Shown here piece by piece: positions 1 through 64,000 of a DNA stretch of 64,000 bases. Below the pieces are notes generated by a model that worked only from the letters and a program-made list of their open reading frames with translations, ran no database searches and was not told where the DNA came from. The DNA comes from Paenibacillus sp. 37 (GTDB lineage Bacteria; Bacillota; Bacilli; Paenibacillales; Paenibacillaceae): positions 4,774,001 through 4,838,000 of the forward strand of contig NZ_CP043761.1 in assembly GCF_008386395.1 (NCBI RefSeq). Direction: 5' to 3'. Every line of letters begins with the position of its first letter. The first letter of the stretch is position 1. The translations under genes and the position numbers were made by a program.

Positions 1-28
1 TCCTTACCATATGTTCTGTTCCTTCCAT
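1..28 (-). CDS. Start of a gene running off the left edge (partial)
   Basis: On the minus strand an ATG at 28 opens a frame (MEGTEHMVR) that stays open to the window edge. A GGAGG sits about 10 nt upstream. A second in-frame ATG at 10 is also preceded by AAGGA at good spacing, so the start is not settled. Only nine residues are visible, so no function can be given. The 190 bases between it and the amidohydrolase hold that gene's terminator and presumably this gene's promoter. Confidence 0.4.
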
Positions 29-163
29 TTGGAGCTTTCCTCCTATCACAAAAAAAGTCCAGTTCCGGCAGCTTCCGAAAATGAACCACTTTAAGTGCAC
101 ATTCAAAAAGTCTAGTTTTCAGTACCGAAAAGTGGGCTTTTGGACAACCTCTATAAAAATCCA

Positions 164-204
164 CAAAAAAACATCCTGCCCATACCTCGGTATGAACAGG
201 ATGC
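164..204 (-). terminator. Terminator of the M20 amidohydrolase gene
   Basis: Reading the minus strand, a hairpin with arms CATCCTG and CAGGATG and an inner CATACC/GGTATG pair is followed by seven T. It lies 17 nt after the stop codon of the gene ending at 221. Confidence 0.8.
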
Positions 205-220
205 CCAACTAGCTATAAAG

Positions 221-1390
221 TCATTCGACTGTGTAACCCTTAACCATGGCGATAAATAATCTCACGGCAGTCTGCATTGCATCTTCATCAAAATCAAACA
301 TCGGATGATGATGCGGATAGATCGCATTTTTATCCGGGTTACCTGCTCCAACAAACATAAAGCACCCTGGAACCTTCTGCAGATAATACGCAAAATCTTC
401 CGCTGGCATCAGCATCGGGGAAGCTTGCACTCGTTCTGCCCCAAATAATTCTGTAGCTTCTCTGAAGAAACGCGCTGTCTCCTGTTCATCGTTCACCACA
501 GGCGGATATCCCATAATATATTTCACTTGCGTCTCTGCCCCATAAGCTGCCCCTGTCTGGGCTACCATGGTAAGCACGCGCTCTTTCATCCCGTTTCGGG
601 TCTCTTCATCAAACGTTCTTACCGTACCGCTCATTCTGCATTGCTCTGCAATTACATTCTGAGCCGAACCCGCCTGCATTGTACCAATGGTCAGCACCGC
701 GGGTTGCAATGGATCAACCGAACGACTGACAACGGTCTGAAGCTGCATCACAAGTGCAGAACCCGCGATAAGACTATCTATCGTGGATTGTGGCATCCCG
801 CCATGTCCACCTTTGCCTTTGATCTCAATGTAAAAATCGTCAGCCGCCGCCATCATCGGTCCTGCTTTACTGGCAACAACACCTACAGGTAGCGGGGTCC
901 AAAGATGAATGCCATATATGACATCGACACCTTCAAGCGCACCATCCGCAATGACCTGAACTGCGCCGCCCGGAAGCAGTTCTTCTGCTGGCTGGAACAA
1001 AAAGCGAATCTCGCCTTGGATCTCCTGCTTGTGACGGCTGAAATACAATGCCGTACCGAGCAAGATTGAGATATGACCATCGTGGCCACATGCATGCATC
1101 GCTCCTGCTTGTTGTGATGCATACTCGATATTCTTCTCATCCTGAATTGGAAGTGCGTCCATATCAGCTCGCAGCATGACGACAGGACCCGGCTTGTCCC
1201 CACGAAGGGTACCGATGACCCCGTGACCACCAACATGACGCCTCACTTCCACGCCAAAACTCTCCAACATATCCGCTACAAAAGAAGATGTCTTCTCCTC
1301 ATGAAAGGAAACCTCTGGATTGCGATGAAGGTGACGCCGCCATTCCACCATGTGGATCTGCAGATCTTCCCACCATATATTATTAGTCAT
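221..1390 (-). CDS. M20 family amidohydrolase (N-acyl amino acid / hippurate hydrolase type)
   Basis: This is a metal-dependent amidohydrolase of the M20D type, which removes acyl groups from N-acyl amino acids in the cytoplasm. Visible marks are the N-terminal HRNPEVSFHE motif, the metal ligands in ADMDALP and HACGHDGH, the PAEE segment with the general-base glutamate, a lid domain near GGHGGMPQ, and a final HHHPMFDFDE. I chose the ATG giving MTNN at 1390 because GGGTGGAG lies 6 nt upstream; a TTG six codons earlier would overlap that ribosome site. It is monocistronic and ends in its own terminator. The exact acyl substrate cannot be read from sequence. Confidence 0.88.
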   Translation of the reverse strand: MTNNIWWEDLQIHMVEWRRHLHRNPEVSFHEEKTSSFVADMLESFGVEVRRHVGGHGVIGTLRGDKPGPVVMLRADMDALPIQDEKNIEYASQQAGAMHACGHDGHISILLGTALYFSRHKQEIQGEIRFLFQPAEELLPGGAVQVIADGALEGVDVIYGIHLWTPLPVGVVASKAGPMMAAADDFYIEIKGKGGHGGMPQSTIDSLIAGSALVMQLQTVVSRSVDPLQPAVLTIGTMQAGSAQNVIAEQCRMSGTVRTFDEETRNGMKERVLTMVAQTGAAYGAETQVKYIMGYPPVVNDEQETARFFREATELFGAERVQASPMLMPAEDFAYYLQKVPGCFMFVGAGNPDKNAIYPHHHPMFDFDEDAMQTAVRLFIAMVKGYTVE

Positions 1391-1600
1391 TTCTCTCCAC
1401 CCTTTCAATCTTGAACGGGACTTATATCAAGCCCGAACCTTCCTCTTCAAACCTATTGCTGTATATTGTAGCAGAATTGGAAGAAAACCGATACGAAACG
1501 CCTTCGGAAAGCTTGCACGGGAAGGGGAAACATACTATCATGAACTAGAGAAATACTCGAGAAATTATACTCGGAAGCTTATGAGGAGGATCAAACGCTT

Positions 1601-1948
1601 ATGATTTTTGAGAATACAGGCTTGGATGGCTTGAAGAGCGACTTGGCATACCTGGATGAGAGCGCCGAGAAAGTCGGATTTGTCCGGTGGCAATGGGAAT
1701 ATTACCGTGCTACATATGACTACAAAATTGAAGATGAACAAACCAACTCAGAATACTTTGTACGCATTAATACCCGCGCTGTGGAAGGCAAATTGGAAAA
1801 ACCGGATACCGTTCTTGCTGTGGAAGCAGTATACCTCGGCAAAGCCACTTTCCCTCACGGCCTGGATTATGACTCTTCCGTTCCGCAACCAGTCGTGAAG
1901 CTGGCAGCCCAAAAATTACAGCAGCTCAAAGAACTGCTGGAAGCATAG
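1601..1948 (+). CDS. yugN: YugN-like family protein
   Basis: A soluble 115-aa protein of the YugN-like family, whose biochemical role is unknown. The recognisable part is the pattern around GFVRWQWEYYRATYDYKI followed by a YFVRINTRAVEGKLE stretch and a C-terminal helix. GAGGAGGA stands 10 nt before the ATG, which fixes the start. It ends only 13 nt before the SEDS-family gene and reads in the same direction, so the two are probably co-transcribed. No signal peptide or membrane segment is present. The family assignment is from memory of the conserved pattern. Confidence 0.72.
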   Translation: MIFENTGLDGLKSDLAYLDESAEKVGFVRWQWEYYRATYDYKIEDEQTNSEYFVRINTRAVEGKLEKPDTVLAVEAVYLGKATFPHGLDYDSSVPQPVVKLAAQKLQQLKELLEA

Positions 1949-1961
1949 GCTGGGCCAAACG

Positions 1962-3251
1962 ATGAAACAACAAACGGCCCAAACGAAAACGAAGAGAGGC
2001 ACGCCGGATTTTCAACTGCTAATCCTCACTTTATTGTTGGTGGGCTTTGGACTGGTGATGGTATTCAGCTCCAGTTCCAGCATTGCAATCGCAAGCGATA
2101 AATTTAACAATGATGCCCTTTACTTCACGAAAAAACAACTTATGTGGGCGATTATCGGTCTATTTGGCATGTTTTTTGCCATGAATATCCGCTTCAACAA
2201 GTACAAAAAGCTCTATGCACCCTTTTTCCTGCTCACTACGGTCATGCTGGTGATTGTTTTGATCTCAGGTGCAGTATTGAACGGTGCACGAAGCTGGATT
2301 CACATTTTCGGTTTTAGTCTTCAGCCTGCAGAGTTCGCGAAAATTGCTATCATTCTCTATCTCTCTGCTCTTATTACCAAAAAAGGTGAGAAATTCAGGG
2401 TTTTCAAGACAGGGTATTTTCCCGTCTTGTTCATCGTTGGATTCATCGCAGGACTGATTATGCTGCAACCAGACTTCGGTACCACCTTTATCCTGGTGTC
2501 CACCTGTGGTCTCTTGATCTATGCCGGTGGAGCCAGTATGAAACATATCCTGGGTTCCATTCTCCTGGTTGTACTCGGTGGGGCACTGGCGTTCGGAGCG
2601 AATTCTCTGTTTTCTTCCATGTCTCCTTCCGACACAACAACCGCTACAACAGCAGTCACTGCGGAGCAGAACTACAAGATCGGACGTATTCAAGCTTTCC
2701 TGAATCCATTATCCGATATTAATGGCGGAAGTCTTAACCTCTACCGTTCTCTTGTTGCCATTGGTGATGGCGGCATGACAGGTTCCGGGATTGGACAAGG
2801 TACGATGAAGCTGCACTATTTGCCAAATGCGTATAATGACTTTATTTTCTCCGTAATTGGGGAAGAACTTGGATTCATCGGAAGTGCATTATTCCTGCTT
2901 GTTTACCTGTACTTTATCTGGCGAGGAATTATTGTCTCTCTCCGCTGTCCCGATCCATTCGGAACATTGGTCGGCATAGGTATCATGGGACTAATCGCGA
3001 TTCAGGCATTTATCAACATTGGTGGTGTAACTCAGACCATTCCGGTGACGGGGGTCACGCTTCCGTTTATCAGTTATGGGGGTACCTCACTCTTTGTGAT
3101 GATGGTTGCCATGGGCATTCTGCTCAGTATCTCACGCACCAACAATCTGGACGTGATCAAGGAAGAGAAAACGAAGTCCGTAACTGTACAGACACAGACT
3201 CGTACCTCTCCTGCTCTTCGTTCACGGGAGTCCATCCGTCGGATTCGATAA
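1962..3251 (+). CDS. ftsW: FtsW-type SEDS peptidoglycan polymerase
   Basis: An integral membrane SEDS protein of 429 aa that polymerises lipid II glycan strands with a partner class B PBP. Seen in the sequence are about ten hydrophobic segments and family motifs: NGARSWI, QPAEFAK, LQPDFGT, then SGIGQGTMKLHYLPNAYNDF, EELGFIG and GVTLPFISYGGTS. FtsW, RodA and SpoVE are close relatives. I favour FtsW because ylaN, which neighbours ftsW (ylaO) in Bacillus subtilis, lies 2 kb downstream. The ribosome site (GGCTGGG) is weak, which fits translation following on from yugN. A shared terminator follows. Confidence 0.85.
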   Translation: MKQQTAQTKTKRGTPDFQLLILTLLLVGFGLVMVFSSSSSIAIASDKFNNDALYFTKKQLMWAIIGLFGMFFAMNIRFNKYKKLYAPFFLLTTVMLVIVLISGAVLNGARSWIHIFGFSLQPAEFAKIAIILYLSALITKKGEKFRVFKTGYFPVLFIVGFIAGLIMLQPDFGTTFILVSTCGLLIYAGGASMKHILGSILLVVLGGALAFGANSLFSSMSPSDTTTATTAVTAEQNYKIGRIQAFLNPLSDINGGSLNLYRSLVAIGDGGMTGSGIGQGTMKLHYLPNAYNDFIFSVIGEELGFIGSALFLLVYLYFIWRGIIVSLRCPDPFGTLVGIGIMGLIAIQAFINIGGVTQTIPVTGVTLPFISYGGTSLFVMMVAMGILLSISRTNNLDVIKEEKTKSVTVQTQTRTSPALRSRESIRRIR

Positions 3252-3261
3252 AGAACAACAC

Positions 3262-3300
3262 AAAAAAGGCTGTGCACCTAATGGATGCGCAGCCTTTTTC
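3262..3300. terminator. Bidirectional terminator between ftsW and the Asp23 gene
   Basis: Hairpin arms AAAAAGGCTGTGCA and TGCGCAGCCTTTTT pair with one mismatch around a short loop. There are T runs on both strands, so it can end ftsW from the left and the Asp23 gene from the right. Confidence 0.8.
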
Positions 3301-3379
3301 TGTGTACTCGGTACTATTCTGTCTATCAAGATGAAGAACAGGTCAATATGGCTCTGTCCTCCATTGCGGATTGCGATTT

Positions 3380-3742
3380 CTACAGATCGTCGCCTTTGAA
3401 AGATACGCCTTCTACCTTTACATTGACTTCAACCACGCGTAATCCGGTCATGGTCTCTACCGCTTCTCTTACATTCTGCTGAAGCATACGGGAAACTTCA
3501 TGAATCGGGGTTTCGTACAGGACGATGATGCGCAGGTCAATGGCTGCTTCCAGCTGGCCGACCTCAACGCTCACGCCTTTCTGTACGTTTTTACCGCTGA
3601 GTCGCTTCGCCCAGCCCTCTGACAATCCTCCAGACATTGCGGCAATTCCGGGTGTTTCCATTGCAGCCATTCCGGCAATTTTTGCAACCACGTCATCGGC
3701 AATCCGGATGTTTCCGCTCTCCAGTTGAAGTTGTTCTGCCAT
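3380..3742 (-). CDS. Asp23/Gls24 family envelope stress protein
   Basis: A 120-aa Asp23/Gls24 (YloU-like) protein. Members are small cytoplasmic or membrane-associated proteins linked to cell-envelope homeostasis. The family pattern is clear: an N-terminal GNIRIADDVVAKIAGMAAME segment, then GVAVEVGQ-like strands, a central DLRIIVLYETPIHEV strand and helix, and a final VEVNVKVEGVSF strand. GGAGG sits 7 nt before the ATG. It stands alone between convergent ftsW and the divergent antiporter gene. Its mode of action is not known. Confidence 0.85.
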   Translation of the reverse strand: MAEQLQLESGNIRIADDVVAKIAGMAAMETPGIAAMSGGLSEGWAKRLSGKNVQKGVSVEVGQLEAAIDLRIIVLYETPIHEVSRMLQQNVREAVETMTGLRVVEVNVKVEGVSFKGDDL

Positions 3743-3925
3743 GCCACATCCTCCTTCACTTCGTTACTCGTATTTTAAATCCTTTCCACCCCAAAAAGCA
3801 AATTAAACTCAAAAAGATGCGTTTACAACCTACCACCATTTGGTTATATTGAAATATGAAAATAATCTCATAAGCGATTTACAGTGTAATTCAAAACAAA
3901 ATAATTTATAACCGAGGTGTTTGTT

Positions 3926-4996
3926 GTGAGAAACCGGATTTCATCCATTTTGCTGATTGCGTTCTTTGCACTCAGTGCCATCGCCCACTACATGAAATGG
4001 GATTCGATTCTACAGTTCGTGATATCAGCCATTTCGGTTATTTTTGTGGCCGGTTTTTTAGGCAAAGCCACCGAAAATGTGGCCCACTACGCCGGACAGC
4101 GGCTAGGTGGATTCTTGAATGCCACCTTCGGCAATGCCGCCGAATTGATCATCGCCATTTTCCTCGTCAAAGAGGGACTGTTCGACATGGTCAAAGCAAG
4201 TCTGACAGGTTCCATCATCGGAAATCTGCTGTTAGTGCTCGGGTTAAGTATTTTTGCCGGGGGACTCAAGTTCAAAATTCAGAATTATAATGTTTCACTC
4301 GCAGGTCTGAATGGTTCCCTGATGATTGTTGCCATCATTGCCCTGTTTATTCCGGCAGTCTTTCTCAATACACATTCCATTACACAGAAAGACACCAATA
4401 CACTTAGTCTCATCGTGGCCGGATTGCTCATTCTCGCGTATATTGCGTGGTTGCTATTCTCCATGGTGACACATAAGAACTACCTTGCAGACGTCACTGA
4501 GGATCGCGATGAAGAGCTACCTCATGAGCATGCTCCGGCGTGGTCCAAGAAAAAATCTATTCTCTACCTGGTGCTCGCAACAGTCATGGTTGCTTTCGTC
4601 AGTGAATGGCTGGTGGGCACGCTTGAAGTCTTCACTTCGGAATTTGGACTTAGCGAACTGTTTGTCGGTGCATTCCTTGTGGCCATCATCGGTAATGCGG
4701 CCGAACACAGTGCAGCCATCATGCTTGCCATGAAAAATAAAATAGGAGCCGCGGTTGAAATTGCGGTTGGCAGCAGCTTGCAGATCGCACTCTTCGTTGC
4801 TCCTGTACTGATTTTTGTCAGCTACTTCACAGGCAGAACCATGGATATCGTATTCACAACGATTGAACTGGTCGCCATCGGCGTATCCGTATTTATTGCG
4901 AAGTCCATTACCCAAGATGGTTCAACGAATTGGTACGAAGGTTTACTCCTGCTCGTGGTATATATCATACTCGGTGTTTCCTTCTTCTTGGTGTAA
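3926..4996 (+). CDS. Ca2+/H+ antiporter, CaCA family (Cax/ChaA type)
   Basis: A membrane antiporter of the calcium/cation exchanger superfamily, about 356 aa, expected to expel Ca2+ in exchange for protons. The two inverted alpha-repeats are visible: GGFLNATFGNAAELIIA in the first half and GAFLVAIIGNAAEHSAAI in the second, with the paired acidic glutamates in the membrane. A charged loop (EDRDEELPHEH) separates the halves. I place the start at the GTG at 3926 because GAGGTGT stands 5-6 nt upstream; a GTG at 3917 would lie inside that site. The gene is monocistronic with its own terminator. Confidence 0.88.
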   Translation: MRNRISSILLIAFFALSAIAHYMKWDSILQFVISAISVIFVAGFLGKATENVAHYAGQRLGGFLNATFGNAAELIIAIFLVKEGLFDMVKASLTGSIIGNLLLVLGLSIFAGGLKFKIQNYNVSLAGLNGSLMIVAIIALFIPAVFLNTHSITQKDTNTLSLIVAGLLILAYIAWLLFSMVTHKNYLADVTEDRDEELPHEHAPAWSKKKSILYLVLATVMVAFVSEWLVGTLEVFTSEFGLSELFVGAFLVAIIGNAAEHSAAIMLAMKNKIGAAVEIAVGSSLQIALFVAPVLIFVSYFTGRTMDIVFTTIELVAIGVSVFIAKSITQDGSTNWYEGLLLLVVYIILGVSFFLV

Positions 4997-5040
4997 CAAC
5001 CAGACCCTCACGTAGCCATCATTAAAATAAACAAGCCACA

Positions 5041-5080
5041 AGAGGCAGTCCGAATTTACATTCGGTGCTGTCTCTTTGTT
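5041..5080 (+). terminator. Terminator of the Ca2+/H+ antiporter gene
   Basis: Hairpin with arms AGAGGCAGTCCGAAT and ATTCGGTGCTGTCTCT around a TTAC loop, followed by a T-rich stretch, 45 nt after the stop. Confidence 0.75.
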
Positions 5081-5128
5081 TGTATACGCCTTCCGGCTGG
5101 GCTTGCATTCCAGTCCCGTTCAGACGCA

Positions 5129-5160
5129 CAAAAAAAGCATGCATAAACGCCTGCATGCCT
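5129..5160 (-). terminator. Terminator of ylaN
   Basis: On the minus strand a GCATGCA/TGCATGC hairpin is followed by seven T, shortly after the ylaN stop codon. Confidence 0.7.
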
Positions 5161-5186
5161 TCTATTCTGACCCGCGCATTTGCAGG

Positions 5187-5480
5187 CTATTGCTCATTCT
5201 TCTTGTTCAAGGCTTCATATAAAATTGCCAAATTCCGCTCAAGCGCGCTAACCAGCTGCTTACCTGCACCTTCTGGAAGGAGCCCTGCACGAACAGCAAA
5301 ATCAACTTCTTTGGAGAACCCATACATCTGTGTATCCAATACTTCCTCATAGAGAGGGCAGTAGCGGGTAGCCAGATTCTCCATCTGTACTTCAATAAGC
5401 TTCTGTATTTTATCTGCATCTTCTTGAAGAAGACTGATCGCTTTCAAATTCAGCTGGTCCTGCAGATCAGATGAAGTCAT
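5187..5480 (-). CDS. ylaN: YlaN family protein (DUF1507)
   Basis: A 97-aa soluble helical protein of the YlaN family. In Bacillus and Staphylococcus it is linked to iron homeostasis through contact with Fur. The diagnostic stretch IEVQMENL...CPLYEEVLDTQMYGFSKE followed by VDFAVRAGLL is intact. The ATG giving MTSSDLQ is chosen because AGGGGGG lies 8 nt upstream; an upstream TTG would place the ribosome site inside the gene. In B. subtilis ylaN sits directly before ftsW. Here the two are close but separated by the Asp23 and antiporter genes and lie on opposite strands. Confidence 0.87.
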   Translation of the reverse strand: MTSSDLQDQLNLKAISLLQEDADKIQKLIEVQMENLATRYCPLYEEVLDTQMYGFSKEVDFAVRAGLLPEGAGKQLVSALERNLAILYEALNKKNEQ

Positions 5481-5659
5481 GCATTTTTCCCCCCTATGTC
5501 CCAAAAATCGCGTAAAGACGTTCTACCTCTAATATTAGACGAAATGAAGAGCTAATACAAGAACCTGACCAAAATAAGCCCGCAAAGTTAAGCCTTTTGT
5601 TGAAGCTTAATCCACCTGTTCCAGCCACGTCCAGACGAGTATTCAGATCATTCCATGCC

Positions 5660-5697
5660 AAAAAACACCCCTGCCAAAAAAGGCAAAGGTGCTTCTT
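5660..5697 (-). terminator. Terminator of the HPr-like gene
   Basis: Minus-strand hairpin GCACCTTTGCC / GGCAGGGGTG with a T-rich loop, followed by six T. Confidence 0.7.
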
Positions 5698-5705
5698 GAG
5701 AGCTA

Positions 5706-5951
5706 TTACTCAGATGCGATGCTTACATTCAGTCCATGCTTGGCAAATACTTCTGACATGGCTGCTTTCGCTTCAACTGCATCTGGACCATGAACATGCA
5801 GTTCATAGCTGTGCGTGCTGATCAGCGTTGTAAACAATCCGAGAATACTTTTCACATCGATATACTTGTTCTCCGAATGAAGCACGATTGAAGAAGTAAA
5901 CTTGCCTGCTGTTTGAGCAATTTCTACTACAGCCGCATTATTACTCGACAT
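5706..5951 (-). CDS. HPr-fold protein lacking the N-terminal His15 strand
   Basis: An 81-aa protein that aligns with HPr and Crh from about HPr residue 12 onward. The FTSSIVL strand, the DVKSILGL segment that matches the Ser46 regulatory site (Ser35 here), and the final helix are all readable. The GIHARPA loop with phosphorylatable His15 is absent: an asparagine stands at that position and Arg17 is replaced by alanine. It therefore cannot carry phosphate from PTS enzyme I in the usual way. A regulatory or binding role like that of Crh is possible but is inference. GGAGGG lies 6 nt before the ATG. It is monocistronic and not linked to ptsI. Confidence 0.78.
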   Translation of the reverse strand: MSSNNAAVVEIAQTAGKFTSSIVLHSENKYIDVKSILGLFTTLISTHSYELHVHGPDAVEAKAAMSEVFAKHGLNVSIASE

Positions 5952-6047
5952 AGGAATCCCTCCGTCTTTTTACGATTGGTATCATCTATTAATTACCACT
6001 ACATGATACCGTGAATCCGCTTTCCTAGCAACAGCAAAATCCTGTTC

Positions 6048-7163
6048 CTACTTCAAACGGTCCGGATTCAAGCATTCCAGTTCAGGAATAACAAAGATAC
6101 CGTCTTTACGAATCAGCACATCGTCAAAATAAATCTCCCCGCCGCCATAATCCGGACGCTGGATTAACACCAGATCCCAGTGGATGGACGAGCGGTTGCC
6201 ATTGTCCGTTTCTTCGTATGCCTGACCTGGCGTAAAGTGCAAGCTGCCTGCGATTTTTTCATCGAACAGGATATCTTTCATCGGATGCAGAATATGCGGG
6301 TTAAATCCAATCGCGAATTCACCAATATGACGAGCACCCTCATCCGAATTCAAAATTTCATTCAAACGCTCTGTGTCGTTGCTTGTTGCTTCAACAATTT
6401 TGCCATCCTTGAACGTGAACTTGATATTTTCAAAAGTCACTCCATTGTACAGGGTTGGCGAGTTATAACTAATTGTTCCGTTCACGGAATTACGCACAGG
6501 GGCACTGTACACTTCGCCATCCGGGATATTCTTTTGGCCAGAACATTTCTCTGCACCGATATCTTTAATGGAGAAGCTCAGCTCTGTTCCTGGTCCGGTG
6601 ATACGAACTTTGTCTGTCCGCTTCATCAGGTTAGCGAGCGAGTCCTGCGCTTTATCCATTTTGGCGTAATCCAGATTACATACGTCGAAGTAGAAATCTT
6701 CGAACGCTTCTGTACTTGTATTGGCGAGTTGCGCCATACTTGCGTTAGGGTAACGAAGTACAACCCATTTCGTATGTTTGACACGTTGTTCGCTATGTAC
6801 CGGGTGGGAGTATAATGAATTGTACATTTTCATTTTTTCTTCCGGCACATCGGACAGATCATTCACATTTTCTCCCGCACGAATACCGATATAACAATCC
6901 ATCTGTTTCATCCGGTTCAGATCAATCTCTGCCCATGTTTTCATCATTTCTTCTGTGGCATTTTTCAGCATCGCACGCTGTACGGTTTTATCAGTCAACT
7001 GTACAAAGACGTTACCACCTTTTTTTCCTACCTCTTCAATAATGGCGTTAATCAGATCACGTTCCGATCCAATCATTTCAACCAATACATTTTCACCAGG
7101 CTGTACATCTACTGAATAGCCCACCAGGTTTGCTGCAAGCTTTTGAATTCTTGGGTCTTTCAT
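6048..7163 (-). CDS. M29 family aminopeptidase (AmpS/PepS type)
   Basis: A cytoplasmic metallo-aminopeptidase of 371 aa in family M29 (thermophilic aminopeptidase group), which trims N-terminal residues from peptides. The expected metal-site regions are present: IPDGEVYSAP with its glutamate, GEFAIGFNP, SLHFTPGQAYEE, SSIHWDLV with its histidine, and a late IYFDDVLIRKDG. The N-terminal domain starts KLAANLVGYSVDVQPGENVLVE, typical of the family. The length is slightly short of the common 400-410 aa. AGGAGG stands 11 nt before the ATG. It is an isolated gene with no clear strong terminator. Confidence 0.87.
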   Translation of the reverse strand: MKDPRIQKLAANLVGYSVDVQPGENVLVEMIGSERDLINAIIEEVGKKGGNVFVQLTDKTVQRAMLKNATEEMMKTWAEIDLNRMKQMDCYIGIRAGENVNDLSDVPEEKMKMYNSLYSHPVHSEQRVKHTKWVVLRYPNASMAQLANTSTEAFEDFYFDVCNLDYAKMDKAQDSLANLMKRTDKVRITGPGTELSFSIKDIGAEKCSGQKNIPDGEVYSAPVRNSVNGTISYNSPTLYNGVTFENIKFTFKDGKIVEATSNDTERLNEILNSDEGARHIGEFAIGFNPHILHPMKDILFDEKIAGSLHFTPGQAYEETDNGNRSSIHWDLVLIQRPDYGGGEIYFDDVLIRKDGIFVIPELECLNPDRLK

Positions 7164-7274
7164 CTTGGTAAAATCCTCCTGTCATCTGCCATACTTAAAT
7201 TGAACAACGGTAAATTACGATACTATTGTAGCACGCGAACAGTCATCCCGTCAGCAGGCAGTCCCTCACTTCGT

Positions 7275-8165
7275 TTATTGATATGACTTGAAGTTTACAT
7301 CGGTGACAAGGGCTTCTTTGTTACTTTTACGGTTGTTGTCCGTGTAACTCATCTGACTTTCAAAGGATAAACGAAGAGGCAGACTGCTCTTCCGATCTAC
7401 CGTGAGATGATATACCGTCTGCACGCTCGCTTGTTTCATCATCTGTTGCATCGTTGTTTCACCCTGTTTCCAAACTTTCTCCAGATCCTGCTCAAGCTTC
7501 TCCTTACGCGCCCCTTTCACCGAAGCTGCCTTATGCATATATTCTGCCCGAATGGCGTTCATCTCGTCGTTTAGCTGGGTCACAGCCCATGATTTGGCGT
7601 CTTCCGGTGCAAGTTCAATCCGTAATGTTCTGGTTCGACGACCAGCGCCATACTCCGATTGAATGGTTTTGTGCATCCCATCGATCTTCTCCAATTGGGC
7701 AATTGGGTTAAAACGAGAAAGAGACCCACGCAGCGGCTCATGCTGCGCTGACAATGCCATCCATTGCCCTTGTTTCCGCTCGAAAGAGGCGCTAAACCCA
7801 CTGGGCTGTCCATTATTTTTTACGGCAGTTGTTTGAATGCCTGTCCCCACAGCAGTTACTTCTCCAGGTAATCGGGTCTGAAGGGTCATACGATCATGAT
7901 TCTCCAGCTTGCCTTCGAATTTGAACTGATTCTCAAACAGCCCACTGTTTTCCCGTCGAAGTCCTGCCTCTCCTTCAAAACTCAACGTTTCTTTTCCTGC
8001 TATCCCCGATAAAGCCAAGGAAAAAACCTCCTCAGGCGTTTGATCTCGCTGGATTAATCCACAACCCGGAACACCAATAATCACGATGCTCACAAATAAC
8101 CATAATGTACGTACCGAATGGCGGTTAAACATGTCTATCTTCATCCTTCCGTGAACTTTCTCCAT
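7275..8165 (-). CDS. Putative lipoprotein, function unknown
   Basis: A predicted lipoprotein of about 296 aa. The N-terminus has basic residues, a hydrophobic stretch LWLFVSIVIIG and a VPGC lipobox, so it should be anchored outside the membrane. The mature part is hydrophilic with beta-strand-like repeats followed by a helical section rich in E, K, Q and R. It ends in a strand pattern that reads PLRLSFESQMSY. This resembles LolA/LppX-like beta proteins in outline only. The start is uncertain: ATG at 8165 has GGCGGGG upstream, and ATGs at 8144 and 8132 are alternatives. I do not recognise the family. Confidence 0.65.
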   Translation of the reverse strand: MEKVHGRMKIDMFNRHSVRTLWLFVSIVIIGVPGCGLIQRDQTPEEVFSLALSGIAGKETLSFEGEAGLRRENSGLFENQFKFEGKLENHDRMTLQTRLPGEVTAVGTGIQTTAVKNNGQPSGFSASFERKQGQWMALSAQHEPLRGSLSRFNPIAQLEKIDGMHKTIQSEYGAGRRTRTLRIELAPEDAKSWAVTQLNDEMNAIRAEYMHKAASVKGARKEKLEQDLEKVWKQGETTMQQMMKQASVQTVYHLTVDRKSSLPLRLSFESQMSYTDNNRKSNKEALVTDVNFKSYQ

Positions 8166-8226
8166 AGATTGCCCCGCCCGTATACGCTTATACTTCCTTC
8201 TACACACAACTTGATTCTCCCATGCA

Positions 8227-8267
8227 CAAAAAAAAGAGAACGACTCCGCAATTGGAATTGTTCTCTC
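8227..8267 (-). terminator. Terminator of the diguanylate cyclase gene
   Basis: Minus-strand hairpin with GAGAAC/GTTCTC arms directly after the stop codon, followed by eight T. Confidence 0.8.
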
Positions 8268-10259
8268 TTAACGTGTTACATTCTGTTCCTCTACAACGAT
8301 TCTGTTCCGACCACCATTCTTGGCGCTGTACAAAGCCATATCAGCCCGATAAAACAAGGACTCTACACTGACCTTTTCATCCATCCAATTCCACTCTGCG
8401 ATGCCACTGGATACCGTAACGGGCGGTCTGGTCTCTTCTGCGACTCTCTTTCGAATCACTTCCGCATAATCTAACGCCTGCCTTACACTCACCTGTGGCA
8501 TATAGATCGCCAGTTCTTCTCCACCCCATCTGGCACAGACATCCTCCGAGCGAACAGAGCTCGTGACGATCTCACTCACTTGCTTCAATACTTGATCCCC
8601 CGTCTGGTGTCCGAATGTGTCATTCACCTGTTTGAACTGATCAATATCCACCACTATGAGGGAGCCACAGAATTCATGAGCCTGTCGCTCGTGAATTACA
8701 CTATCCAGATAATGCCTCACATACAGACCTGTCAACATATCCAGATTAGCCAAGCGCCGAACCTCGGCATGCAGCGTGGCATTTGACAGGGCAAGCCCGA
8801 TATGAATGGATAACATCTGCAAGAGCCGATAGTTATCATATGAAAAGTAATGCTCTCTACTATGTCCCAACAAAATGGCACCCTTCACTTCACCATTAAC
8901 TCTGATCGGTGATGCAATAAGTGACATGGATCCCGTATCTTCCATGAAAAAGGAGGACACTTTATCATATTGCGCATAATTGACTATAATAAGCGGTTCC
9001 TCTGTTCGATAGATCAAGCCTGCGATACCGTAGTCTACAGAAAAGGATTGGTGAAAAACATCTTTCACGTTAGATGACATCACTTCGAAGTCATTGGTAC
9101 TGTCATTGAGTTGAAGAATGCAACACGTTTCAGCCTGGAATATTTCCTTTAACTCTTGCTCGGATAATTGATAAATCTCCGAAAGATGGAGGCTCTTGTT
9201 CAACCGCTGTGTAAGATCATTAATTAAACGGAGTTCCTGAATTAACATATTGGATTGTTCATGCAACTTGGCGTTCTCAAAGGCCGTTCCGGCAGTGTCT
9301 ACCATCATCGTAATCAATTGCAAGTCCGATTCTTCCATAATCTCTTCATTCATTTCGATATGGAACACACCGTATATGCCTTGTTTGCCTTTCAGCGGAA
9401 TCCCTACATCTACAATGCGGTTCTCTGCATCATGTGAGCGAGCAACAATCAGCTTACCTTCCATAAAAGAACGCACACAAATATCTTCTCCTCGCTCGTG
9501 GACAAGCAACGGTTTAATCCGTGGATCAGAGTTGCTCTGATCCTGAGACATATACAATTCGATATAAGTGGCCGGGTACAAGTAATCCATACTGTCAAAT
9601 ACCTCATCCAATATGGCCTCGACATCCATTTTGTCATGCATTCTCTGAACAATCTGAAAGAGGATGGACCTCCGGTGTTCCTCACGGGCTGTTTGTTCAT
9701 GAGCATGTAACAGGTCCGTCATAAATATGTATTCGAATCTTCGGTAAAAGCAGGTGTGATAATGCAATGCCTCAGATTGAACCACAGCTTCAGACGTTTC
9801 ATATCCATTGGATTCATAGATCACAGCAGTGAATACGGCAAACATATCCTTGTTAGTTCTGGAGAATAAGGGATGTGTTATTATAAGATATTCTCCGTGT
9901 TCGCTTGTCCCTTTAAGGGACAGGACCTGTCTCTTATCCAAACATTCCAATACCAGCCTGCGTGCATTTACGCCCGGATCAGCTTCATGATCGCTATCGT
10001 ATCCTATGCAATCACCTTCTGTGTTCCACACGCTGTAAAAGGTTGATGGTCTGGCCAGCATTGAACCCACTCTGGAGTTCCAGTCACTGTATGCCTGCTC
10101 TAGCAAGCCGCCCAAATATGAAAAATCAAAAGGTGTGATATCCATTTTTTGCATCCACAACACATGCTCATCATGAGAACGAGGAGCGGCAAAAGATGCG
10201 GAATCGCCCGAACTTCTTGAATTCAAGCTGGCAGGTAAACTTCTTAGATGTTCTAACAT
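8268..10259 (-). CDS. GAF-GGDEF diguanylate cyclase
   Basis: A cytoplasmic sensor enzyme of about 663 aa predicted to make c-di-GMP from two GTP. The order is a roughly 190-residue N-terminal region of unclear fold, two GAF-like domains (one around RSILFQIVQRM to ENAKLHE, one around LSEIYQLSEQEL to HAEVRRL), and a C-terminal GGDEF domain. The GGDEF domain has DMLTGLYVRHYLD, the active site GGEEL (about residues 579-583), and an inhibitory RxxD site (RSED) five residues before it. The enzyme should thus be active and feedback-inhibited. No membrane segment is seen. AGGAG lies 8 nt before the ATG at 10259. An inverted repeat precedes the gene. Confidence 0.88.
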   Translation of the reverse strand: MLEHLRSLPASLNSRSSGDSASFAAPRSHDEHVLWMQKMDITPFDFSYLGGLLEQAYSDWNSRVGSMLARPSTFYSVWNTEGDCIGYDSDHEADPGVNARRLVLECLDKRQVLSLKGTSEHGEYLIITHPLFSRTNKDMFAVFTAVIYESNGYETSEAVVQSEALHYHTCFYRRFEYIFMTDLLHAHEQTAREEHRRSILFQIVQRMHDKMDVEAILDEVFDSMDYLYPATYIELYMSQDQSNSDPRIKPLLVHERGEDICVRSFMEGKLIVARSHDAENRIVDVGIPLKGKQGIYGVFHIEMNEEIMEESDLQLITMMVDTAGTAFENAKLHEQSNMLIQELRLINDLTQRLNKSLHLSEIYQLSEQELKEIFQAETCCILQLNDSTNDFEVMSSNVKDVFHQSFSVDYGIAGLIYRTEEPLIIVNYAQYDKVSSFFMEDTGSMSLIASPIRVNGEVKGAILLGHSREHYFSYDNYRLLQMLSIHIGLALSNATLHAEVRRLANLDMLTGLYVRHYLDSVIHERQAHEFCGSLIVVDIDQFKQVNDTFGHQTGDQVLKQVSEIVTSSVRSEDVCARWGGEELAIYMPQVSVRQALDYAEVIRKRVAEETRPPVTVSSGIAEWNWMDEKVSVESLFYRADMALYSAKNGGRNRIVVEEQNVTR

Positions 10260-10315
10260 GTCAGGCGCTCCTTTGCACCGTTTTTGCATCCACCAGGATG
10301 CATTAATCTGCAGAC

Positions 10316-10348
10316 GTTATCGCAAACCTGCAAATCCGTTGCGATAAC
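10316..10348. repeat. 10-bp perfect inverted repeat upstream of the diguanylate cyclase
   Basis: GTTATCGCAA at 10316-10325 and TTGCGATAAC at 10339-10348 form a perfect inverted repeat with a 13-nt spacer, 57 nt upstream of the cyclase start. It could be an operator or a hairpin in the 5' leader. A second small hairpin (GCATCC/GGATGC) lies between it and the start. No c-di-GMP riboswitch pattern is visible. Confidence 0.5.
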
Positions 10349-10498
10349 CTTGTTACATAAAGATGATTTAAAGTTAAGATACAATCTATTTTACTCTGTT
10401 TAAACCTTTTTTGCATCCATATTTCAGAAAATTGTCCCATTATTTTAGGCCCAATGACCTATCGACAAATTTAGACGTTTTTTTCTTTTATTCTGCGC

Positions 10499-10527
10499 TT
10501 GACTTTGTTTCTCTTAAACTGTAATAT
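10499..10527 (+). promoter_or_regulatory. Sigma-A promoter of rpsD
   Basis: TTGACT at 10499 and TAATAT at 10522 are separated by exactly 17 nt. The predicted start of transcription is near 10534, which leaves a leader of about 190 nt before rpsD. Confidence 0.75.
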
Positions 10528-10533
10528 AAATTG

Positions 10534-10724
10534 TTGATGAAGACTACTAAATGGGTCTTTAAATTTGGGCATTACCGGTTGTGTCACCCTCATTCTTTTT
10601 GTTGCTTTCAGGACAGCGGCTGAACTTTCCTGATCGTTCTATGCGAGGCCAAGCCCGCATCAACAAATTGGAGCGCAAACAGAGCCCTAATATGAACTTT
10701 AACTAAAAAGGAGCTACTTTAAAC
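10534..10724 (+). promoter_or_regulatory. rpsD 5' leader, probable S4 autoregulatory region
   Basis: The roughly 190-nt untranslated leader is unusually long and structured. One hairpin pairs CAGGA (10609) with TCCTG (10628). Another pairs ATGCG/CGCAT (10641-10660) with an inner GGC/GCC. In Bacillus, S4 represses its own synthesis by binding its leader, so the same is inferred here. The secondary structure has not been modelled. Confidence 0.45.
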
Positions 10725-11324
10725 ATGGCACGTTACACTGGTCCTAAATTTAAATTGAGCCGTCGCCTCGGCATTTCCCTTAGCGGAACAGGCAAAGAAT
10801 TGAAACGCCCTTTCCCTCCAGGTCAGCACGGAGCTAACCAACGCAGAAAAATGAGCAACTACGGTATGCAATTGCAAGAAAAACAAAAATTGCGCCACAT
10901 GTACGGTTTGGGCGAGAAGCAATTCCGCACACTGTTCTCTAAAGCTCAAAAAATGCAAGGTATTGCCGGTGAGAACTTCATGTTCTTGCTTGAGTGCCGC
11001 CTTGACAACCTCGTTTACCGCCTTGGGTTTGCTAACTCCCGCGCTGGAGCGCGTCAGTTGGTAGCACACGGTCACGTAACTGTAAACGGCAAAAAAGTCG
11101 ATATCGCTTCTTACCAAGTAAGCACTGGTGATGTAATCGGCTTGCGTGAGAAGAGCCGCGCTCTTTCTTCCATTAAAGAAGCTTTGGAAGGCCGTTCGCA
11201 TCTTCCAGCATACGTTGAATACAACGAAGCAGCTGTAGAAGGTAAATTCATCCGCTTGCCTGAGCGTGCTGAATTGTCCCAAGACATCGATGAAAAACAA
11301 ATCGTCGAGTTCTACAACCGTTAA
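10725..11324 (+). CDS. rpsD: 30S ribosomal protein S4
   Basis: The S4 protein of the small ribosomal subunit, an early 16S rRNA binder in assembly and a translational repressor. The 199-aa sequence starts [16 protein letters not shown] and carries the S4 RNA-binding domain at about residues 89-150 ([13 protein letters not shown], then VNGKKVDI). It ends with the standard QIVEFYNR. Length matches the family. AAGGAG lies ahead of the ATG. As in other Bacillales it is a lone gene away from the main ribosomal operons, with its own promoter, leader and terminator. Confidence 0.98.
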
Positions 11325-11353
11325 TCGTTGCAATCACATTAAAGTTTCAATCC

Positions 11354-11396
11354 AAACAGCTGTCGAGATTTTCTCGGCAGCTGTTTTTCTATGCTT
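11354..11396 (+). terminator. rpsD terminator
   Basis: Hairpin arms ACAGCTGTCGAG and CTCGGCAGCTGT followed by a T tract, 30 nt after the rpsD stop. Confidence 0.85.
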
Positions 11397-11511
11397 TTTT
11401 TTAATTATCTTCATTATAGGAACGTAAATAACGATATAAAATATAGACTCCCTTCAGGAGAAGCACACATCCATATATACATCACAAGAATGACATCGAG
11501 GGGGATTAAAC

Positions 11512-13617
11512 ATGCATTTTTTTCGCAATCGCAAGCTCGCTGTTAAGCTTGGACTTTTACTCGGGATCGTATTACTCTGTTGTATTGGAGCCCTGATTGC
11601 ATTTAATACCAAATCCATTTACGACAAAAGCCTCCAGTACGGCGAAACCGTTGCTGGACAGGCAGCAAACCGGGCTACGAATGAGTTTATGACTGACATT
11701 AATCAGGTTAAAAACACGTTGGACACCATGAGTACCACGTTATTGGATGCCGCTCAGAACGGATCACTCAACCGTGAAGAAGTCGTCAGACTCCTTGAAC
11801 AATATCTGAAGAAGGACGAGAAAGTTTTTGGCTTTTATACGGGCTGGGAACCAAATGCCTTTGATGGAAACGATGCGGAGCACATCAACAAAAAAGAATA
11901 TGATGATGGTACGGGTCGATTCGTTCCATACGTTATACGTGATGGCAACTCCCTGCATTTTGAGCCTATGCCTACTTATGAGGGAAGCGGTGAAACCAGT
12001 ACTTACTATCAGCAACCAAAGAAAACCAAATCCATCTATTGGTCCGAGCCTGTTACCTATACGGTTGGTGGTAAAGAAACACTGCTCGTTTCGATTGTCC
12101 TCCCTCTATTAGATGAAAACAAAAATTTTCTGGGCATTGTTGGGGCCGACTTTACCATTGATCGTTTTCAGCAAAATATAGCATCACTTAATCCGGATCA
12201 GGGTTATGCCATGCTTATTACTAGTGAAGGACAGATTGCTGCACACGGCTCCAAACCGGAACTGGCTAATGAAGGTGCCGTAATTCCATCTGAAATGAAG
12301 ACAGTCATTCAGCGTATACAGTCTGGCGAATCTCAGTTTTACGCTACGGACCCTGAATTAGGTGAAGAACTGTTTATTGCCGAGCCCGCCAGGTTACAAG
12401 GAACGGATTCAAACTGGTACCTTGTATCGGCGCTGCCAAAGAGCCATATCCTTCAACCTTTCTATGACAGCTTGAACTGGTCCATACTGATTGCAGCACT
12501 GGCAGTACTTATGCTTGCAGGTGTCGTTACCTACACTATCGTCTCCATTGTAAGGCAGTTGAATCAAGTTAATATCGTCGCTGGACAGCTGGCTGGCGGA
12601 GATTTGACACAAAAGTTACCTGTACGATCCAAAGATGAATTTGGCATCATGGCGGGTCATATGAATCAGATGATGGATACATTGCGACATACCATATCGG
12701 TTATATCCGAACATGCTTTATCTGTCGGCTCCACCTCTCAACAGTTGACCGCAGGTGCCGAAGAAACAGGTAAAGCAGCCGAACTGATTGCATTAACAGG
12801 AGTCGAACTTGCAGATAAAGCAGGTAAACAGGTGCAGGAGCTGCAAGAGTCCTCCCGTTCCATGAATGAAATATCTGCAGGGATCGGAAGAATTGCAAAG
12901 GCCGCCTCCGATGTATCCGATTCATCGCGAACTGTGGCCGAACGAACAACCATCGGAACGGATAAAATTCAGTCCGCTATGCGTATGGTCGATAGTGCCA
13001 CTTCTTCTGTGCAGACGTCGATGACCGCACTGGAGAATTTCCGCCAACGTTCGGAAGAGATTGGCCATATTACAGGCATGATCACAGAAGTTAGCCGTCA
13101 AACCAACCTACTTGCACTTAATGCTTCCATTGAAGCATCGCGAGCAGGTGAACACGGGCGCGGGTTCGGTGTTGTTGCTTCCGAGATTCGTAATCTGGCT
13201 GAACAATCCAGAGTATCAGCAGCGCAGATTGCAGCGTTAATTCATAGCGTTCAGCAAGAGGTCCTTTCTCTCGTTGAAAATATGGGACATGGGAATGCCG
13301 AGGTGAGCCATATAGCGGAAGTGATTAATGAAAGTGGTGAACTATTCCTCTCCATTTCATCACAGATTACAGATGTTAATGAGCAGATTGAACATGTCTC
13401 AGCCATTGCACAGCAGATGTCAGCTGGATCACAGCAGGTTGATGCCACGTTAGTGCAACTCAAAACCATTGGTCATGAGACAGCAGATCATGCAACTCGT
13501 GTTGCCTCTGCCTCTGAAGAACAACTCGCATCCATGGAAGAGATTACGGCGGCATCTGCCTCACTGGCTAATCTTACGCAGGAGCTATTGGAACTGATTC
13601 AACGCTTCAAAACCTAA
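11512..13617 (+). CDS. Methyl-accepting chemotaxis protein with a Cache-type sensor
   Basis: A membrane chemoreceptor of 701 aa. Transmembrane segments lie at about residues 8-30 and 322-344. The roughly 290-residue extracellular part between them fits a double Cache domain (GFYTGWEPNAFDG, YWSEPVTYTVGG, FLGIVGADFTI). A HAMP domain follows, then the cytoplasmic signalling domain with the hairpin tip QTNLLALNASIEASRAGEHG near residue 530. The tip reads ASIEASRAGE where many receptors have AAIEAARAGE. It should control CheA through CheW; the ligand is unknown. GAGGGGG precedes the ATG. It is monocistronic. Confidence 0.93.
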   Translation: MHFFRNRKLAVKLGLLLGIVLLCCIGALIAFNTKSIYDKSLQYGETVAGQAANRATNEFMTDINQVKNTLDTMSTTLLDAAQNGSLNREEVVRLLEQYLKKDEKVFGFYTGWEPNAFDGNDAEHINKKEYDDGTGRFVPYVIRDGNSLHFEPMPTYEGSGETSTYYQQPKKTKSIYWSEPVTYTVGGKETLLVSIVLPLLDENKNFLGIVGADFTIDRFQQNIASLNPDQGYAMLITSEGQIAAHGSKPELANEGAVIPSEMKTVIQRIQSGESQFYATDPELGEELFIAEPARLQGTDSNWYLVSALPKSHILQPFYDSLNWSILIAALAVLMLAGVVTYTIVSIVRQLNQVNIVAGQLAGGDLTQKLPVRSKDEFGIMAGHMNQMMDTLRHTISVISEHALSVGSTSQQLTAGAEETGKAAELIALTGVELADKAGKQVQELQESSRSMNEISAGIGRIAKAASDVSDSSRTVAERTTIGTDKIQSAMRMVDSATSSVQTSMTALENFRQRSEEIGHITGMITEVSRQTNLLALNASIEASRAGEHGRGFGVVASEIRNLAEQSRVSAAQIAALIHSVQQEVLSLVENMGHGNAEVSHIAEVINESGELFLSISSQITDVNEQIEHVSAIAQQMSAGSQQVDATLVQLKTIGHETADHATRVASASEEQLASMEEITAASASLANLTQELLELIQRFKT

Positions 13618-13647
13618 TGTAGAAGACCTCCAAAACGACAAGTCATT

Positions 13648-13692
13648 CAGGCCACCCTATGCACCTCAGCATGGAGGTGGCCTGTTTATTTT
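13648..13692 (+). terminator. Terminator of the chemoreceptor gene
   Basis: CAGGCCACC and GGTGGCCTG form a perfect 9-bp stem, followed by TTTATTTT. Confidence 0.8.
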
Positions 13693-13807
13693 GGCTTACA
13701 ACTCATGAAATGTGCTTCAATATCGCATGATATATAGCATAATGCATGGCAGAATGGCAAATTTCGACCATTACTTGTATTTCTCAGGCATGCAAACCCG
13801 CCTTTTT

Positions 13808-13817
13808 ATGCTATAAT
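13808..13817 (+). promoter_or_regulatory. Extended -10 promoter of the penicillin-binding protein gene
   Basis: TATGCTATAAT matches the extended -10 consensus exactly (TRTG-N-TATAAT). No good -35 box stands at the usual distance, which is normal for this promoter class. The ATG at 13847 follows AAGGAGG. Confidence 0.6.
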
Positions 13818-13846
13818 AAGTGCTGTTAAAAGGAGGAAGACACTGA

Positions 13847-16800
13847 ATGGTTGATGTTAATAAGAAAAAGCCCGATGAACAGCCTGTACGCAAACGCAGT
13901 TTTGCCCGCAGACTGGGAAGTTTCGTCAAATGGATGGTTGTCCTTGGATTTATGGGGGCACTATTTGTAGGCGGTGCTTTGATGGGATACGTCAGTTCCA
14001 TTGTGAAAGACGAGCCTGTCCGTTCAAGGGCCCTGATTGAACAAAAAGTCAGCGAAAACTCCATCACAGGCTTTGCTTACTTTGCCGACGGCAGTCCGAT
14101 CGGTCAATTACGTACGGAAGAAGACAGGCGTCCGGTCACTACAGACCAGATCCCACAAAAGGTTATTGATGCTGTCATTTCGATTGAAGACAATCATTTT
14201 TACGAACATAAAGGTGTAGACATGAGCGGAACACTACGTGCCGTGAAACAGAAAGTGCTGAAAGAATCAGTACAAACCGGCGGTAGTACACTGACTCAGC
14301 AATTGGCGCGTCGTGTGTTTTTGAATCTGGATCGCACGGAAGATCGGAAAGTGAAAGAAATTTTGCTCTCACTCCGACTCGAACGTTTCCTGACCAAAGA
14401 CGAGATCATGACAGCCTATCTGAACAAAGTTCCTTTTGGTAATGGTTCCAGCGGATACAACGTTTACGGAATCAAGGCGGCCGCCAAAGGATTGTTCAAT
14501 ATTAACGATCTGGAAAAAATCAACATTGCTCAAGCTGCTTATCTTGCTGGATTGCCACAACTCCCCTCCTCTTACTCCGCTTTTAACGGTAAAGGTGATT
14601 TTGTAGAGGAGAATTTTGACCGCGCAATCAACCGTCAGCATCTGGTACTGCGCCGTATGCTTGAACTGGGCAAGATCAATCAGTCCGAGTATGACAAAGC
14701 TCTTGCTTTTGATATCAAAAGCTCACTTGCTCCGAAGACCATCAAGGCTTACAACACTTATCCATATCTTATGATGGAAACGGAACGACAAGCTGCACAG
14801 ATTTTGATGAAACAGTTGAATTCCGACACAGCTGAATCTACTGACAAAGATACGGATGCAGACACACCTCAGAAGGAAAACAGTGCATTATTAGAGGAAG
14901 CTCAGACGCAACTGCGGACAGGTGGATATCGTATATACACGACCATCAACAAAAGTATCTACAAAACGATGCGTACCATTGCGGAAGATGACAGCAATTT
15001 CTCAGCAGATGATCCTGTCAAAGGAAAAGAACAAACTGCTGCCATGCTGATTAATCACAAAACCGGTGCTATTCTGGGCATGATTGAGGGACGGGATTTC
15101 CAGGATGAACAGATGAACTACGCAACGCAGATGATACGTCAGCCAGGTTCAACGATGAAACCTATTGCAGCTTATCTGCCAGCTCTGGATGAAGGTCTTG
15201 TCCAACCTGCTTCTATTATTGATGACTCACCGATCATTCTCAAAAATGGTCCGAGCGGCTACCACATTGCCAAGAATGCCAACAACCGGTATCAGGGACT
15301 GGTCACTGCCCGCAGAGCACTGAACTATTCTCTTAATATACCGGCTCTGAAGTTGTTTAATGAAGAAGTAGGGATCGAGAAGGCTTGGACCTTCTCCAAG
15401 AAACTGGGGATTACCACCATTCAGAAGGAAGACTATCAGGCTCAGACAGGTGTTCTCGGAGGTCTCCAATACGGTGTAACCGTTGAAGAATTAACCAGTG
15501 CCTATGGTGCTATCGCCAATAATGGTGTATACAACGATTCTTACATGATTAGCAAAATTGTAGATTCCAAAGGAAACATCGTTTATAAACACGATACTGA
15601 ACCTGTCCAAGCCTTCTCGGAGCAGACAGCATACCTGATGACCGATATGCTGCGGACCGTTATTACAGAAGGAACGGCAGATAAAGTACGTGAGAATTAC
15701 AAATATTCGAAGAGTGTGCCAATCGTAGGTAAAACGGGTTCCACTCAAAACTACGCAGATGTCTGGTTTGAAGGTTATACACCAGATGTCACACTTGGCG
15801 TGTGGGTTGGATACAAACAGCCAGTGAACACGCTGGAAAGTAAATCACAGAGAAAACGTGCGCAGCAACTGTGGTCGAAAATACTGAACGAAGTGATCGA
15901 TTCGCAAAAAGATCTGTTTGTCACGGATTCGTTCAAAAAACCATCTGGCATCGAAACGCGCACGGTGTCGGCATACAGTGGCAAGTTACCAACATCCATG
16001 ACTGACAAATTTGTTACGGATATTTTCAACAGCAAGTTTGTTCCGAAGGATAGCGATGACGGTGTAGCCAAAGCCAAGTACATTACTTACAATGGTGTAA
16101 ACTATATTCCACGTGACGGAACACCTTCGGACATGTTGAAGGAAAAAACAGTAATCAAGCGTAAAAAACCAATCTCGGATCTCATCAAAGAATTGCAAAA
16201 TGCATTCTCACGTATGAGTCGACATGAGTCACTTGCTTATTATCTTCCTGAAGATGCTGGTGCAGACATGCCAACACAGATTGATCCAAGGACAGATAAC
16301 GGCAAAGCTCCTGATGCACCAGGTAACGTACGCATCTCAACCTCAGGTGACAGAGCTGTCATTACATTTAATTCCACACCTGAAAATGATGTCGTGGGTT
16401 ATCGTCTGTACCGTTCTGTAAACGGTGGAGGATTCCAGAACCAGGGTCAGGTTGTCTTGTCCGGTGAATCCAGATCATTCTCTGCATATGCAGCGCAAGG
16501 CGGCAACTTCGCCTTCTATGTAACGGCAGTGGATGTTGCCGGCAGGGAGTCTGCTCCTAGCGCTACAGTAAATAGTGCTGGTGTAGCTCCTCCTGTGGAA
16601 GAAGAGATTGATGAACCGATTGAAGTTCCAGGTACAGTCATTACCCCTGGAGAAACGCAGACCGATAATACAACAACGACAGCTCCAGGCACACCTGGTC
16701 AAGTCAGCGTATCCGCCCTCACTCAAGGACTGCGTATTCAATGGGCATCCAGTCCAAACGCAGATAGTTATACTGTATATTACAGTGAAACAGGCTCGGC

Positions 16801-16942
16801 TCCTTACACCAAAATTGGAACAACAGCGGGAAATACCATGGATTATGGAGTACCCGCATCGACCAGTGGATGGTTTAAGGTATCTGCCAGCAACAGTGCG
16901 GGTGAATCCGAACCTTCTGCAGCCATACATTTTCAACCCTGA
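13847..16942 (+). CDS. Class A penicillin-binding protein (PBP1A type) with two FN3 domains
   Basis: A bifunctional cell-wall synthase of 1031 aa. After a basic tail and one membrane segment (about 27-50) comes the GT51 glycosyltransferase with catalytic Glu114 in IEDNHFYEH, then GGSTLTQQLAR and the KDEIMTAYLNKVPFGNG motif. The transpeptidase domain has STMK (Ser435), SLN (495-497) and KTGS (629-632). Two fibronectin type III-like domains end the protein (about 820-910 and 945-1031), joined by a Thr- and acid-rich linker. These extra domains probably bind wall or partners outside the cell. The gene stands alone with its own promoter and terminator. PonA is the nearest B. subtilis analogue. 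Confidence 0.93.
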   Translation: MVDVNKKKPDEQPVRKRSFARRLGSFVKWMVVLGFMGALFVGGALMGYVSSIVKDEPVRSRALIEQKVSENSITGFAYFADGSPIGQLRTEEDRRPVTTDQIPQKVIDAVISIEDNHFYEHKGVDMSGTLRAVKQKVLKESVQTGGSTLTQQLARRVFLNLDRTEDRKVKEILLSLRLERFLTKDEIMTAYLNKVPFGNGSSGYNVYGIKAAAKGLFNINDLEKINIAQAAYLAGLPQLPSSYSAFNGKGDFVEENFDRAINRQHLVLRRMLELGKINQSEYDKALAFDIKSSLAPKTIKAYNTYPYLMMETERQAAQILMKQLNSDTAESTDKDTDADTPQKENSALLEEAQTQLRTGGYRIYTTINKSIYKTMRTIAEDDSNFSADDPVKGKEQTAAMLINHKTGAILGMIEGRDFQDEQMNYATQMIRQPGSTMKPIAAYLPALDEGLVQPASIIDDSPIILKNGPSGYHIAKNANNRYQGLVTARRALNYSLNIPALKLFNEEVGIEKAWTFSKKLGITTIQKEDYQAQTGVLGGLQYGVTVEELTSAYGAIANNGVYNDSYMISKIVDSKGNIVYKHDTEPVQAFSEQTAYLMTDMLRTVITEGTADKVRENYKYSKSVPIVGKTGSTQNYADVWFEGYTPDVTLGVWVGYKQPVNTLESKSQRKRAQQLWSKILNEVIDSQKDLFVTDSFKKPSGIETRTVSAYSGKLPTSMTDKFVTDIFNSKFVPKDSDDGVAKAKYITYNGVNYIPRDGTPSDMLKEKTVIKRKKPISDLIKELQNAFSRMSRHESLAYYLPEDAGADMPTQIDPRTDNGKAPDAPGNVRISTSGDRAVITFNSTPENDVVGYRLYRSVNGGGFQNQGQVVLSGESRSFSAYAAQGGNFAFYVTAVDVAGRESAPSATVNSAGVAPPVEEEIDEPIEVPGTVITPGETQTDNTTTTAPGTPGQVSVSALTQGLRIQWASSPNADSYTVYYSETGSAPYTKIGTTAGNTMDYGVPASTSGWFKVSASNSAGESEPSAAIHFQP

Positions 16943-16964
16943 TTCAGACATAGCGTTCCAAAAC

Positions 16965-17008
16965 AAGCCGCATCCTCAGACTGTATCTGAGTGTGCGGCT
17001 TTTTATTT
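16965..17008 (+). terminator. Terminator of the penicillin-binding protein gene
   Basis: AGCCGCA/TGCGGCT outer stem with an inner CTCAGA/TCTGAG stem, followed by TTTTTATTT. Confidence 0.85.
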
Positions 17009-17026
17009 GTATTTACAGCAGCCAAG

Positions 17027-17065
17027 AAGCCTGCTTCATGCCATTGGCATAAAACAGGCTTTTAC
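17027..17065. terminator. Second hairpin between the PBP gene and acsA
   Basis: AAGCCTG/CAGGCTT with an inner ATGCC/GGCAT pair. The plus strand has TTTT after it and the minus strand TTCTT, so it could be a back-up terminator for either convergent gene. It lies about 120 nt from the acsA stop. Confidence 0.4.
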
Positions 17066-17181
17066 AATCCATTTTAATGGGTAGAGTCACCGGATTGACT
17101 TCTCGTAGAGTATTAGTCTCTCCCCACAGCCAGTTGTATTACCATCGATACCGACACATTGATGATCCTTGCACTGTCGTG

Positions 17182-18906
17182 TTAGTCTTCAATGGTGGAT
17201 AGATCTCCTGTTGGCAGATCAAGCTCCCAGGCCTTCAGCACACGGCGCATGATCTTGCCGGAACGTGTCTTGGGCAGTTTATCCTTAAACTCAATCTCAC
17301 GCGGAGCAGCGTGGGCAGACAGGCCCTCTTTGACAAAACGATAGATCTCTTCTTTCAGCTCCGGTGTCGCCTCATATCCTTCACGAAGCGCCACAAAGGC
17401 CTTGATGATCTCCCCACGTGTCACATCCGGCTTACCGATTACACCCGCCTCTGCTACCGCAGGATGCTCCACGAGCTTGCTCTCCACCTCAAAGGGGCCG
17501 ATACGCTCGCCTGACGAATTAATCACATCATCAATCCGTCCCTGGAACCAGAAATATCCTTCTTCATCCATATAAGCGGAGTCACCGGATACATACCAGC
17601 CCGTAAGCCTGAAATACTCCTCGTATTTCACAGGGTTATTCCAGATCTTCGCCATCATGGATGGCCATGGTGCCCGTATGGCCAGATTACCCATACTGTA
17701 CGGCGGCAATTCCTGCCCGCGATCATCAATAATCGCTGCTTCGATTCCAGGTAACGGACGTCCCATGGAGCCAGGCTTGATCGGCATTCCGGGATAGTTA
17801 CAGATCAGCTGTGCGCCTGTTTCCGTCATCCACCATGTATCATGAATTCGCTGACCATAGGCTTTCCAACCCCAACGAACAACCTCCGGATTGAGCGGTT
17901 CACCGACAGACATGACATGACGCAGACTGCTCAGATCAAACTGGGCAATGGTCTCTTCTCCTGCTCCCATCAGCATACGGAAGGCCGTTGGTGCACTGTA
18001 CCAGATCGTGACTTTGTTCTTCTGGATGGTGCTATACCAATCTTGAGGACTGAAACGACCACCCCGTATCACATTGGTCACTCCGTTGAGCCATGGAGCA
18101 AAGATACCGTAAGAAGTCCCTGTCACCCAACCAGGGTCAGCAGTGCACCAGTACACATCATCCTCACGTAAATCCAGGACAACTTTACCTGTATAATAGT
18201 GCTGAATCATGGCATTTTGAACATGGTACACCCCTTTGGGTTTACCTGTAGACCCTGAGGTATAATGAATAAGCAAACCATCCTCACGATTCAACCACTC
18301 TACTTCCATCTCATCCGAAGCGGCAGACATCTCTGCATCAAAATCGATGAGTCCTTCTTCAGTCTGCACGCCCCCACCCACAATAAATATATGTTTGAGT
18401 TCGGGCAACTCGGAACGTTTGATGCGTTTCAGTAATTCCGGCGTTGTCACGAGCGCTACTGCTCCGCTATCCTCCAGCCGATCCTTCACTGCCGTTTCCA
18501 TAAAAGCTTCGAACAAAGGGCCCGCGATGGCTCCAGCTTTCAATATGCCCAGAAGACTAAAATACAGCTCAGGACTTCGTGGCATAAAAATAAACACCCG
18601 TTCCCCTTTGGCTATGCCATATTTGCGGAGAACGTTCCCGAACCGACTCGACTGTTCACTCAGATCAGCAAAAGTATAGGCCTCTTCGCGTGAAGCATCG
18701 CTATACAATAAAGCGGTCTTTCCTCCCCTTCCTTCCAGTACATGACGATCAATCGCTTCATGCGCCATGTTTACTTTTCCGCTGGCGTGCCACGTAAAGT
18801 GCCTTTCCACCGATTCCCAATCGAACCGGCTTCTCGCCTCCGTGTAATCGCCCAGATTAGATTCAGACACAACCGTTTGCAGCATCTCACCATGTGCTTG
18901 ACTCAT
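17182..18906 (-). CDS. acsA: Acetyl-CoA synthetase
   Basis: This enzyme activates acetate to acetyl-CoA through acetyl-AMP. The 574-aa ANL-family sequence shows HYTSGSTGKPKGV (P-loop), DTWWMTETG, YVSGDSAYMDEEGYFWFQGR, and the C-terminal PKTRSGKIMRR with the catalytic lysine (Lys551). In B. subtilis this lysine is the one acetylated by AcuA to switch the enzyme off, and acuA is the divergent neighbour. GGAGG stands 10 nt before the ATG. A strong cre-like site lies upstream, so repression by CcpA in rich sugar is likely. Confidence 0.94.
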   Translation of the reverse strand: MSQAHGEMLQTVVSESNLGDYTEARSRFDWESVERHFTWHASGKVNMAHEAIDRHVLEGRGGKTALLYSDASREEAYTFADLSEQSSRFGNVLRKYGIAKGERVFIFMPRSPELYFSLLGILKAGAIAGPLFEAFMETAVKDRLEDSGAVALVTTPELLKRIKRSELPELKHIFIVGGGVQTEEGLIDFDAEMSAASDEMEVEWLNREDGLLIHYTSGSTGKPKGVYHVQNAMIQHYYTGKVVLDLREDDVYWCTADPGWVTGTSYGIFAPWLNGVTNVIRGGRFSPQDWYSTIQKNKVTIWYSAPTAFRMLMGAGEETIAQFDLSSLRHVMSVGEPLNPEVVRWGWKAYGQRIHDTWWMTETGAQLICNYPGMPIKPGSMGRPLPGIEAAIIDDRGQELPPYSMGNLAIRAPWPSMMAKIWNNPVKYEEYFRLTGWYVSGDSAYMDEEGYFWFQGRIDDVINSSGERIGPFEVESKLVEHPAVAEAGVIGKPDVTRGEIIKAFVALREGYEATPELKEEIYRFVKEGLSAHAAPREIEFKDKLPKTRSGKIMRRVLKAWELDLPTGDLSTIED

Positions 18907-18986
18907 GCTTGCCAGCCTCCTTCAACTCGACATTTCGATTCCCGTTAGGGGTCATTTCTCATTGCCTTTGTGTTGACTGAACTTCC

Positions 18987-19000
18987 AGTTAGCGCTTACA
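18987..19000 (-). promoter_or_regulatory. cre-like CcpA operator between acsA and acuA
   Basis: Read on the minus strand, TGTAAGCGCTAACT matches the Bacillus cre consensus TGNAANCGNTNNCA at every fixed position except the last base. It lies 80 nt upstream of acsA and 200 nt upstream of acuA. ccpA itself is 2 kb away. Confidence 0.7.
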
Positions 19001-19203
19001 TTAGTAGAGAGAACTTCTCATCATGTACTTGCTCGGCCAAACAGATGTTAACTATACTGTATTGAATTGTGAACATTTTTTGTCTACGCAATTATAGCAA
19101 ATCTTTTCAATTGTCGTCTATGGCTTTTCAATTTTTTGGATTTTTGCTATAGCGTTCTTTTGAAGAACAACCTCTATAAGTAGGAGAGAGAGGAGCATGA
19201 ACC

Positions 19204-19836
19204 ATGGAACATATCAAAAAACATCATATGCGTTCCATCTTCAAGTCCGGTCACCGAATTACAATTGAAGGTCCCGTGCAGGCCGAGGAGATAACCCGTC
19301 TTGCCTTCCATCCAGATCTGGATGCCTTTCGGCGCCCAACGGAGCAGCAGGAAGCTCTGGCCGAGATCGCAGCATTGCCTGAAGGGCGAATTATCATTGC
19401 ACACGAAAATGAAACGATTATCGGTTATGTAACCTTTCACTATGCGGATGATTGTGAACGATGGTCCGAGGGCAACATGACTGATCTGATTGAGCTTGGA
19501 GCAATCGAGGTTGCGGACGACTATCGCTCGCTTGGCATTGGACGTGAAATGTTGCTTACGGCTCTGGAAGATAAATACATGGAGAATTACATTATTTTCA
19601 CCACAGAATATTATTGGCATTGGGATCTGAAGGGCAGCGGACTAAACGTATGGGATTATCGTAAAATGATGGAGAGGCTTATGGAAACGATCGACATGAC
19701 CTGGTATGCAACAGACGACCCCGAAATCTGTTCACATCCTGCGAACTGTTTGATGGTGCGAATCGGAAGTCAGGTGCCGATCACATCAGAAGAACAGTTT
19801 GATCGTGTACGCTTTCGCTATCGGTTCATGTACTAA
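19204..19836 (+). CDS. acuA: AcuA, acetyltransferase acting on acetyl-CoA synthetase
   Basis: A 210-aa GNAT-fold N-acetyltransferase of the AcuA family, known in B. subtilis to acetylate and inactivate AcsA. The GNAT core is visible: IIGYVTFHY, the IELGAIEVADDYRSLGIGREML acetyl-CoA binding region, and a YWHWDLKGSGLNVWDYRKMM segment typical of AcuA. It is divergent from acsA across a 297-nt region, as in Bacillus, but acuB and acuC do not follow. A terminator and mtnN come next instead. AGGAG precedes the ATG by 8 nt. Confidence 0.9.
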   Translation: MEHIKKHHMRSIFKSGHRITIEGPVQAEEITRLAFHPDLDAFRRPTEQQEALAEIAALPEGRIIIAHENETIIGYVTFHYADDCERWSEGNMTDLIELGAIEVADDYRSLGIGREMLLTALEDKYMENYIIFTTEYYWHWDLKGSGLNVWDYRKMMERLMETIDMTWYATDDPEICSHPANCLMVRIGSQVPITSEEQFDRVRFRYRFMY

Positions 19837-19870
19837 TTCAATGATCTGTTCGAAAAACGATATACATAAC

Positions 19871-19935
19871 AAAAACCGCCTCTCGCAGCGTTGCTCCATA
19901 CTTCATGGAACAGCTAATCGAAAGGCGGTTTTTCA
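19871..19935. terminator. Bidirectional terminator between acuA and mtnN
   Basis: AAAAACCGCCT and AGGCGGTTTTT form the base of a long hairpin with runs on both strands, placed between the two convergent genes. Confidence 0.8.
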
Positions 19936-19973
19936 TGGATTTCGGATGGGTATTGCAATATAAGCTTATGTCA

Positions 19974-20669
19974 TTACATATTTTCTAACATATGCTCCAC
20001 AATACGGTGTGAACGCTGGGAAGATTCCACGGTAAATTCAGCAAAATTGACATGCGCCGAACCATCCGCTTTATCTGACATCCCACGCAGGACAACAAAT
20101 GGTACTCGATTCATGTAACAGACCTGAGCAACTGCTGCCCCTTCCATCTCGGCACATGCACCGTCCATTTCGGTATATAACATATTAACCGTATCTTTAT
20201 TTGCAATAAATTGGTCTCCAGATAACACTTTACCGATCAGATAATTGGCTCCCTGAGCTTTACATGCTTCTTCAGCCAGTGTAATAAGCGAAGCCTCGGC
20301 AGGGAATGCAGATGTTTCCTGGTAAGGGATAACCCCGCGTGCGAACCCCAGTGGCGTTACATCCATGTCGTGCTGAACACATACAGACGATATAACCATA
20401 TCTCCGATGTTCAGATCGGGGTTAACTGCACCCGCAACACCTGTGAAGATAATCCGATTAACCTGAAAACGATCAATCAAGATCTGCGTCGTAACCGCTG
20501 CATTTACTTTACCTACGCCTGATTTGCACACGACAATGTGCTTGCCCAGCCACTCGCCTGCAACGTATGTAATGCCGGTTTGTTTAACCGTCTCAAGCTG
20601 CTTCATACCTGCCAGCAAAAGCTCGACTTCCTCATCCATCGCTCCGATAATCCCAATCGTTTCACGCAT
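19974..20669 (-). CDS. mtnN: 5'-methylthioadenosine/S-adenosylhomocysteine nucleosidase
   Basis: This enzyme cleaves adenine from methylthioadenosine and S-adenosylhomocysteine in the methyl cycle and polyamine recycling. The 231-aa protein has the family marks GIIGAMDEEVELL at the start with its catalytic glutamate, IIFTGVAGAV, the EMEGAAVAQVC substrate motif, and RGMSDKADGSAH with the catalytic aspartate. Length is normal. AGGAGG lies 9 nt before the ATG. It sits between acuA and ccpA and is probably transcribed alone. speA, further along, is a source of the polyamine pathway that feeds it. Confidence 0.95.
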   Translation of the reverse strand: MRETIGIIGAMDEEVELLLAGMKQLETVKQTGITYVAGEWLGKHIVVCKSGVGKVNAAVTTQILIDRFQVNRIIFTGVAGAVNPDLNIGDMVISSVCVQHDMDVTPLGFARGVIPYQETSAFPAEASLITLAEEACKAQGANYLIGKVLSGDQFIANKDTVNMLYTEMDGACAEMEGAAVAQVCYMNRVPFVVLRGMSDKADGSAHVNFAEFTVESSQRSHRIVEHMLENM

Positions 20670-20710
20670 CTTCCGATACCTCCTGTTTTACTTTTAACCT
20701 CATTCAGCAC

Positions 20711-20736
20711 AAAAGCTCCGTCTCCGGAGCTTTCGC
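20711..20736 (-). terminator. ccpA terminator
   Basis: AAAGCTCCG/CGGAGCTTT stem with a tight loop and TTTT on the minus strand, 52 nt after the ccpA stop. Confidence 0.65.
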
Positions 20737-20787
20737 ATATCCACTATGTAGAGAGAATGACTTCTCCCTTACTGTATATAATCCCGA

Positions 20788-21801
20788 TTAAACTACATCT
20801 GCGTGACTTACAGACAGACGAAGAATCGTTTCATGCGGCAAAATAACCCGTGGGTTCTCTACATTTTCTTTCTTCATCAACTTGGTCAGCAAACGCATCG
20901 CTACTGCGCCAAGGTCGTACATTGGCTGAGCCACTGTTGTCAACTGAGGACGCACCATGGAAGCCATACGGATGTTATCCACACTAATAATGGAGAAGTC
21001 ATCCGGTACTTTCAGACCGTCATCCTGAATGCTGTGAATGGCACCAATGGCCATTTCATCTGTAGCAGCAAAGATAGCTGATGGTTTTTTCTTGAGTCCA
21101 AGGAAATATTTCATTGCTTCCACACCGGATTCATACCGATAATTACCGATTCGAACAAGATCCTCCTGGTATTCAATCCCCGCTGCTTCCAGTGCTTTTT
21201 TGTATCCTTGGAAACGGGCATATCCATTCGCCGGATCTTGCAGTGTACCACTGATCATCGCAATTTCCTTGTGTCCATGACGAATCAGGGTGTTTACCGC
21301 GTCAAACGCAGCCGCCTCATGGTCAATATCCACCGAAGGGAATGTGCCCTTCTCATCACTCGTTGCACAAAGTACGATCGGCACAGCCGCAGACTGGAAC
21401 GCCTGAATGTGTTCGTCCGTTACTGTTCCACCCATGAAGAGCAGTCCGTCTACTTGCTTTTCGAGCAACGTGTTAATAACACGAATTTCTTTTTCTTTCT
21501 TCTTATCTGCATTACACAAAATAATATTGTAGTGATACATATTCGCAATATCTTCAATTCCGCGGGCAATCTCCGCGAAGGTTGAGTTCGAAATATCTGG
21601 AATAACGACCCCGACCGTGGTTGTCTTCTTGCTTGCCAGACCTCTGGCCACCGCATTCGGACGATATCCCAACCGTTCGATCGCTTCATATACTTTTTTC
21701 CGCGTTTGCGGTTTGACATTAGGGTTATTATTAACTACCCGTGATACCGTTGCCATAGACACTCCAGCTTCACGTGCCACATCATAAATGGTTACCGTCA
21801 C
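20788..21801 (-). CDS. ccpA: Catabolite control protein A
   Basis: The global LacI-family regulator of carbon catabolite repression, which binds cre sites when complexed with Ser46-phosphorylated HPr or Crh. The helix-turn-helix reads [20 protein letters not shown], followed by the hinge [12 protein letters not shown] and a periplasmic-binding-protein-like core, nearly line for line with B. subtilis CcpA ([20 protein letters not shown]). I place the start at the GTG at 21801, giving 337 aa: GGAGAG lies 9 nt ahead, while the ATG five codons earlier has no ribosome site. It has its own promoter and terminator. Confidence 0.94.
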
Positions 21802-21852
21802 AGTACTTCTCTCCATTACCAGTAAATTTTCATACCATTTTCATTAAGATTT

Positions 21853-21881
21853 ATATTACGACAAATTTTTGCATTAATCAA
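21853..21881 (-). promoter_or_regulatory. Sigma-A promoter of ccpA
   Basis: On the minus strand TTGATT and TAATAT are separated by 17 nt, ending about 50 nt upstream of the GTG start. Confidence 0.65.
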
Positions 21882-21893
21882 TTAAAATAGGCT

Positions 21894-22241
21894 TTAGGAC
21901 TCACTCAAAACATTCGTAAGTGTGGTTCTAGTAATATCTGAATGGGAAGTATGCCATACAGGAATTCCCTTTTTAATCAGGATCGCCTGTGGAGATTCGT
22001 GCTTAACACCCAGCTTATCTGCTGCTTCATTGGATACTGGGCGATCTTCCACAACATAGATGATGCCGTATTTCACATTTTCATTGGCATGGTTATGCAA
22101 ATAATCGTTCATCTCCTGATAAGCGTTTGAGCTGATCGGACAGCGCGTGCTATGCTTAAACAGAAGCAAAGGTTGATCCTTGGTAGCCTCCACTGCGGAG
22201 TTTAGCTGTTCAATACTTGTCATTTTAGTCATGTCAGCCAT
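21894..22241 (-). CDS. ytxJ: YtxJ, monothiol bacilliredoxin (BrxC-like)
   Basis: A 115-aa thioredoxin-fold protein of the YtxJ group, thought to remove bacillithiol from oxidised protein thiols. The single active-site cysteine is Cys34 in STRCPISSNAY (the TCPIS-type motif), followed by YVVEDRPVSNEAADKLGVKHESPQ with the cis-proline region. The ATG at 22241 is set by AGGGGG about 9 nt upstream; the frame is open further up but without a ribosome site. ytxJ lies next to ccpA in Bacillus as well. It reads toward ccpA, with the ccpA promoter between them. Confidence 0.85.
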   Translation of the reverse strand: MADMTKMTSIEQLNSAVEATKDQPLLLFKHSTRCPISSNAYQEMNDYLHNHANENVKYGIIYVVEDRPVSNEAADKLGVKHESPQAILIKKGIPVWHTSHSDITRTTLTNVLSES

Positions 22242-22363
22242 TAGATATACATCCCCCTTTACCAGGAATACCGCTATGTTGAGCGTTTTCACTCTTCGAT
22301 ATCTTAACAAAAAGTACGCGAAAAAGCCAATTTTCATGAAAACAAGCATTTTACACGTCAAAA

Positions 22364-22813
22364 TTAGACAGCATTTGAGAAGTACTCCTGCCACACAAAT
22401 CCGGATAATTGACTTAATCTGCGCTCCGTGGTCTCAATCCACGCTGTATCACCAGACTTCGTTGCGTAGCCCATAATGTCCAGCAACAAATTGATACGCT
22501 CCTCCACTGCTTGCTGCATTCGATATTCCATCTCCCGATCGGTTGCATCCGGCCAGGCCAGCAGTAACTCATGAAACAGGTCTGCCAGTTCATTACGTTC
22601 ACCAAAAGATACATCTTGTTTCACGGGCTGTTCACCCAATGTGTTAATGCATTCTGTTAAGTCCGGCTTGACCGGCGGAAGCACTTCATATGATACACAG
22701 TCTGTACACGCAAATACGGGTACGTTTCGAATCTCCACTTTTTTGGCGTATACCACTGTTCTTAATTCCAACTCCATTACATGTCCACATCTGCACGACT
22801 TGCGCACCACCAT
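22364..22813 (-). CDS. Zinc-ribbon protein, YgiT-like N-terminus
   Basis: A protein of about 149 aa with a small zinc ribbon at the start (CRCGH ... CTDC) around a strand reading VVYAKKVEIRNVPVFA, similar to YgiT-type zinc fingers. The helical C-terminal two thirds are rich in E, Q and R. YgiT (MqsA) domains are antitoxins in some systems, but no toxin gene adjoins here, so a regulatory or housekeeping role is open. The start is uncertain: GAGGTG touches the ATG at 22813, and the GTG at 22807 has better spacing. I do not recognise the C-terminal part. Confidence 0.6.
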   Translation of the reverse strand: MVVRKSCRCGHVMELELRTVVYAKKVEIRNVPVFACTDCVSYEVLPPVKPDLTECINTLGEQPVKQDVSFGERNELADLFHELLLAWPDATDREMEYRMQQAVEERINLLLDIMGYATKSGDTAWIETTERRLSQLSGFVWQEYFSNAV

Positions 22814-23054
22814 CACCTCATTCGTTCTATGCTCTATATAAGTACCATTCGACCTATTTCGGCTCAAATCCTGCTATAAACGAAAGGTTGCAACAAATTA
22901 CCACTCCCTCCAGATGAAGGTTGTCGAATGCAGGCAGTTACTGACTTGTAATCGCTTCCTCCAAACTGAATATGCACTTCCATGAAGTCCCTTAGAGAAT
23001 CTGTTACAATTAAAGACGCAACAGACCTAATCACCGCAAAAAGGAGAGATGGAC

Positions 23055-23579
23055 ATGAGATTAACTGGTAAAAAAGTCATCGCTCTGGTCGATGAAGAAT
23101 TCGAGGATTTGGAATTGTGGTACCCTGTGCATCGTGTTCGTGAAGAAGGTGCAGAAGTGCATCTTGCTGGAGAGAAAAAAGGAAAAACCTATATTGGCAA
23201 ATATGGTGTGCCTGCTGAAGCCGAATACAGTTTCAATGAACTCGATAGTTCAGATTACGATGGCATTCTCGTGCCAGGCGGCTGGGCGCCAGACAAGCTG
23301 CGTCGTTATCCCAAAGTACTCGAGCTTGTGAAGGAAATGAATGCAGATCGGAAACCGATTGGACAGATCTGTCATGCGGGCTGGGTGCTGATTTCTGCCA
23401 AAATTCTGGACGGGGTTACAGTAACCTCTACACCAGGCATTCGGGATGACATGGAAAATGCAGGTGCCATCTGGAAAGATGAAGCCGTTGTTGTTGATGG
23501 ACATATCATCTCAGCTCGTCGCCCGCCTGACCTTCCACCTTATGGCAAAGCATTCTGTGATGCACTCGCTGACAAGTAA
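23055..23579 (+). CDS. DJ-1/PfpI family protein (type 1 glutamine amidotransferase-like)
   Basis: A 174-aa protein of the DJ-1/PfpI superfamily, close to Bacillus general stress protein 18 and PfpI. Members act as deglycases, chaperones or peptidases, and the activity cannot be chosen from sequence. The nucleophile elbow is IGQICHAGW with Cys106 and His107, and the acidic partner lies in DEEFEDLE. The C-terminus has GRRPPDLPPYGKAF-like features. I use the ATG at 23055 because AAGGAG is 8 nt away; the ATG at 23049 is only 2 nt from it. A bidirectional terminator separates it from ptsI. Confidence 0.88.
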   Translation: MRLTGKKVIALVDEEFEDLELWYPVHRVREEGAEVHLAGEKKGKTYIGKYGVPAEAEYSFNELDSSDYDGILVPGGWAPDKLRRYPKVLELVKEMNADRKPIGQICHAGWVLISAKILDGVTVTSTPGIRDDMENAGAIWKDEAVVVDGHIISARRPPDLPPYGKAFCDALADK

Positions 23580-23622
23580 AAATAACCCCATTGTGCTCCC
23601 ATGCACAGTGGGGTTATTTTAT
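23579..23622. terminator. Bidirectional terminator between the PfpI gene and ptsI
   Basis: AATAACCCCA/TGGGGTTATT with an inner GTGC/GCAC pair and T runs on both strands. Confidence 0.85.
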
Positions 23623-23699
23623 ATAACAAGGTTTTCAATAAATAATTATCACAAATGTAAATATATTAACTTAAAGGTATTTATATCCATTTCCTCTAA

Positions 23700-25460
23700 T
23701 CAGGATGCATTCGAACCACTTTGTTCGTCTGGACTTCCTGTGGAGTCATTAAAAACTTGCAATCGCTCCTCAATATCTCCACTGGTCCGCAGGGCGAAGC
23801 ACTTTCGCGCTTCTTCTTTGGCGTCCGATGCTGTTGTGTTCAACACTCTGTGCTTCACACGTAACAGGGATTGCGGAGACATACTCAAGTGGCGAATGCC
23901 AAGCTCCAGCCAAAGTGGAATGGCACGCTCGTCCCCTGCCATCTCCCCGCACACACTGACATCAATTCCGGCCGTATGCGCCGCATCCGCTGTGGCACGA
24001 AGCATCCGCAGAACAGCCGGATGATAAGGGTGATACATATGAGCGATCTGCTCATTCATTCGATCTACTGCCAGTACATATTGAACCAGATCGTTCGTAC
24101 CAATACTGAAGAAATCAGCTTCCTCTGCGAGCAGATCAGCAATCATCACCGCTGCAGGAACTTCAATCATGATCCCAACCTGAATGTGAGGGTCGTATGA
24201 TAATCCCCGCTCGTCCAGATCGGACATCGCCTCACGGAGAATCTCATTGGCCTGTTGAAGTTCTTCCACCGAAGAAATCATCGGGTACATGATTTTGACA
24301 TTTCCGGCAGCGCTGGCACGCAGAATGGCTGTAAGCTGTGTTTTGAACAAATCCTTGCGGTCCAGACTAATCCGAATGGCACGGTATCCCAGAAACGGAT
24401 TGTCTTCCTCCGGCAGTTCAAAGTAATCCAGTTGCTTGTCACCACCGATATCCAGTGTACGAATAACAACGGATTGTCCTGCTGTTTTCTCTGCCACAAG
24501 GCGGTACACCTCATACTGTTCTTGCTCACCCGGGAACGTAGCACGGTCCATATACAGAAACTCTGTTCGGAACAAGCCCACCCCTTTGGCTCCTTGTTTC
24601 AAAGCAAGGTCCAATTCCTTCACCGAACTGATATTGGAAGCCAAGTGCAAAACGGCCCCATCTTTGGTTACAGCATCCACGGTAGCAAGAACTTGAAGTT
24701 GTTCCTTTTTCTTCAGTTGTTTGCTGCGAAGCATGGTATAACGTTCAATTGTCTTGCGATCCGGGTCCGTAAATACCAAGCCATTGTCACCATCCACCAC
24801 AAGCATATCCCCTGTCTCTACTGGCATGCCAAGACTCGCTTCCAGACCGGAAACGAGAGGAATGCCAAGGGCACGAGCCATAATCGCAGAATGTGATGTT
24901 TTCCCGCCAATCAAGGTCACAATGCCTAGTACATGGGTGGGATTCAGATGCGCCAGTTGAGATGGCGACAGTTCTTTGGCGACGAGTACATACGGCTGGG
25001 TATCCGAAGGAAGTGTAATCTCCGGTGCACCAAGCAAATGCTTGAGCAGACGGTTGCCCACATCCTTGATGTCAATGGCACGCTCCTTCATATACTCGTC
25101 TTCCAGCAAGTCAAACATCGTGACAAAATGGTCTATGGCTTCTTTGACCGCCACCTCTGCTGCCTTATATTGACGCTCAATAATACCGCGAATTTCGTTC
25201 ATGAATACCGGATCTTCCAGGATTGCCAGATGTGCATCAAAGATACTGGACTCCTCTGGACCAACAACTTCCTTGAACTCATTTTTGATATATTCGATCT
25301 CATCCTTTGATGTCCGTATGCCCTCATACAACCGTTCGAACTCTTGGGCGAGATCCACCGAATCCATCTTCTGATCCGGCAGATCCCATTCCCAACTGGG
25401 CAGGACAAATGCTTTGCCGATGGCTATGCCTGCAGCTCCGTTGATGCCTTGTATCTTCAT
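23700..25460 (-). CDS. ptsI: PTS enzyme I
   Basis: Enzyme I transfers phosphate from phosphoenolpyruvate to HPr, the first step of all PTS uptake. The 586-aa protein has the phosphohistidine motif GGKTSHSAIMAR (His190), the PEP-binding segment VGLFRTEFLYMDR, IGTNDLVQYVLAVDR, and Cys504 in CGEMAG near the C-terminus. It overlaps the upstream EIICBA gene by ATGA, with its GGAGG inside that gene, so translation is coupled. ptsH, the usual partner, is not beside it. The 5'-side HPr-like gene at 5706 cannot substitute because it lacks the histidine. Confidence 0.96.
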   Translation of the reverse strand: MKIQGINGAAGIAIGKAFVLPSWEWDLPDQKMDSVDLAQEFERLYEGIRTSKDEIEYIKNEFKEVVGPEESSIFDAHLAILEDPVFMNEIRGIIERQYKAAEVAVKEAIDHFVTMFDLLEDEYMKERAIDIKDVGNRLLKHLLGAPEITLPSDTQPYVLVAKELSPSQLAHLNPTHVLGIVTLIGGKTSHSAIMARALGIPLVSGLEASLGMPVETGDMLVVDGDNGLVFTDPDRKTIERYTMLRSKQLKKKEQLQVLATVDAVTKDGAVLHLASNISSVKELDLALKQGAKGVGLFRTEFLYMDRATFPGEQEQYEVYRLVAEKTAGQSVVIRTLDIGGDKQLDYFELPEEDNPFLGYRAIRISLDRKDLFKTQLTAILRASAAGNVKIMYPMISSVEELQQANEILREAMSDLDERGLSYDPHIQVGIMIEVPAAVMIADLLAEEADFFSIGTNDLVQYVLAVDRMNEQIAHMYHPYHPAVLRMLRATADAAHTAGIDVSVCGEMAGDERAIPLWLELGIRHLSMSPQSLLRVKHRVLNTTASDAKEEARKCFALRTSGDIEERLQVFNDSTGSPDEQSGSNAS

Positions 25461-27337
25461 TCTACCCCTCCAACGTTCCTGTCATAGAGCACCACGGACA
25501 TAACGGATGCCTGACCTTTCTTAACTTGCTTAAATGGAGCAAAACTCCATGATTTTACACGATCCGGATTCGTAATTACCATTGGTGTTGTCAGTGACGC
25601 CGCTTGCTGACGGAGTACTGCCAGATCAAACTTGATCAACAACTGCCCTGGCTCCACCGTATCGCCCTCCTGAACAAAAGCTTCAAAATGTCCTTTCAAC
25701 TGAGAGGTATCGATGCCGATATGCAGTAACACCTCAAGCCCCTCACGGGTAGAAATACCCAAGGCATGCATGGTCGGGTACAGGTGCATAATCGTTCCGT
25801 ACACGGGTGAGACCAGCTCTCCCTTTTCCGGAACAAAGGCTACACCATCACCGACAAGCTTGGCTGCAAAGATCTGATCCGGCACCTCTTCAATTGGGAG
25901 CATTTTGCCCTGAACGGGGGCACAGAACAGAACCTGTTGCAGATCTCTTTCCAGCAGCTTCGCGATTTCTTCCCGAATCAATTCCGAGTAGGTCCCGAAT
26001 ACCACCTGTACATTACCGCCACCCAGCTTGATCAGTCCAGCGGACCCCATACTCTTCATGGCACCCGTGTCGATCAGGCGGTCATCATGCACAGTCAGGC
26101 GAAGACGTGTAATACAAGCTTCAACCTGTACAATGTTACTCTTCCCACCCAATGCTTCGAGGATTAAAGGTGCCTGATAAGGAATGTTACCTACCCAATC
26201 TTCCAGCATGGAGCCCTCTTCACGTCCTGGTGTTGGAATCTTGAACGTACGAATCGCCCATCGGAACAGGAAGTAATAAACCAGCCCATATAGTATGCCA
26301 ATCGGAATGAGCTTCCAAGCATTCTCCGATAGATGGAAATTGAGTATGTAATCAATAATACCTGCGGAGTAAGAAAATCCATGCCGGATATCAAGCCAGT
26401 AACTAATCCACATGGCAACGCCGGACATCACTGCATGCACGATGAACAGATAAGGTGCCGCGAACAAAAAAGCAAACTCAATCTGTTCCGATACCCCGGT
26501 TAGAAAACAAACGAGTGCCGATGTCAGAAAAGTTTTCTTGATTTTTGGTTTCAGATCTTCTCTGGCTTCCTGAATAATAGCAAAGGCTATTGCCGGAATG
26601 GCAAACATCATGATGGGAAACAAACCCGCCATAAAGAATCCTGCTGTTGGATCTCCTGCAAAAAATCGGGGCAAATCCCCTTGTACAATGTTACCATCAG
26701 GTGTTTCGAATGTCCCTAACTGGAACCAAAACACATTGTTAAGCAGGTGATGAAGCCCAAAAGCGACCAGCACCCTGTATAACACTCCGTAGATGAACAG
26801 ACCAAAACCCCCGAGACTGTATTCCCAAGTAGCAATGCCGTTCAATCCATGCTGTAGGATCGGAGCGAGCCATAACATAAAACAGGAGAACAATGCCGAA
26901 CAAAGTCCGACGATGAGTAAAACAAACCTTGAACCTCCAAAAAATTGTAAAATTTCAGGCAGTTTAATGCTTTTAAACCGATTATGCATCCCACCGGCAA
27001 GCGCGCCGAGTATGATTCCGATTAAGGAAGCGGGCTGAACGGTGCCGTCACCGAAGTTCCGAGTCACCTGATCATATATCACGATACCAGCCAGAGCAGC
27101 AAGTCCCGCTTGTCCGGCCTGGTTGGAGAGTCCCAGTGCTACACCGACAGCGAACAAATACGGTAAGAAATAAAAAATACCGTGTCCGGCCACGGTAGAC
27201 ACTTCACCGACAATATCCAATCCCCAGGCGTCCCAAGGCAGACTGCCAACACTGAGCAAAATTGCGGCGGCGGGCAGGACCATTGTAGGTAGCATTACCG
27301 CTCGTCCGAGCTGCTGCAAGGATCCGAGCCAATTCAT
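25457..27337 (-). CDS. PTS EIICBA transporter, glucose/N-acetylglucosamine family
   Basis: A three-domain sugar permease of 626 aa that imports and phosphorylates its sugar. The membrane IIC domain fills about residues 1-380. The IIB domain follows with phosphocysteine Cys408 in VEACITRLR, and the IIA domain ends the chain with His539 in LLHIGIDT. The IIC signature RFFAGDPTAG..FMAGLFPIMMF looks more like NagE/NagP than PtsG, so N-acetylglucosamine is my first guess for substrate and glucose the alternative. AGGAG precedes the ATG by 8 nt. It is co-transcribed with ptsI. A palindrome upstream may be an operator. Confidence 0.88.
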   Translation of the reverse strand: MNWLGSLQQLGRAVMLPTMVLPAAAILLSVGSLPWDAWGLDIVGEVSTVAGHGIFYFLPYLFAVGVALGLSNQAGQAGLAALAGIVIYDQVTRNFGDGTVQPASLIGIILGALAGGMHNRFKSIKLPEILQFFGGSRFVLLIVGLCSALFSCFMLWLAPILQHGLNGIATWEYSLGGFGLFIYGVLYRVLVAFGLHHLLNNVFWFQLGTFETPDGNIVQGDLPRFFAGDPTAGFFMAGLFPIMMFAIPAIAFAIIQEAREDLKPKIKKTFLTSALVCFLTGVSEQIEFAFLFAAPYLFIVHAVMSGVAMWISYWLDIRHGFSYSAGIIDYILNFHLSENAWKLIPIGILYGLVYYFLFRWAIRTFKIPTPGREEGSMLEDWVGNIPYQAPLILEALGGKSNIVQVEACITRLRLTVHDDRLIDTGAMKSMGSAGLIKLGGGNVQVVFGTYSELIREEIAKLLERDLQQVLFCAPVQGKMLPIEEVPDQIFAAKLVGDGVAFVPEKGELVSPVYGTIMHLYPTMHALGISTREGLEVLLHIGIDTSQLKGHFEAFVQEGDTVEPGQLLIKFDLAVLRQQAASLTTPMVITNPDRVKSWSFAPFKQVKKGQASVMSVVLYDRNVGGVE

Positions 27338-27402
27338 GGCGACCTCTCCTTTCTATCCTAGATGGTAAGCTTTACGCAACGTTTTGTCAAAGCAAAACAG
27401 TA

Positions 27403-27412
27403 ACCAATTGGT
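27403..27412. promoter_or_regulatory. Palindrome ACCAATTGGT upstream of the EIICBA gene
   Basis: A perfect 10-bp palindrome lies 66 nt upstream of the start codon, in the expected promoter region. It resembles half of a GntR/HutC-type operator (TTGGT) but does not match the full NagR site. The role is inferred from position only. Confidence 0.35.
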
Positions 27413-27439
27413 AATTAATACGGCAAAAATAAAACAGAA

Positions 27440-27473
27440 AAAATCCCGTCAACTTCAAGTTAACGGGATTCAA
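27440..27473 (-). terminator. Terminator of the CoA-binding protein gene
   Basis: AATCCCGTTAAC/GTTGACGGGATT-type hairpin followed by six T on the minus strand. Confidence 0.75.
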
Positions 27474-27533
27474 CCTATGTTCATTCAATTGGTTCAGATC
27501 AGGAGATCAATCGATCTCAGGTGAACAGGCCTC

Positions 27534-27968
27534 TCAGCCGCGTCCAGCGCCGCGCAGAACGATGGAATCCTCTACCTTGATACAACGATTCGTTACCGCT
27601 GTCATGCCGTTCTCAGCAGCAATCTGGACCGCTTCATCACTATGGATGCCAAGCTGTAGCCACAGGACATTCGCTTTGATGGCAGCGGCGTCACGTGCTA
27701 CATCCGCGCAGAACTCATCGCGACGAAACACATTGACAATGTCTACCGGCTCTGGAATATCCGCGAGGGTGGCATATACCGTCTCACCAAGGATTTCACC
27801 TTGCACCTGTGGGTTAACCGGGATGATGCGGTAGCCTCTGCTCTGCATGGCTTCAGCCACCATATAGGAAGTGCGATCCGATTTGTCTGATAAACCAACG
27901 ACTGCGATGTTGCCTGCCTTGCGCAAAAGTTGTCCAATTTCTTCACGAGTAGGGTTGTTAAATTCCAT
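27534..27968 (-). CDS. CoA-binding protein (YccU type)
   Basis: A Rossmann-fold CoA-binding domain protein of 144 aa. The nucleotide-binding start NIAVVGLSDKSDRTSY is followed by the strand pattern GYRIIPVNP, then PVDIVNVFRR and ANVLWLQLGI, ending CIKVEDSIVL. These match stand-alone CoA-binding proteins related to the succinyl-CoA ligase alpha subunit. Their function is unclear. The ATG at 27968 has AAGGATGG 9 nt upstream; a TTG two codons earlier is too close. It is followed by a terminator and lies 58 nt downstream of aroA on the same strand. Confidence 0.87.
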   Translation of the reverse strand: MEFNNPTREEIGQLLRKAGNIAVVGLSDKSDRTSYMVAEAMQSRGYRIIPVNPQVQGEILGETVYATLADIPEPVDIVNVFRRDEFCADVARDAAAIKANVLWLQLGIHSDEAVQIAAENGMTAVTNRCIKVEDSIVLRGAGRG

Positions 27969-28026
27969 GTTCAAGCACCATCCTTTTCTGATTAAAGTGC
28001 GTGTTCAAAAGACTGATTTTCAGTTA

Positions 28027-29322
28027 TTACTCTTTTACCCATTGAACCGAGGCGCCAAGCGCCTGCAAATGATCGAAATATTGCGGATAAGACTTGGCTA
28101 CATGGTGTGCATCCCGAATACGAAGCGGCTCCTTGGAACGCAGACCAACGACTGTAAGCGCCATAATTACGCGATGATCGTAGTGAGCGTTAATCTCAAC
28201 GCCGCCTTCTACGCCTTCCGGACGTCCGTGTACGATAATCTCAGCTTGACGCTCTTCGACGTTCGCTCCTGCTTTCCGCAGCTCGTTCAAGTAATCGGTG
28301 ATTCGATCACATTCCTTGTAACGCAGGTTCTCTACATTATAGAACCGTGACGTGCCTTCCGCAAACACAGCTGCTGCTACCATCGCCAAAACAGCGTCTG
28401 TTGCGGCATCCCCGTCGAATTCGATTGCTTTCAGTCTGCCATTTCCTTGAACGTGTACGACATCGTTCTCATGTGTCAATGGCACTTCCATCATGCGCAG
28501 CACGTCAACGATGGCACGTTCACCCTGTTTGCTCTGATCCATCAGGCGCAGAATTTTCACATCAGACTGTGTAACGGCTGCTGCGGCAAGAACCGCTGCT
28601 GATCCAGGATAATCGCCTTGAACTGTGTAGATCGTTGGCTGGTAAGCCTGTCCACCTGGTACACGGAAGGACATGTAATCATCACTTGCATGGATAACGA
28701 TGCCTGCTTGCTCCAGCACTTCCAGCGTCTGTCCGATAACGACCTTGGACTTCAGGTCATTCAGCACTTCAATGGTGCTGTCTTCTGCAAGCAAAGGCGT
28801 AACAAACAACAATGCGCTCAGATACTGGGAGCTGACGGAGCCGGATACACGAATGTGTCCACCCTTGGCATTGCCACCTTTGATGGTAATCGGCAAGCGA
28901 CCTTGTTCGTGCTGTACTTCTACACCCAGTTGACCAAGCGCATCAATCAGGTCATCATGCGGACGTTTACCCAGCGAATCCGGGTACGTATTTACAAATG
29001 TAACGTCCGGGCAGAGCGCTGTAACTCCCATGAGGAAACGAAGTACAGCACCCGCATTCCCCACATTCAACTCACGCACATCACGTGGATGACTGCCAAA
29101 GCCCTCGATCACAATCTTGCTGTCGTCTTCTTCCAGCACTGCCCCCAGATCGCGAATACATCTGCGCATGGCGTCACTGTCTTCACTGTGTGCCGGGAAA
29201 TGGATGGTACTTGTGCCTTCTGCCAGCGCAGCAGCCAGCAAATAGCGAGTCGTGTAGTTTTTGGAGGACAGAGCCCCGATTTCCCCGTTCAGAGTGGGGG
29301 TTGGTTTAACAATAACGTCCAT
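28027..29322 (-). CDS. aroA: 3-phosphoshikimate 1-carboxyvinyltransferase (EPSP synthase), divergent class
   Basis: The sixth shikimate-pathway enzyme, joining PEP to shikimate-3-phosphate. At 431 aa it has normal length and the key residues: Lys and Arg in SSKNYTTR, Arg in GKRPHDDL, Asp in DGDAATDAV, KECDR, DHRVIM and AKSYPQYF. It departs from the usual sequence at GNAGAVLRF (commonly GNAGTAxRP) and at the N-terminal SKNYTTR (commonly DKSISHR). It is thus a variant EPSPS, probably active. AAGGAG lies 9 nt before the ATG. aroK is nearby but separate. The glyphosate response cannot be read directly. Confidence 0.92.
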   Translation of the reverse strand: MDVIVKPTPTLNGEIGALSSKNYTTRYLLAAALAEGTSTIHFPAHSEDSDAMRRCIRDLGAVLEEDDSKIVIEGFGSHPRDVRELNVGNAGAVLRFLMGVTALCPDVTFVNTYPDSLGKRPHDDLIDALGQLGVEVQHEQGRLPITIKGGNAKGGHIRVSGSVSSQYLSALLFVTPLLAEDSTIEVLNDLKSKVVIGQTLEVLEQAGIVIHASDDYMSFRVPGGQAYQPTIYTVQGDYPGSAAVLAAAAVTQSDVKILRLMDQSKQGERAIVDVLRMMEVPLTHENDVVHVQGNGRLKAIEFDGDAATDAVLAMVAAAVFAEGTSRFYNVENLRYKECDRITDYLNELRKAGANVEERQAEIIVHGRPEGVEGGVEINAHYDHRVIMALTVVGLRSKEPLRIRDAHHVAKSYPQYFDHLQALGASVQWVKE

Positions 29323-29428
29323 GGATGAAATTCTCCTTCATTGATTATATTGTGGCCAAATTGACATTCCATGCATCGCTTGGGTATCATTATAGGCGTT
29401 AAGTCCATACAGAAAAGAGGACCTGAAT

Positions 29429-29734
29429 ATGACACAAATAGCTGAAATTGAAACGTCTGAGCTGCGCCGCCGTTTACAGGCGGGAGAGAAGCTGCAGATG
29501 ATAGACGTCCGCGAGGACGATGAAGTCGCGCAAGGTATGATCGAAGGAGCCAAGCATATCCCGCTTGGACAGATTCCGGACCGACTGTCTGAGATTGAGA
29601 AATCAGGCGAGATCGTGATCATCTGTCGTAGCGGTTACCGCAGTGAGCGTGCATGCGAATATCTGCAGCAACTGGGATATGAAGGCTGTACGAACATGGT
29701 CGGCGGTATGCTTCAGTGGCAACAGGAAGACTAG
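29429..29734 (+). CDS. Rhodanese-domain protein
   Basis: A single rhodanese domain of 101 aa, able to carry a persulfide on the active-site cysteine. Cys66 lies in the loop CRSGYRS, preceded by MIDVREDDE and AKHIPLGQIP, the two usual substrate-pocket motifs. No signal peptide is present, so it acts in the cytoplasm, perhaps in sulfur transfer. The ribosome site AGAGGA is modest. It is divergent from aroA and convergent with aroK, and ends in its own hairpin. Confidence 0.93.
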   Translation: MTQIAEIETSELRRRLQAGEKLQMIDVREDDEVAQGMIEGAKHIPLGQIPDRLSEIEKSGEIVIICRSGYRSERACEYLQQLGYEGCTNMVGGMLQWQQED

Positions 29735-29796
29735 AGTACCCGGAGAGAAGCGAAGTCATTTGTAACCTTGTGACCTCAGCTCTGCTCCACTCCCAG

Positions 29797-29823
29797 AAAC
29801 GGGCCTATACGGCCCGTTTTGTT
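29797..29823 (+). terminator. Terminator of the rhodanese gene
   Basis: AACGGGCC and GGCCCGTT around TATAC, followed by TTTTGTT. Confidence 0.75.
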
Positions 29824-29869
29824 ATATCTACCACCACCTATCAACCATCAAACTTCGATGATAACAAGC

Positions 29870-30379
29870 TTAGACGCGGTAATGCGCTAAAATTAAACGA
29901 GTCACTTCAGCAGCGGATAACTCGGTTGTATCCACCGTATAATGTGCGAACCGGTATGCGTCTTTCCGTTCTTCCATAATGGCCTTGATGCGTTCCTCTG
30001 CATTGCCTGCAAGAAGGGGACGATTGTCACAGCCGCTAACACGTTCCACAATCACTGCCGGATCGGCAGTCAGTGCAACAACCCAACCATTTTTCGACAT
30101 CACGTCACAATTATCAGAACGCAACACCACGCCACCTCCGGTCGCTATGACCTGTGACTTCTTCTCCAGCACCGAGCATAACATGCGGCTCTCGGCATCA
30201 CGGAAATACGTCTCTCCCTTGCCGGTGAACAGTTCCGGAATCGTACAGCCTTCCTCTTTTTCCACCGCGGCGTCCACATCAATCAATCGATAACCAAGCT
30301 CGCGTGCAAGCATGTCAGCGACGGTTGATTTGCCGGTTCCCATCATGCCAATGAGAATAATATTGTTAGACTTGCTCAA
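29870..30379 (-). CDS. aroK: Shikimate kinase
   Basis: Phosphorylates shikimate at the 3-position, feeding EPSP synthase. The 169-aa P-loop protein has Walker A GMMGTGKST, the shikimate-binding DVD and FRDAE segments, ATGGGVV, and the lid arginine in NRPLL. I place the start at a TTG at 30379 (MSKSNNIIL) because AAAGGAG lies 8 nt upstream; the GTG three codons before overlaps the ribosome site. It is convergent with the rhodanese gene and reads in the same direction as aroA, 550 nt further on. Confidence 0.93.
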   Translation of the reverse strand: MSKSNNIILIGMMGTGKSTVADMLARELGYRLIDVDAAVEKEEGCTIPELFTGKGETYFRDAESRMLCSVLEKKSQVIATGGGVVLRSDNCDVMSKNGWVVALTADPAVIVERVSGCDNRPLLAGNAEERIKAIMEERKDAYRFAHYTVDTTELSAAEVTRLILAHYRV

Positions 30380-30753
30380 GGTGTACACTCCTTTAATTCA
30401 AGCAATTCGTGAGCACTTTTGTCCTATCATAACACAGCCCTGCGGACTGGGAAAGACCATCTCCTAACCGACTTGCTTTCGACCATCCGCAAGTACATTC
30501 AAGACAGATCAATTAACTCCCGGCATCTCAGCATACGTCAGATTACCCTCAAGCAGTTATGAGCCCCCAAACGTCTCAATCAGTAACCATCCCAGCAAAC
30601 TAACAAACTCCAATGAACTTATTTACAGTAAAAAAGAGGCCTAGCGTTGACCGGCTATCACCGGAACGCCAAACCTCTTTTGAGCCCCTTAGCAGGCCAA
30701 AGCTCCTGCTTAAGGGCACTTTGGCCAAATCTAATAGACTTGTATAGGTGGTA
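30380..30753. other. Intergenic region between gndA and aroK
   Basis: These 374 bases hold no gene I can support. Next to gndA lie two overlapping hairpins that cannot form together (30685-30716 and 30695-30726), then the gndA terminator. The rest, about 30460-30620, is featureless. The aroK promoter must lie between about 30380 and 30450, but I see no strong match. Confidence 0.6.
30631..30682 (-). terminator. gndA terminator
   Basis: AAAAGAGG...CCTCTTTT with inner AGCGTT/AACGC(C) and CCGG/CCGG stems, ending in six T on the minus strand. Confidence 0.8.
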
Positions 30754-32163
30754 TTACTCCATCCAGTTGTGGTGGAAGCTGCCTTCTTTGTCCACACGTT
30801 TGAACGTGTGAGCACCGAAGTAGTCACGTTGAGCTTGCAGCAAGTTTGCTGGCAGACGCTCTGTACGGTAGCTGTCGTAGTAAGAAAGAGCGCTGGAGAA
30901 GCCAGGTACCGGAACACCTTGTTTTACAGCAGCCGCTACAACTTCACGCCATGCCCCTTGATAAGACTCAACGATGTTTTGGAAGTAAGGATCCAAGAGC
31001 AAGTTTTTCAGAGCTGCATCTTTATCATAAGCTTCCTTGATGTTTTGCAGGAACTGCGAACGGATGATACAGCCGCCACGGAAGATCATGGCAATGTTGC
31101 CGTATTTCAGATCCCAGCCATACTCGTCGGAAGCTGCACGCATTTGTGCAAATCCTTGTGCGTAGGATACGATTTTACTTGCAAAGAGCGCTTTACGCAC
31201 GCTCTCGATAAATGCTTTTTTGTCACCGGAGAACGCTTCAGTCGCTGGTCCATTCAGGATTTTGCTAGCTGCTACACGCTCGTCTTTCATAGCAGACAGG
31301 AAACGGGAGAATACGGATTCTGTAATCATGGACAATGGAACGCCGAGATCCAGCGCACTTTGGCTTGTCCATTTACCTGTTCCTTTTTGTCCAGCAGCAT
31401 CCAGAATGACGTCAACCATAGGTTTGCCCGTTTCTGGATCGTATTTGGAGAAGATATCTGCTGTGATTTCGATCAGGTAGCTATCCAGCTCTCCTTGATT
31501 CCATTCCGTAAAGATCGCATGAAGCTCTTCAACGGAAACGTTCAATACGGATTTGAGCAAGTGGTACGCTTCACCAATCAACTGCATGTCTCCGTACTCG
31601 ATACCGTTATGCACCATTTTCACATAGTGTCCGGCACCGTCAGGTCCAATATATGTACAACATGGATCGTCACCGACTTTGGCCGAGATCGCCGTCAGAA
31701 TCGGTTCAACCAGTTTATAAGCACTTTCCTGTCCACCCGGCATAATGGAAGGGCCTTTCAGTGCGCCTTCTTCACCACCGGATACACCTGTACCGATGAA
31801 GCGAATGCCTTTGTCTTCCAACTCTTTGCTGCGACGTTGCGTGTCAGGGAAGTATGCGTTCCCTCCGTCAATGATGATATCACCCTCATCCAGGTGAGGA
31901 AGCAGTTGTTCAATGGTAGCATCGGTCGCTTTGCCGGCTTGTACCATGATCAAAATTTTGCGCGGGGATTCCAGGGATGCTACGAACTCTTCAATGGAGA
32001 ATGAGCCTGTCAGGTTTTTACCTTCAGCTTCTTTCAGAAGATCATTGGTTTTCTCCGGGGAACGGTTATATACCGATACTGAGAAACCTTTGCTTTCAAT
32101 GTTAAGGGCCAAATTTTTGCCCATGACAGCCAGGCCAATTACGCCAATTTGTTGTTTTGTCAT
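30754..32163 (-). CDS. gndA: 6-phosphogluconate dehydrogenase, decarboxylating (NADP)
   Basis: The oxidative pentose-phosphate enzyme that makes ribulose-5-phosphate, CO2 and NADPH. The 469-aa protein shows the N-terminal Rossmann motif [15 protein letters not shown] with NRSPEKT for [16 protein letters not shown], the catalytic lysine region [18 protein letters not shown], and the C-terminal substrate tail with [12 protein letters not shown] and HNWME. The ATG giving MTKQQIG is selected because GGAGG lies 5 nt ahead; a longer frame begins within that ribosome site. The long ORF on the opposite strand is only its mirror. Confidence 0.96.
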
Positions 32164-32223
32164 CTGGTCCTCCATCCTTTGCTCCAATTAATTTTATTGA
32201 AATAAATTCTCAACAATACTCCT

Positions 32224-32252
32224 ATTTTAACGGTTTTATGTATAGAAGTGAA
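32224..32252 (-). promoter_or_regulatory. Promoter of gndA
   Basis: On the minus strand TTCACT and TAAAAT are spaced 17 nt apart, about 60 nt upstream of the start codon. A terminator-like hairpin (AACACC/GGTGTT with TTTT, 32277-32306) lies just upstream of it. Confidence 0.5.
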
Positions 32253-32427
32253 CCCCGTGGCACCGTGGCACAATAAGAAAACACCCCAATCAGCCGAGGT
32301 GTTCATCGTATTTTCATAAATACAACCGTAAAGACAATACAACATAACAAGGTAATCCAATTATTGTATATGTACAATGTTATAATCATATCCATGAACT
32401 CTGATCAAAAAAGGAGGAGCGTACATA

Positions 32428-33033
32428 ATGGCGTTTGAACAGCTTTCGAACGAAGAACGGTTTTCCCTGGATATTCGAAGAACATTTCTTCTGGGGGCAT
32501 ATATGAATGAATGGGGGATGCCGGAGCACAGGATCGTTCTTTCCAAGCCGGACAGAAACATTCATGTAGAAATCTATTACTTTCCTGCCACGGTTCATTC
32601 AGGCATCGCAAGATTTGTGACAGTAGGCTTGTCCCAGGCATGTCGTCCTTCAGGGGAGAAGGTCGCTTCCGAGTGGATGCTCGCGCTGCAATCCAATCTC
32701 GGTGGTGAGAATGTGGAGCGTGTGAATAGCTATATGGCCGATCTGATCTCCCATCACATCGAAAATGTACATGATTCAGCGGTTCCACGTGTGATGAAAT
32801 CAAGCGAATTAGCGCCAGCCCGATGGAATGCAACCGCCTTTCTTCTCGATGAACTGCGGGGAGAAAAAGAATCCCTCGAACAGCTCCATGTAGGTGATGA
32901 AACAATAGAGCTATTGTGGGCGGTACCCCTCACTTCTTTTGAAGCTGACCTGCTACTCAACAAAGGGGTGAACGAATTCGATCTTTGGATTGAGAACTCT
33001 GATTACTCTATTCTTGATCCTTGCCGCCCCTAA
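32428..33033 (+). CDS. Suppressor of fused (SUFU) domain protein
   Basis: A 201-aa soluble protein that fits the bacterial SUFU-like domain family. Clues are the strand pattern IHVEIYYFPATVHSGIARFV in the first third and the closing ELLWAVPLTSFEADLLLNKG, followed by FDLWIENSDY. In bacteria these domains are often immunity proteins or unknown; no toxin gene is adjacent here. GGAGGAG lies 9 nt before the ATG. An extended -10 box (TGTTATAAT, ending 32386) stands upstream with a TTGTA/TACAA dyad next to it. The gene is monocistronic. The family call is from memory of the C-terminal motif. Confidence 0.68.
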   Translation: MAFEQLSNEERFSLDIRRTFLLGAYMNEWGMPEHRIVLSKPDRNIHVEIYYFPATVHSGIARFVTVGLSQACRPSGEKVASEWMLALQSNLGGENVERVNSYMADLISHHIENVHDSAVPRVMKSSELAPARWNATAFLLDELRGEKESLEQLHVGDETIELLWAVPLTSFEADLLLNKGVNEFDLWIENSDYSILDPCRP

Positions 33034-33089
33034 ATGACAAAATGGTTTAACGACGATTGTACGTGCAAATGGCTTATTACATAACCACA

Positions 33090-33117
33090 AAGCCCTGGCA
33101 TGCACCAGGGCTCTTAA
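33090..33117. terminator. Hairpin between the SUFU gene and the convergent gene
   Basis: AGCCCTGG/CCAGGGCT stem. T stretches are short on both sides, so termination is likely but weak. Confidence 0.5.
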
Positions 33118-33145
33118 CTCAGATTATAATCAGAAGCTTTATCCT

Positions 33146-33745
33146 TCATCCTTCCAGCATCAACAGATGCCCAGACAACCGTTTCAGTACTTCACGGCAG
33201 GCATTGGCTTTATCCACATTATCTACCTGAATGGCCGTATGCAGGCGCTCCAGTTCATCGTCCAATTCCATGCGTAACAACATGAGCCTTTCCTCACCTT
33301 CGCGTGAGAGGAACATTTCTTCCATCTCTTCCGCTGTCGGCGCAGGTTCTTTTTGAAAAATGACACGCTGTTTGAACCCAGACACTTCCACGAGCCGAAT
33401 GACTTCACCGAATAAAATATTCTCCACGGTCATCTGCTGATCCTTGAACCGCTTCACAACCGCATGCCCGCGTGTATCTCCAATCAGCTTCTCCAGCCAC
33501 TCTGCAAGCTTTGCATCCTTAATGATATAATCCCCAGTCATCTTGTAGTTCCCCGTGCGTGTCTGTTGAAAGCGGAGCTTTACCAGCTTGCGGCCGGTCC
33601 GGACTGACAGGATAAAAAAGGATTCGTCCTCGCTCCAATATAGTGAATATCCCTCACGAATAAGGTCTCTGATCAAATTTTGGATATGCCGACGGTTGAA
33701 CCGCAGCTCCAGATTGCAATATTCAACTTCATAACTCTTATTCAC
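33146..33745 (-). CDS. Conserved-looking hypothetical protein
   Basis: A 199-aa soluble protein I do not recognise. The first half alternates strands and helices and is rich in Arg and Lys, with the stretch NRRHIQNLIRDLIREGYSLYW. The last third is a long charged helix pair (EEMEEMFLSREGEERLMLLR, then DELERLHTAIQVDN) that may form a coiled coil. It starts at a GTG, with GGAGGG 6 nt upstream. No signal peptide, membrane segment or metal site is visible. It is transcribed alone and converges on the SUFU gene. Confidence 0.65.
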   Translation of the reverse strand: MNKSYEVEYCNLELRFNRRHIQNLIRDLIREGYSLYWSEDESFFILSVRTGRKLVKLRFQQTRTGNYKMTGDYIIKDAKLAEWLEKLIGDTRGHAVVKRFKDQQMTVENILFGEVIRLVEVSGFKQRVIFQKEPAPTAEEMEEMFLSREGEERLMLLRMELDDELERLHTAIQVDNVDKANACREVLKRLSGHLLMLEG

Positions 33746-33945
33746 GGCACTCCCTCCATCTGTACCGGATCAACTCCGGCCCTCGTCTTCAATCGCTTCT
33801 ACTCAATCGGCTTACCCTATTTTATACTTCATTTTATGTAAGGGTACTTGGTTATTTGACTATTTTTCACCGAAAGAGCCGCCGGATTGCAGCTTTCCGC
33901 AGGAGCACAGGGGCAAGCCCCCGATTTTGATGATATAATGGATGC

Positions 33946-33993
33946 GAAAAAGGGAGCTCCACAACCAAGACGGTTGGTGGAACTCCCTTTTCT
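33946..33993 (-). terminator. Terminator of the MFS transporter gene
   Basis: AAAAGGGAG/CTCCCTTTT base with inner TCCAC/GTGGA and ACC/GGT pairs, ending in T on the minus strand. Confidence 0.8.
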
Positions 33994-33998
33994 TTTGT

Positions 33999-35291
33999 TT
34001 ATTTGGCCGGAGCGGTACGAAACGGATTGCGGGATAACACAAAGTGCACAACGGCAAGTCCTGCCATGACGATGGCACTGCCAATGAATGGAGCCGGATG
34101 ACTCACGTGGTCCCACAACAGTCCGGAAACAATGGGGCCTACAACCATGCCTGATCCCTGCAATGTAAGGAAGAATCCCCAGATCGCGCCCCGCTCCCCT
34201 TTGGGAATCAGCGTGGCTACAAAAGCATTCCAGGCGGGCAAAATCATGGCATAACTGATGCCCACCAGCATGACAACACCAAACACCACCGGAATGGATG
34301 TTATGGAGGAGAATGCGAACAGACTCGCCGCCGCCATCAAAAAACCAATGTTCAGGAACGGCTTAGTGCCAAACCTGTCTACCATTTTACCAACAGGCAG
34401 CAAGGCAATAACGGTTATTCCACCACCCGCAATCAGCAACAAGCTGTATAGATTCGGTGAGATGTGCAGGTCTGTGCGTGTATATAGCGTGATTACTGGA
34501 CTGAGCAGCCCGATGACAAACGACTGCATAAACAGTGCAGGATACACCAATGGATTAACATTTAGCGTGCTGCGTACCCGTTGTAGTGTGTCCTTCACAC
34601 TCTTTTGCAGCCGGATGAACGGCGTGAGCAGATTCGGTTTGGCTGGATATTTTACATCACTATTCTTCACTGCTTGCTCGGCAGGCTCTCCTTCAACAAT
34701 GACGCGTCCAGGAAGAATCATAGCCACCAGAATAACGAGAATCGCACAACCCATCAGCACGAGGAATATAGTTCGATAATCATGATGCGTGCGCTCCAGC
34801 AGCCAGTTCATGCCTATAGGTCCAAGCCCCGTTCCGCCGAGAGCAGCCATCTCCAGCGCCCCCATTGCTGTACCATTCTTGTTCTGTGGGCCTGACATCG
34901 CCGTCACGCCTGTCATGGCGCAAGGCCAGAGTGGTGACGTACCAATGCCAAGAATCAGACAGGCCATGGCCAGTCCAACGGCACTTTTGAGAAAAAGGAT
35001 CATAATAACAGCGATTAAGGTACAGATTAATGCTGTAACCATCGTTGCGCGGAACCCGATCCGTTCTGCAGCCCAGCCGGAAGGCGCCCTGAACAGATTA
35101 TCTCCCAGATATTGAAGAGCAAATGCCACACCAATGACGCCTGCAGACAGACCCAGTATATTGTCCATATACACGGGCAAAACAGCTACCAACAGGGCTC
35201 CTTTGATAATTTCAACTAGAAAAAGTGTTAGCCACATTGCGATAAAAAATGGTGATCGCAAAATTTTGGCTGGTTTTGTATCGGTTTGCAT
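33999..35291 (-). CDS. MFS transporter
   Basis: A major facilitator superfamily permease of about 430 aa with twelve predicted membrane segments split by a central loop near 205-245. Typical MFS marks are LGDNLFRAPSGWAAERIGFR between helices 2 and 3 and PVGKMVDRFGTKP between helices 8 and 9. The cargo is unknown; drug, sugar or siderophore export would all fit. The start at ATG 35291 (MQTDTK) is set by AGGGG 7 nt upstream. It is divergent from speA with about 165 nt between the start codons. Confidence 0.87.
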   Translation of the reverse strand: MQTDTKPAKILRSPFFIAMWLTLFLVEIIKGALLVAVLPVYMDNILGLSAGVIGVAFALQYLGDNLFRAPSGWAAERIGFRATMVTALICTLIAVIMILFLKSAVGLAMACLILGIGTSPLWPCAMTGVTAMSGPQNKNGTAMGALEMAALGGTGLGPIGMNWLLERTHHDYRTIFLVLMGCAILVILVAMILPGRVIVEGEPAEQAVKNSDVKYPAKPNLLTPFIRLQKSVKDTLQRVRSTLNVNPLVYPALFMQSFVIGLLSPVITLYTRTDLHISPNLYSLLLIAGGGITVIALLPVGKMVDRFGTKPFLNIGFLMAAASLFAFSSITSIPVVFGVVMLVGISYAMILPAWNAFVATLIPKGERGAIWGFFLTLQGSGMVVGPIVSGLLWDHVSHPAPFIGSAIVMAGLAVVHFVLSRNPFRTAPAK

Positions 35292-35395
35292 TCTTTTTCC
35301 CCTTTCGGCGTTCATTTGCCTATTCCCTATCCTTAGTGTAACCGTGGGGAATGTGCCCAAATCTCAGCAATTTAAAAAATTGTCGATTTATACTG

Positions 35396-35423
35396 TTGCA
35401 TTCGGTTCTTAATTTGCTATACT
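35396..35423 (+). promoter_or_regulatory. Promoter of speA
   Basis: TTGCAT and TATACT spaced 16 nt apart, with a TG one base before the -10 box (extended -10). Confidence 0.6.
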
Positions 35424-35456
35424 CATCTTTGTTTACCAATTTTATTAGGAAGGGTT

Positions 35457-36944
35457 GTGACAGCACTGATGAATCACCACCGTACGCCGCTGTTTACCGC
35501 TTTAAAAAATCATGCGGCACTCAATCCGGTACAGTTTCATATTCCGGGCCATAAAAAAGGATTGGGAGCGGATACCGAATTCCGTGAATTTATTGGCGAT
35601 AATGCCTTCTCCATAGATTTGATTAACATCGCACCGTTGGATGACCTGCATCAGCCAACCGGTGTCATTCAGGAAGCACAGATTTTGGCAGCAGATGCCT
35701 TCGGAGCCGATTATACCTATTTTAGTGTACAAGGCACAAGCAGTGCCATTATGACCATGATTCTGTCTGTATGTTCACCGGGTGACAAAATTATTGTGCC
35801 CCGTAATGTGCATAAATCGGTTCTGTCCGCCATTATTTTCTCAGGCGCCAAACCCGTATTTGTTTCTCCTTCACAAGATGCCAACCTTGGTATTGACCAT
35901 GGAGTGACTACACAGTCTATCCGTCGTGCACTTGAGCGTCATCCGGATGCCAAGGCATTGCTTGTAATTAACCCGACCTATTACGGTGTGGTTACCGATC
36001 TGAAAGAGATTGTTGAGCTGGCACACAGCTATCAAGTCCCTGTCCTTGTTGATGAAGCACACGGTGTACTCATTCATTTCCATGAGGATCTGCCGTTGTC
36101 TGCGATGGCAGCAGGTGCCGATATGGCTGCAACCAGTGTTCACAAGCTTGGTGGCTCCATGACACAGAGTTCCGTACTCAACCTGAACACGAAGAATGGG
36201 TTCGTGAATCCACAGCGTGTACAGACGATCCTGAGTCTGCTGACCTCAACATCAACTTCTTACATTTTGCTTGCTTCACTCGATACATCAAGACGTAACC
36301 TGGCACTCCACGGTCGTGAAATTGCACAGAAGGCGATTGAACTAGCTGAGTTTGCCAGACGTTCGATTAACGATATGGATGGCCTGTATTGCTTCGGTAG
36401 AGAGCTTCTGGGTACAGAAGCGACCTTCAACTATGATCCAACCAAAGTAACGATCCATGTTCGCCATCTGGGCATTACAGGATATGAGACAGAGAACTGG
36501 CTGCGTGAACATTACAACATCGAGGTCGAACTTAGTGATATGTACAATATTCTGTGTCTCATCACGCCAGGAGATACGGATGACAGTGTCGATATCTTGC
36601 TGAACGCTTTGCAGGATCTCTCCCGTACCTATTATCAAGTGAACCCAGCCCATGAACTGGTCGTAAAAGTTCCGGATATTCCCCAGTTGATGCTGACTCC
36701 ACGTGATGCATTCTACGGTGATACCGAAGTGATTCCGTTTAAGGAATCCGCAGGACGTATTATCTCGGAATTCATCTATGTCTATCCGCCAGGAATTCCA
36801 ATCCTATTACCGGGTGAGGTTATCACCCAGGAAAATATCGACTACATCATCGATCATGTCGAAGTTGGATTACCCGTCAAAGGACCCGAAGATCGCAGTG
36901 TAACCAACGTTAAAGTGATCGTGGAAGCCGATGCCATTTTCTAA
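35457..36944 (+). CDS. speA: Arginine decarboxylase (Orn/Lys/Arg decarboxylase family)
   Basis: A PLP-dependent decarboxylase that makes agmatine from arginine, the first step of polyamine synthesis in Bacillales. The 495-aa sequence closely follows B. subtilis SpeA: PVQFHIPGHKKG near the start, FFSVQGTS-type FSVQGTSSAIM, PRNVHKS, VDEAHGV, and the PLP lysine in SVHKLGGS (Lys230), then TPRDAFY and VYPPGIPI. I keep the GTG at 35457, with AGGA 6 nt before it; an ATG four codons later is a less well placed alternative. No speE or speB follows. A strong terminator comes after. Confidence 0.93.
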   Translation: MTALMNHHRTPLFTALKNHAALNPVQFHIPGHKKGLGADTEFREFIGDNAFSIDLINIAPLDDLHQPTGVIQEAQILAADAFGADYTYFSVQGTSSAIMTMILSVCSPGDKIIVPRNVHKSVLSAIIFSGAKPVFVSPSQDANLGIDHGVTTQSIRRALERHPDAKALLVINPTYYGVVTDLKEIVELAHSYQVPVLVDEAHGVLIHFHEDLPLSAMAAGADMAATSVHKLGGSMTQSSVLNLNTKNGFVNPQRVQTILSLLTSTSTSYILLASLDTSRRNLALHGREIAQKAIELAEFARRSINDMDGLYCFGRELLGTEATFNYDPTKVTIHVRHLGITGYETENWLREHYNIEVELSDMYNILCLITPGDTDDSVDILLNALQDLSRTYYQVNPAHELVVKVPDIPQLMLTPRDAFYGDTEVIPFKESAGRIISEFIYVYPPGIPILLPGEVITQENIDYIIDHVEVGLPVKGPEDRSVTNVKVIVEADAIF

Positions 36945-36978
36945 AACAACTCCCTTGCGCTGTGCAGGGTATAAACTT

Positions 36979-37012
36979 AAAGGACCAAGCCCTAGCTTGG
37001 TCCTTTTTTATT
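36979..37012 (+). terminator. speA terminator
   Basis: AAGGACCAAGC/GCTTGGTCCTT stem with a four-base loop and TTTTTT. Confidence 0.9.
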
Positions 37013-37101
37013 TTATGGGACAAGCGAGTTTGCATTTTCCCGTCTATTTCGTCGTTCAAACCGGTGGTGTACATGCTCGTATAACTCTTAAAAAACAAAC
37101 A

Positions 37102-37133
37102 AAAGGCCCCCTGAAATCAAGGAGCCTTCATGT
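37102..37133 (-). terminator. Terminator of the DUF1292 gene
   Basis: Minus-strand AAGGCTCC/GGGGGCCTT hairpin followed by TTTTGTTTGTTTTTT. Confidence 0.65.
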
Positions 37134-37151
37134 TATGTTCCAAAAGAATGA

Positions 37152-37469
37152 CTATTCTTGTGATGCAACGAGTTCGTTGTAAGCCGCTTCAACGCGGTTC
37201 CACTCTTCTTCGTCTTCAATATTGTAGAGCACCATTTCCTCGTCTTCTTCTTCCATACGCAGGATGATGCCGTCAGCTTCAGGATTGTTACGTTCCAGCA
37301 GGAGCGCATAAACATGCTTCTCCACGTCAAACGTCTCCACCAAAACCATCTCCACGTCTTGGCCGTTCTCGTCTGTTAATGTGAGAAGGACTTCTTCATG
37401 CTCGTGGTCGTGGTCGTGGTCTTGCCCGCATCCGCAGCCATCGCCGTGTTCATGTGTGTGATCGCTCAT
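37152..37469 (-). CDS. DUF1292 protein with a His/Cys-rich N-terminal tail
   Basis: A 105-aa acidic protein. The C-terminal 80 residues fit DUF1292 (YrzB-like), with LLTLTDENGQDVEMVLVETF and YALLLERN followed by MEEEDEEMVLYNIEDEEEW. The first 25 residues form a tail with about nine His, two Cys and many Asp or Glu, which looks able to bind Ni, Zn or Cu. DUF1292 proteins have no firm function. The ATG at 37469 has GAGGT 7 nt upstream. It is probably the promoter-proximal gene after the copper amine oxidase-like gene, on the same strand 98 nt away. Confidence 0.78.
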   Translation of the reverse strand: MSDHTHEHGDGCGCGQDHDHDHEHEEVLLTLTDENGQDVEMVLVETFDVEKHVYALLLERNNPEADGIILRMEEEDEEMVLYNIEDEEEWNRVEAAYNELVASQE

Positions 37470-37566
37470 TGAAATACCTCGCTTTATAAATAGAAATTGT
37501 GTAACCTTGCATATCGTAACATGTTCAATGACCCAGGTCAATTTAACTCACAGGGTTATTTCCGCT

Positions 37567-38121
37567 TCAATCGTTCAGCGCTGTAATGATTTTCTCCGCT
37601 ACCAGGACGTAGCTGCTGTTTGCATTTTCTTTAATATGAAAGCCGACTTGATACTTGCCGGCACGACTGAAATCGTACGTAAAATCGTAAGTGCGGAACC
37701 AGAAGTTATCCTTCTGTGTCGTCAGCTCCTGTGACTGGATATCCTTCACCTGACCGCTTGGATTGGTAATCGTTACTTTCACCGCAGCTACATCTGCTGT
37801 CAGACTGTCCACTTGTGAAAATACATTGAATTTCAGCTTACCTACGTTAACGTTGCCAAATACAGTGTCTCCCTTGAAGAGAAAAATATGTACATTCGGT
37901 TTGATCACCGTTACTCTCTTGTTACTGCTGTCCCATTTGACGACGCCTCCAGCTTCTCTTACAGGTACATAGGTCGTTCCATCAATGAGATAACCTCCAT
38001 CAGCTGCTTCCTTGCCGTTAATGAGAACACGAATCTTCTCGTTCACCGAATCTGCAAACAATAAAGACCCGCCGAGCAAGGAGAATACCGTGACACAAAG
38101 CAATATTCGTTTCCATTTCAT
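37567..38121 (-). CDS. Secreted protein with copper amine oxidase N-terminal-like domain
   Basis: A 184-aa secreted protein. It has a signal peptide (KWKRILLCVTVFSLLGGSLLFA) and then one stalk domain of the copper amine oxidase N-terminal type: VLINGK, a DGTTYVPVREAGGVV core and WDSSNKRVTVIK. In Paenibacillus such domains are non-catalytic and occur on many surface proteins. The rest is a beta-rich domain with FRTYDFTYDFSRAGKYQVGF that may be Ig-like. No sortase or lipoprotein signal is present. The start at ATG 38121 follows GGAGGG at 12 nt. Role unknown. Confidence 0.75.
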   Translation of the reverse strand: MKWKRILLCVTVFSLLGGSLLFADSVNEKIRVLINGKEAADGGYLIDGTTYVPVREAGGVVKWDSSNKRVTVIKPNVHIFLFKGDTVFGNVNVGKLKFNVFSQVDSLTADVAAVKVTITNPSGQVKDIQSQELTTQKDNFWFRTYDFTYDFSRAGKYQVGFHIKENANSSYVLVAEKIITALND

Positions 38122-38247
38122 CCCGTCAATATTCCCTCCCCTGCTGCTAGCTGTTGTACATTTATACTGCAGATTCATCCACAAAGTTGCGCTGTTTTTC
38201 ATCATTTTTCATTTTTTATCCAGAATTTTTTCCACCCCTTGGAATGC

Positions 38248-38284
38248 ACAAAAAGAGGCGATCCTCATTATAGGATGCCCCTGA
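38248..38284 (-). terminator. Terminator of the small Cys protein gene
   Basis: GGC-G-ATCCT / AGGAT-G-CC hairpin, then TTTTT on the minus strand. Confidence 0.6.
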
Positions 38285-38320
38285 TCTATAATTGTTATAT
38301 ATACAGGATTATACGAAGAG

Positions 38321-38521
38321 TTATGAAGAAGTATGGCGGGTCAATATACAGGGAACGCCCTTGCCTAAAGCCCCTTCAATTCTCATACGTGCAGCATAAT
38401 CCATGCCTCGCGTACATGGTGTCTTACATCTCTCACATACATCCGAAGTGACCAACTTCATGGATACACGAATTTTGTCACTCTTTAATGCGGGAGTTTT
38501 CTTGCCCTTTGCTTTTGCCAT
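38321..38521 (-). CDS. Small Cys-containing protein, possible zinc-binding
   Basis: A 66-aa basic protein with four cysteines in the arrangement C-x2-C-x3-C...C (DVCERCKTPCTRG, then KGVPC near the end). The N-terminus is Lys-rich. The cysteine spacing suggests a metal site, perhaps binding nucleic acid. I do not recognise the family. The ribosome site is a G-rich GGGGAA about 7 nt before the ATG. It lies alone between the SDR gene and the secreted-protein gene, with a hairpin after its stop. Confidence 0.65.
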   Translation of the reverse strand: MAKAKGKKTPALKSDKIRVSMKLVTSDVCERCKTPCTRGMDYAARMRIEGALGKGVPCILTRHTSS

Positions 38522-38627
38522 CCCGGATTCCCCATTTCCCCAAGTGCTTACTAATGTAATGCATCATATGGGGATTCGCCCGGTTGTGTGTCAAACGTAA
38601 TGATCAAACTTCCTGATTTCGGTTATG

Positions 38628-39368
38628 TTAAATAAAGCCACCATTTACCCGGATCGTCTGACCTGTAACCCATTGTGAATCCGTTCCAACCAGAAATGAA
38701 ATGACACTCGCGATGTCTTCCGGCTCACCCAGACGACCAAATGCATTCATTTTACGGATTCCTTCTAGCTGTTGCTCCGTCTTGCCAACCGAGAACAACT
38801 CCGTGTTAACCGGACCTGGTGCGACTGCATTAATCGTAATTTGTTTAGAACCAAACTCCTTCGCTAGTTGACGGGTAATCTGCTCTACCGCCCCCTTGGT
38901 TCCTGCATACACGCTGTAGTTGGGAAACATCTGTCCTGTTACAGAGGTAGAAAAATTCACAATACGTCCTCTATCTTCCATATGTTTAAGCGCTTGTTGA
39001 CAAGCAAAGAAAGTACCCTTCACGTTAATGGCAAACTGCTGATCAAATTCTTCTTCTGTCACTTCCGCTAAAGGGGTTGTCTTCATAATACCTGCATTAT
39101 TGATTAGAATATCCACTTTGCCAAGCTCGCTGATCGTTTGGGAAAACAGTCGTTCCACATCTTCCTTCCGCGCCAAATCTGCTTGCACGGTAATGGCACG
39201 AACTCCTTTTTGCCGAACAATCTCTGCTGTCTCTTCTGCTTTGTCCGGACGACTCGCATAATTAATCACCACATCGGCTCCAAGCTCCGCGAGTTGCTCC
39301 GCAATTGCACGTCCAATACCTCGCGACGATCCTGTTACCAAAGCGACCTTACCTGATAATTTGTTCAT
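38628..39368 (-). CDS. Short-chain dehydrogenase/reductase (FabG-like)
   Basis: A classical SDR of 246 aa. The cofactor motif is TGSSRGIGRA, followed by NNAG, and the catalytic Ser and Tyr-x3-Lys lie in STSVTGQ and YAGTKGA. INYASRPDK after strand two suggests NADPH. It ends WVTGQTIRVNGGFI like FabG. It starts at ATG 39368 with GGGAG 5 nt before, 17 nt after the TetR gene, so both form one operon. The substrate is unknown; the regulator suggests the enzyme responds to a small lipophilic molecule. Confidence 0.9.
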   Translation of the reverse strand: MNKLSGKVALVTGSSRGIGRAIAEQLAELGADVVINYASRPDKAEETAEIVRQKGVRAITVQADLARKEDVERLFSQTISELGKVDILINNAGIMKTTPLAEVTEEEFDQQFAINVKGTFFACQQALKHMEDRGRIVNFSTSVTGQMFPNYSVYAGTKGAVEQITRQLAKEFGSKQITINAVAPGPVNTELFSVGKTEQQLEGIRKMNAFGRLGEPEDIASVISFLVGTDSQWVTGQTIRVNGGFI

Positions 39369-39385
39369 TCGATCTCCCATCCTCT

Positions 39386-40015
39386 TCACTCATATTTGGA
39401 TAAACCGTGTTCGACTAATAACCATACCTGTGCAAATTCATTATCTATCGTATCACTACGCCATTCATAGGCATGTGCCGGGTGATGGAAACGAGCCGTT
39501 GCATGAAGAATAGCCGCTGCTATTACCTGAGGATCACTGAACTTAAACCGTTGATTCCGGCGAATAATTTCGCTCAAATGGTGAATGAGATGCTCTACAT
39601 GTTTGCGGATTAGATCAGCTGATTCTTGGGTAACCCGCGCATACATTTCAAATAATTCCGGATCTGACTCAGCATAATGACATTTAAGATGTATTAATGT
39701 TTCTATATATACTTTCAGATGATGTGCACCTTCACTTGCGTTTTTCTCATCCTGGGTTACCAGAGTTAAAGGTGTGATTATTTCTTCTTCAAGCCATTGT
39801 TCAGTGACACCTTCAAGCAATGCCTTCTTGCTGACATAATGCCTGTATATCGTTCCATGACTGACTCCGAGCAATTTGGCGACATCGGTGACGGATGTTT
39901 TGGCAGCACCGAAGCGTCTTATCGTTTCCTGTGTAGCTGCAATAATCTGCTCTTTAGTGAGAAATTCAGAAGTTTTGTCTTTTACCATATTAACGAGATG
40001 GTTAACACCATCCAC
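39386..40015 (-). CDS. TetR/AcrR family transcriptional regulator
   Basis: A 209-aa repressor with an N-terminal TetR helix-turn-helix (TKEQIIAATQETIRRFG, then TSVTDVAKLLGVSHGTIYRHY) and a helical ligand-binding domain of YdeP or AcrR type. It begins at a GTG with GGAGGT 5 nt upstream. It is the first gene of an operon with the SDR reductase. A 12-bp inverted repeat stands in its promoter, so autorepression released by an unknown ligand is the likely scheme. Confidence 0.9.
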   Translation of the reverse strand: MDGVNHLVNMVKDKTSEFLTKEQIIAATQETIRRFGAAKTSVTDVAKLLGVSHGTIYRHYVSKKALLEGVTEQWLEEEIITPLTLVTQDEKNASEGAHHLKVYIETLIHLKCHYAESDPELFEMYARVTQESADLIRKHVEHLIHHLSEIIRRNQRFKFSDPQVIAAAILHATARFHHPAHAYEWRSDTIDNEFAQVWLLVEHGLSKYE

Positions 40016-40052
40016 TTGCCACCTCCATTGAGGTTAGTTTAACACACTGATA

Positions 40053-40084
40053 ACAAATGACAAATATTGATTTTTGTCATTTGT
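40053..40084. promoter_or_regulatory. Probable operator of the TetR regulator
   Basis: ACAAATGACAAA (40053-40064) and TTTGTCATTTGT (40073-40084) are a perfect inverted repeat with an 8-nt spacer, 38 nt upstream of the GTG start. On the minus strand it overlaps a TACAAA -10 box placed 17 nt from TTGGAC. Confidence 0.7.
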
Positions 40085-40119
40085 ATCATTTATCATTTTA
40101 ACGTCCAATGAAGTCATAA

Positions 40120-40152
40120 CAAAAAAAGAGCCCATTAAAACTGGGCTCTCTT
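40120..40152 (-). terminator. Terminator of the 59-aa membrane protein gene
   Basis: AGAGCCCA/TGGGCTCT stem followed by seven T on the minus strand. Confidence 0.8.
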
Positions 40153-40221
40153 GCCTTACTTATCATGTATATTAAGACGCTCTACAATTGACAATAGTTA
40201 GTATAGTCACCATTGGTGCAC

Positions 40222-40401
40222 TTAGAAAACGTATTTAAATAATAAAAATATGACCAGGAGGATGCCTCCGAGAATGAGCCAGTTGCTGATTTCATACCAA
40301 ATACCCTTGCCTCCGGACAGGTATTTCTGTTCATTCTCCTGATGACGCTGACGGTGGGTATCGGTCTCCGAGCCATGGGGTGGTTTGCTAAAATCCATCA
40401 T
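40222..40401 (-). CDS. Small membrane protein (59 aa)
   Basis: An ORF starting MMDFSKPPHGSETDTHRQRH and ending in one strong membrane segment (WLILGGILLVIFLLFKYVF). The N-terminal half is polar and His/Gln-rich, so it should be a single-pass protein with a short cytoplasmic part. AGGGG lies 9 nt before the first ATG, and a clean terminator follows the stop, which supports it as a real gene. Function unknown. Confidence 0.7.
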   Translation of the reverse strand: MMDFSKPPHGSETDTHRQRHQENEQKYLSGGKGIWYEISNWLILGGILLVIFLLFKYVF

Positions 40402-40511
40402 GAGTACATTCCCCTTTCAACAGTTTTGTGTAAACTTAATACCATTATAACCCATAATTGAGTACTAGATTGATTTTTCTGCATAAAAAGGGCTGTTTCA
40501 TACAAATGGTT

Positions 40512-41078
40512 CTATTGGATAGCAGTTAATTCTTCTTCTGTGACCCATTTGTGATTCTTAACCAAATCTCCCCCTGTTGTAGGAGTATAATCAACCATAT
40601 ATACCGTTGTCTGTTCAGCAGAATCAATTGTGGCCTTGGCTCCCTTCATTCCTTTCATGTGGTCAGCGCTCAACAGCACCTCAGAACCTGCCGCATACGA
40701 TTGATCCGTATGATCCTGTATTTCCTCATGAATAACCCATTTATGATTCTGCACGGGATCTCCACCTGTGGTTGGGGTATACGTCACTGCATATACCGTA
40801 GTCTCATATGCTCCAACGATCTTTGCTTTCGCACCCTTCATGCCCGACATGTGATCGGCACTCATCATCGCCTGGCTTCCTATAGGAAAGGTGGGATTGC
40901 TTTTCTCCCGCAGTCCTTCCGGTAGCTCTCCCGATTCAGAATGGTGCATCTCACCTGCGGTGGCTGTATGACTGTTATCGTTACTTTCAATAGTCTGCCG
41001 AGTCTCCTTGCCACATCCACTCAAAACCAAACTGCTTGCGATCATTAAAGTCGATATGGTCAGTAAATACTTTTTCAT
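40512..41078 (-). CDS. ydhK: YdhK-type lipoprotein with two DUF1541 repeats
   Basis: A 188-aa lipoprotein. The signal peptide ends in a SGC lipobox (LVLSGC). The mature part holds two near-identical DUF1541 repeats, each with SADHMxGMKGAKA, TTVYxVxYTPTTGGD and NHKWV. The first follows a His-rich linker. This family often travels with copper-export genes; its Met/His content fits copper binding outside the cell, though that is inference. AAGGAG lies 8 nt before the ATG. A CsoR-like operator overlaps its promoter. No copper ATPase is beside it here. Confidence 0.85.
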   Translation of the reverse strand: MKKYLLTISTLMIASSLVLSGCGKETRQTIESNDNSHTATAGEMHHSESGELPEGLREKSNPTFPIGSQAMMSADHMSGMKGAKAKIVGAYETTVYAVTYTPTTGGDPVQNHKWVIHEEIQDHTDQSYAAGSEVLLSADHMKGMKGAKATIDSAEQTTVYMVDYTPTTGGDLVKNHKWVTEEELTAIQ

Positions 41079-41112
41079 GTTCTGCACTCCTTTAATTCTA
41101 TTTATATTACTC

Positions 41113-41132
41113 ATTATACCCCCTACAGGTAT
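41113..41132 (-). promoter_or_regulatory. CsoR-like operator over the ydhK -10 box
   Basis: The minus strand reads ATACCTGTAGGGGGTAT, two ATACC half-sites facing each other around a G-rich centre, as in CsoR sites of Bacillus. The last bases run into TATAAT, the likely -10 box. A bound repressor would block the promoter. Confidence 0.5.
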
Positions 41133-41197
41133 GTTGCAATCATTATTATTGCTTTTTCCGGGCAGACGTATCTTACAACGGAGCAAAATAAACCAAA

Positions 41198-41227
41198 AGA
41201 ACCTCCGATTTCTCGGAGGCTTCTTAT
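41198..41227 (-). terminator. Terminator of the ohr gene
   Basis: GCCTCCGA/TCGGAGG(T) hairpin followed by TTCTTTTGGTTT on the minus strand. Confidence 0.7.
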
Positions 41228-41249
41228 CAACAACAAATAGTATCAGTGA

Positions 41250-41669
41250 TTACGCCAGTTCCACGTTAACATTCACGTTCCCTTTGATTCCTTTGGAATA
41301 TGGGCAGTAGTCATGGGCAAGTTTCACAAACTTCTGTGCTGTCTCCTCATCCAGACCAAGAATTTTAACTTCCAAATCAACTTGAAGCTTCACGCCGTTG
41401 TCCTCAGAGTCTGTCACCAACATAACGGTTGCAGCTACAGTACTTCTTTCAATTTCAACTTTGTGTTTCTTCAATTGAAACTCCAGTGCGGAGTTAAAAC
41501 AAGCACTATACCCTGCTGCAAACAACTGCTCCGGATTGGTAGCTGTCGTCACTTGTCCTCCGAGTTCAGGCGGTGCCGCAACATCCAACATAAACACGTT
41601 ATCTGGGGATTGTACGATTCCTTGACGTCCACCTGTATTGATGACTGTTGTTTCATATAATGTTTTCAT
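41250..41669 (-). CDS. Organic hydroperoxide resistance protein (Ohr)
   Basis: A 139-aa OsmC/Ohr peroxidase that reduces organic hydroperoxides using two cysteines. Cys57 (AGYSACFNSAL) and Cys122 (DYCPYSKG) are both present, along with the conserved arginine in GGRQG. Length and the NPEQLFAAGYS motif are typical of Ohr rather than OsmC. AAGGAG lies 8 nt before the ATG. Upstream a TTTACA-17-TACAAT promoter carries an OhrR-like operator across its spacer. The ohrR gene is not in the window. Confidence 0.93.
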   Translation of the reverse strand: MKTLYETTVINTGGRQGIVQSPDNVFMLDVAAPPELGGQVTTATNPEQLFAAGYSACFNSALEFQLKKHKVEIERSTVAATVMLVTDSEDNGVKLQVDLEVKILGLDEETAQKFVKLAHDYCPYSKGIKGNVNVNVELA

Positions 41670-41742
41670 TTGTGAAAACTCCTTTAGTTGATTAGATTTA
41701 TTTTGACTAAATTTCAATCTCTCTTGTATCGCCAACAATTAC

Positions 41743-41771
41743 ATTGTACACAATTTAATTGCGTATGTAAA
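41743..41771 (-). promoter_or_regulatory. ohr promoter with OhrR-like operator
   Basis: TTTACA and TACAAT lie 17 nt apart on the minus strand. The spacer and the first bases of the -10 box form TACGCAATT-A-AATTGTGTA (41747-41765), matching the OhrR operator type (TACAATT..AATTGTA) with one mismatch between arms. Confidence 0.65.
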
Positions 41772-41888
41772 TAGTTAATATTAAAAAAATAATGCAGTTT
41801 AATGTTGCGTTTAAATGAATAGCGATGATGAGGATTATAATTGTAGTCATCAGATAACCTAAGTCGAACTTAAGGAGGAATAACACGT

Positions 41889-43100
41889 TTGGAGAATAAT
41901 TCATTTCTAACCCCGGACAAGCCCAAACATAAAGCCCGAGCACTTTCTGAGGTGTTGGCTGTATCAACCAAACTCGGCCTGACTTCGTTTGGAGGACCTA
42001 TCGCTCATCTCGGTTACTTTCATGAAGAATATGTTCGCCGTAGAAAATGGATGGATGAACGAAGCTATGCAGATTTAGTTGCGCTATGTCAATTTTTGCC
42101 CGGGCCTGCCAGCAGTCAAGTCGGGATTGGAATTGGCATCATCCGAGGTGGTTTGCTGGGGGGACTGATGGCTTGGCTTGGTTTCACACTTCCTTCTGTC
42201 ATTGCATTAGTTTTGTTCGCTTTCCTTCTTCAAGGATTTGATATCAGCAGTACTGGCTGGATTCACGGCCTTAAGATTGTTGCTGTAGCTATTGTCGCTC
42301 AGGCGATATGGGGGATGGGACAAAAACTAACTCCTGACCGCTATAGGGCAACCATCGCTATCATTACTGCAGTGGCGACTCTTGTGTGGCAGACTGCGTT
42401 CACTCCAATCCTTTTTATTGTGATCGCAGGCGTGATAGGTATGGTCCTTTTTAGTAAAATGACCGAGTTTAAAACAGTAGACTTGTCTGTCCCTGTGAAT
42501 CGTAACTTGGCAATCGTCTGTTTGGCTACGTTCTTTGGAATCCTGATTTTTCTCCCGTTACTCACTCCCTTTGATCGTTCGGGGTGGCTGTTATTCTTTG
42601 ATAGCTTCTACCGTTCAGGATCACTCGTATTTGGTGGAGGGCATGTTGTACTTCCGTTACTGGAACGTGAATTCGTCCCTGCAGGTCTGATTAATAAGTC
42701 CGACTTTTTGGCGGGATATGGAGCAGCACAAGCTGTACCAGGACCACTGTTCACCTTTGCCGGTTATTTAGGAGCGATGATGCGTGGGGTTTCAGGAGCT
42801 TTGGTTGCAACGATCGCTATCTTTTTGCCAGCTTTCCTTCTGATCGTAGGCGCATTGCCCTTCTGGAGTGCTTTATGTAAAAGCTCAAAAACCCAAGGAG
42901 CATTAATCGGAATTAATGCAGCCGTTGTAGGTATTTTGTTGGCATCGTTGTACGATCCGCTTTGGACAACTGCGATCCTAACTCCTGTTGATTTTGCACT
43001 GGTAAGTATGTTGTTTCTAATGCTCGTTTTTTGGAAAGTACCACCGTGGATCGTTGTCGTTGCTGGTGCAGCAGGCGGTACAATCATGAACCTTCTCTAA
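41889..43100 (+). CDS. chrA: Chromate transporter (long-chain ChrA)
   Basis: A 403-aa CHR-family membrane protein expected to export chromate. Both CHR halves are present: the first has GLTSFGGPIAHLG and CQFLPGPASSQ, the second RSGSLVFGGGHVVLPLLE and AAQAVPGPLF. About ten membrane segments are seen. It starts at a TTG, with AAGGAGGA 10 nt before. It is transcribed alone away from ohr. No chromate-responsive regulator is next to it. Confidence 0.9.
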   Translation: MENNSFLTPDKPKHKARALSEVLAVSTKLGLTSFGGPIAHLGYFHEEYVRRRKWMDERSYADLVALCQFLPGPASSQVGIGIGIIRGGLLGGLMAWLGFTLPSVIALVLFAFLLQGFDISSTGWIHGLKIVAVAIVAQAIWGMGQKLTPDRYRATIAIITAVATLVWQTAFTPILFIVIAGVIGMVLFSKMTEFKTVDLSVPVNRNLAIVCLATFFGILIFLPLLTPFDRSGWLLFFDSFYRSGSLVFGGGHVVLPLLEREFVPAGLINKSDFLAGYGAAQAVPGPLFTFAGYLGAMMRGVSGALVATIAIFLPAFLLIVGALPFWSALCKSSKTQGALIGINAAVVGILLASLYDPLWTTAILTPVDFALVSMLFLMLVFWKVPPWIVVVAGAAGGTIMNLL

Positions 43101-43102
43101 AT

Positions 43103-43163
43103 AAAAAAAGGTACCCGTACACTTGAACACTTCTTTTTCAAAGTGTTCAAGTGTACGGGTACC
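43103..43163 (-). terminator. Terminator with a perfect 23-bp stem
   Basis: Arms at 43110-43132 and 43141-43163 are fully complementary over 23 bp with an 8-nt loop. Seven T follow on the minus strand, so it ends the GNAT gene. It also sits 9 nt after the chrA stop and may slow read-through from that side. The stem is far longer than the others in the window. Confidence 0.8.
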
Positions 43164-43203
43164 CGATTATTCTAAGCATACCTTTTTTACTGCTCCATGC
43201 AGA

Positions 43204-43611
43204 TTATCGATTTATCCTCTTCGTCATTCCAATCGTAAACTTCTCAAATCCCAGTTTTGCGTAGTAGGTTTCCAAACCTTCCGTGCACATCAGTTGTGGA
43301 ATCACCTTATTTTTCTCGCAATGCTCAACGATTCGTTTCATTAATTCTGTACCTATTCCTTGAGATTGATAGTCAGGCAGAACGCCTAGTCCGCATATTA
43401 TACCTGTTATCACTCCATCTGATATTACACGCCCCATGCCCACTAAGCGCTGCTGATCATAAGCATACATTGCATACCAACTTTGTTTGCACATACGTTC
43501 CAATTCATGTTGAGATAAATTCAGCGAATTCCATCCCAAAGATTCATATAGCGTTACTAATTGGTCGAAGCTCTCAGGTGGTTCTATTGAATAATGTATC
43601 GATTCTCTCAT
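43204..43611 (-). CDS. GNAT family N-acetyltransferase
   Basis: A 135-aa GNAT protein. The acetyl-CoA site is GLGVLPDYQSQGIGTELMKR, preceded by LVGMGRVISDG and followed by EGLETYYAKLGFEKF. This arrangement is common in small-molecule acetyltransferases of Bacillales. The substrate is unknown. GGAGG stands 8 nt before the ATG. It lies downstream of the beta-propeller cluster on the same strand with a 31-nt gap, so it may be co-transcribed with it. Confidence 0.88.
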   Translation of the reverse strand: MRESIHYSIEPPESFDQLVTLYESLGWNSLNLSQHELERMCKQSWYAMYAYDQQRLVGMGRVISDGVITGIICGLGVLPDYQSQGIGTELMKRIVEHCEKNKVIPQLMCTEGLETYYAKLGFEKFTIGMTKRINR

Positions 43612-43642
43612 CAGATACCTCCTCTATCTACTCCATTTTAGT

Positions 43643-44329
43643 TCAGTTACTCCAGATATCCACTTTCATCTGGGCACATTTGAAATACTTGGCCTCAGCC
43701 TTGCTTGTAGTCAGTTTCAACAGACATTGCAGCTCTCCATGTTGGAATAGCCCACCACTAAGGTCAGCAGCAACACCGCCATACTGGTCATCCGCACCAA
43801 GCCATACAGATGGTCTCTCCAACCCCGCTGAGAATTGTAATCCGGTGCAGAGGAGCACAGTGAGATTCTTACGGTTCTGCGCCTCGTCTCCTGCTACGCC
43901 ATGTGTGGTGAAGAATACCATGTTTTGCTTGAAATCGGTGTATGTTCCATCTGCTTTATAGGCACGGACCATACCATACTTCTGATTTACGTTTTGATAA
44001 AAGGTGATTCCGGCCTTGCTATCCTTCGATTTAATGCCAACCTGAACTGAAATTCCAATGTTTCCGTTTAATTGTAGCGCTTCCAAAGTGATTGCAATTG
44101 CTGTTACTTTTGAGCTGTCAATCAGATGTTTCATTTTTAACTCTGCCGTGGCTCCTGCCGTTGTCGGTGTTGTAACGGTTATGGTCCCTCTGTCGGGCAA
44201 AGGCTCAAACGTAGGGGTCCCCACCACCTCCACCCAATCCGGTAACGTTCCGTAAAGAAAATCGGCCACAAGCTGTTTGTGAACCTTTCCAAATGGCACG
44301 ATCTGACCCGCTGCATCACGTATAACCAT
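43643..44329 (-). CDS. Beta-rich protein of unknown function, cluster gene 3
   Basis: A 228-aa protein I do not recognise. It has no signal peptide. After a short start (MVIRDAAGQIVPFG) it shows many short strands rich in Thr, Val and Gly (DRGTITVTTPTTAGATAELK, then GNIGISVQVGIKSKD) and a closing strand with KYFKCAQMKVDIW. A jelly-roll or carbohydrate-binding-like fold is possible. It starts 2 nt after the stop of the beta-propeller gene, with GGTGGGGG as ribosome site, so the two are tightly coupled. Confidence 0.65.
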   Translation of the reverse strand: MVIRDAAGQIVPFGKVHKQLVADFLYGTLPDWVEVVGTPTFEPLPDRGTITVTTPTTAGATAELKMKHLIDSSKVTAIAITLEALQLNGNIGISVQVGIKSKDSKAGITFYQNVNQKYGMVRAYKADGTYTDFKQNMVFFTTHGVAGDEAQNRKNLTVLLCTGLQFSAGLERPSVWLGADDQYGGVAADLSGGLFQHGELQCLLKLTTSKAEAKYFKCAQMKVDIWSN

Positions 44330-44331
44330 CT

Positions 44332-45330
44332 CTACACCCCCACCGAATAGGCTACACCGATATTATGATCGGTATTGTAATACACGTACACTACCCCGTC
44401 CATAACGGACACCATCAAGGATTGCATATTGGTCGTTTCCCAATTTAATGCCGGAAAATATATATCTGAAGGTTTGTCCAGCAGTTGACGAAAGTCTGCG
44501 CTGATCTTAGCAATGGCAGGCCGAGCTACAGTCGTGACCCCACCGGAAGCATAAGCCGATAACATGCCCAACCACCACATGCTCCCTTTGTACATAAATA
44601 CACCAGCATTGGGTCTCGAAATGTTTTCATCCGCCGATAAAGTCGCATCATTACCCCCCATTAATGGTCTCGGATCAGCTAACCAGCTACGTCCGTCATG
44701 TGAATGCCAGATACATTTGCGGCCAAAGTCGCCGCCGCCCATCACCGAAAAACCGATCCATTTGCCGCCATTTCTGAAACACGAGAAGTAACCGGTATGA
44801 CCATCACCAGGGAACCCGGGAGGTTTGTCCAAAATCAAACCCACTCTTGTCCAGTTAATCATGTCTACAGAGGTCGCAAGTGCCGTTGATTGATTGATTC
44901 CCAGTCCGTTTTGTTGATAATACATAAAGAACAATTGTTCTTCATCGTTCCAGATCACAAATGGCGTTTCCGTCGAATTCCCAACCACAGTATCGAGATA
45001 CACCTGTCCGTGTTTGGTCCATGGTCCTGTCGGGCTGTTCGAGTAGGCTAGTCCAATTCCTCCGATATGATTATGGTTGGTAGAATACGTAGCATAATAA
45101 TCTGCTTTTGCATCAGGGATAAGTCCCTTTACCTTGATCGCCCGAAACCAATAGATTGATTGAAGACCCGCCATTGCAGCGGTATACATAGGATTGTCCA
45201 TTTTTTTATCAAATTGAGGCGTGTACATCCGTCTGGTTTCTGCATCGCAATAATCATAAGGCGCAACGGCCCTGCTTGCCTTCATCGCTGCGTCGAGTGC
45301 TGTCTGAGCAATATTTTCAGTCGTAGACAT
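44332..45330 (-). CDS. Five-bladed beta-propeller protein, GH43-like, cluster gene 2
   Basis: A 332-aa protein whose repeats resemble glycoside hydrolase family 43/62/68-type propellers: YSNSPTGPWTKHG, TPFVIWNDEEQLFFMYYQ, GDGHTGYFSCFRNGGKWIGF and RPNAGVFMYKGSMWWLGM. It lacks a signal peptide, which is odd for a polysaccharide enzyme. I cannot place the three catalytic acids with confidence. AAGGAG lies 10 nt before the ATG, inside the preceding small gene, which it overlaps by 14 nt. It could act on glycans, or be a structural or tail-like protein. Confidence 0.7.
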   Translation of the reverse strand: MSTTENIAQTALDAAMKASRAVAPYDYCDAETRRMYTPQFDKKMDNPMYTAAMAGLQSIYWFRAIKVKGLIPDAKADYYATYSTNHNHIGGIGLAYSNSPTGPWTKHGQVYLDTVVGNSTETPFVIWNDEEQLFFMYYQQNGLGINQSTALATSVDMINWTRVGLILDKPPGFPGDGHTGYFSCFRNGGKWIGFSVMGGGDFGRKCIWHSHDGRSWLADPRPLMGGNDATLSADENISRPNAGVFMYKGSMWWLGMLSAYASGGVTTVARPAIAKISADFRQLLDKPSDIYFPALNWETTNMQSLMVSVMDGVVYVYYNTDHNIGVAYSVGV

Positions 45331-45589
45331 GGGAACTCAACTCCTTCGTGAGCAGGCTATTACCATTTACCGGTCGCGAATATAAAACATCCGAAGTGTC
45401 CTTTAATAGGATTGAAAAATCAACAACATTACCCTCATTTGCAGCCGGCTCCTGAGTAATACAAATGATAGGACAAATTCTAACATTATATGAATACGCT
45501 TTCATTTTGTTCATTCCTTTATTTCCTTTACAGTTGTTATCAGCCATTGTCCCTTTCATTGGTACGCCCGGATAATGTTGATCCTTCAT
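45317..45589 (-). CDS. Small protein (90 aa), cluster gene 1
   Basis: A 90-aa protein opening the cluster, with GGAGGG 6 nt before the ATG. It has a Lys/Met-rich first half and three cysteines (NNCKGNKG and RICPIICITQEP). The C-terminal half is polar (VVDFSILLKDTSDVLYSRPV). No signal peptide or family is recognised. Its 14-nt overlap with the propeller gene shows that the two are translated together. It might be a structural, chaperone or precursor peptide; none of these is supported directly. Confidence 0.6.
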   Translation of the reverse strand: MKDQHYPGVPMKGTMADNNCKGNKGMNKMKAYSYNVRICPIICITQEPAANEGNVVDFSILLKDTSDVLYSRPVNGNSLLTKELSSHVYD

Positions 45590-45705
45590 ATTAATCCCTC
45601 CTATTGTTTTCTCCCGATAAGTATATTCATGAAGTTACCTTTCTGTTAAAGCATTATGCCCATATTACAGCCTATTATTCTCAGTCTGGTTTTCATATAA
45701 AACAT

Positions 45706-45745
45706 AAACAGGTTAACCAATACAAATTGGCTAACCTGTTTGAAC
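45706..45745. terminator. Terminator of the M1 peptidase gene
   Basis: AAACAGGTTA/TAACCTGTTT with inner CCAAT/ATTGG. The minus strand has TTTATGTTTT after it. It separates the peptidase from the small cluster downstream. Confidence 0.75.
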
Positions 45746-45768
45746 GAAGAAACTGCACAACCAACTAC

Positions 45769-47979
45769 TTATTCCTCCGCAAAAAGTGAAGATATGGGAT
45801 TGGCTACTTTTTTATTGGATTTCTCCTTGCCTTGGTTATCCAATACATAGTACTGGTAAAAGTCGTTCGTGAATCCAATAGACTCCTGTGTTTTCAGCTT
45901 AAAAGCTTCAAATGCCGCATCACTCAGATGATCCTCATTCCAGAAATAATGAAGCATCAATCGATTCTGGTTATAGGGATGTTTGATAACGTATGCACCC
46001 GCGGCGAGAGGTTGGTTCATGGTATTTTTCCAAGGAAAACCCGTCTGTTTCGTTCGATCAATAATGTTAAATTTTAAAGCCTGCACCAATCCGTTTGACT
46101 TGGCATTGCCAATGACAATAAGGTTACTGTTGCCAATCTCTTTTTTCATCTTTTGCTTCAGTTTCTTGCGATCCCGTATAATGTCGTATCTCATACCGGT
46201 CATATCAAGGAATCCGGTCAACTGATTAACCATATCTTCCTGCTGTTTAGTTGCAAGCTTACTGACCTGATCGCTGAGCACAATGGTTAATTCCTCGCCT
46301 TGAAGGACTTTGTCCATCAATCGATTCATCACTTCATAAGGCAGATTAGGGATCATGCCCATGACAGCCTGATACTGTTGTTGTAACATGTCATGTACAT
46401 AGGCGGCGGTCTCTTCCTGTGATAATTGGTATTCCGGCTTTAAGACAAAGTTAGGCTGATATAGGGCCATCTGCATTTCTGAACGTACTTCCTTACCAAG
46501 CACATCTTCAATGGTGTGAAGCAGCCCCTCTAAAGTTGCATTCTGGTACACGTAGCGTTTGAAATATGTTCTCATGAACTCGTCAAATTTCTCTTCGCCG
46601 ACGGTACGGTAAAGCTGATAGATCGCTTGTCTTCCCTTCTGATAATATACCAAACCTGCTAAATCCCCAGCTTCATCGTTTGTTGACGCAATCGCCATCT
46701 CTACGGGCGCCGTATCAAACTGTACGGATCTGAACCCATTTAACTTATCTCCCTGTTTCTCTGCAAAATACACCATGGAGAAATCGGCAAAGCCTTCATC
46801 CAGGAAGGATTCGGTCTCCGAGTTATTACCGATCAATGCATGGAACCACTGATGCGCTATTTCATGAACAAAGGTTGTGTCTTCTTCTGGAATAGCACCA
46901 TTTTGAATCTGTCCCATCTGGATGAGCCTCGCATACTCCACGGCAACGCCTTGTACATACGTCTCGACAATTCGGAACTCTGGATAGGGATACTTGCCAT
47001 ATTTCTCACTATAAAAATCGATGACCTTGAATGCCTGATTAATGTACCGGTCAACTATCTTTTTCTTGGATGGATCATCGTTGTAATAATAGTATTCCAC
47101 CGTCAGACCGTTACGGGTAGCGCGCTCCACTTGAAGATTAGGACTGGCAAAGAAAACAAACTCTCTCGTATTCTCGGCTACGGCAGAAACAATTTTACGT
47201 CCATGTTCTGTACTGTCTTGAGTGGTGATAGAGCCAAGCATGGCTACCTGATACTCCTCAGGCACATTAAATTGAACTTCAAAGTCCGATGAGGTGTAAT
47301 AATCGCTCTCAAAAGTTCGACTATACGGTGCCTTGTTCCATTGATGCTTAACCTCGTCGTAAACAGACATCACCGGGAACCAGTGCGCACCATTGATCAT
47401 GTCCTTGTAGTAGGAAACTCGCTGTGAGCCATAGGGTATATTCAACTGAAACTCCAGTTGGAATGATACAGATTCGCCTGGTTGAACGGGCTCTTTCAAC
47501 TGCACGGTCAACGCTTGGTTTTCCTTATGGAAATCGAGAGATTGGCTATCTGCTGTTACAGCCTGAATATCGATGCCACCCAGAAAGTCCTCCGCTGTCT
47601 TCTCCGGGTGATCTTCACTAATCTTTTCATTATGCTGTTGGTACATGCTCGCCTGTGTAGACTTGGAGAGGTTTGCGTCAGCATATGTATGAAGGACCAA
47701 CTGCTGGAGGGTATCCTTGCTTGTGTTGCGATACGTTACCTTCTCGCTCCCCTGGATCGTCATGTCCTTCTCATTTAATCGAGCATGGATCTGGTATTGA
47801 ATCGGGGCCTGCTCTAAAGAGTCTTTCTGTGTGTTATGTATCTTCGTAGATACAGGTGGGACTGCTTCCGCTGCCACAACCCCCATGCTGGCAAGTGGGC
47901 TTGTTGCCAGTATTAAAGCCAGTGTACCCGCAATCCCTACTCTGGCTAACTTTGATGTAAATGGGTTTGAATAATTCAT
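45769..47979 (-). CDS. Secreted M1 family zinc metallopeptidase
   Basis: A 736-aa gluzincin with a signal peptide (about residues 1-37, ending near VVAAEA). The zinc site is HEIAHQW (His372, Glu373, His376) with Glu395 in FLDEGFADF, the HExxH-18-E arrangement of family M1. The substrate-binding GAMEN motif appears as VAVEY, similar to the GGMEY of other bacterial members. A C-terminal region of about 230 residues has unknown fold. It should act outside the cell on peptides. GGAGAG lies 5 nt before the ATG. It is monocistronic. Confidence 0.9.
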   Translation of the reverse strand: MNYSNPFTSKLARVGIAGTLALILATSPLASMGVVAAEAVPPVSTKIHNTQKDSLEQAPIQYQIHARLNEKDMTIQGSEKVTYRNTSKDTLQQLVLHTYADANLSKSTQASMYQQHNEKISEDHPEKTAEDFLGGIDIQAVTADSQSLDFHKENQALTVQLKEPVQPGESVSFQLEFQLNIPYGSQRVSYYKDMINGAHWFPVMSVYDEVKHQWNKAPYSRTFESDYYTSSDFEVQFNVPEEYQVAMLGSITTQDSTEHGRKIVSAVAENTREFVFFASPNLQVERATRNGLTVEYYYYNDDPSKKKIVDRYINQAFKVIDFYSEKYGKYPYPEFRIVETYVQGVAVEYARLIQMGQIQNGAIPEEDTTFVHEIAHQWFHALIGNNSETESFLDEGFADFSMVYFAEKQGDKLNGFRSVQFDTAPVEMAIASTNDEAGDLAGLVYYQKGRQAIYQLYRTVGEEKFDEFMRTYFKRYVYQNATLEGLLHTIEDVLGKEVRSEMQMALYQPNFVLKPEYQLSQEETAAYVHDMLQQQYQAVMGMIPNLPYEVMNRLMDKVLQGEELTIVLSDQVSKLATKQQEDMVNQLTGFLDMTGMRYDIIRDRKKLKQKMKKEIGNSNLIVIGNAKSNGLVQALKFNIIDRTKQTGFPWKNTMNQPLAAGAYVIKHPYNQNRLMLHYFWNEDHLSDAAFEAFKLKTQESIGFTNDFYQYYVLDNQGKEKSNKKVANPISSLFAEE

Positions 47980-48124
47980 TAGTTCTCTCCTTCTCCTGTT
48001 CTATGATGACCTCAGAACCAAGTATAGAAGAGGAACCTTACGTTGAATTTATGTTTTATTTAAGTTTTGTTTAAAAAAAGGAAAAGAACATGAAGCTTTC
48101 TCAAATCTCATTCATGTTTGTATG

Positions 48125-48161
48125 TAAAAAAAGAAAAGAAGCCTACATCGTAAGGCTTCTC
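48125..48161 (-). terminator. Terminator of the tRNA-Val gene
   Basis: AGAAGCCTTA/TGTAGGCTTCT hairpin followed by TTTCTTTTTTT on the minus strand, immediately after the tRNA. Confidence 0.8.
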
Positions 48162-48166
48162 GTGTA

Positions 48167-48239
48167 TGATCTGTAGTGGGCTCGAACCACTGACCCCTAC
48201 CCTGTCAAGATAGTGCTCTCCCAGCTGAGCTAACAGATC
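48167..48239 (-). tRNA. tRNA-Val(GAC)
   Basis: The minus strand folds as a full cloverleaf of 73 nt. The acceptor stem is GATCTGT/ACAGATC with discriminator A, followed by TA, the D stem GCTC/GAGC, and the anticodon stem CTATC/GGTAG around TTGACAG with anticodon GAC (codon GUC, valine). The T arm contains TTCGAGC. The 3' CCA is not encoded, so it must be added. It is a lone tRNA with its own terminator. Confidence 0.92.
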
Positions 48240-48383
48240 ATGATATATAAATGTTTCCCAATCAAGTAACAGTATCATATCAAGTAACCGTGTTCATTGT
48301 CAATGATTTATTTGGTTATAATTCACCCGAAATGGTGCACAATAAAGGAAAGATTACCATTTCTACAACGAGGTGAATTCCCT

Positions 48384-48641
48384 ATGAGAAACTTAACAAA
48401 ACGGTCAACATCCAATAAATATACATTTACCAAATGCTTCTTTCTCTTTGCTGGGCTTGTGATTCTCAGTACAACCGTTACTGGTTGCAGCTTAGAGAGG
48501 GATGAACATACAGTTCAATTCCAACAGTTAAAACAGCCCAATGAAAATGGTGAATCTCTTCCCGTTTGGCTGGACGTATACTCCAAATCTGTAATTCAAG
48601 ATGTATATTCTCCGCGAGGAAGCAGTGAAGTCTTGCCGTGA
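48384..48641 (+). CDS. Small lipoprotein (85 aa)
   Basis: A predicted lipoprotein with a basic start (MRNLTKRSTSNKYTF), a hydrophobic core FFLFAGLVILSTT and a VTGC lipobox. The mature part is about 50 residues and polar (ERDEHTVQFQQLKQPNENGE). GAGGTG lies 8 nt before the ATG. I do not recognise it. It lies between tRNA-Val and a 37-aa membrane protein gene on the other strand. Confidence 0.65.
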   Translation: MRNLTKRSTSNKYTFTKCFFLFAGLVILSTTVTGCSLERDEHTVQFQQLKQPNENGESLPVWLDVYSKSVIQDVYSPRGSSEVLP

Positions 48642-48656
48642 AGGTTAACAGATGAA

Positions 48657-48770
48657 TTACTCATCTTCATCCCACTTGCGTGAGTATGCTTTCTTCGTAA
48701 CGTAATACAACAGAGTAATCATTCCCGCCGACATTAACAAGGTAATGACCATGATGCCTGTCATGCCCAT
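48657..48770 (-). CDS. Very small membrane protein (37 aa)
   Basis: A short ORF, MGMTGIMVITLLMSAGMITL and then a tail ending KKAYSRKWDEDE. It has one hydrophobic helix followed by a basic-then-acidic tail. GGAGGGG lies 6 nt before the ATG, better than for random ORFs. Function unknown. It converges on the small lipoprotein gene with 15 nt between stops. Confidence 0.55.
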   Translation of the reverse strand: MGMTGIMVITLLMSAGMITLLYYVTKKAYSRKWDEDE

Positions 48771-48879
48771 CACTATCCCCTCCTCTCCCAATATGTTCCA
48801 GACTTCACTATACAGGAAAAACATTTTTTTGTATAATTCAGTCTGATATGTCGCGCAAGAGCAGAAAGAAGGAATGGAA

Positions 48880-49323
48880 TTGGCAGCTGAGATTAGTTAT
48901 GTATCGACAGAAGAACAACTGGAGCAAGCCCTGGGAATTCGCCATCACGTTTTTGTGATCGAGCAACAGGTGCCTGCCGAGATTGAGATTGATCAATTTG
49001 ATGTCATCAGTCCAGATGTGCATCATGTATTGTTAAGTACGGATGGCCAAGCTGTAGCCACAGGACGTCTGATCTATTACAGCAAGGATACGGCCAAAAT
49101 GCAGCGAATCGCAGTGCTTAAATCTCATCGTTCATTTGGTTATGGACGTGTGCTTCTGCTCGCGATGGAGGAGCGAGCACGTGAACTCGGCTTATCCTAT
49201 TCTGTACTGGATGCTCAATGTCAGGCACAGAAATTCTATGAAAAACTGGGTTATGAAGTGATTTCGGAAGAACCTTTTTATGATGCAGATATTCTGCATG
49301 TTCGTATGAGAAAGAGCTTGTAA
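48880..49323 (+). CDS. GNAT family N-acetyltransferase (YjcF-like)
   Basis: A GNAT enzyme of about 147 aa of the ElaA/YjcF type: IRHHVFVIEQQVPAEIEIDQ near the start, then ATGRLIYY, MQRIAVLKSHRSFGYGRVLL for acetyl-CoA and a C-terminal AQKFYEKLGYEVISEEPF. Substrate unknown. AAGGA stands 6 nt before a TTG at 48880, which I take as the start; the ATG two codons earlier directly abuts that site and so is less likely. Confidence 0.88.
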   Translation: MAAEISYVSTEEQLEQALGIRHHVFVIEQQVPAEIEIDQFDVISPDVHHVLLSTDGQAVATGRLIYYSKDTAKMQRIAVLKSHRSFGYGRVLLLAMEERARELGLSYSVLDAQCQAQKFYEKLGYEVISEEPFYDADILHVRMRKSL

Positions 49324-49435
49324 AACTTCGGCATTGGCAAGTCTGATCAGCATATGATGCATACTTCCCATGAATTCGGATAGGCTAATCAGGTAAACAG
49401 ATTCCTATCTCGTCATATAAGGAGAGTGTGACATC

Positions 49436-49672
49436 ATGGATCAAACGACACGCGAGAGTTTCACAGCAGTACAGAAAAATGGTGACGGTGACCTGACAGC
49501 TTTTCAGACTTCAGCAGGACGTGTACTGGATTATCAGCAAGCACTTGCAGAAGTAAAAGCTGGTGCTATTGCCGGTGTGAATGTATTTAAAGGCAAGGAT
49601 GGCGAAATGTACATTCGCGGCGATGCCGACGGTGATCCAACCAACAACCTGGACCAACTTCCCCATTTCTAA
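49436..49672 (+). CDS. DUF3892 protein
   Basis: A 78-aa protein of the DUF3892 type. Markers are FTAVQKNGDGDLTAFQTSAG, then VLDYQQALAEVKAGAIAGVNVFKG and a closing YIRGDADGDPTNNLDQLP. The function of the family is unknown. AAGGAG lies 10 nt before the ATG, and a hairpin terminator follows. It stands alone, upstream of the convergent SOS-type operon. Confidence 0.85.
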   Translation: MDQTTRESFTAVQKNGDGDLTAFQTSAGRVLDYQQALAEVKAGAIAGVNVFKGKDGEMYIRGDADGDPTNNLDQLPHF

Positions 49673-49704
49673 AATAGATGCACATGTCGTACATGTGACA
49701 CAGT

Positions 49705-49742
49705 AAGCGCCGATCCGGATATCCGGGTTGGCGTTTTCTTAT
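49705..49742 (+). terminator. Terminator of the DUF3892 gene
   Basis: AAGCGCC/GGCGTT base with a perfect CCGGATATCCGG inner palindrome and TTTTCTTATT. Confidence 0.75.
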
Positions 49743-49747
49743 TATGA

Positions 49748-50029
49748 TTAGTAGTCCGTAAAATATTTTACGGAATCACCGGAAGGTTGGCTTTTGCGAA
49801 TCGGCTGTTGTACCTGTTCCCATGCCTGTAAAATCTGTATACCTTCGAGAGTAGACCGATTCTCCCACGCGATGTGCCCGGTTCGTTCAAGCTCCAGCAA
49901 AGACTCATGAATGTAAGCTCTGCTTCGTCCCGTCTTGTTCTCCAGTTCATCCATACGCGGCAGCCTGCGCCGTTGTCCTGTATAGTTCACCAAAATACGT
50001 AAAATCTTGCGTTCAAAGTCGTTCAGCAT
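49748..50029 (-). CDS. Stand-alone winged-helix protein resembling the LexA DNA-binding domain
   Basis: A 93-aa protein whose first 70 residues follow the LexA N-terminal domain in order: FERKILRILVNY, LPRMDELENKTG, SRAYIHESLLELERTGHI and a wing ending GIQIL. The LexA hinge, cleavage site and serine protease domain are absent; only a 20-residue polar tail follows. It overlaps the upstream small gene by 17 nt and shares a promoter carrying two LexA-type boxes. It may compete with LexA at its sites or read other operators. This is inference; a general MarR-like winged helix is the alternative. Confidence 0.68.
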   Translation of the reverse strand: MLNDFERKILRILVNYTGQRRRLPRMDELENKTGRSRAYIHESLLELERTGHIAWENRSTLEGIQILQAWEQVQQPIRKSQPSGDSVKYFTDY

Positions 50030-50234
50030 ACTTTACCTCCCCATTCAGATCCGTAACAGGACGCCATGCCAGAATACCTTGCTCCAGAAATGTTCGGGGT
50101 GAGCCTTCTTTTCCCGCTGATGCTCTAATCATCCCGCCACGTACACTGTTAATTCGAATCTGTCGCTGCGTAATCTGCCCTGCACGATCCATGTAGACAA
50201 GCTCCACCATCTGGCCAATATATTTCCCTAGCAT
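50013..50234 (-). CDS. Small WYL-like/SH3-type protein
   Basis: A 73-aa protein starting MLGKYIGQMVELVYMDRAGQ. The pattern, a strand with Y-x-D-x-x-G, then QRQIRINSVRGGMIRAS and a final FLEQGILAWRPV, resembles a minimal WYL domain, a ligand- or ssDNA-sensing beta barrel in regulators. It has no DNA-binding part of its own, but the next gene in the operon supplies one. GGAGGG lies 6 nt before the ATG at 50234; an ATG two codons earlier touches that site. The family is not certain. Confidence 0.6.
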   Translation of the reverse strand: MLGKYIGQMVELVYMDRAGQITQRQIRINSVRGGMIRASAGKEGSPRTFLEQGILAWRPVTDLNGEVKYAERL

Positions 50235-50250
50235 AATCATCCCTCCGATA

Positions 50251-50264
50251 AGAACATTTGTTTG
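50251..50264. promoter_or_regulatory. LexA-type box 1 (proximal)
   Basis: AGAACATTTGTTTG agrees with the Bacillus SOS box CGAACRNRYGTTYG at 12 of 14 positions. It lies between the -10 box and the start codon of the WYL-like gene. Confidence 0.6.
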
Positions 50265-50272
50265 TATTTCAT

Positions 50273-50302
50273 ATTATATGCGAACATAAGTTCTTTATTC
50301 AA
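50273..50302 (-). promoter_or_regulatory. Promoter of the SOS-type two-gene operon
   Basis: TTGAAT and TATAAT on the minus strand are spaced 18 nt apart. LexA box 2 fills the spacer and box 1 lies just downstream, an arrangement expected for tight repression. Confidence 0.65.
50281..50294. promoter_or_regulatory. LexA-type box 2 (in the promoter spacer)
   Basis: CGAACATAAGTTCT keeps the full CGAAC and GTTC arms of the SOS box; the fourth spacer base and the last base deviate. Confidence 0.6.
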
Positions 50303-50322
50303 TAGTAAAAAAAGGATTTTGT

Positions 50323-50370
50323 AAAATAAAAAACCAGACCTTCACCTTAATGATCAAGGCAGTCTGGTTC
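50323..50370 (-). terminator. Terminator of the DUF3889 gene
   Basis: AACCAGAC/GTCTGGTT base with an inner CCTT/AAGG pair, followed by TTTTTTATTTT on the minus strand. Confidence 0.8.
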
Positions 50371-50427
50371 AACCCATAGTATAGCTAATATGAAACATGG
50401 CTTGTAATGACCAAGTTCAGTAGCGGA

Positions 50428-50754
50428 TCAGTGTCGATCCGATTCCGAAAATTGCACTTTCTTTAACTGTTGTGTAGATGGATTAAAATCAACATTTACA
50501 TAGACTGCGAATTGCTTGCCGTCTTTAGCACGAACCCACAGCTTGAACTGTTCCCGTGATTGATCCGCTGTTAGGGAGGTACGACCGATATGCTTATAGT
50601 CCAAAATATCCACATTATACTTGGTCTGTGTTTCTTTGACCGCAATAATTCCCCACTTCGCATAATCCGGGATGGCTCCACCCGTAGCCGAGGCAGGTGT
50701 GAATCCCGTTAAACTAAGCATAACCGTAAGTATTGTAACGATGAGCATTCTCAT
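50428..50754 (-). CDS. Secreted DUF3889 protein (YqzG/YhdC type)
   Basis: A 108-aa protein with a signal peptide (MRMLIVTILTVMLSLTG, cleavage near ASA) and a DUF3889 domain: PDYAKWGIIAVKETQTKYNV, DYKHIGRT, FKLWVRAKDGKQFAVYVNV and a last STQQLKKVQFSES. B. subtilis relatives are small exported proteins of unknown role. AAGGAG lies 8 nt before the ATG. It follows another small exported protein gene on the same strand with a 56-nt gap, so they may be one unit. Confidence 0.8.
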   Translation of the reverse strand: MRMLIVTILTVMLSLTGFTPASATGGAIPDYAKWGIIAVKETQTKYNVDILDYKHIGRTSLTADQSREQFKLWVRAKDGKQFAVYVNVDFNPSTQQLKKVQFSESDRH

Positions 50755-50810
50755 TTCACTCACTCCTTGGGACAATATGTTTCTGTTATATTGCCCGTCC
50801 GGCTTTCATT

Positions 50811-51119
50811 TTACACGAATAAACGAAAGATCCAGGCCAGTGGCCGTAGGGAAAAAGGAACCACATGAACAAGCCGGTCAAACGAATCAGGAGGCTCCGT
50901 CCGAAAGCTCATTCCCCAGTCACCTGAGAAAACGTGTTGTTGTGTCTTCGGCTCCTCAGGACGTTCCAACCCGTATTTCTTCTCAAGTAACTGCCGTGTT
51001 TCTTCATCCACCTGAACCTCGTTTGTAACGTCATATGCTGTGACAGGCTCGCTGCTTATGTACATCTGAATCATTAGAAACATCGGAATCCACGCTATTT
51101 TTACCCAACGTTTGTTCAT
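50811..51119 (-). CDS. Small exported protein, function unknown
   Basis: A 102-aa protein with a signal-like start (MNKRWVKIAWIPMFLMIQMY) and a short mature region: VQVDEETRQLLEKKYGLERP, a WGMSFRTEPPDSFDRLVHVV segment and a hydrophobic C-terminus (LRPLAWIFRLFV). AAGGAG lies 8 nt before the ATG. I do not recognise a family. Its position before the DUF3889 gene suggests they are expressed together. Confidence 0.6.
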   Translation of the reverse strand: MNKRWVKIAWIPMFLMIQMYISSEPVTAYDVTNEVQVDEETRQLLEKKYGLERPEEPKTQQHVFSGDWGMSFRTEPPDSFDRLVHVVPFSLRPLAWIFRLFV

Positions 51120-51375
51120 CTTAAACTCCTTTATGTACTTTAATTCTCTTGTATCTGGAAGCTCCATTTAGAGGTTAGATTATACATAAAATTCACCGAA
51201 TTGGAAATAACAACAGGGAGAAGATATGCAGCATTTGATATGCAATACTTAAGTCCCATTTGGTTGGTTTTTTGTTTAAAAAACCCAACAAACGTGTAAT
51301 AGGCCATGACAGAGTGACTCCACGATCTGAAACCCTACACGATCTGCAATACCAATCTGAGGAGGTTACACCCGA

Positions 51376-52278
51376 ATGTTCAAACGCTTGGATGAAATCC
51401 TAATTGAGATTCCCAATGTCGAGAAGCCAGATCCGAATGCTGCGGCAGCTATACAAGAATTGCTCGGCGGCAAATTCGGAGAAATGTCAACGTTGAACAA
51501 CTACCTCTATCAATCGTTTAATTTTCGATCCAAAGAAAAGCTAAAGCCCTTCTATGACCTCGTCATGAGCATTACGGCTGAAGAATTGGGTCATGTTGAA
51601 CTCGTGTCTCATGGGATTAACAAGTGCCTCAGAGGCTCAACCGAGTACAAAGAACCCGACGATACGCCGCTAGGTTCGGTGAAAGATGCTCGTCTGTCGT
51701 ATCACTATCTGGCAGGTGCACAAGGCGCAATGCCTTTCGACTCTATGGGTAATCCATGGACGGGAGCAAACGTCTTCAACAGTGGCAACCTGGTCGAGGA
51801 TCTGCTGCATAACTTCTTCTTAGAATGTGGCGCTCGTACCCATAAAATGAAAGTATATGAGATGACGGATCACCCGGCAGCCCGGGAAGTAGTTGGTTTC
51901 CTGCTGGTACGTGGCGGCGTTCATGTTGTCGCATATGCGAAAGCACTTGAGATTGCAACTGGCGTAAATGTGACCAAGCTGGTTCCTATTCCTTCACTGA
52001 ACAACAAAGCCTTCAACGAGGCTCGTAAATATGAAGAAAAAGGGGTACACACCAAGCTGTACACCTATAGTGATAAAGACTTCAATGCGATCGGCCAGAT
52101 CTGGAAAGGGACTCACCCCGAAGATGGACAACCTCTTGAAGTCATCCAAGGGATACCTGAAGGATTCCCGATTCCAGAAGCCCCTGCGGTGGAAGAAGAA
52201 TTCGCCCCAGGCATTTCGCAAGAAGACTTTAAGGAAATTGCTCGCCGTCTGAAGATGGCAGGAAATATTGCCGATTAA
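51376..52278 (+). CDS. Manganese catalase
   Basis: A non-haem, dimanganese catalase of 300 aa that converts H2O2 to water and oxygen. The ferritin-like four-helix bundle has the ligands Glu36 (GGKFGEMSTLNNYL), Glu70 and His73 (AEELGHVE), a glutamate in FLECGARTHK and a histidine in VRGGVHVVAY. It ends in an acidic tail. YdbD and CotJC of Bacillus are relatives; this full length fits the YdbD/KatN type. GGAGG lies 10 nt before the ATG. It is monocistronic with a strong terminator. Confidence 0.93.
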   Translation: MFKRLDEILIEIPNVEKPDPNAAAAIQELLGGKFGEMSTLNNYLYQSFNFRSKEKLKPFYDLVMSITAEELGHVELVSHGINKCLRGSTEYKEPDDTPLGSVKDARLSYHYLAGAQGAMPFDSMGNPWTGANVFNSGNLVEDLLHNFFLECGARTHKMKVYEMTDHPAAREVVGFLLVRGGVHVVAYAKALEIATGVNVTKLVPIPSLNNKAFNEARKYEEKGVHTKLYTYSDKDFNAIGQIWKGTHPEDGQPLEVIQGIPEGFPIPEAPAVEEEFAPGISQEDFKEIARRLKMAGNIAD

Positions 52279-52341
52279 GGAACAAATTGTTTAACAGGTT
52301 CTTTCCCTATATATAAATTGTTAACTCTATGTTTAAGTGAA

Positions 52342-52393
52342 GCCCTCGAACCCTGCTGCTGAATGCAGAGAGGATTTGAGGGCTTTGTTATAA
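52342..52393 (+). terminator. Terminator of the manganese catalase gene
   Basis: AGCCCTC/GAGGGCT with an inner CCT/AGG and CTG-rich stem, followed by TTTGTTATAAT. Confidence 0.75.
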
Positions 52394-52502
52394 TCAATTT
52401 ATGATACCATTTTATGGTGCAAACATGAGTCTGTTGTATGCACGTCATTCCCTGAGAATTTAGCTGTAAAAGTAAACCGGATCTCTGCTCACATCGTTAA
52501 AC

Positions 52503-52796
52503 TTAATTAAACTCCAGCACTGATTCCTCACGCTGACTCATGACTTCAATTAGCATGTTGGCACCCAGACGAAAACCTTGTGCAAACGCTGCTTCCGTAT
52601 GCATGCCCTCACATCTGCCACACAAGTCAAATAACTGTTCAAGCTCACGGAATTCGTTCTCGCTCAATCGATTCTTCCACTGCTCTGTCAGAGCTGCAAT
52701 CTGCCGCCCTAACGCTTGGTATTCAGGATGTGTCGGCATCATCATCTCATCCGGTCGAAGTCGTCCATTATATAATGCTTCTAATATCGAATTCAT
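52503..52796 (-). CDS. DUF6809-like small protein
   Basis: A 97-aa helical protein: MNSILEALYNGRLRPDEMM, then LGRQIAALTEQWKNRLSENE, LEQLFDLCGRCEGMHTEAAF and a final FRLGANMLIEVM. It fits the DUF6809 group seen in Firmicutes, often near mobile or phage-like regulators. Function unknown. GGAGG lies 6 nt before the ATG. It is downstream of the ribbon-helix-helix gene, 142 nt away on the same strand, so it may be controlled by that regulator. Confidence 0.7.
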   Translation of the reverse strand: MNSILEALYNGRLRPDEMMMPTHPEYQALGRQIAALTEQWKNRLSENEFRELEQLFDLCGRCEGMHTEAAFAQGFRLGANMLIEVMSQREESVLEFN

Positions 52797-52938
52797 GTGC
52801 ATCCTCCTGTATATCAATACGCACCTCACTTGAATGAACGTTCTGCACATGGTAGGATATTTATGCAGTCGCTCATTCAAGTGATTGTGGGTTAGGAAGT
52901 AGCGCTGTTCTTCGAGGGACGAACGCTGCTTCCTTTTT

Positions 52939-53118
52939 CTATTTTTGGAGCTCGTCGTAAATCTTCTCAATCCCTTTGCGAACGATGTCTGATCGATTCG
53001 TATTCAGCTTCTCAGCCGAAATATCGAGCTTGTTCATAATTTCCTCGTCAACACGTATCTCAATCGTTCTGCTTTTGGGTTTGTCAGACTTAGGCCGCCC
53101 CATCTTTTTGGCGGACAT
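52939..53118 (-). CDS. Ribbon-helix-helix (CopG-like) regulator
   Basis: A 59-aa protein with a basic N-terminus (MSAKKMGRPKSDKPKSRTIE) and a ribbon-helix-helix domain: the strand RTIEIRVDEEI, helix one MNKLDISAEKL, and helix two RSDIVRKGIEKIYDELQ. Such proteins bind palindromes as dimers. GAGGTG lies 6 nt before the ATG. Its promoter is wholly covered by a 40-bp near-perfect palindrome, so autorepression is very likely. No toxin gene is adjacent; the next gene is the DUF6809 protein. Confidence 0.82.
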   Translation of the reverse strand: MSAKKMGRPKSDKPKSRTIEIRVDEEIMNKLDISAEKLNTNRSDIVRKGIEKIYDELQK

Positions 53119-53132
53119 TTGCTTCACCTCTT

Positions 53133-53177
53133 TTTTTGTCCTGACAACAATATATTATTGCCAGGACAAAAAGTCAA
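53133..53177 (-). promoter_or_regulatory. Autoregulatory promoter/palindrome of the RHH gene
   Basis: TTGACT (53172-53177) and TATATT (53149-53154) on the minus strand are 17 nt apart. A 40-bp palindrome (53133-53172) with outer arms TTTTTGTCCTG and CAGGACAAAAA and an AT-rich centre spans them, with only two mismatched pairs. Confidence 0.8.
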
Positions 53178-53253
53178 TGTAATTATAAAACATACGTTCG
53201 TTTTTGTGACAGCAGATTCATAGATAAATGTATAGTCAGTAATCCGTTTGAAT

Positions 53254-53296
53254 GATAAAAAACAACCTTGAACGGCTAGGCGCTCAAGGTCGTTAG
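53254..53296 (-). terminator. Terminator of the DUF3626 gene
   Basis: AACGACCTTGA/TCAAGGTTGTT hairpin followed by TTTTT on the minus strand. It lies 120 nt after the stop. Confidence 0.7.
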
Positions 53297-53415
53297 AGTA
53301 CTATTATTGAGTAACAAATTAAAATTCAAGAGATACGCAGACAGGTAGGGAAAAGAAGTTGGTATTTTAGCATTGTTATCACTACATATTCAATATTTTT
53401 ATCTCGAAAACCGTT

Positions 53416-54501
53416 TTACTTGTTCATTGGTTTTCCATATCTCACTAAGACATGCCAAAGTAATTTTAATTCTTGTAGAACTTCTTTGTAGGTTCCTCTA
53501 TCACTCCAATGACTTGGATTTCGTTTCAGGTCCATAGCTGCAGAACCAATGATATTTGCATCAATCAAATCACTTTTTGCAATTCTCTTGGCTAGTGAAG
53601 GCATCGAAGGACCTCGAAAATCCATAGGAACGTCATCTACCAATAGTGTAAAGCCCATGTGCCAGTGGAGATCAATGGAATACTTTAAACATATCTGCTC
53701 TAAGATTCGTCCTGTATGTGTGCCTTTAAATGATGGGTCGGCAACAAGAATCTTTACATCTTTTTCAAGGGAAATATCACCATGAACCTGAGCTTCGATA
53801 TAATGGTCCAGATTTCGGTGTGGCTCTTGGTTTGATGGATTTCGGAATGATTTCTCAAGATTGATGAGCATATGGTCAATTAACTTTTGAACTGTTAGAT
53901 TTCTTTCACCAATGGCAAAATTATTATAAAATACATCCCTCATAAGAGCAGCCAAAACGAGGTCAAACTCCTCATACGTTCCCTTTTCCTCAGGGTCTTG
54001 GTGAGAATCCAAATATGTATACGTGCAACGCTGAGAGACCTCAGTGGATAAAAGGAAATAACATGATCCAAAACGCGGAGCAGGTCCATCGGGATGTAAC
54101 ATGACATTGAGCGCCCCATACTTGGGACGTTCGCTATTGGTTGAGCCATTAATTTGGTACGCTCCGCCAAACATTTTATTCTCCCAAACGTCACGTTCAC
54201 CGCCTGAAAATGCGGATACACTTCCATTCGATAAGAAAGTCTCAAACTGACTTTTATAAACCCCCTGCTCAAGTAGTGCCTCAGCCACGCTTTTCATATT
54301 CGGATCTAATCGATCTGGGTGAAAGTGTAGCGCGATACTTGCATGAGATTTTAGTTTAGTGATAGCATCTTCAAATGTCTTCAGCTCGATGTTGGACATA
54401 CGAAGGATTTCCCTAATGGTTTGCTCCGCCTCATTTTTGCGGCTTCTTGCATAATTGGTTACATGCTCTTGAGCTAATTGCTGAGACCTTGATAATTCCA
54501 T
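53416..54501 (-). CDS. DUF3626 protein
   Basis: A soluble protein of about 361 aa that fits DUF3626, a family of unknown function. Readable motifs are ALHFHPDRL, GGERDVWENKMFGGAY, YGALNVMLHPDGPAPRFGS and LVADPSFKGTHTGRILEQIC. The conserved HFHPDR and YGALN elements look catalytic, and a link to ADP-ribosyltransferase-like folds is possible but not shown. The start is uncertain: ATG 54501 has AAAGGA 11 nt upstream, while an ATG at 54543 has no ribosome site. It is monocistronic. It could be an effector or defence gene, but that is speculation. Confidence 0.72.
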   Translation of the reverse strand: MELSRSQQLAQEHVTNYARSRKNEAEQTIREILRMSNIELKTFEDAITKLKSHASIALHFHPDRLDPNMKSVAEALLEQGVYKSQFETFLSNGSVSAFSGGERDVWENKMFGGAYQINGSTNSERPKYGALNVMLHPDGPAPRFGSCYFLLSTEVSQRCTYTYLDSHQDPEEKGTYEEFDLVLAALMRDVFYNNFAIGERNLTVQKLIDHMLINLEKSFRNPSNQEPHRNLDHYIEAQVHGDISLEKDVKILVADPSFKGTHTGRILEQICLKYSIDLHWHMGFTLLVDDVPMDFRGPSMPSLAKRIAKSDLIDANIIGSAAMDLKRNPSHWSDRGTYKEVLQELKLLWHVLVRYGKPMNK

Positions 54502-54681
54502 GAGCAGAAGATTCCTTTCCATTTTTATAAAATCATAATACATGATGGACAGTAAGGGAACTTACAGGCGGTTCAAAAATCATGATAGCTTGCAATGAAT
54601 CTAATCCACATCATTTCTTTCAATTTGAATCATATTCATGTGCAACGCGCGTTCCTCCACCATCATAAAGCTATGAGCCCC

Positions 54682-55263
54682 TTATTCTCCGCCTTGTGTC
54701 TTAACTTTCTCCTCATCCTTCACGGTCACATGAACTACTTGCCCTTCATTCGCTGTATTCGCATCTCGCATCTGAATGGTCCATGTCCCTCTATCTGCAT
54801 CAAACCGTGTGTCCTCTATGACGGGAATATGCATGTTCTCTGTATCAAGTGAATGCAGTCCGCTACGAATCGCATCCGCAGCCGTCATGTGCGCACCATC
54901 TGGTGCCACTGGACAAGATACGGCTATCTTTTCTGCTCTGGCCTGCCCAGGATAGGGTTGATTTTCCGGGCCTCCATCCGTCCAGACTTCAACATAGGAG
55001 CCGATCTGCGGATCAGGCGCATTGGAGAACCATTTTGCCGGATAATACCGACTCTTTCCTCCATTGGAACTGAAATCCTCATATGCCGGATCAACAACAA
55101 GAATGGAATTGTCTTTGCGTTCAACCACATAACCAGTGAATCCATCTTCACTTGGTGCATTGGCTTGAGCCTGCACAGAGTTGCACTCGATATGTCCTGA
55201 ACATCCCGTAAGGCATACGATTAGAATTGAGAGCAATATGAGGACTCGACGAAGATGGATCAC
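54682..55263 (-). CDS. Lipoprotein with DUF3221-like domain (YobA type)
   Basis: A 193-aa lipoprotein starting at a GTG with AAGGGGG 8 nt upstream. The signal peptide ends in LTGC (LLSILIVCLTGC). A small OB-like DUF3221 domain follows: GFTGYVVERKDNSILVVDP, IGSYVEVWTDGG and ARAEKIAVS. After it comes a C-terminal region with TWTIQMRDA and VVHVTVKDEE, perhaps a YPEB-like or beta-grasp domain. Bacillus YobA is a relative of unknown function. It is transcribed alone. Confidence 0.75.
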   Translation of the reverse strand: MIHLRRVLILLSILIVCLTGCSGHIECNSVQAQANAPSEDGFTGYVVERKDNSILVVDPAYEDFSSNGGKSRYYPAKWFSNAPDPQIGSYVEVWTDGGPENQPYPGQARAEKIAVSCPVAPDGAHMTAADAIRSGLHSLDTENMHIPVIEDTRFDADRGTWTIQMRDANTANEGQVVHVTVKDEEKVKTQGGE

Positions 55264-55388
55264 ATGTAAATCCCCCTTTAATAACACCTCTTTCTAAATT
55301 TAACGTACCCGGTCAGATTATTGTTGCATATACAGCTATCAGCTCACCCTTAACTTCCTGACGGGTTCAACACGATCAACCCAAATAT

Positions 55389-55718
55389 TCACTTCTTTAT
55401 ATCCCTTTTGTACATATACCTTCCCCATACCACCAACGCCGCACACAACAAGATCACACAATAAGCCCATACAAAAAACATGGCAAGCCCCAACCCGATG
55501 TTGGCATCCAGGCGCTTATCAAAGATTTCTGTGTATAGCGAAAAACCTAGTGGCACGGCGCCAACAATGAAAAGTCCAATGGACCATCCACCCCAGCGTC
55601 GAAAACCAGACCCCTCACGAGTACTTGAAAGTTTGCGAATCCCTTGACTCAGAAGCCACCAAATCAGAATAAATAATAGACAGGTTAGAAGAATTTTCAG
55701 CATATCGTTCAACTGCAT
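55389..55718 (-). CDS. Small membrane protein with three predicted helices
   Basis: A 109-aa integral membrane protein with hydrophobic segments at about 8-28 (ILLTCLLFILIWWLL), 45-63 (WSIGLFIVGAVPLGFSLY) and 77-101 (LGLAMFFVWAYCVILLCAALV), and a basic end (YMYKRDIKK). GGAGG lies 8 nt before the ATG at 55718. No family recognised. It reads in the same direction as the ABC transporter upstream? No: it is isolated, with the ABC transporter terminator lying between. Confidence 0.65.
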   Translation of the reverse strand: MQLNDMLKILLTCLLFILIWWLLSQGIRKLSSTREGSGFRRWGGWSIGLFIVGAVPLGFSLYTEIFDKRLDANIGLGLAMFFVWAYCVILLCAALVVWGRYMYKRDIKK

Positions 55719-55862
55719 ATCGCGCACCTCCTACATCTTGCAAGATGATGAACATATCTTACACGTTAAGTGTTCTCTTTACTATATTACCCGTTTCCAT
55801 ATCCATGATCACATGCAGATCAGAGCACAGTACCCCTGGCTCACACTTGATCATGAAAAAGA

Positions 55863-55915
55863 AAAAAACGCCACCGTCCTGACTCCTTCCAAGTCAAGAA
55901 CGATGGCGTTACTTC
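55863..55915 (-). terminator. Terminator of the ABC transporter operon
   Basis: AACGCCA/TGGCGTT base with inner CGT/ACG and CTGACT/AGTCA pairs, then seven T on the minus strand. Confidence 0.85.
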
Positions 55916-55949
55916 TCAGATTTACATTGTTACATTCACATAGGATAGG

Positions 55950-57665
55950 TTACGCACCAAACTGCGCATAGTGAAGGCGGCTGTACACCCCACCTGCTGC
56001 GAGTAATTCTTCATGACGTCCCTGCTCCGTAATACCTTGTTCAGCAACGACAATAATACGGTCTGCATTTTTGATCGTTGCCAGCCTGTGAGCGATGACC
56101 AGTGTAGTCCGGCCTTCGGACAGCTCAGCAAGGGATTGCTGTATGGCTGCTTCCGTTTCTGTATCCAACGCGGATGTCGCTTCGTCCAGAATCAGAATTG
56201 GCGGGTTTTTCAGGAACATACGTGCAATGGACAGACGCTGTTTCTGTCCACCGGACAACTTCACGCCACGTTCACCAATTAACGTATCCAATCCTTCCGG
56301 CATCGATTGAATCAAAGGTTCCATCTGTGCACGTCTGGCAGCCATCCAGATTTCTTCTTCGGAGGCATCCAGCTTGCCGTAGGCAATGTTCTCCCGAATG
56401 GTTCCATCGAAGAGGAATACGTCCTGTTGTACAATTCCGATATGACTTCGCAAGGAATCCAGCGTCATATTCTGAATCTCCTGCCCATCGATCGTGATGC
56501 GACCTTCCAGCACATCATAGAACCGCGGCAACAGACTGCACAGCGTTGTTTTACCTGCCCCCGATGGACCTACAAGCGCTACGGTTTCACCTGCACGCAC
56601 GTTTAGATCGATACCTTTGAGAACAGGCTCCTGATCCGAATATCCAAAGGTCACTTGCTCATAACGAATATCTCCACGCAAATGGGATACCGCAACGGCC
56701 CCTGGACGATCTTCCACATCCGGTTCCATATCAAGCAGCTCCGTATAACGTTTGAAACCTGCAATCCCTTTGGGATACGTCTCGATAACCGAGTTGATCT
56801 TCTGGATCGGTGTCAAGAACACATTGGACAACATAATAAATGCAATGAACTGACCGTAGGTCATACTGCCTTGAATGACAAACCATGTTCCGCATACCAG
56901 GACAAAGAGGGATACCAACTTCATCAGCATATAACTGACAGAAGAGTTCCAGGCCATGATTTTGTATGCAATTAACTTGGTTTGACGGAAACGACCGTTG
57001 TTCACAGCGAATTGTGCTTTTTCATGCTCTTCATTAGCAAAAGCCTGAACAACACGGATACCTGTAATATTGTTCTCTACACGAGCGTTGAAGTCCGCAA
57101 TATCACCGAACATTCGACTGAATGCCTTGGACATTTTGCTACCAAAGTAGAGCGACAGATAAATAATCAGCGGTACAATAATAAAGGTTAATACCGCCAG
57201 ATTCCCGTTAATGCTCATCATGATGCTGAATGCACCAATCAGTGTCATCACCGCGATAAATACATCCTCTGGACCATGATGGGCAATCTCACCGATATCC
57301 ATCAGATCGTTAGTCATACGGGACACGAGGTGTCCTGTTTTTGTATTATCGAAGAAACGGAACGATAACTTCTGCACATGATTAAACAGACTTTTACGCA
57401 TATCCGTCTCAATGTTAATACCGAGCTTGTGTCCCCAATAGGTAACCACGAAATTCAAAAATGAATTCAATAAGTAGATGCCGAGCAATGCCAGACATGC
57501 CCATAGAATCCAGTCCCAGCGACCGCCTGGCAGCAGATCGTCGACTACGCGGTTGACCGCCAGTGGAAAGGCAAGCTCCAGCAAGGCGACTAAAATCGCA
57601 CAACTGAAGTCAAGAATAAAGAGCTTTTTGTAAGGCCTATAATAGGCAAAGAAACGGCGAAGCAT
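55950..57665 (-). CDS. ABC exporter, fused permease and ATPase
   Basis: A half-size ABC exporter of 571 aa that acts as a dimer. Six membrane helices fill about 1-310 (type IV exporter fold). The ATPase domain has Walker A GPSGAGKTT, Q-loop VQQDVFLF, signature LSGGQKQR, Walker B ILILDEATSALD and the H-loop IAHRL. The substrate may be a lipid, drug or peptide. GGAGG lies 10 nt before the ATG. It follows the two siderophore permease genes by 44 nt and shares their strand, so it may be the third gene of an iron-regulated operon. Confidence 0.92.
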   Translation of the reverse strand: MLRRFFAYYRPYKKLFILDFSCAILVALLELAFPLAVNRVVDDLLPGGRWDWILWACLALLGIYLLNSFLNFVVTYWGHKLGINIETDMRKSLFNHVQKLSFRFFDNTKTGHLVSRMTNDLMDIGEIAHHGPEDVFIAVMTLIGAFSIMMSINGNLAVLTFIIVPLIIYLSLYFGSKMSKAFSRMFGDIADFNARVENNITGIRVVQAFANEEHEKAQFAVNNGRFRQTKLIAYKIMAWNSSVSYMLMKLVSLFVLVCGTWFVIQGSMTYGQFIAFIMLSNVFLTPIQKINSVIETYPKGIAGFKRYTELLDMEPDVEDRPGAVAVSHLRGDIRYEQVTFGYSDQEPVLKGIDLNVRAGETVALVGPSGAGKTTLCSLLPRFYDVLEGRITIDGQEIQNMTLDSLRSHIGIVQQDVFLFDGTIRENIAYGKLDASEEEIWMAARRAQMEPLIQSMPEGLDTLIGERGVKLSGGQKQRLSIARMFLKNPPILILDEATSALDTETEAAIQQSLAELSEGRTTLVIAHRLATIKNADRIIVVAEQGITEQGRHEELLAAGGVYSRLHYAQFGA

Positions 57666-57709
57666 GGACTGAAGTCCTCCTTATGCAACCACACAATGAT
57701 GATTACGTT

Positions 57710-58741
57710 CTATTTCGTCTTGCTTAAGAGGTACAGGAAGTATGGCGCACCAATAATGGCAACCAGGATCCCCGCAGGAATCTCCGAAGGCTGTAGGATG
57801 ACACGACCCAGCGTATCTGCAACCAGTACAAGCAATGAACCGATCAGTGCAGATGCGGGTAACAGGAATTGATGTTTTGGACCCACCAGACGACGCGCCA
57901 AATGCGGTCCGATCAGACCTACAAAACCGATCCCCCCACTCACAGATACACATGAGCCGGCAAGTCCTACAGCAGCCGCAAGCAAAATCAGTCGCTCACG
58001 CTCAACCGGAGTCCCGAGTCCGCTGGCAGTCTGGTCCCCCAGATTCAGTACGTTCAACACACGTGCCTTATACAGAACAAGCGGGACAAGAATAATAAGA
58101 AACGGTAGCAATGCCGTTACAAATTTCCAGTTCGAACCCCAGATGCTGCCTGCCATCCAGGTAGCTACAAATTGATACTTTTCCGGACTAAGTCTTAACG
58201 TAAGCACGATCATGGCAGAACTAATTCCCGCCGCTACCCCGATCCCAGTAAGCAACATACGTGTAGGCAGGATGCCCTCTCCTTTTTTGTAAGAGAGAAT
58301 GTAGATCAGAAATGCAGCAAAACCGGAACCGATCAGGGCCAGAATTGGCAAAAGAAATACCGGCGCTGCTGTCGTTGTCGGGAAAAAGGAAACAAATAAC
58401 ATGACGACCAGACCAGCACCTGCATTAATCCCGAGGATCCCCGGATCGGCCAACGCATTCCGAGATACTCCCTGCAAAATACAACCAGATAACGCAAGTC
58501 CAGCCCCGACCAACACCGAAATCACAATCCGTGGCAGACGGAATTCAAACAGGATCAATTCCTGTTTCGCCGTGCCTCCACCAAACAGGGTTCGCATCAC
58601 CTCAAGCGGCGAAAGCTTGGTAAAACCTGTGTTCATGCTCACCACAAAAGCCGTAATAATTAATAGGGCAAGCACAATGAGGACAATCGTACTCTTGGTT
58701 CTCTTCTTGCGCTCTGCTCCAACTATTGTTGAGGATTCCAT
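57710..58741 (-). CDS. FecCD family siderophore ABC permease (second subunit)
   Basis: An integral membrane permease of 343 aa with about nine or ten helices. FecCD markers are RLPRIVISVLVGAGLALSGC, RNALADPGILGINAGAG, LLLAGIG-type MLLTGIGVAAG, WMAGSIWG and GFVGLIGPHLARRLVG. It should form a heterodimer with the adjacent permease to import an iron-siderophore. It begins 2 nt after that gene's stop, with GGAGG inside it. No binding protein or ATPase gene follows; B. subtilis YfiZ-YfhA works with a shared ATPase (YusV), which may apply here. Confidence 0.93.
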   Translation of the reverse strand: MESSTIVGAERKKRTKSTIVLIVLALLIITAFVVSMNTGFTKLSPLEVMRTLFGGGTAKQELILFEFRLPRIVISVLVGAGLALSGCILQGVSRNALADPGILGINAGAGLVVMLFVSFFPTTTAAPVFLLPILALIGSGFAAFLIYILSYKKGEGILPTRMLLTGIGVAAGISSAMIVLTLRLSPEKYQFVATWMAGSIWGSNWKFVTALLPFLIILVPLVLYKARVLNVLNLGDQTASGLGTPVERERLILLAAAVGLAGSCVSVSGGIGFVGLIGPHLARRLVGPKHQFLLPASALIGSLLVLVADTLGRVILQPSEIPAGILVAIIGAPYFLYLLSKTK

Positions 58742-58743
58742 CG

Positions 58744-59799
58744 TTACAGAGTCCTCCTTTCTTTACGCGCCAGATACAGGAAGAATGGTACCCCGATGAG
58801 GGCAACCAATGCGCCAATTGGCGTCTCGTACGGCGGGTTAATCATACGTGCAGCCAAATCCGCAAATACAAGCAAGAGACTGCCCATCACAGCGGAACAT
58901 GGAATAATCCAGCGATAATCGACCCCAACCAGCTTCCGCGTGAGATGGGGAATAATGAGTCCAACAAAACCGACCGCACCCACCACGGACACAGCCGTAC
59001 CCGCGAGAATCAGTACAACAATCAGGCCTATGAGCTTGATCAGCCCAGTACGTTGCCCCAAGCCCACCGCAATATCTTCTCCGAGACTAAGCAGAGTAAT
59101 GGAACGGGAGATGAGAAGACCTGCGATTAGTGCAGCGAGTACCCATGGGAACATGACCTCAAGTTGAGACCACTTCGTTCCGGCTACACCACCCGCTGTC
59201 CAGAAAGCTAGATCTTGTCCAATCCTGAAATATAATGCAATCCCTTCACTGAGTGCCGACAACATCGCTGATACAGCCGCACCTGCAAGCACAAGGCGTA
59301 GTGGTGTAAGACCCGATTTGGAAGCTGCACCAAAACCATACACCAACAGGACACCAAGCCCTGCTCCAAGGAAGGAATACATGATGATATACATAAATGG
59401 CAAGCCAGGGAAGAAGGCAAAACAAACTGCAAGCGCAAATCCAGCTCCCGCATTTAACCCAAGCAGACCTGAATCGGCCAGCGGGTTACGAGTCATGCCC
59501 TGCATGATCGCACCAGCTACAGCGAAACATGCACCTACCATTGCTCCTCCAAGGATACGTGGTAATCGAATCTCCCATATGATCTGATGTGGAGTCAGCT
59601 CAGGATTGAAATCAAAGATAGCCTTCCAGACTACACTAAGCTTAATATCAGCAGCGCCAAATGAAATGGACAACGCCATACCCAGAGCGAGTAGCAAAAC
59701 TCCCCCTGTAAGAATAAGTGTGGCTGCCCACGGACGAGTGTGTATCTTCGCTGTGGGTGAATCCGGATTATGTTTTTCTGGTGAAGCTTGTGAACTCAT
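58744..59799 (-). CDS. FecCD family siderophore ABC permease (first subunit)
   Basis: The partner permease, 351 aa, with the same motifs: RLPRILGGAMVGACFAVAGA, RNPLADSGLLGLNAGAGF, LRLVLAGAAVSAML, FWTAGGVAG and GFVGLIIPHLTRKLVG. About nine to ten helices follow a 25-residue polar tail. GAGGGTGGG precedes the ATG. A 16-aa leader ORF overlaps its start by ATGA, and a Fur-type box lies upstream, so iron-repressed expression is expected. The substrate-binding lipoprotein is not in this window. Confidence 0.93.
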   Translation of the reverse strand: MSSQASPEKHNPDSPTAKIHTRPWAATLILTGGVLLLALGMALSISFGAADIKLSVVWKAIFDFNPELTPHQIIWEIRLPRILGGAMVGACFAVAGAIMQGMTRNPLADSGLLGLNAGAGFALAVCFAFFPGLPFMYIIMYSFLGAGLGVLLVYGFGAASKSGLTPLRLVLAGAAVSAMLSALSEGIALYFRIGQDLAFWTAGGVAGTKWSQLEVMFPWVLAALIAGLLISRSITLLSLGEDIAVGLGQRTGLIKLIGLIVVLILAGTAVSVVGAVGFVGLIIPHLTRKLVGVDYRWIIPCSAVMGSLLLVFADLAARMINPPYETPIGALVALIGVPFFLYLARKERRTL

Positions 59800-59846
59800 A
59801 CGCGCCCACCCTCGTTATGAGTGGAGCTGCCCAAACCTATGTACAT
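59796..59846 (-). CDS. Short leader ORF coupled to the siderophore permease
   Basis: A 16-codon ORF (MYIGLGSSTHNEGGRV) begins at ATG 59846 with AGAGGTG 6 nt upstream and ends in a TGA that overlaps the permease ATG (ATGA). The strong ribosome site suggests it is translated and hands ribosomes to the permease. It may be a leader peptide or simply the way translation is started here. Confidence 0.5.
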   Translation of the reverse strand: MYIGLGSSTHNEGGRV

Positions 59847-59879
59847 AACAATCACCTCTCTATAAATACCGAACTTTAA

Positions 59880-59894
59880 TGATATTGATTCTCA
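59880..59894. promoter_or_regulatory. Fur-type box upstream of the siderophore permease operon
   Basis: TGATATTGATTCTCA matches the 7-1-7 Fur box TGATAATNATTATCA at all but two positions. It lies 81 nt upstream of the permease start and 34 nt upstream of the leader ORF. Confidence 0.75.
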
Positions 59895-59992
59895 TTCCCA
59901 TAGACCATTGTAAGTGAATCCACGGGCTCTGGCAATGGACAAATAGGACATGTTTATTGCATATATGAAGATTTTCACACAATTTTACACGC

Positions 59993-60036
59993 AAAAAGGC
60001 CGTGTAGGAGCCAAAAAGCTCGAACACAGCCTTATC
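59993..60036 (-). terminator. Terminator of the glycerophosphodiesterase gene
   Basis: AAGGC-GTGT/ACAC-GCCTT with an inner GAGC/GCTC stem, followed by TTTTT on the minus strand. Confidence 0.75.
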
Positions 60037-60071
60037 ATTGCCTATGTAGAACATATATCATACAGACTCAT

Positions 60072-60809
60072 TTAACGAGCATGTACCGTGATCAAAGATG
60101 CCAGGACATCCGGAACATCGGTAATGATTCCTTGCACACCCATGTCAATCATGGCCTGCATCTCGGCAGGATCATTCACCGTAAATGGATAGGTAACAAT
60201 GCCATGTGCCAGTGCAGCAGCAATATCTTCTTGTGTGACTGCCATCTTGTAGGGATGAAGGCCGGAAGCTTCGAGTTTGGCGGCATAATCATAGGGACGG
60301 TACAACTTTTCCATATATAGAAGTGCTGTACGGATCTCCGGGGCAAGACGTTTACATCTCACGAGCGAAGCATGATTGAAGCTGGACAGCACGACCTGTT
60401 GCTCCAGGTTCCACTCCCGGATCGCCTGTATAACCTTCTCTTCCATCCCCTTATAACTCACAATACCATTTTTCAATTCCAGATTAAGCAGCGTTCCTTT
60501 CCCCTGTACCAGCTTGAATAACTCCTCCAGAGAAGGAATACGTTCCCCGGCGAAATCAGCATGGAACCAGGACCCGGCATCCCGTGTGCGCAATTGATCG
60601 TAAGTCGTATCCTTAACCCAACCTTCTGCGCCGCCAGTTCGACTTAACGTCTCATCATGAATCAGTACCAGTCTGCCATCATTCGTCATCTGCACATCGG
60701 TTTCAATACCTGTTGCTCCAAGCTCCAGACTCCGTTCAAAAGCACTCATCGTGTTCTCCGGGCATACGGCAGATGCACCGCGATGGGCAATGATCTCCAC
60801 GTTCCTCAT
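60072..60809 (-). CDS. Glycerophosphodiester phosphodiesterase
   Basis: A cytoplasmic GDPD/UgpQ-type enzyme of 245 aa that releases glycerol-3-phosphate from glycerophosphodiesters. The TIM-barrel motifs are IIAHRGAS (His9, Arg10), PENT, GIETDVQMT (Glu36, Asp38) and LIHDETLSRT (His51), with NLELKNG and VNDPAEMQ further on. No signal peptide is seen. GGAGG lies 7 nt before the ATG at 60809. It is monocistronic with its own terminator. Confidence 0.93.
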   Translation of the reverse strand: MRNVEIIAHRGASAVCPENTMSAFERSLELGATGIETDVQMTNDGRLVLIHDETLSRTGGAEGWVKDTTYDQLRTRDAGSWFHADFAGERIPSLEELFKLVQGKGTLLNLELKNGIVSYKGMEEKVIQAIREWNLEQQVVLSSFNHASLVRCKRLAPEIRTALLYMEKLYRPYDYAAKLEASGLHPYKMAVTQEDIAAALAHGIVTYPFTVNDPAEMQAMIDMGVQGIITDVPDVLASLITVHAR

Positions 60810-60866
60810 TCCAGCACCTCCTGTGTTCAAGCTTCACTCTATGATTAACACTATAAACACGGTTTG

Positions 60867-60894
60867 TTAGACCTGTATTAACGGGGCGTATAAT
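60867..60894 (+). promoter_or_regulatory. Possible promoter of the 88-aa membrane protein gene
   Basis: TTAGAC and TATAAT spaced 16 nt apart. The leader of about 140 nt that would follow contains a CGCTA/TAGCG hairpin at 60914-60927. Confidence 0.4.
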
Positions 60895-61040
60895 GGGTTG
60901 CCTGCTTCGCTAATACTAGCGGCCAGGCCCAACATCTAACGGGCTGGGGATTCACTCATTTTTGCGAACTCAATCTGAAAATCGACATAACATAGTATGA
61001 ACGATGGAAGCACTGAACTCCGTTATAAGGAGGTTGACTA

Positions 61041-61307
61041 TTGAATCCCTCAAAGAAAAAATCGATACCTACGCGTGCTCACACCTCCCAGTTACAGTCG
61101 GCTTCCAGGCTTTCCAGATCATCTGTCCATATCAAAAATAAATCCGGCAAGATGGCTAATCAGCGTTCTTTTAACTCCACTTCATCCAGCACACTGGATC
61201 AGCTGGCTATTGTTGCAGCAATACTCTCCTTAATTGCAGCCGCCATCGGGCTATATATCGCCTGGAAATCGTTAAGTGTTCCGGATCAAACTGCTGTTGT
61301 GGTGTAA
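61041..61307 (+). CDS. Small single-pass membrane protein
   Basis: An 88-aa protein starting at a TTG with GGAGG 7 nt upstream. The first 50 residues are very basic and Ser-rich (MNPSKKKSIPTRAHTSQLQS), followed by one strong membrane helix (LAIVAAILSLIAAAIGLYIAW) and a short outer tail. No family is recognised. A terminator follows. Its neighbour is a YjcZ-type spore peptide, so a sporulation link is possible but unproven. Confidence 0.65.
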   Translation: MNPSKKKSIPTRAHTSQLQSASRLSRSSVHIKNKSGKMANQRSFNSTSSSTLDQLAIVAAILSLIAAAIGLYIAWKSLSVPDQTAVVV

Positions 61308-61345
61308 GCTGCTTGTTGTGCAGCTAATGACTCAGGAGGCTCTCT

Positions 61346-61387
61346 CCTGCTTCTGACCTTATTCAGGGGCAGGTTTTTGCTTTTTCA
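61346..61387 (+). terminator. Terminator of the 88-aa membrane protein gene
   Basis: CCTGC/GCAGG with an inner CTGA/TCAG pair, followed by TTTTTGCTTTTT. Confidence 0.7.
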
Positions 61388-61524
61388 ATTACTTAACGTA
61401 TGCTGGAAACGTCAAATAACCGTTCCCCTGAAACGCCGGGATATACCGGCGTCTCTTTGGAAAGGTCATTTTTTATTCGGGCGCTGCCTCTGCAGCATGA
61501 TCCCCGTCCCCGGATTTGACCGAA

Positions 61525-61653
61525 TTACAGAATGAATGTGCGAGAGATAATAACCAACAGAATGAACAATACCAGAATTGCACCTGTTGATGTCCATGCT
61601 CCACCACCGAAGCCTCCGCAATATCCGTAACCTGTACCTTTGAGTTCGCTCAT
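61525..61653 (-). CDS. YjcZ-family sporulation peptide
   Basis: A 42-aa peptide: MSELKGTGYGYCGGFGGGAW, then one hydrophobic helix with ILVLFILLVII and a short end. The Gly/Tyr-rich start plus a VLFILLVII-type helix is the hallmark of YjcZ/YtzL-like sporulation peptides in Bacillales. GGGAG lies 8 nt before the ATG. It is probably made in the developing spore. The family match is from memory of the pattern. Confidence 0.82.
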   Translation of the reverse strand: MSELKGTGYGYCGGFGGGAWTSTGAILVLFILLVIISRTFIL

Positions 61654-61773
61654 CAGTGACACTCCCCTCTTCATCGAAGTACACTATAGACTATGTCCGA
61701 TAGCGCAACTTGCTTGGGCAGATCGAAAATTCTCCCGAGGAACGAGTGGGTTCAGGCCCGTCTTCTTATGCAC

Positions 61774-62358
61774 TCATTTCCCGTTGAGTTGTGACCACTT
61801 CTGAGTCAGCTCTGCAGGAATGTAGGATGACATTTGTTTGATCAGTTCAGCCGGATCAGATTCCAGACTCCACAGACTGAGATGCGAGGTGTTGGAGAAT
61901 CCCTCCTGTACACTATGTTCTACCATCTTCATCAGCGGTCCATAATATCCGTTGACATTCAATAAGCCAACAGGCTTACGATGAATGCCGATCTGTGCCC
62001 AGCACAGTACCTCAAATAGTTCTTCAAATGTACCCATGCCTCCGGGAAGCGCAATGAACCCATCGGATAATTCAGCCATCGTAGCCTTGCGTTCATGCAT
62101 GGTTCCCACTTCAATCAGTTGTGTAAGCCCTCCATGAACAACCTCACCCCGGAATAATCCCGTAGGCATAACCCCGATTACTTCTCCCCCTTGCTCAAGA
62201 GCAGCATCGGCTACTGCACCCATCAAGCCCATGCAAGAACCACCATAGACCAGTGCATAACCACTATCGGCAATCTGTTTGCCAAGTTGAACAGCCTTCT
62301 CTGTATAATCGGGGTGATTTCCCGGATTGGAGCCTGCAAAAACAGCTATACGTTTCAT
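61774..62358 (-). CDS. LOG family protein (YvdD-like), cytokinin riboside phosphoribohydrolase type
   Basis: A 194-aa Rossmann-fold protein of the LOG family (TIGR00730), which hydrolyses nucleoside 5'-monophosphates. Signatures are the MHERK segment (87-91) and PGGMGTFEE (105-113), along with [11 protein letters not shown]. In bacteria these enzymes recycle or make cytokinin-like nucleotides, or remove abnormal nucleotides. AAGGAG lies 8 nt before the ATG. It is transcribed alone, with no terminator clearly visible after its stop. Confidence 0.9.
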
Positions 62359-62780
62359 TGGGTTTCACTCCTTCTCATGATCTTTTTAGATTGAACTAAA
62401 GAATATTTACACTTGCCACTTCGATGACAGAACAACCTTCCGATCGCTGTTATCCCCAGATTTTTTGATTCAATTTTACAAAGGTGAATATCTTGGGATA
62501 AAGGCGAACGCTCCACTTCTTCAGGTTATTTCTGGCCTCTACGTTTCTCGTGTAAATGTTTAGTTCAATTTATCTATTTTAATAATATATATCATGAATG
62601 TAATGGGTATGTACAACAGGTTAACAGAACCCATGCAAAAAAATACCCGACCGTTTGCAGCCGGCCGGGCTCCCGTTTTATTACACATCAATTTAGAAGG
62701 GGTTGTTACTACCTAATATACAGACCAAACATTAAATCCATATGATCTTTGCATGAAATGAATATTAAATCTTCGTGGTA
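62359..62780. other. Intergenic region upstream of the LOG-family gene
   Basis: These 422 bases hold the LOG-gene promoter (not resolved) on the left and the terminator of the KOW-like gene on the right, at 62637-62669. No ORF with a ribosome site could be supported. The middle is AT-rich and otherwise plain. Confidence 0.6.
62637..62670 (-). terminator. Terminator of the ung operon
   Basis: CCCG-G-CCG/CGG-T-CGGG stem on the minus strand followed by TATTTTTTT, about 110 nt after the last stop. Confidence 0.75.
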
Positions 62781-63200
62781 CTAACGTATCCCGCGGCGTG
62801 AACGTACGACAAACATATGCTTGTCTTTACGAAGAACCCGACCATCTGCAAGTTCAACCTGATCCTCGTCATGACGCAGAATCGTCGTGGATAACGCTAC
62901 AATTTTGGCCCGGCGCCAGATCATAACCTGTGACTTGAAATAGATCGCATTTTCGAACTGAATTGCCTTTTTCATCACATATCCAACCTTGTGCACCTCA
63001 GAACGTGCTTTCTTTAAGGGAAGACTCTCTTCGGGAAGAGGTCTAATCATTGCGATATTGTCAAACGATACCTTGATCCGTTTCGGTCCGATCCGTACAC
63101 ATTCCGCTTCTTCATCCCACTCGACCAGCGTTCCCTTCAATGGCTCCCGTATGCCTGTTGCACGATATACCGCTACTTTTCGTCCTATCCAATGTCGCAA
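62781..63200 (-). CDS. Conserved hypothetical protein downstream of ung
   Basis: A 139-aa basic protein starting at a TTG (MRHWIGRKVAVYRATG) with GGAGG 8 nt upstream, 19 nt after the ung stop. The start looks like a short beta-barrel domain (VAVYRATGIREPLKGTLVEW, then VRIGPKRIKVSFDNIAMIRP), perhaps SH3- or Sm-like. The rest has a basic stretch (MIWRRAKIVAL) and ends RKDKHMFVVRSRRG. Function unknown; co-transcription with ung hints at a nucleic-acid role. Confidence 0.65.
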   Translation of the reverse strand: MRHWIGRKVAVYRATGIREPLKGTLVEWDEEAECVRIGPKRIKVSFDNIAMIRPLPEESLPLKKARSEVHKVGYVMKKAIQFENAIYFKSQVMIWRRAKIVALSTTILRHDEDQVELADGRVLRKDKHMFVVRSRRGIR

Positions 63201-63219
63201 TGTTCTCACCTCCATCTGT

Positions 63220-63888
63220 CTAGTTTTCAGGTATCTTCCAATCGATCGGTTCAATACCTTTGGAGGTCAAGAAATCATTGGCTTTGGAAAAGGGACGGCT
63301 GCCGAGGAATCCGCGATGCGCAGCCAGCGGACTGGGATGTGTAGACTCCAGTACCAGGTGCTTGTCCCTATTAATAAAAGCACCTTTCTTCTGGGCATGA
63401 CTGCCCCATAGCATATATACCATTGGCTCTGAACGTTCATTCAGCGCACGAATTACAGCATCCGTAAATGTCTGCCACCCTAGTGCCTGATGCGAGTTAG
63501 GCTGACCTTCACGAACCGTCAGAACAGCATTTAATAGCAGGACTCCCTGCTGTGCCCAATGAACCAGAGATCCATGATTCGGAATGGGCAGGTCCAGATC
63601 GGCGTGAAGTTCCTTGTATATATTTTTCAGAGAAGGCGGTACGCGTACCCCCGGTCTAACCGAAAAGCTTAATCCATGAGCCTGTCCCGCACCGTGATAA
63701 GGGTCCTGACCAATAATAACGGCCTTAACCTGATGATATGGCGTCAGCTTCAGTGCGGAGAACAGGTCTTCTTTGGGCGGAAAGACCGTCTGTGTTTTGT
63801 ACTCGGCGGCTAGGGTGTAACGAATCTTGTTGAAATACTCGGCTTCTGTCTCTTCCTGAAGCACCTTGTCCCAATCGTTTCCAAACAT
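63220..63888 (-). CDS. ung: Uracil-DNA glycosylase
   Basis: Removes uracil from DNA as the first step of base-excision repair. The 222-aa family-1 enzyme has the water-activating motif GQDPYHG (Asp62), the uracil-binding region GLSFSVRPGVRVPPSLKNIY, LLNAVLTVREG and the leucine-intercalation loop HPSPLAAHRGFLG. Length is normal. AAGGAG lies 8 nt before the ATG. It leads an operon with the small basic protein downstream. The 112 bases to the window end hold its promoter. Confidence 0.96.
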   Translation of the reverse strand: MFGNDWDKVLQEETEAEYFNKIRYTLAAEYKTQTVFPPKEDLFSALKLTPYHQVKAVIIGQDPYHGAGQAHGLSFSVRPGVRVPPSLKNIYKELHADLDLPIPNHGSLVHWAQQGVLLLNAVLTVREGQPNSHQALGWQTFTDAVIRALNERSEPMVYMLWGSHAQKKGAFINRDKHLVLESTHPSPLAAHRGFLGSRPFSKANDFLTSKGIEPIDWKIPEN

Positions 63889-64000
63889 ATGTATAGGCTC
63901 CTTTCCCCTGATGAATGCAGTTACGTGTAGCCCAACTACCGGGCTCTTCCTTCTGAGAGCCGCATGTCATGCAACTCATAGACTATCCACCATTTTAACA

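Follow-up and report, generated by a model that had tools for sequence, protein, structure and literature searches.

A putative LexA-controlled gene pair of Paenibacillus encoding a stand-alone WYL-type barrel and a LexA-like winged-helix protein

Two small genes, here called A and B, lie on the minus strand of the Paenibacillus chromosome with a mutual overlap of 17 nt, behind a promoter that carries two LexA-type boxes. Our strongest result is that A, judged from its upstream sequence, is an SOS-box gene almost everywhere it was sampled. The reading we favour, tentatively and with somewhat less than even confidence, is that A and B form a two-gene LexA-repressed module encoding a split HTH/WYL regulator through which the SOS response would gain a second wave. 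The window in which the pair was studied is a stretch of 64,000 nucleotides, and among the named loci its locus is most like those of P. xylanexedens and P. amylolyticus strains. Both open reading frames, the promoter and both boxes were found where a preliminary description of this DNA had placed them (Table 1). The reading frame of A is present as described, but its start had been put at 50240, and the ATG at 50234 is likelier because it follows GGAGG by 7 nt, whereas the ATG at 50240 abuts GGAGGG itself. The promoter, common to both genes, has an 18-nt spacer.

Table 1. Features of the A/B locus, in window coordinates
Feature	Position	Strand	Basis
-35 element TTGAAT	50297..50302 (50302-50297)	-	Sequence; kept in 26/26 loci
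SOS (LexA) box 1 GAACTTATGTTC	50282..50293 (50293-50282)	-	Perfect GAACN4GTTC, 26/26 loci; fills the -35/-10 spacer
-10 element TATAAT	50273..50278 (50278-50273)	-	Sequence; kept in 26/26 loci
SOS (LexA) box 2 AAACAAATGTTC	50252..50263 (50263-50252)	-	1/8 mismatch, 26/26 loci; just 3' of the -10 element
Gene A ribosome-binding site GGAGG	50242..50246	-	Sequence; single substitution (L016) among 26 upstream regions
Gene A, 73-aa stand-alone WYL/Sm-type barrel protein	50013..50234	-	ORF, profile match, predicted fold
Gene B, 93-aa winged-helix protein, LexA DNA-binding-domain fold, without protease domain	49748..50029	-	ORF, predicted fold

The raw number of boxes in the window was set aside as evidence since it is not significant: allowing one mismatch, 34 were observed against 25.4 expected (sd 4.8), and 34 was reached in 8 of 100 shuffles. 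A scan of the host genome with CGAACN4GTTC gave 41 matches compared with 103 for the reversed control pattern, so the bare pattern does not define a regulon. The significance of the boxes lies in their placement and conservation, the count alone being insufficient. Both are kept in all 26 Paenibacillus loci compared (the window and L002-L026), with a box-to-box distance of 27-30 nt start to start and with flanks and intervening text that drift. The string TTGAATAAAGAACNNNNGTTCGCATATAAT is present in 66 of 246 loci, with several places represented twice, and three of the 66 (L136, L175, L193) belong to two other genera; GAACTTATGTTT stands upstream of the host lexA gene. LexA-type control had been proposed in the preliminary description, and the conservation of the boxes in orthologues and in the distant relatives described below agrees with it. 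We consider regulation of A and B by LexA-type boxes to be well supported at the level of sequence.

Relatives of A were sought with a profile of 20 sequences at a breadth threshold of E<=1e-6. Of 296 genomes sampled at the level of the order, 235 have one; for the class, which we take to be Bacilli, the figure is 193 of 398, and for the phylum sample it is 21 of 398. Outside the class lie seven of these 21 (E 8e-12 to 8e-7), and in two of them the match is to a long ORF. Every one of the 74 genomes of the genus gives a match at E<=1e-3, though G016 and G073 give no more than a weak match to a long ORF. A box with at most one mismatch of eight lies within 110 nt upstream of 74 of 80 A loci, as against 82 of 1958 control windows. 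For perfect boxes the figures are 50 of 80 and 11 of 1958, and the reversed pattern occurs in 4 of the 80 A promoter windows. The control windows were of the same size and drawn from the same 80 loci, coding DNA included. These loci represent 75 genera, five of them twice, and are a non-random set picked from the A matches listed; three matches with internal stops (G576, G137, G176) and one 313-aa match (G469) were left out. As to the six loci that the test missed, two turned out to have boxes once their wrong start codon was allowed for, and in the other four a box lies 121-294 nt upstream; at L139 and L183 this distant box lies in the promoter of a gene that encodes a stand-alone LexA domain and runs into A.

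The predicted structure of A is a WYL/Sm-type barrel (pLDDT 87), that is, a Sm-like beta-barrel. Within the same genome, the A alignment profile matches a 303-aa HTH_11-WYL-WCX protein over its WYL part (E 6.9e-4). Its PDB matches include two AAA ATPases (8bnv, 1.7e-4; 8bns, 2.4e-4), aligned at their C-terminal end, which on our reading is a WYL domain. CapW (7tb5, 0.09) and BrxR (0.99) follow more weakly, with unrelated lectins at 0.14-0.21. Two A homologues among the best 120 of 500 protein search matches carry a precomputed PF13280. Single family members fall below the Pfam WYL cut-off (best 19.2 vs 21.8 bits), and the window A alone has no Pfam match; neither A nor B has a family model of its own in the Pfam and NCBIfam scans. 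In the family, Y14, R24 and R47 are present in 80 of 80 sequences, F49 in 78, a Cys in 76 and Arg or Lys at position 43 in 66; the window A retains R24 and R47, with Ala and Glu replacing the Cys and the basic position 43. At 73 aa, with the HTH in a separate overlapping gene, A departs from the one-chain HTH-WYL(-WCX) layout of the PafBC/BrxR type. Profile matches and model together suggest that A is, as the preliminary description had it, a minimal WYL-type barrel without its own DNA-binding part.

For B, the nearest solved structures to the predicted one are those of LexA, and the model has the LexA-type winged-helix fold. Both models thus resemble the domains first proposed, WYL for A and LexA for B, and we regard the evidence for the two predicted folds as good. 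B also lacks a cleavage site and a Ser-Lys protease domain, its 93-aa chain ending 23 residues past W70. The earlier view of B as a LexA-like DNA-binding domain without a protease holds for the predicted fold and the absent protease; against the PF01726 LexA domain, B scores 13.6 bits where the cut-off is 23.7. Among 23 B sequences, 16 match PF01726 at E<=0.1 (best 5.4e-5) and 20 match HTH_36. Compared with the LexA repressor (TIGR00498, PF01726), B has the predicted fold of the N-terminal domain but is without linker, cleavage site, protease and dimerisation domain, and it stays below the family cut-off that some neighbours of A pass as true PF01726 members. In 20 non-redundant B sequences, D4, R7, K8, I12, N15 and I53 are invariant, R11, P24, G34 and W70 nearly so, and the C-terminus is mostly a Y[WF]TxY tail; the idea that this tail copies a polymerase tail was rejected, as the tails differ. 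Positions 36-46 we take to be the recognition helix, judging from the B model and from LexA. Within it, positions 36-39, 41, 45 and 46 are among the most variable in the same 20 sequences (2.7-3.1 bits), and positions 54, 62 and 63 are as variable. Such a helix makes a fixed reader of SOS boxes less likely, and favours either diverged operators or contacts with protein.

This variability bears on the role first suggested for the pair, damping or ending the SOS response; on this reading B, a protease-less and uncleavable winged helix, would re-occupy SOS boxes and close the response down while A gates it. For B itself, reading SOS boxes or damping SOS is not supported, given the variable recognition helix and the missed LexA cut-off, and B also lacks the dimerisation half of LexA. 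In favour of the idea, the stand-alone LexA domains near A in phage PVJ1, in the Sporosarcina and B. subtilis plasmids and at L139 and L183 retain a LexA-like recognition helix and so could read SOS boxes, and their operons carry such boxes. We judge damping of SOS quite improbable as the function of the pair.

To our knowledge, one studied protein has the architecture of a stand-alone LexA domain, namely GIL01 gp6. It is described as a shortened homologue of LexA, from a tectivirus of Bacillus thuringiensis, with 44% identity to the host LexA DNA-binding domain; made once LexA falls, it activates the GIL01 late genes at its own palindrome, while gp7 of the same virus binds LexA (PMC6182141). 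Like B, gp6 is a small stand-alone LexA DNA-binding domain under LexA control, and its site is other than the LexA box, which further weighs against damping. It differs in activating phage late genes and in having no WYL partner in the accessible part of that account; B is set against gp6 by description only. The variability of the B helix would suit an SOS-made regulator with its own operator, similar to gp6, at least as well as a damper.

A and B are frequent but not obligate partners. In the genus, 94 A places were examined, and 74 of them, spread over 56 of 72 genomes, have B as the next gene downstream; the 94 are matches at E<1e-9, and 27 weaker ones, mostly long ORFs (one checked), were left out. 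Conversely, 57 of 131 B places (9 weaker matches left out) are without an adjacent A, and in 18 of 20 loci picked from these 57 a box lies within 150 nt. A clear YolD neighbour is present in 7 of the 20, in five of them 12-13 nt downstream. Near A in the 80 loci (700 nt upstream and 2300 nt downstream, four loci being shorter), B or a LexA domain was found at 8, YolD at 18 and a polymerase at 2; the looser YolD matches, e.g. at L147 and L150 (1e-5 to 1e-6), may be cross-matches. On sequence evidence, A and B each have boxes in the absence of the other. On these partner counts and solo loci, SOS cassettes seem to be assembled from A, B, the LexA domain and YolD in shuffled combinations. The B profile matches 152 of 296 genomes of the order, boxes near B having been tallied in the genus and its phages only, and a scan of viral contigs with B gave no relative.

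Several observations concern single cassettes. L183, at the end of a contig (1246 bases), has a LexA domain, A and B in a row behind SOS boxes, so both winged-helix kinds can coexist in one operon. Proteins of about 104-130 aa, alike by eye, follow YolD or A in SOS-boxed loci (L033 1781-2173, L034 1781-2170, L066 2747-3058, L203 926-1285). At L239, L240 and L243, B-YolD cassettes lie just upstream of genes that by eye resemble Agr/LytTR-type signalling genes, and L242 has a host-type lexA gene some 2.4 kb away from its B-YolD cassette. At L077 (2501-2734), from a B. velezensis plasmid record, a relative of A that has an SOS box is divergent from an S8 peptidase gene. The gene aprX belongs to the B. 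subtilis LexA regulon; the box at L077 may serve A rather than the peptidase.

The company of YolD brings in another explanation, in which A and B would be SOS-made adaptors of a YolD/Y-family polymerase mutasome that bind YolD, the polymerase or RecA, the winged helix of B contacting protein and not DNA. The YolD and polymerase counts above speak for it, as do the five short intergenic distances in A-less B loci, the gene row of phage PVJ1 (A relative, LexA DNA-binding domain of 67 aa and 72 bits, polymerase V, YolD) and the YolD gene just upstream of the pair in phages Fern and Sneaky, though not in BN12. B conserves D4, R7, K8, R11, N15, R21, R22 and mostly the Y[WF]TxY tail while its recognition helix varies, and YolD itself is classed in the WYL superfamily (PMC4012209). 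However, 62 of the 80 A loci are without YolD and 78 without a polymerase in the stretch examined, and several partners are LexA DNA-binding domains that retain LexA recognition-helix residues. In the window, neither YolD nor a polymerase is among the ORFs nearest the pair; the three polymerase-YolD pairs of the host lie elsewhere. We hold an adaptor role to be unlikely. The three host pairs are of the UvrX type (C1:4729135, C1:3809294 and, on the second contig, C2:354823), with an SOS box at each; the host also has a fourth YolD gene (C1:2860305), with none within 200 nt.

Translated searches found relatives of A and B (43-46% identity) in 20 records of P. larvae phages, some of them duplicates. 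In the three phages opened (Fern, Sneaky, BN12), A and B are adjacent and flanked by lysis and integrase genes, and the Fern promoter (TTGCAA, 18-nt spacer, TATAAT) has a perfect box in the spacer and another after the -10 element. A is followed by a LexA domain that passes PF01726 on a B. subtilis plasmid (72 bits) and a Rossellomorea plasmid (49 bits); on a Sporosarcina plasmid such a domain (83 bits) lies two genes past A, and on the Aneurinibacillus plasmid pAT1 A lies directly behind a full lexA. Seventeen A loci of phages and plasmids, a subset of the places found, were examined, the start codons of L070 and L074 being guessed for want of an annotated gene; 16 of them have a box within 120 nt, and the 17th is pAT1, where the lexA promoter has a one-mismatch box. 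The second gene of Aeribacillus phage AP45 was rejected as a B, having no Pfam match and no winged-helix alignment.

Given this distribution, the pair could be a prophage- or plasmid-derived control gene fixed in the chromosome, which once timed late functions of the element after damage and is now a relic or a private regulator outside SOS. The presence of this pair, behind a promoter of the same layout, in phage-like plasmids and, flanked by lysis and integrase genes, in P. larvae phages would fit, as would the timing of late functions by gp6 in the account of GIL01. B-YolD also follows an amidase-like gene (by eye) at L232 and L237, which suggests prophage ends. The chromosomal locus is nevertheless stable: all 25 of the 25 named Paenibacillus loci contain the GNAT, DUF3892, B, A, DUF3889 and Mn-catalase genes, with a median identity of 84-88% for A and B. 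The constant neighbours point to a settled chromosomal locus and not a recent insertion. No phage family of Pfam was found among the seven flanking proteins scanned, and we rank a phage-derived relic as the least probable of the readings. A PADLOC scan for defence systems gave no convincing match. Elsewhere in the window (52503-53127, minus strand), a CopG/RHH-type gene (52939-53127) overlaps a DUF6809 gene, and GAACGTATGTTT adjoins a TATAAT about 60 nt upstream of the CopG/RHH-type gene start; from the sequence, the two are a possible further SOS-controlled pair.

The split SOS-made HTH/WYL regulator is favoured, with the adaptor second and the damper third, on account of the variable B helix, the gp6 precedent, the binding of ssDNA by PafBC WYL domains and the residues kept across the A family, though the window A lacks the Cys and one basic position. 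In an undamaged cell, LexA would occupy both boxes and block the promoter, as their position and conservation suggest; on box 1 it would sit between the -35 and -10 elements, a usual site of repression. Upon cleavage of LexA, A and B would be made together. B would then bind its own target DNA, not necessarily an SOS box, as gp6 does, and turn later genes up or down. A would be the separate sensor or co-factor half of B, its ligand most likely being single-stranded DNA or an oligonucleotide, and the output would depend on both SOS and persisting damage. The evidence for this mechanism is weak; LexA binding, contact between A and B, the ligand and the target genes are what we infer. A bolder form, which we think rather improbable, is a RecA-independent second sensor within the SOS response of Bacilli and their mobile elements, in effect a LexA whose protease has been replaced by a WYL domain in trans; the barrel would read ssDNA directly and, via the winged helix, set the on-off timing of late SOS genes or mutagenic polymerases.

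Among known systems, PafBC and DriD also join a WYL barrel to a winged helix in a DNA-damage response; the WYL domains of PafBC are reported to bind ssDNA through arginines (PMC11804915), and WYL arginines and a Phe are described as needed for function or ssDNA binding (PMC6789036, PMC11804915). In these proteins HTH, WYL (and WCX) form one chain, as HTH and WYL do in more than 90% of WYL proteins according to PMC6789036, and they act apart from LexA, whereas A and B are separate genes without WCX that look LexA-controlled. YolD (PF08863), a WYL-superfamily protein of SOS operons (PMC4012209) that has been proposed as a counterpart of UmuD (PMC6511836), is likewise described as small, of SH3/Sm type, SOS-controlled in the species studied, and present in Gram-positives and mobile elements. 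A is, however, too short for the YolD N-terminal arm; the window A has no PF08863 match, its best relative reaches 16.6 bits where the cut-off is 27.5, and A and YolD also occur side by side. Sif (Lmo0946) of Listeria, with 75 aa and homologues in Bacilli and Clostridia, raises SOS expression when lost (PMC10794523); it is likened to A and B by description only, and the words WYL and YolD are absent from the main text of that paper. Equating A with Sif was dropped, as by eye no ferritin gene was among the neighbours and no link was found. Among the papers listed in our search of an open-access library, none describes an SOS-controlled family of stand-alone WYL proteins or its pairing with a LexA-type domain. 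The accessible part of the PVJ1 paper lists the LexA, polymerase V and YolD genes with the arrangement unremarked. The pair had been put forward as a new arrangement. On the sources available, a stand-alone SOS-controlled LexA domain is already known in the activator gp6, but the pairing with a WYL barrel is unreported in the literature searched.

The SOS response is taught as a system of one repressor and one sensor. Here, A stands behind LexA-type boxes in nearly all sampled loci across the class and in phages and plasmids, and B does so in the genus Paenibacillus and in phages of that genus. Should A be a sensor of ssDNA and B a switch for later genes, a large bacterial class would have a second, separate decision step within SOS, which would bear on induced mutation and prophage release. 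Whatever the mechanism, A and B are simple to delete, express and assay in laboratory strains. Relatives of A behind the same kind of switch in many related bacteria, phages and plasmids hint at an undescribed layer of the DNA-damage response.
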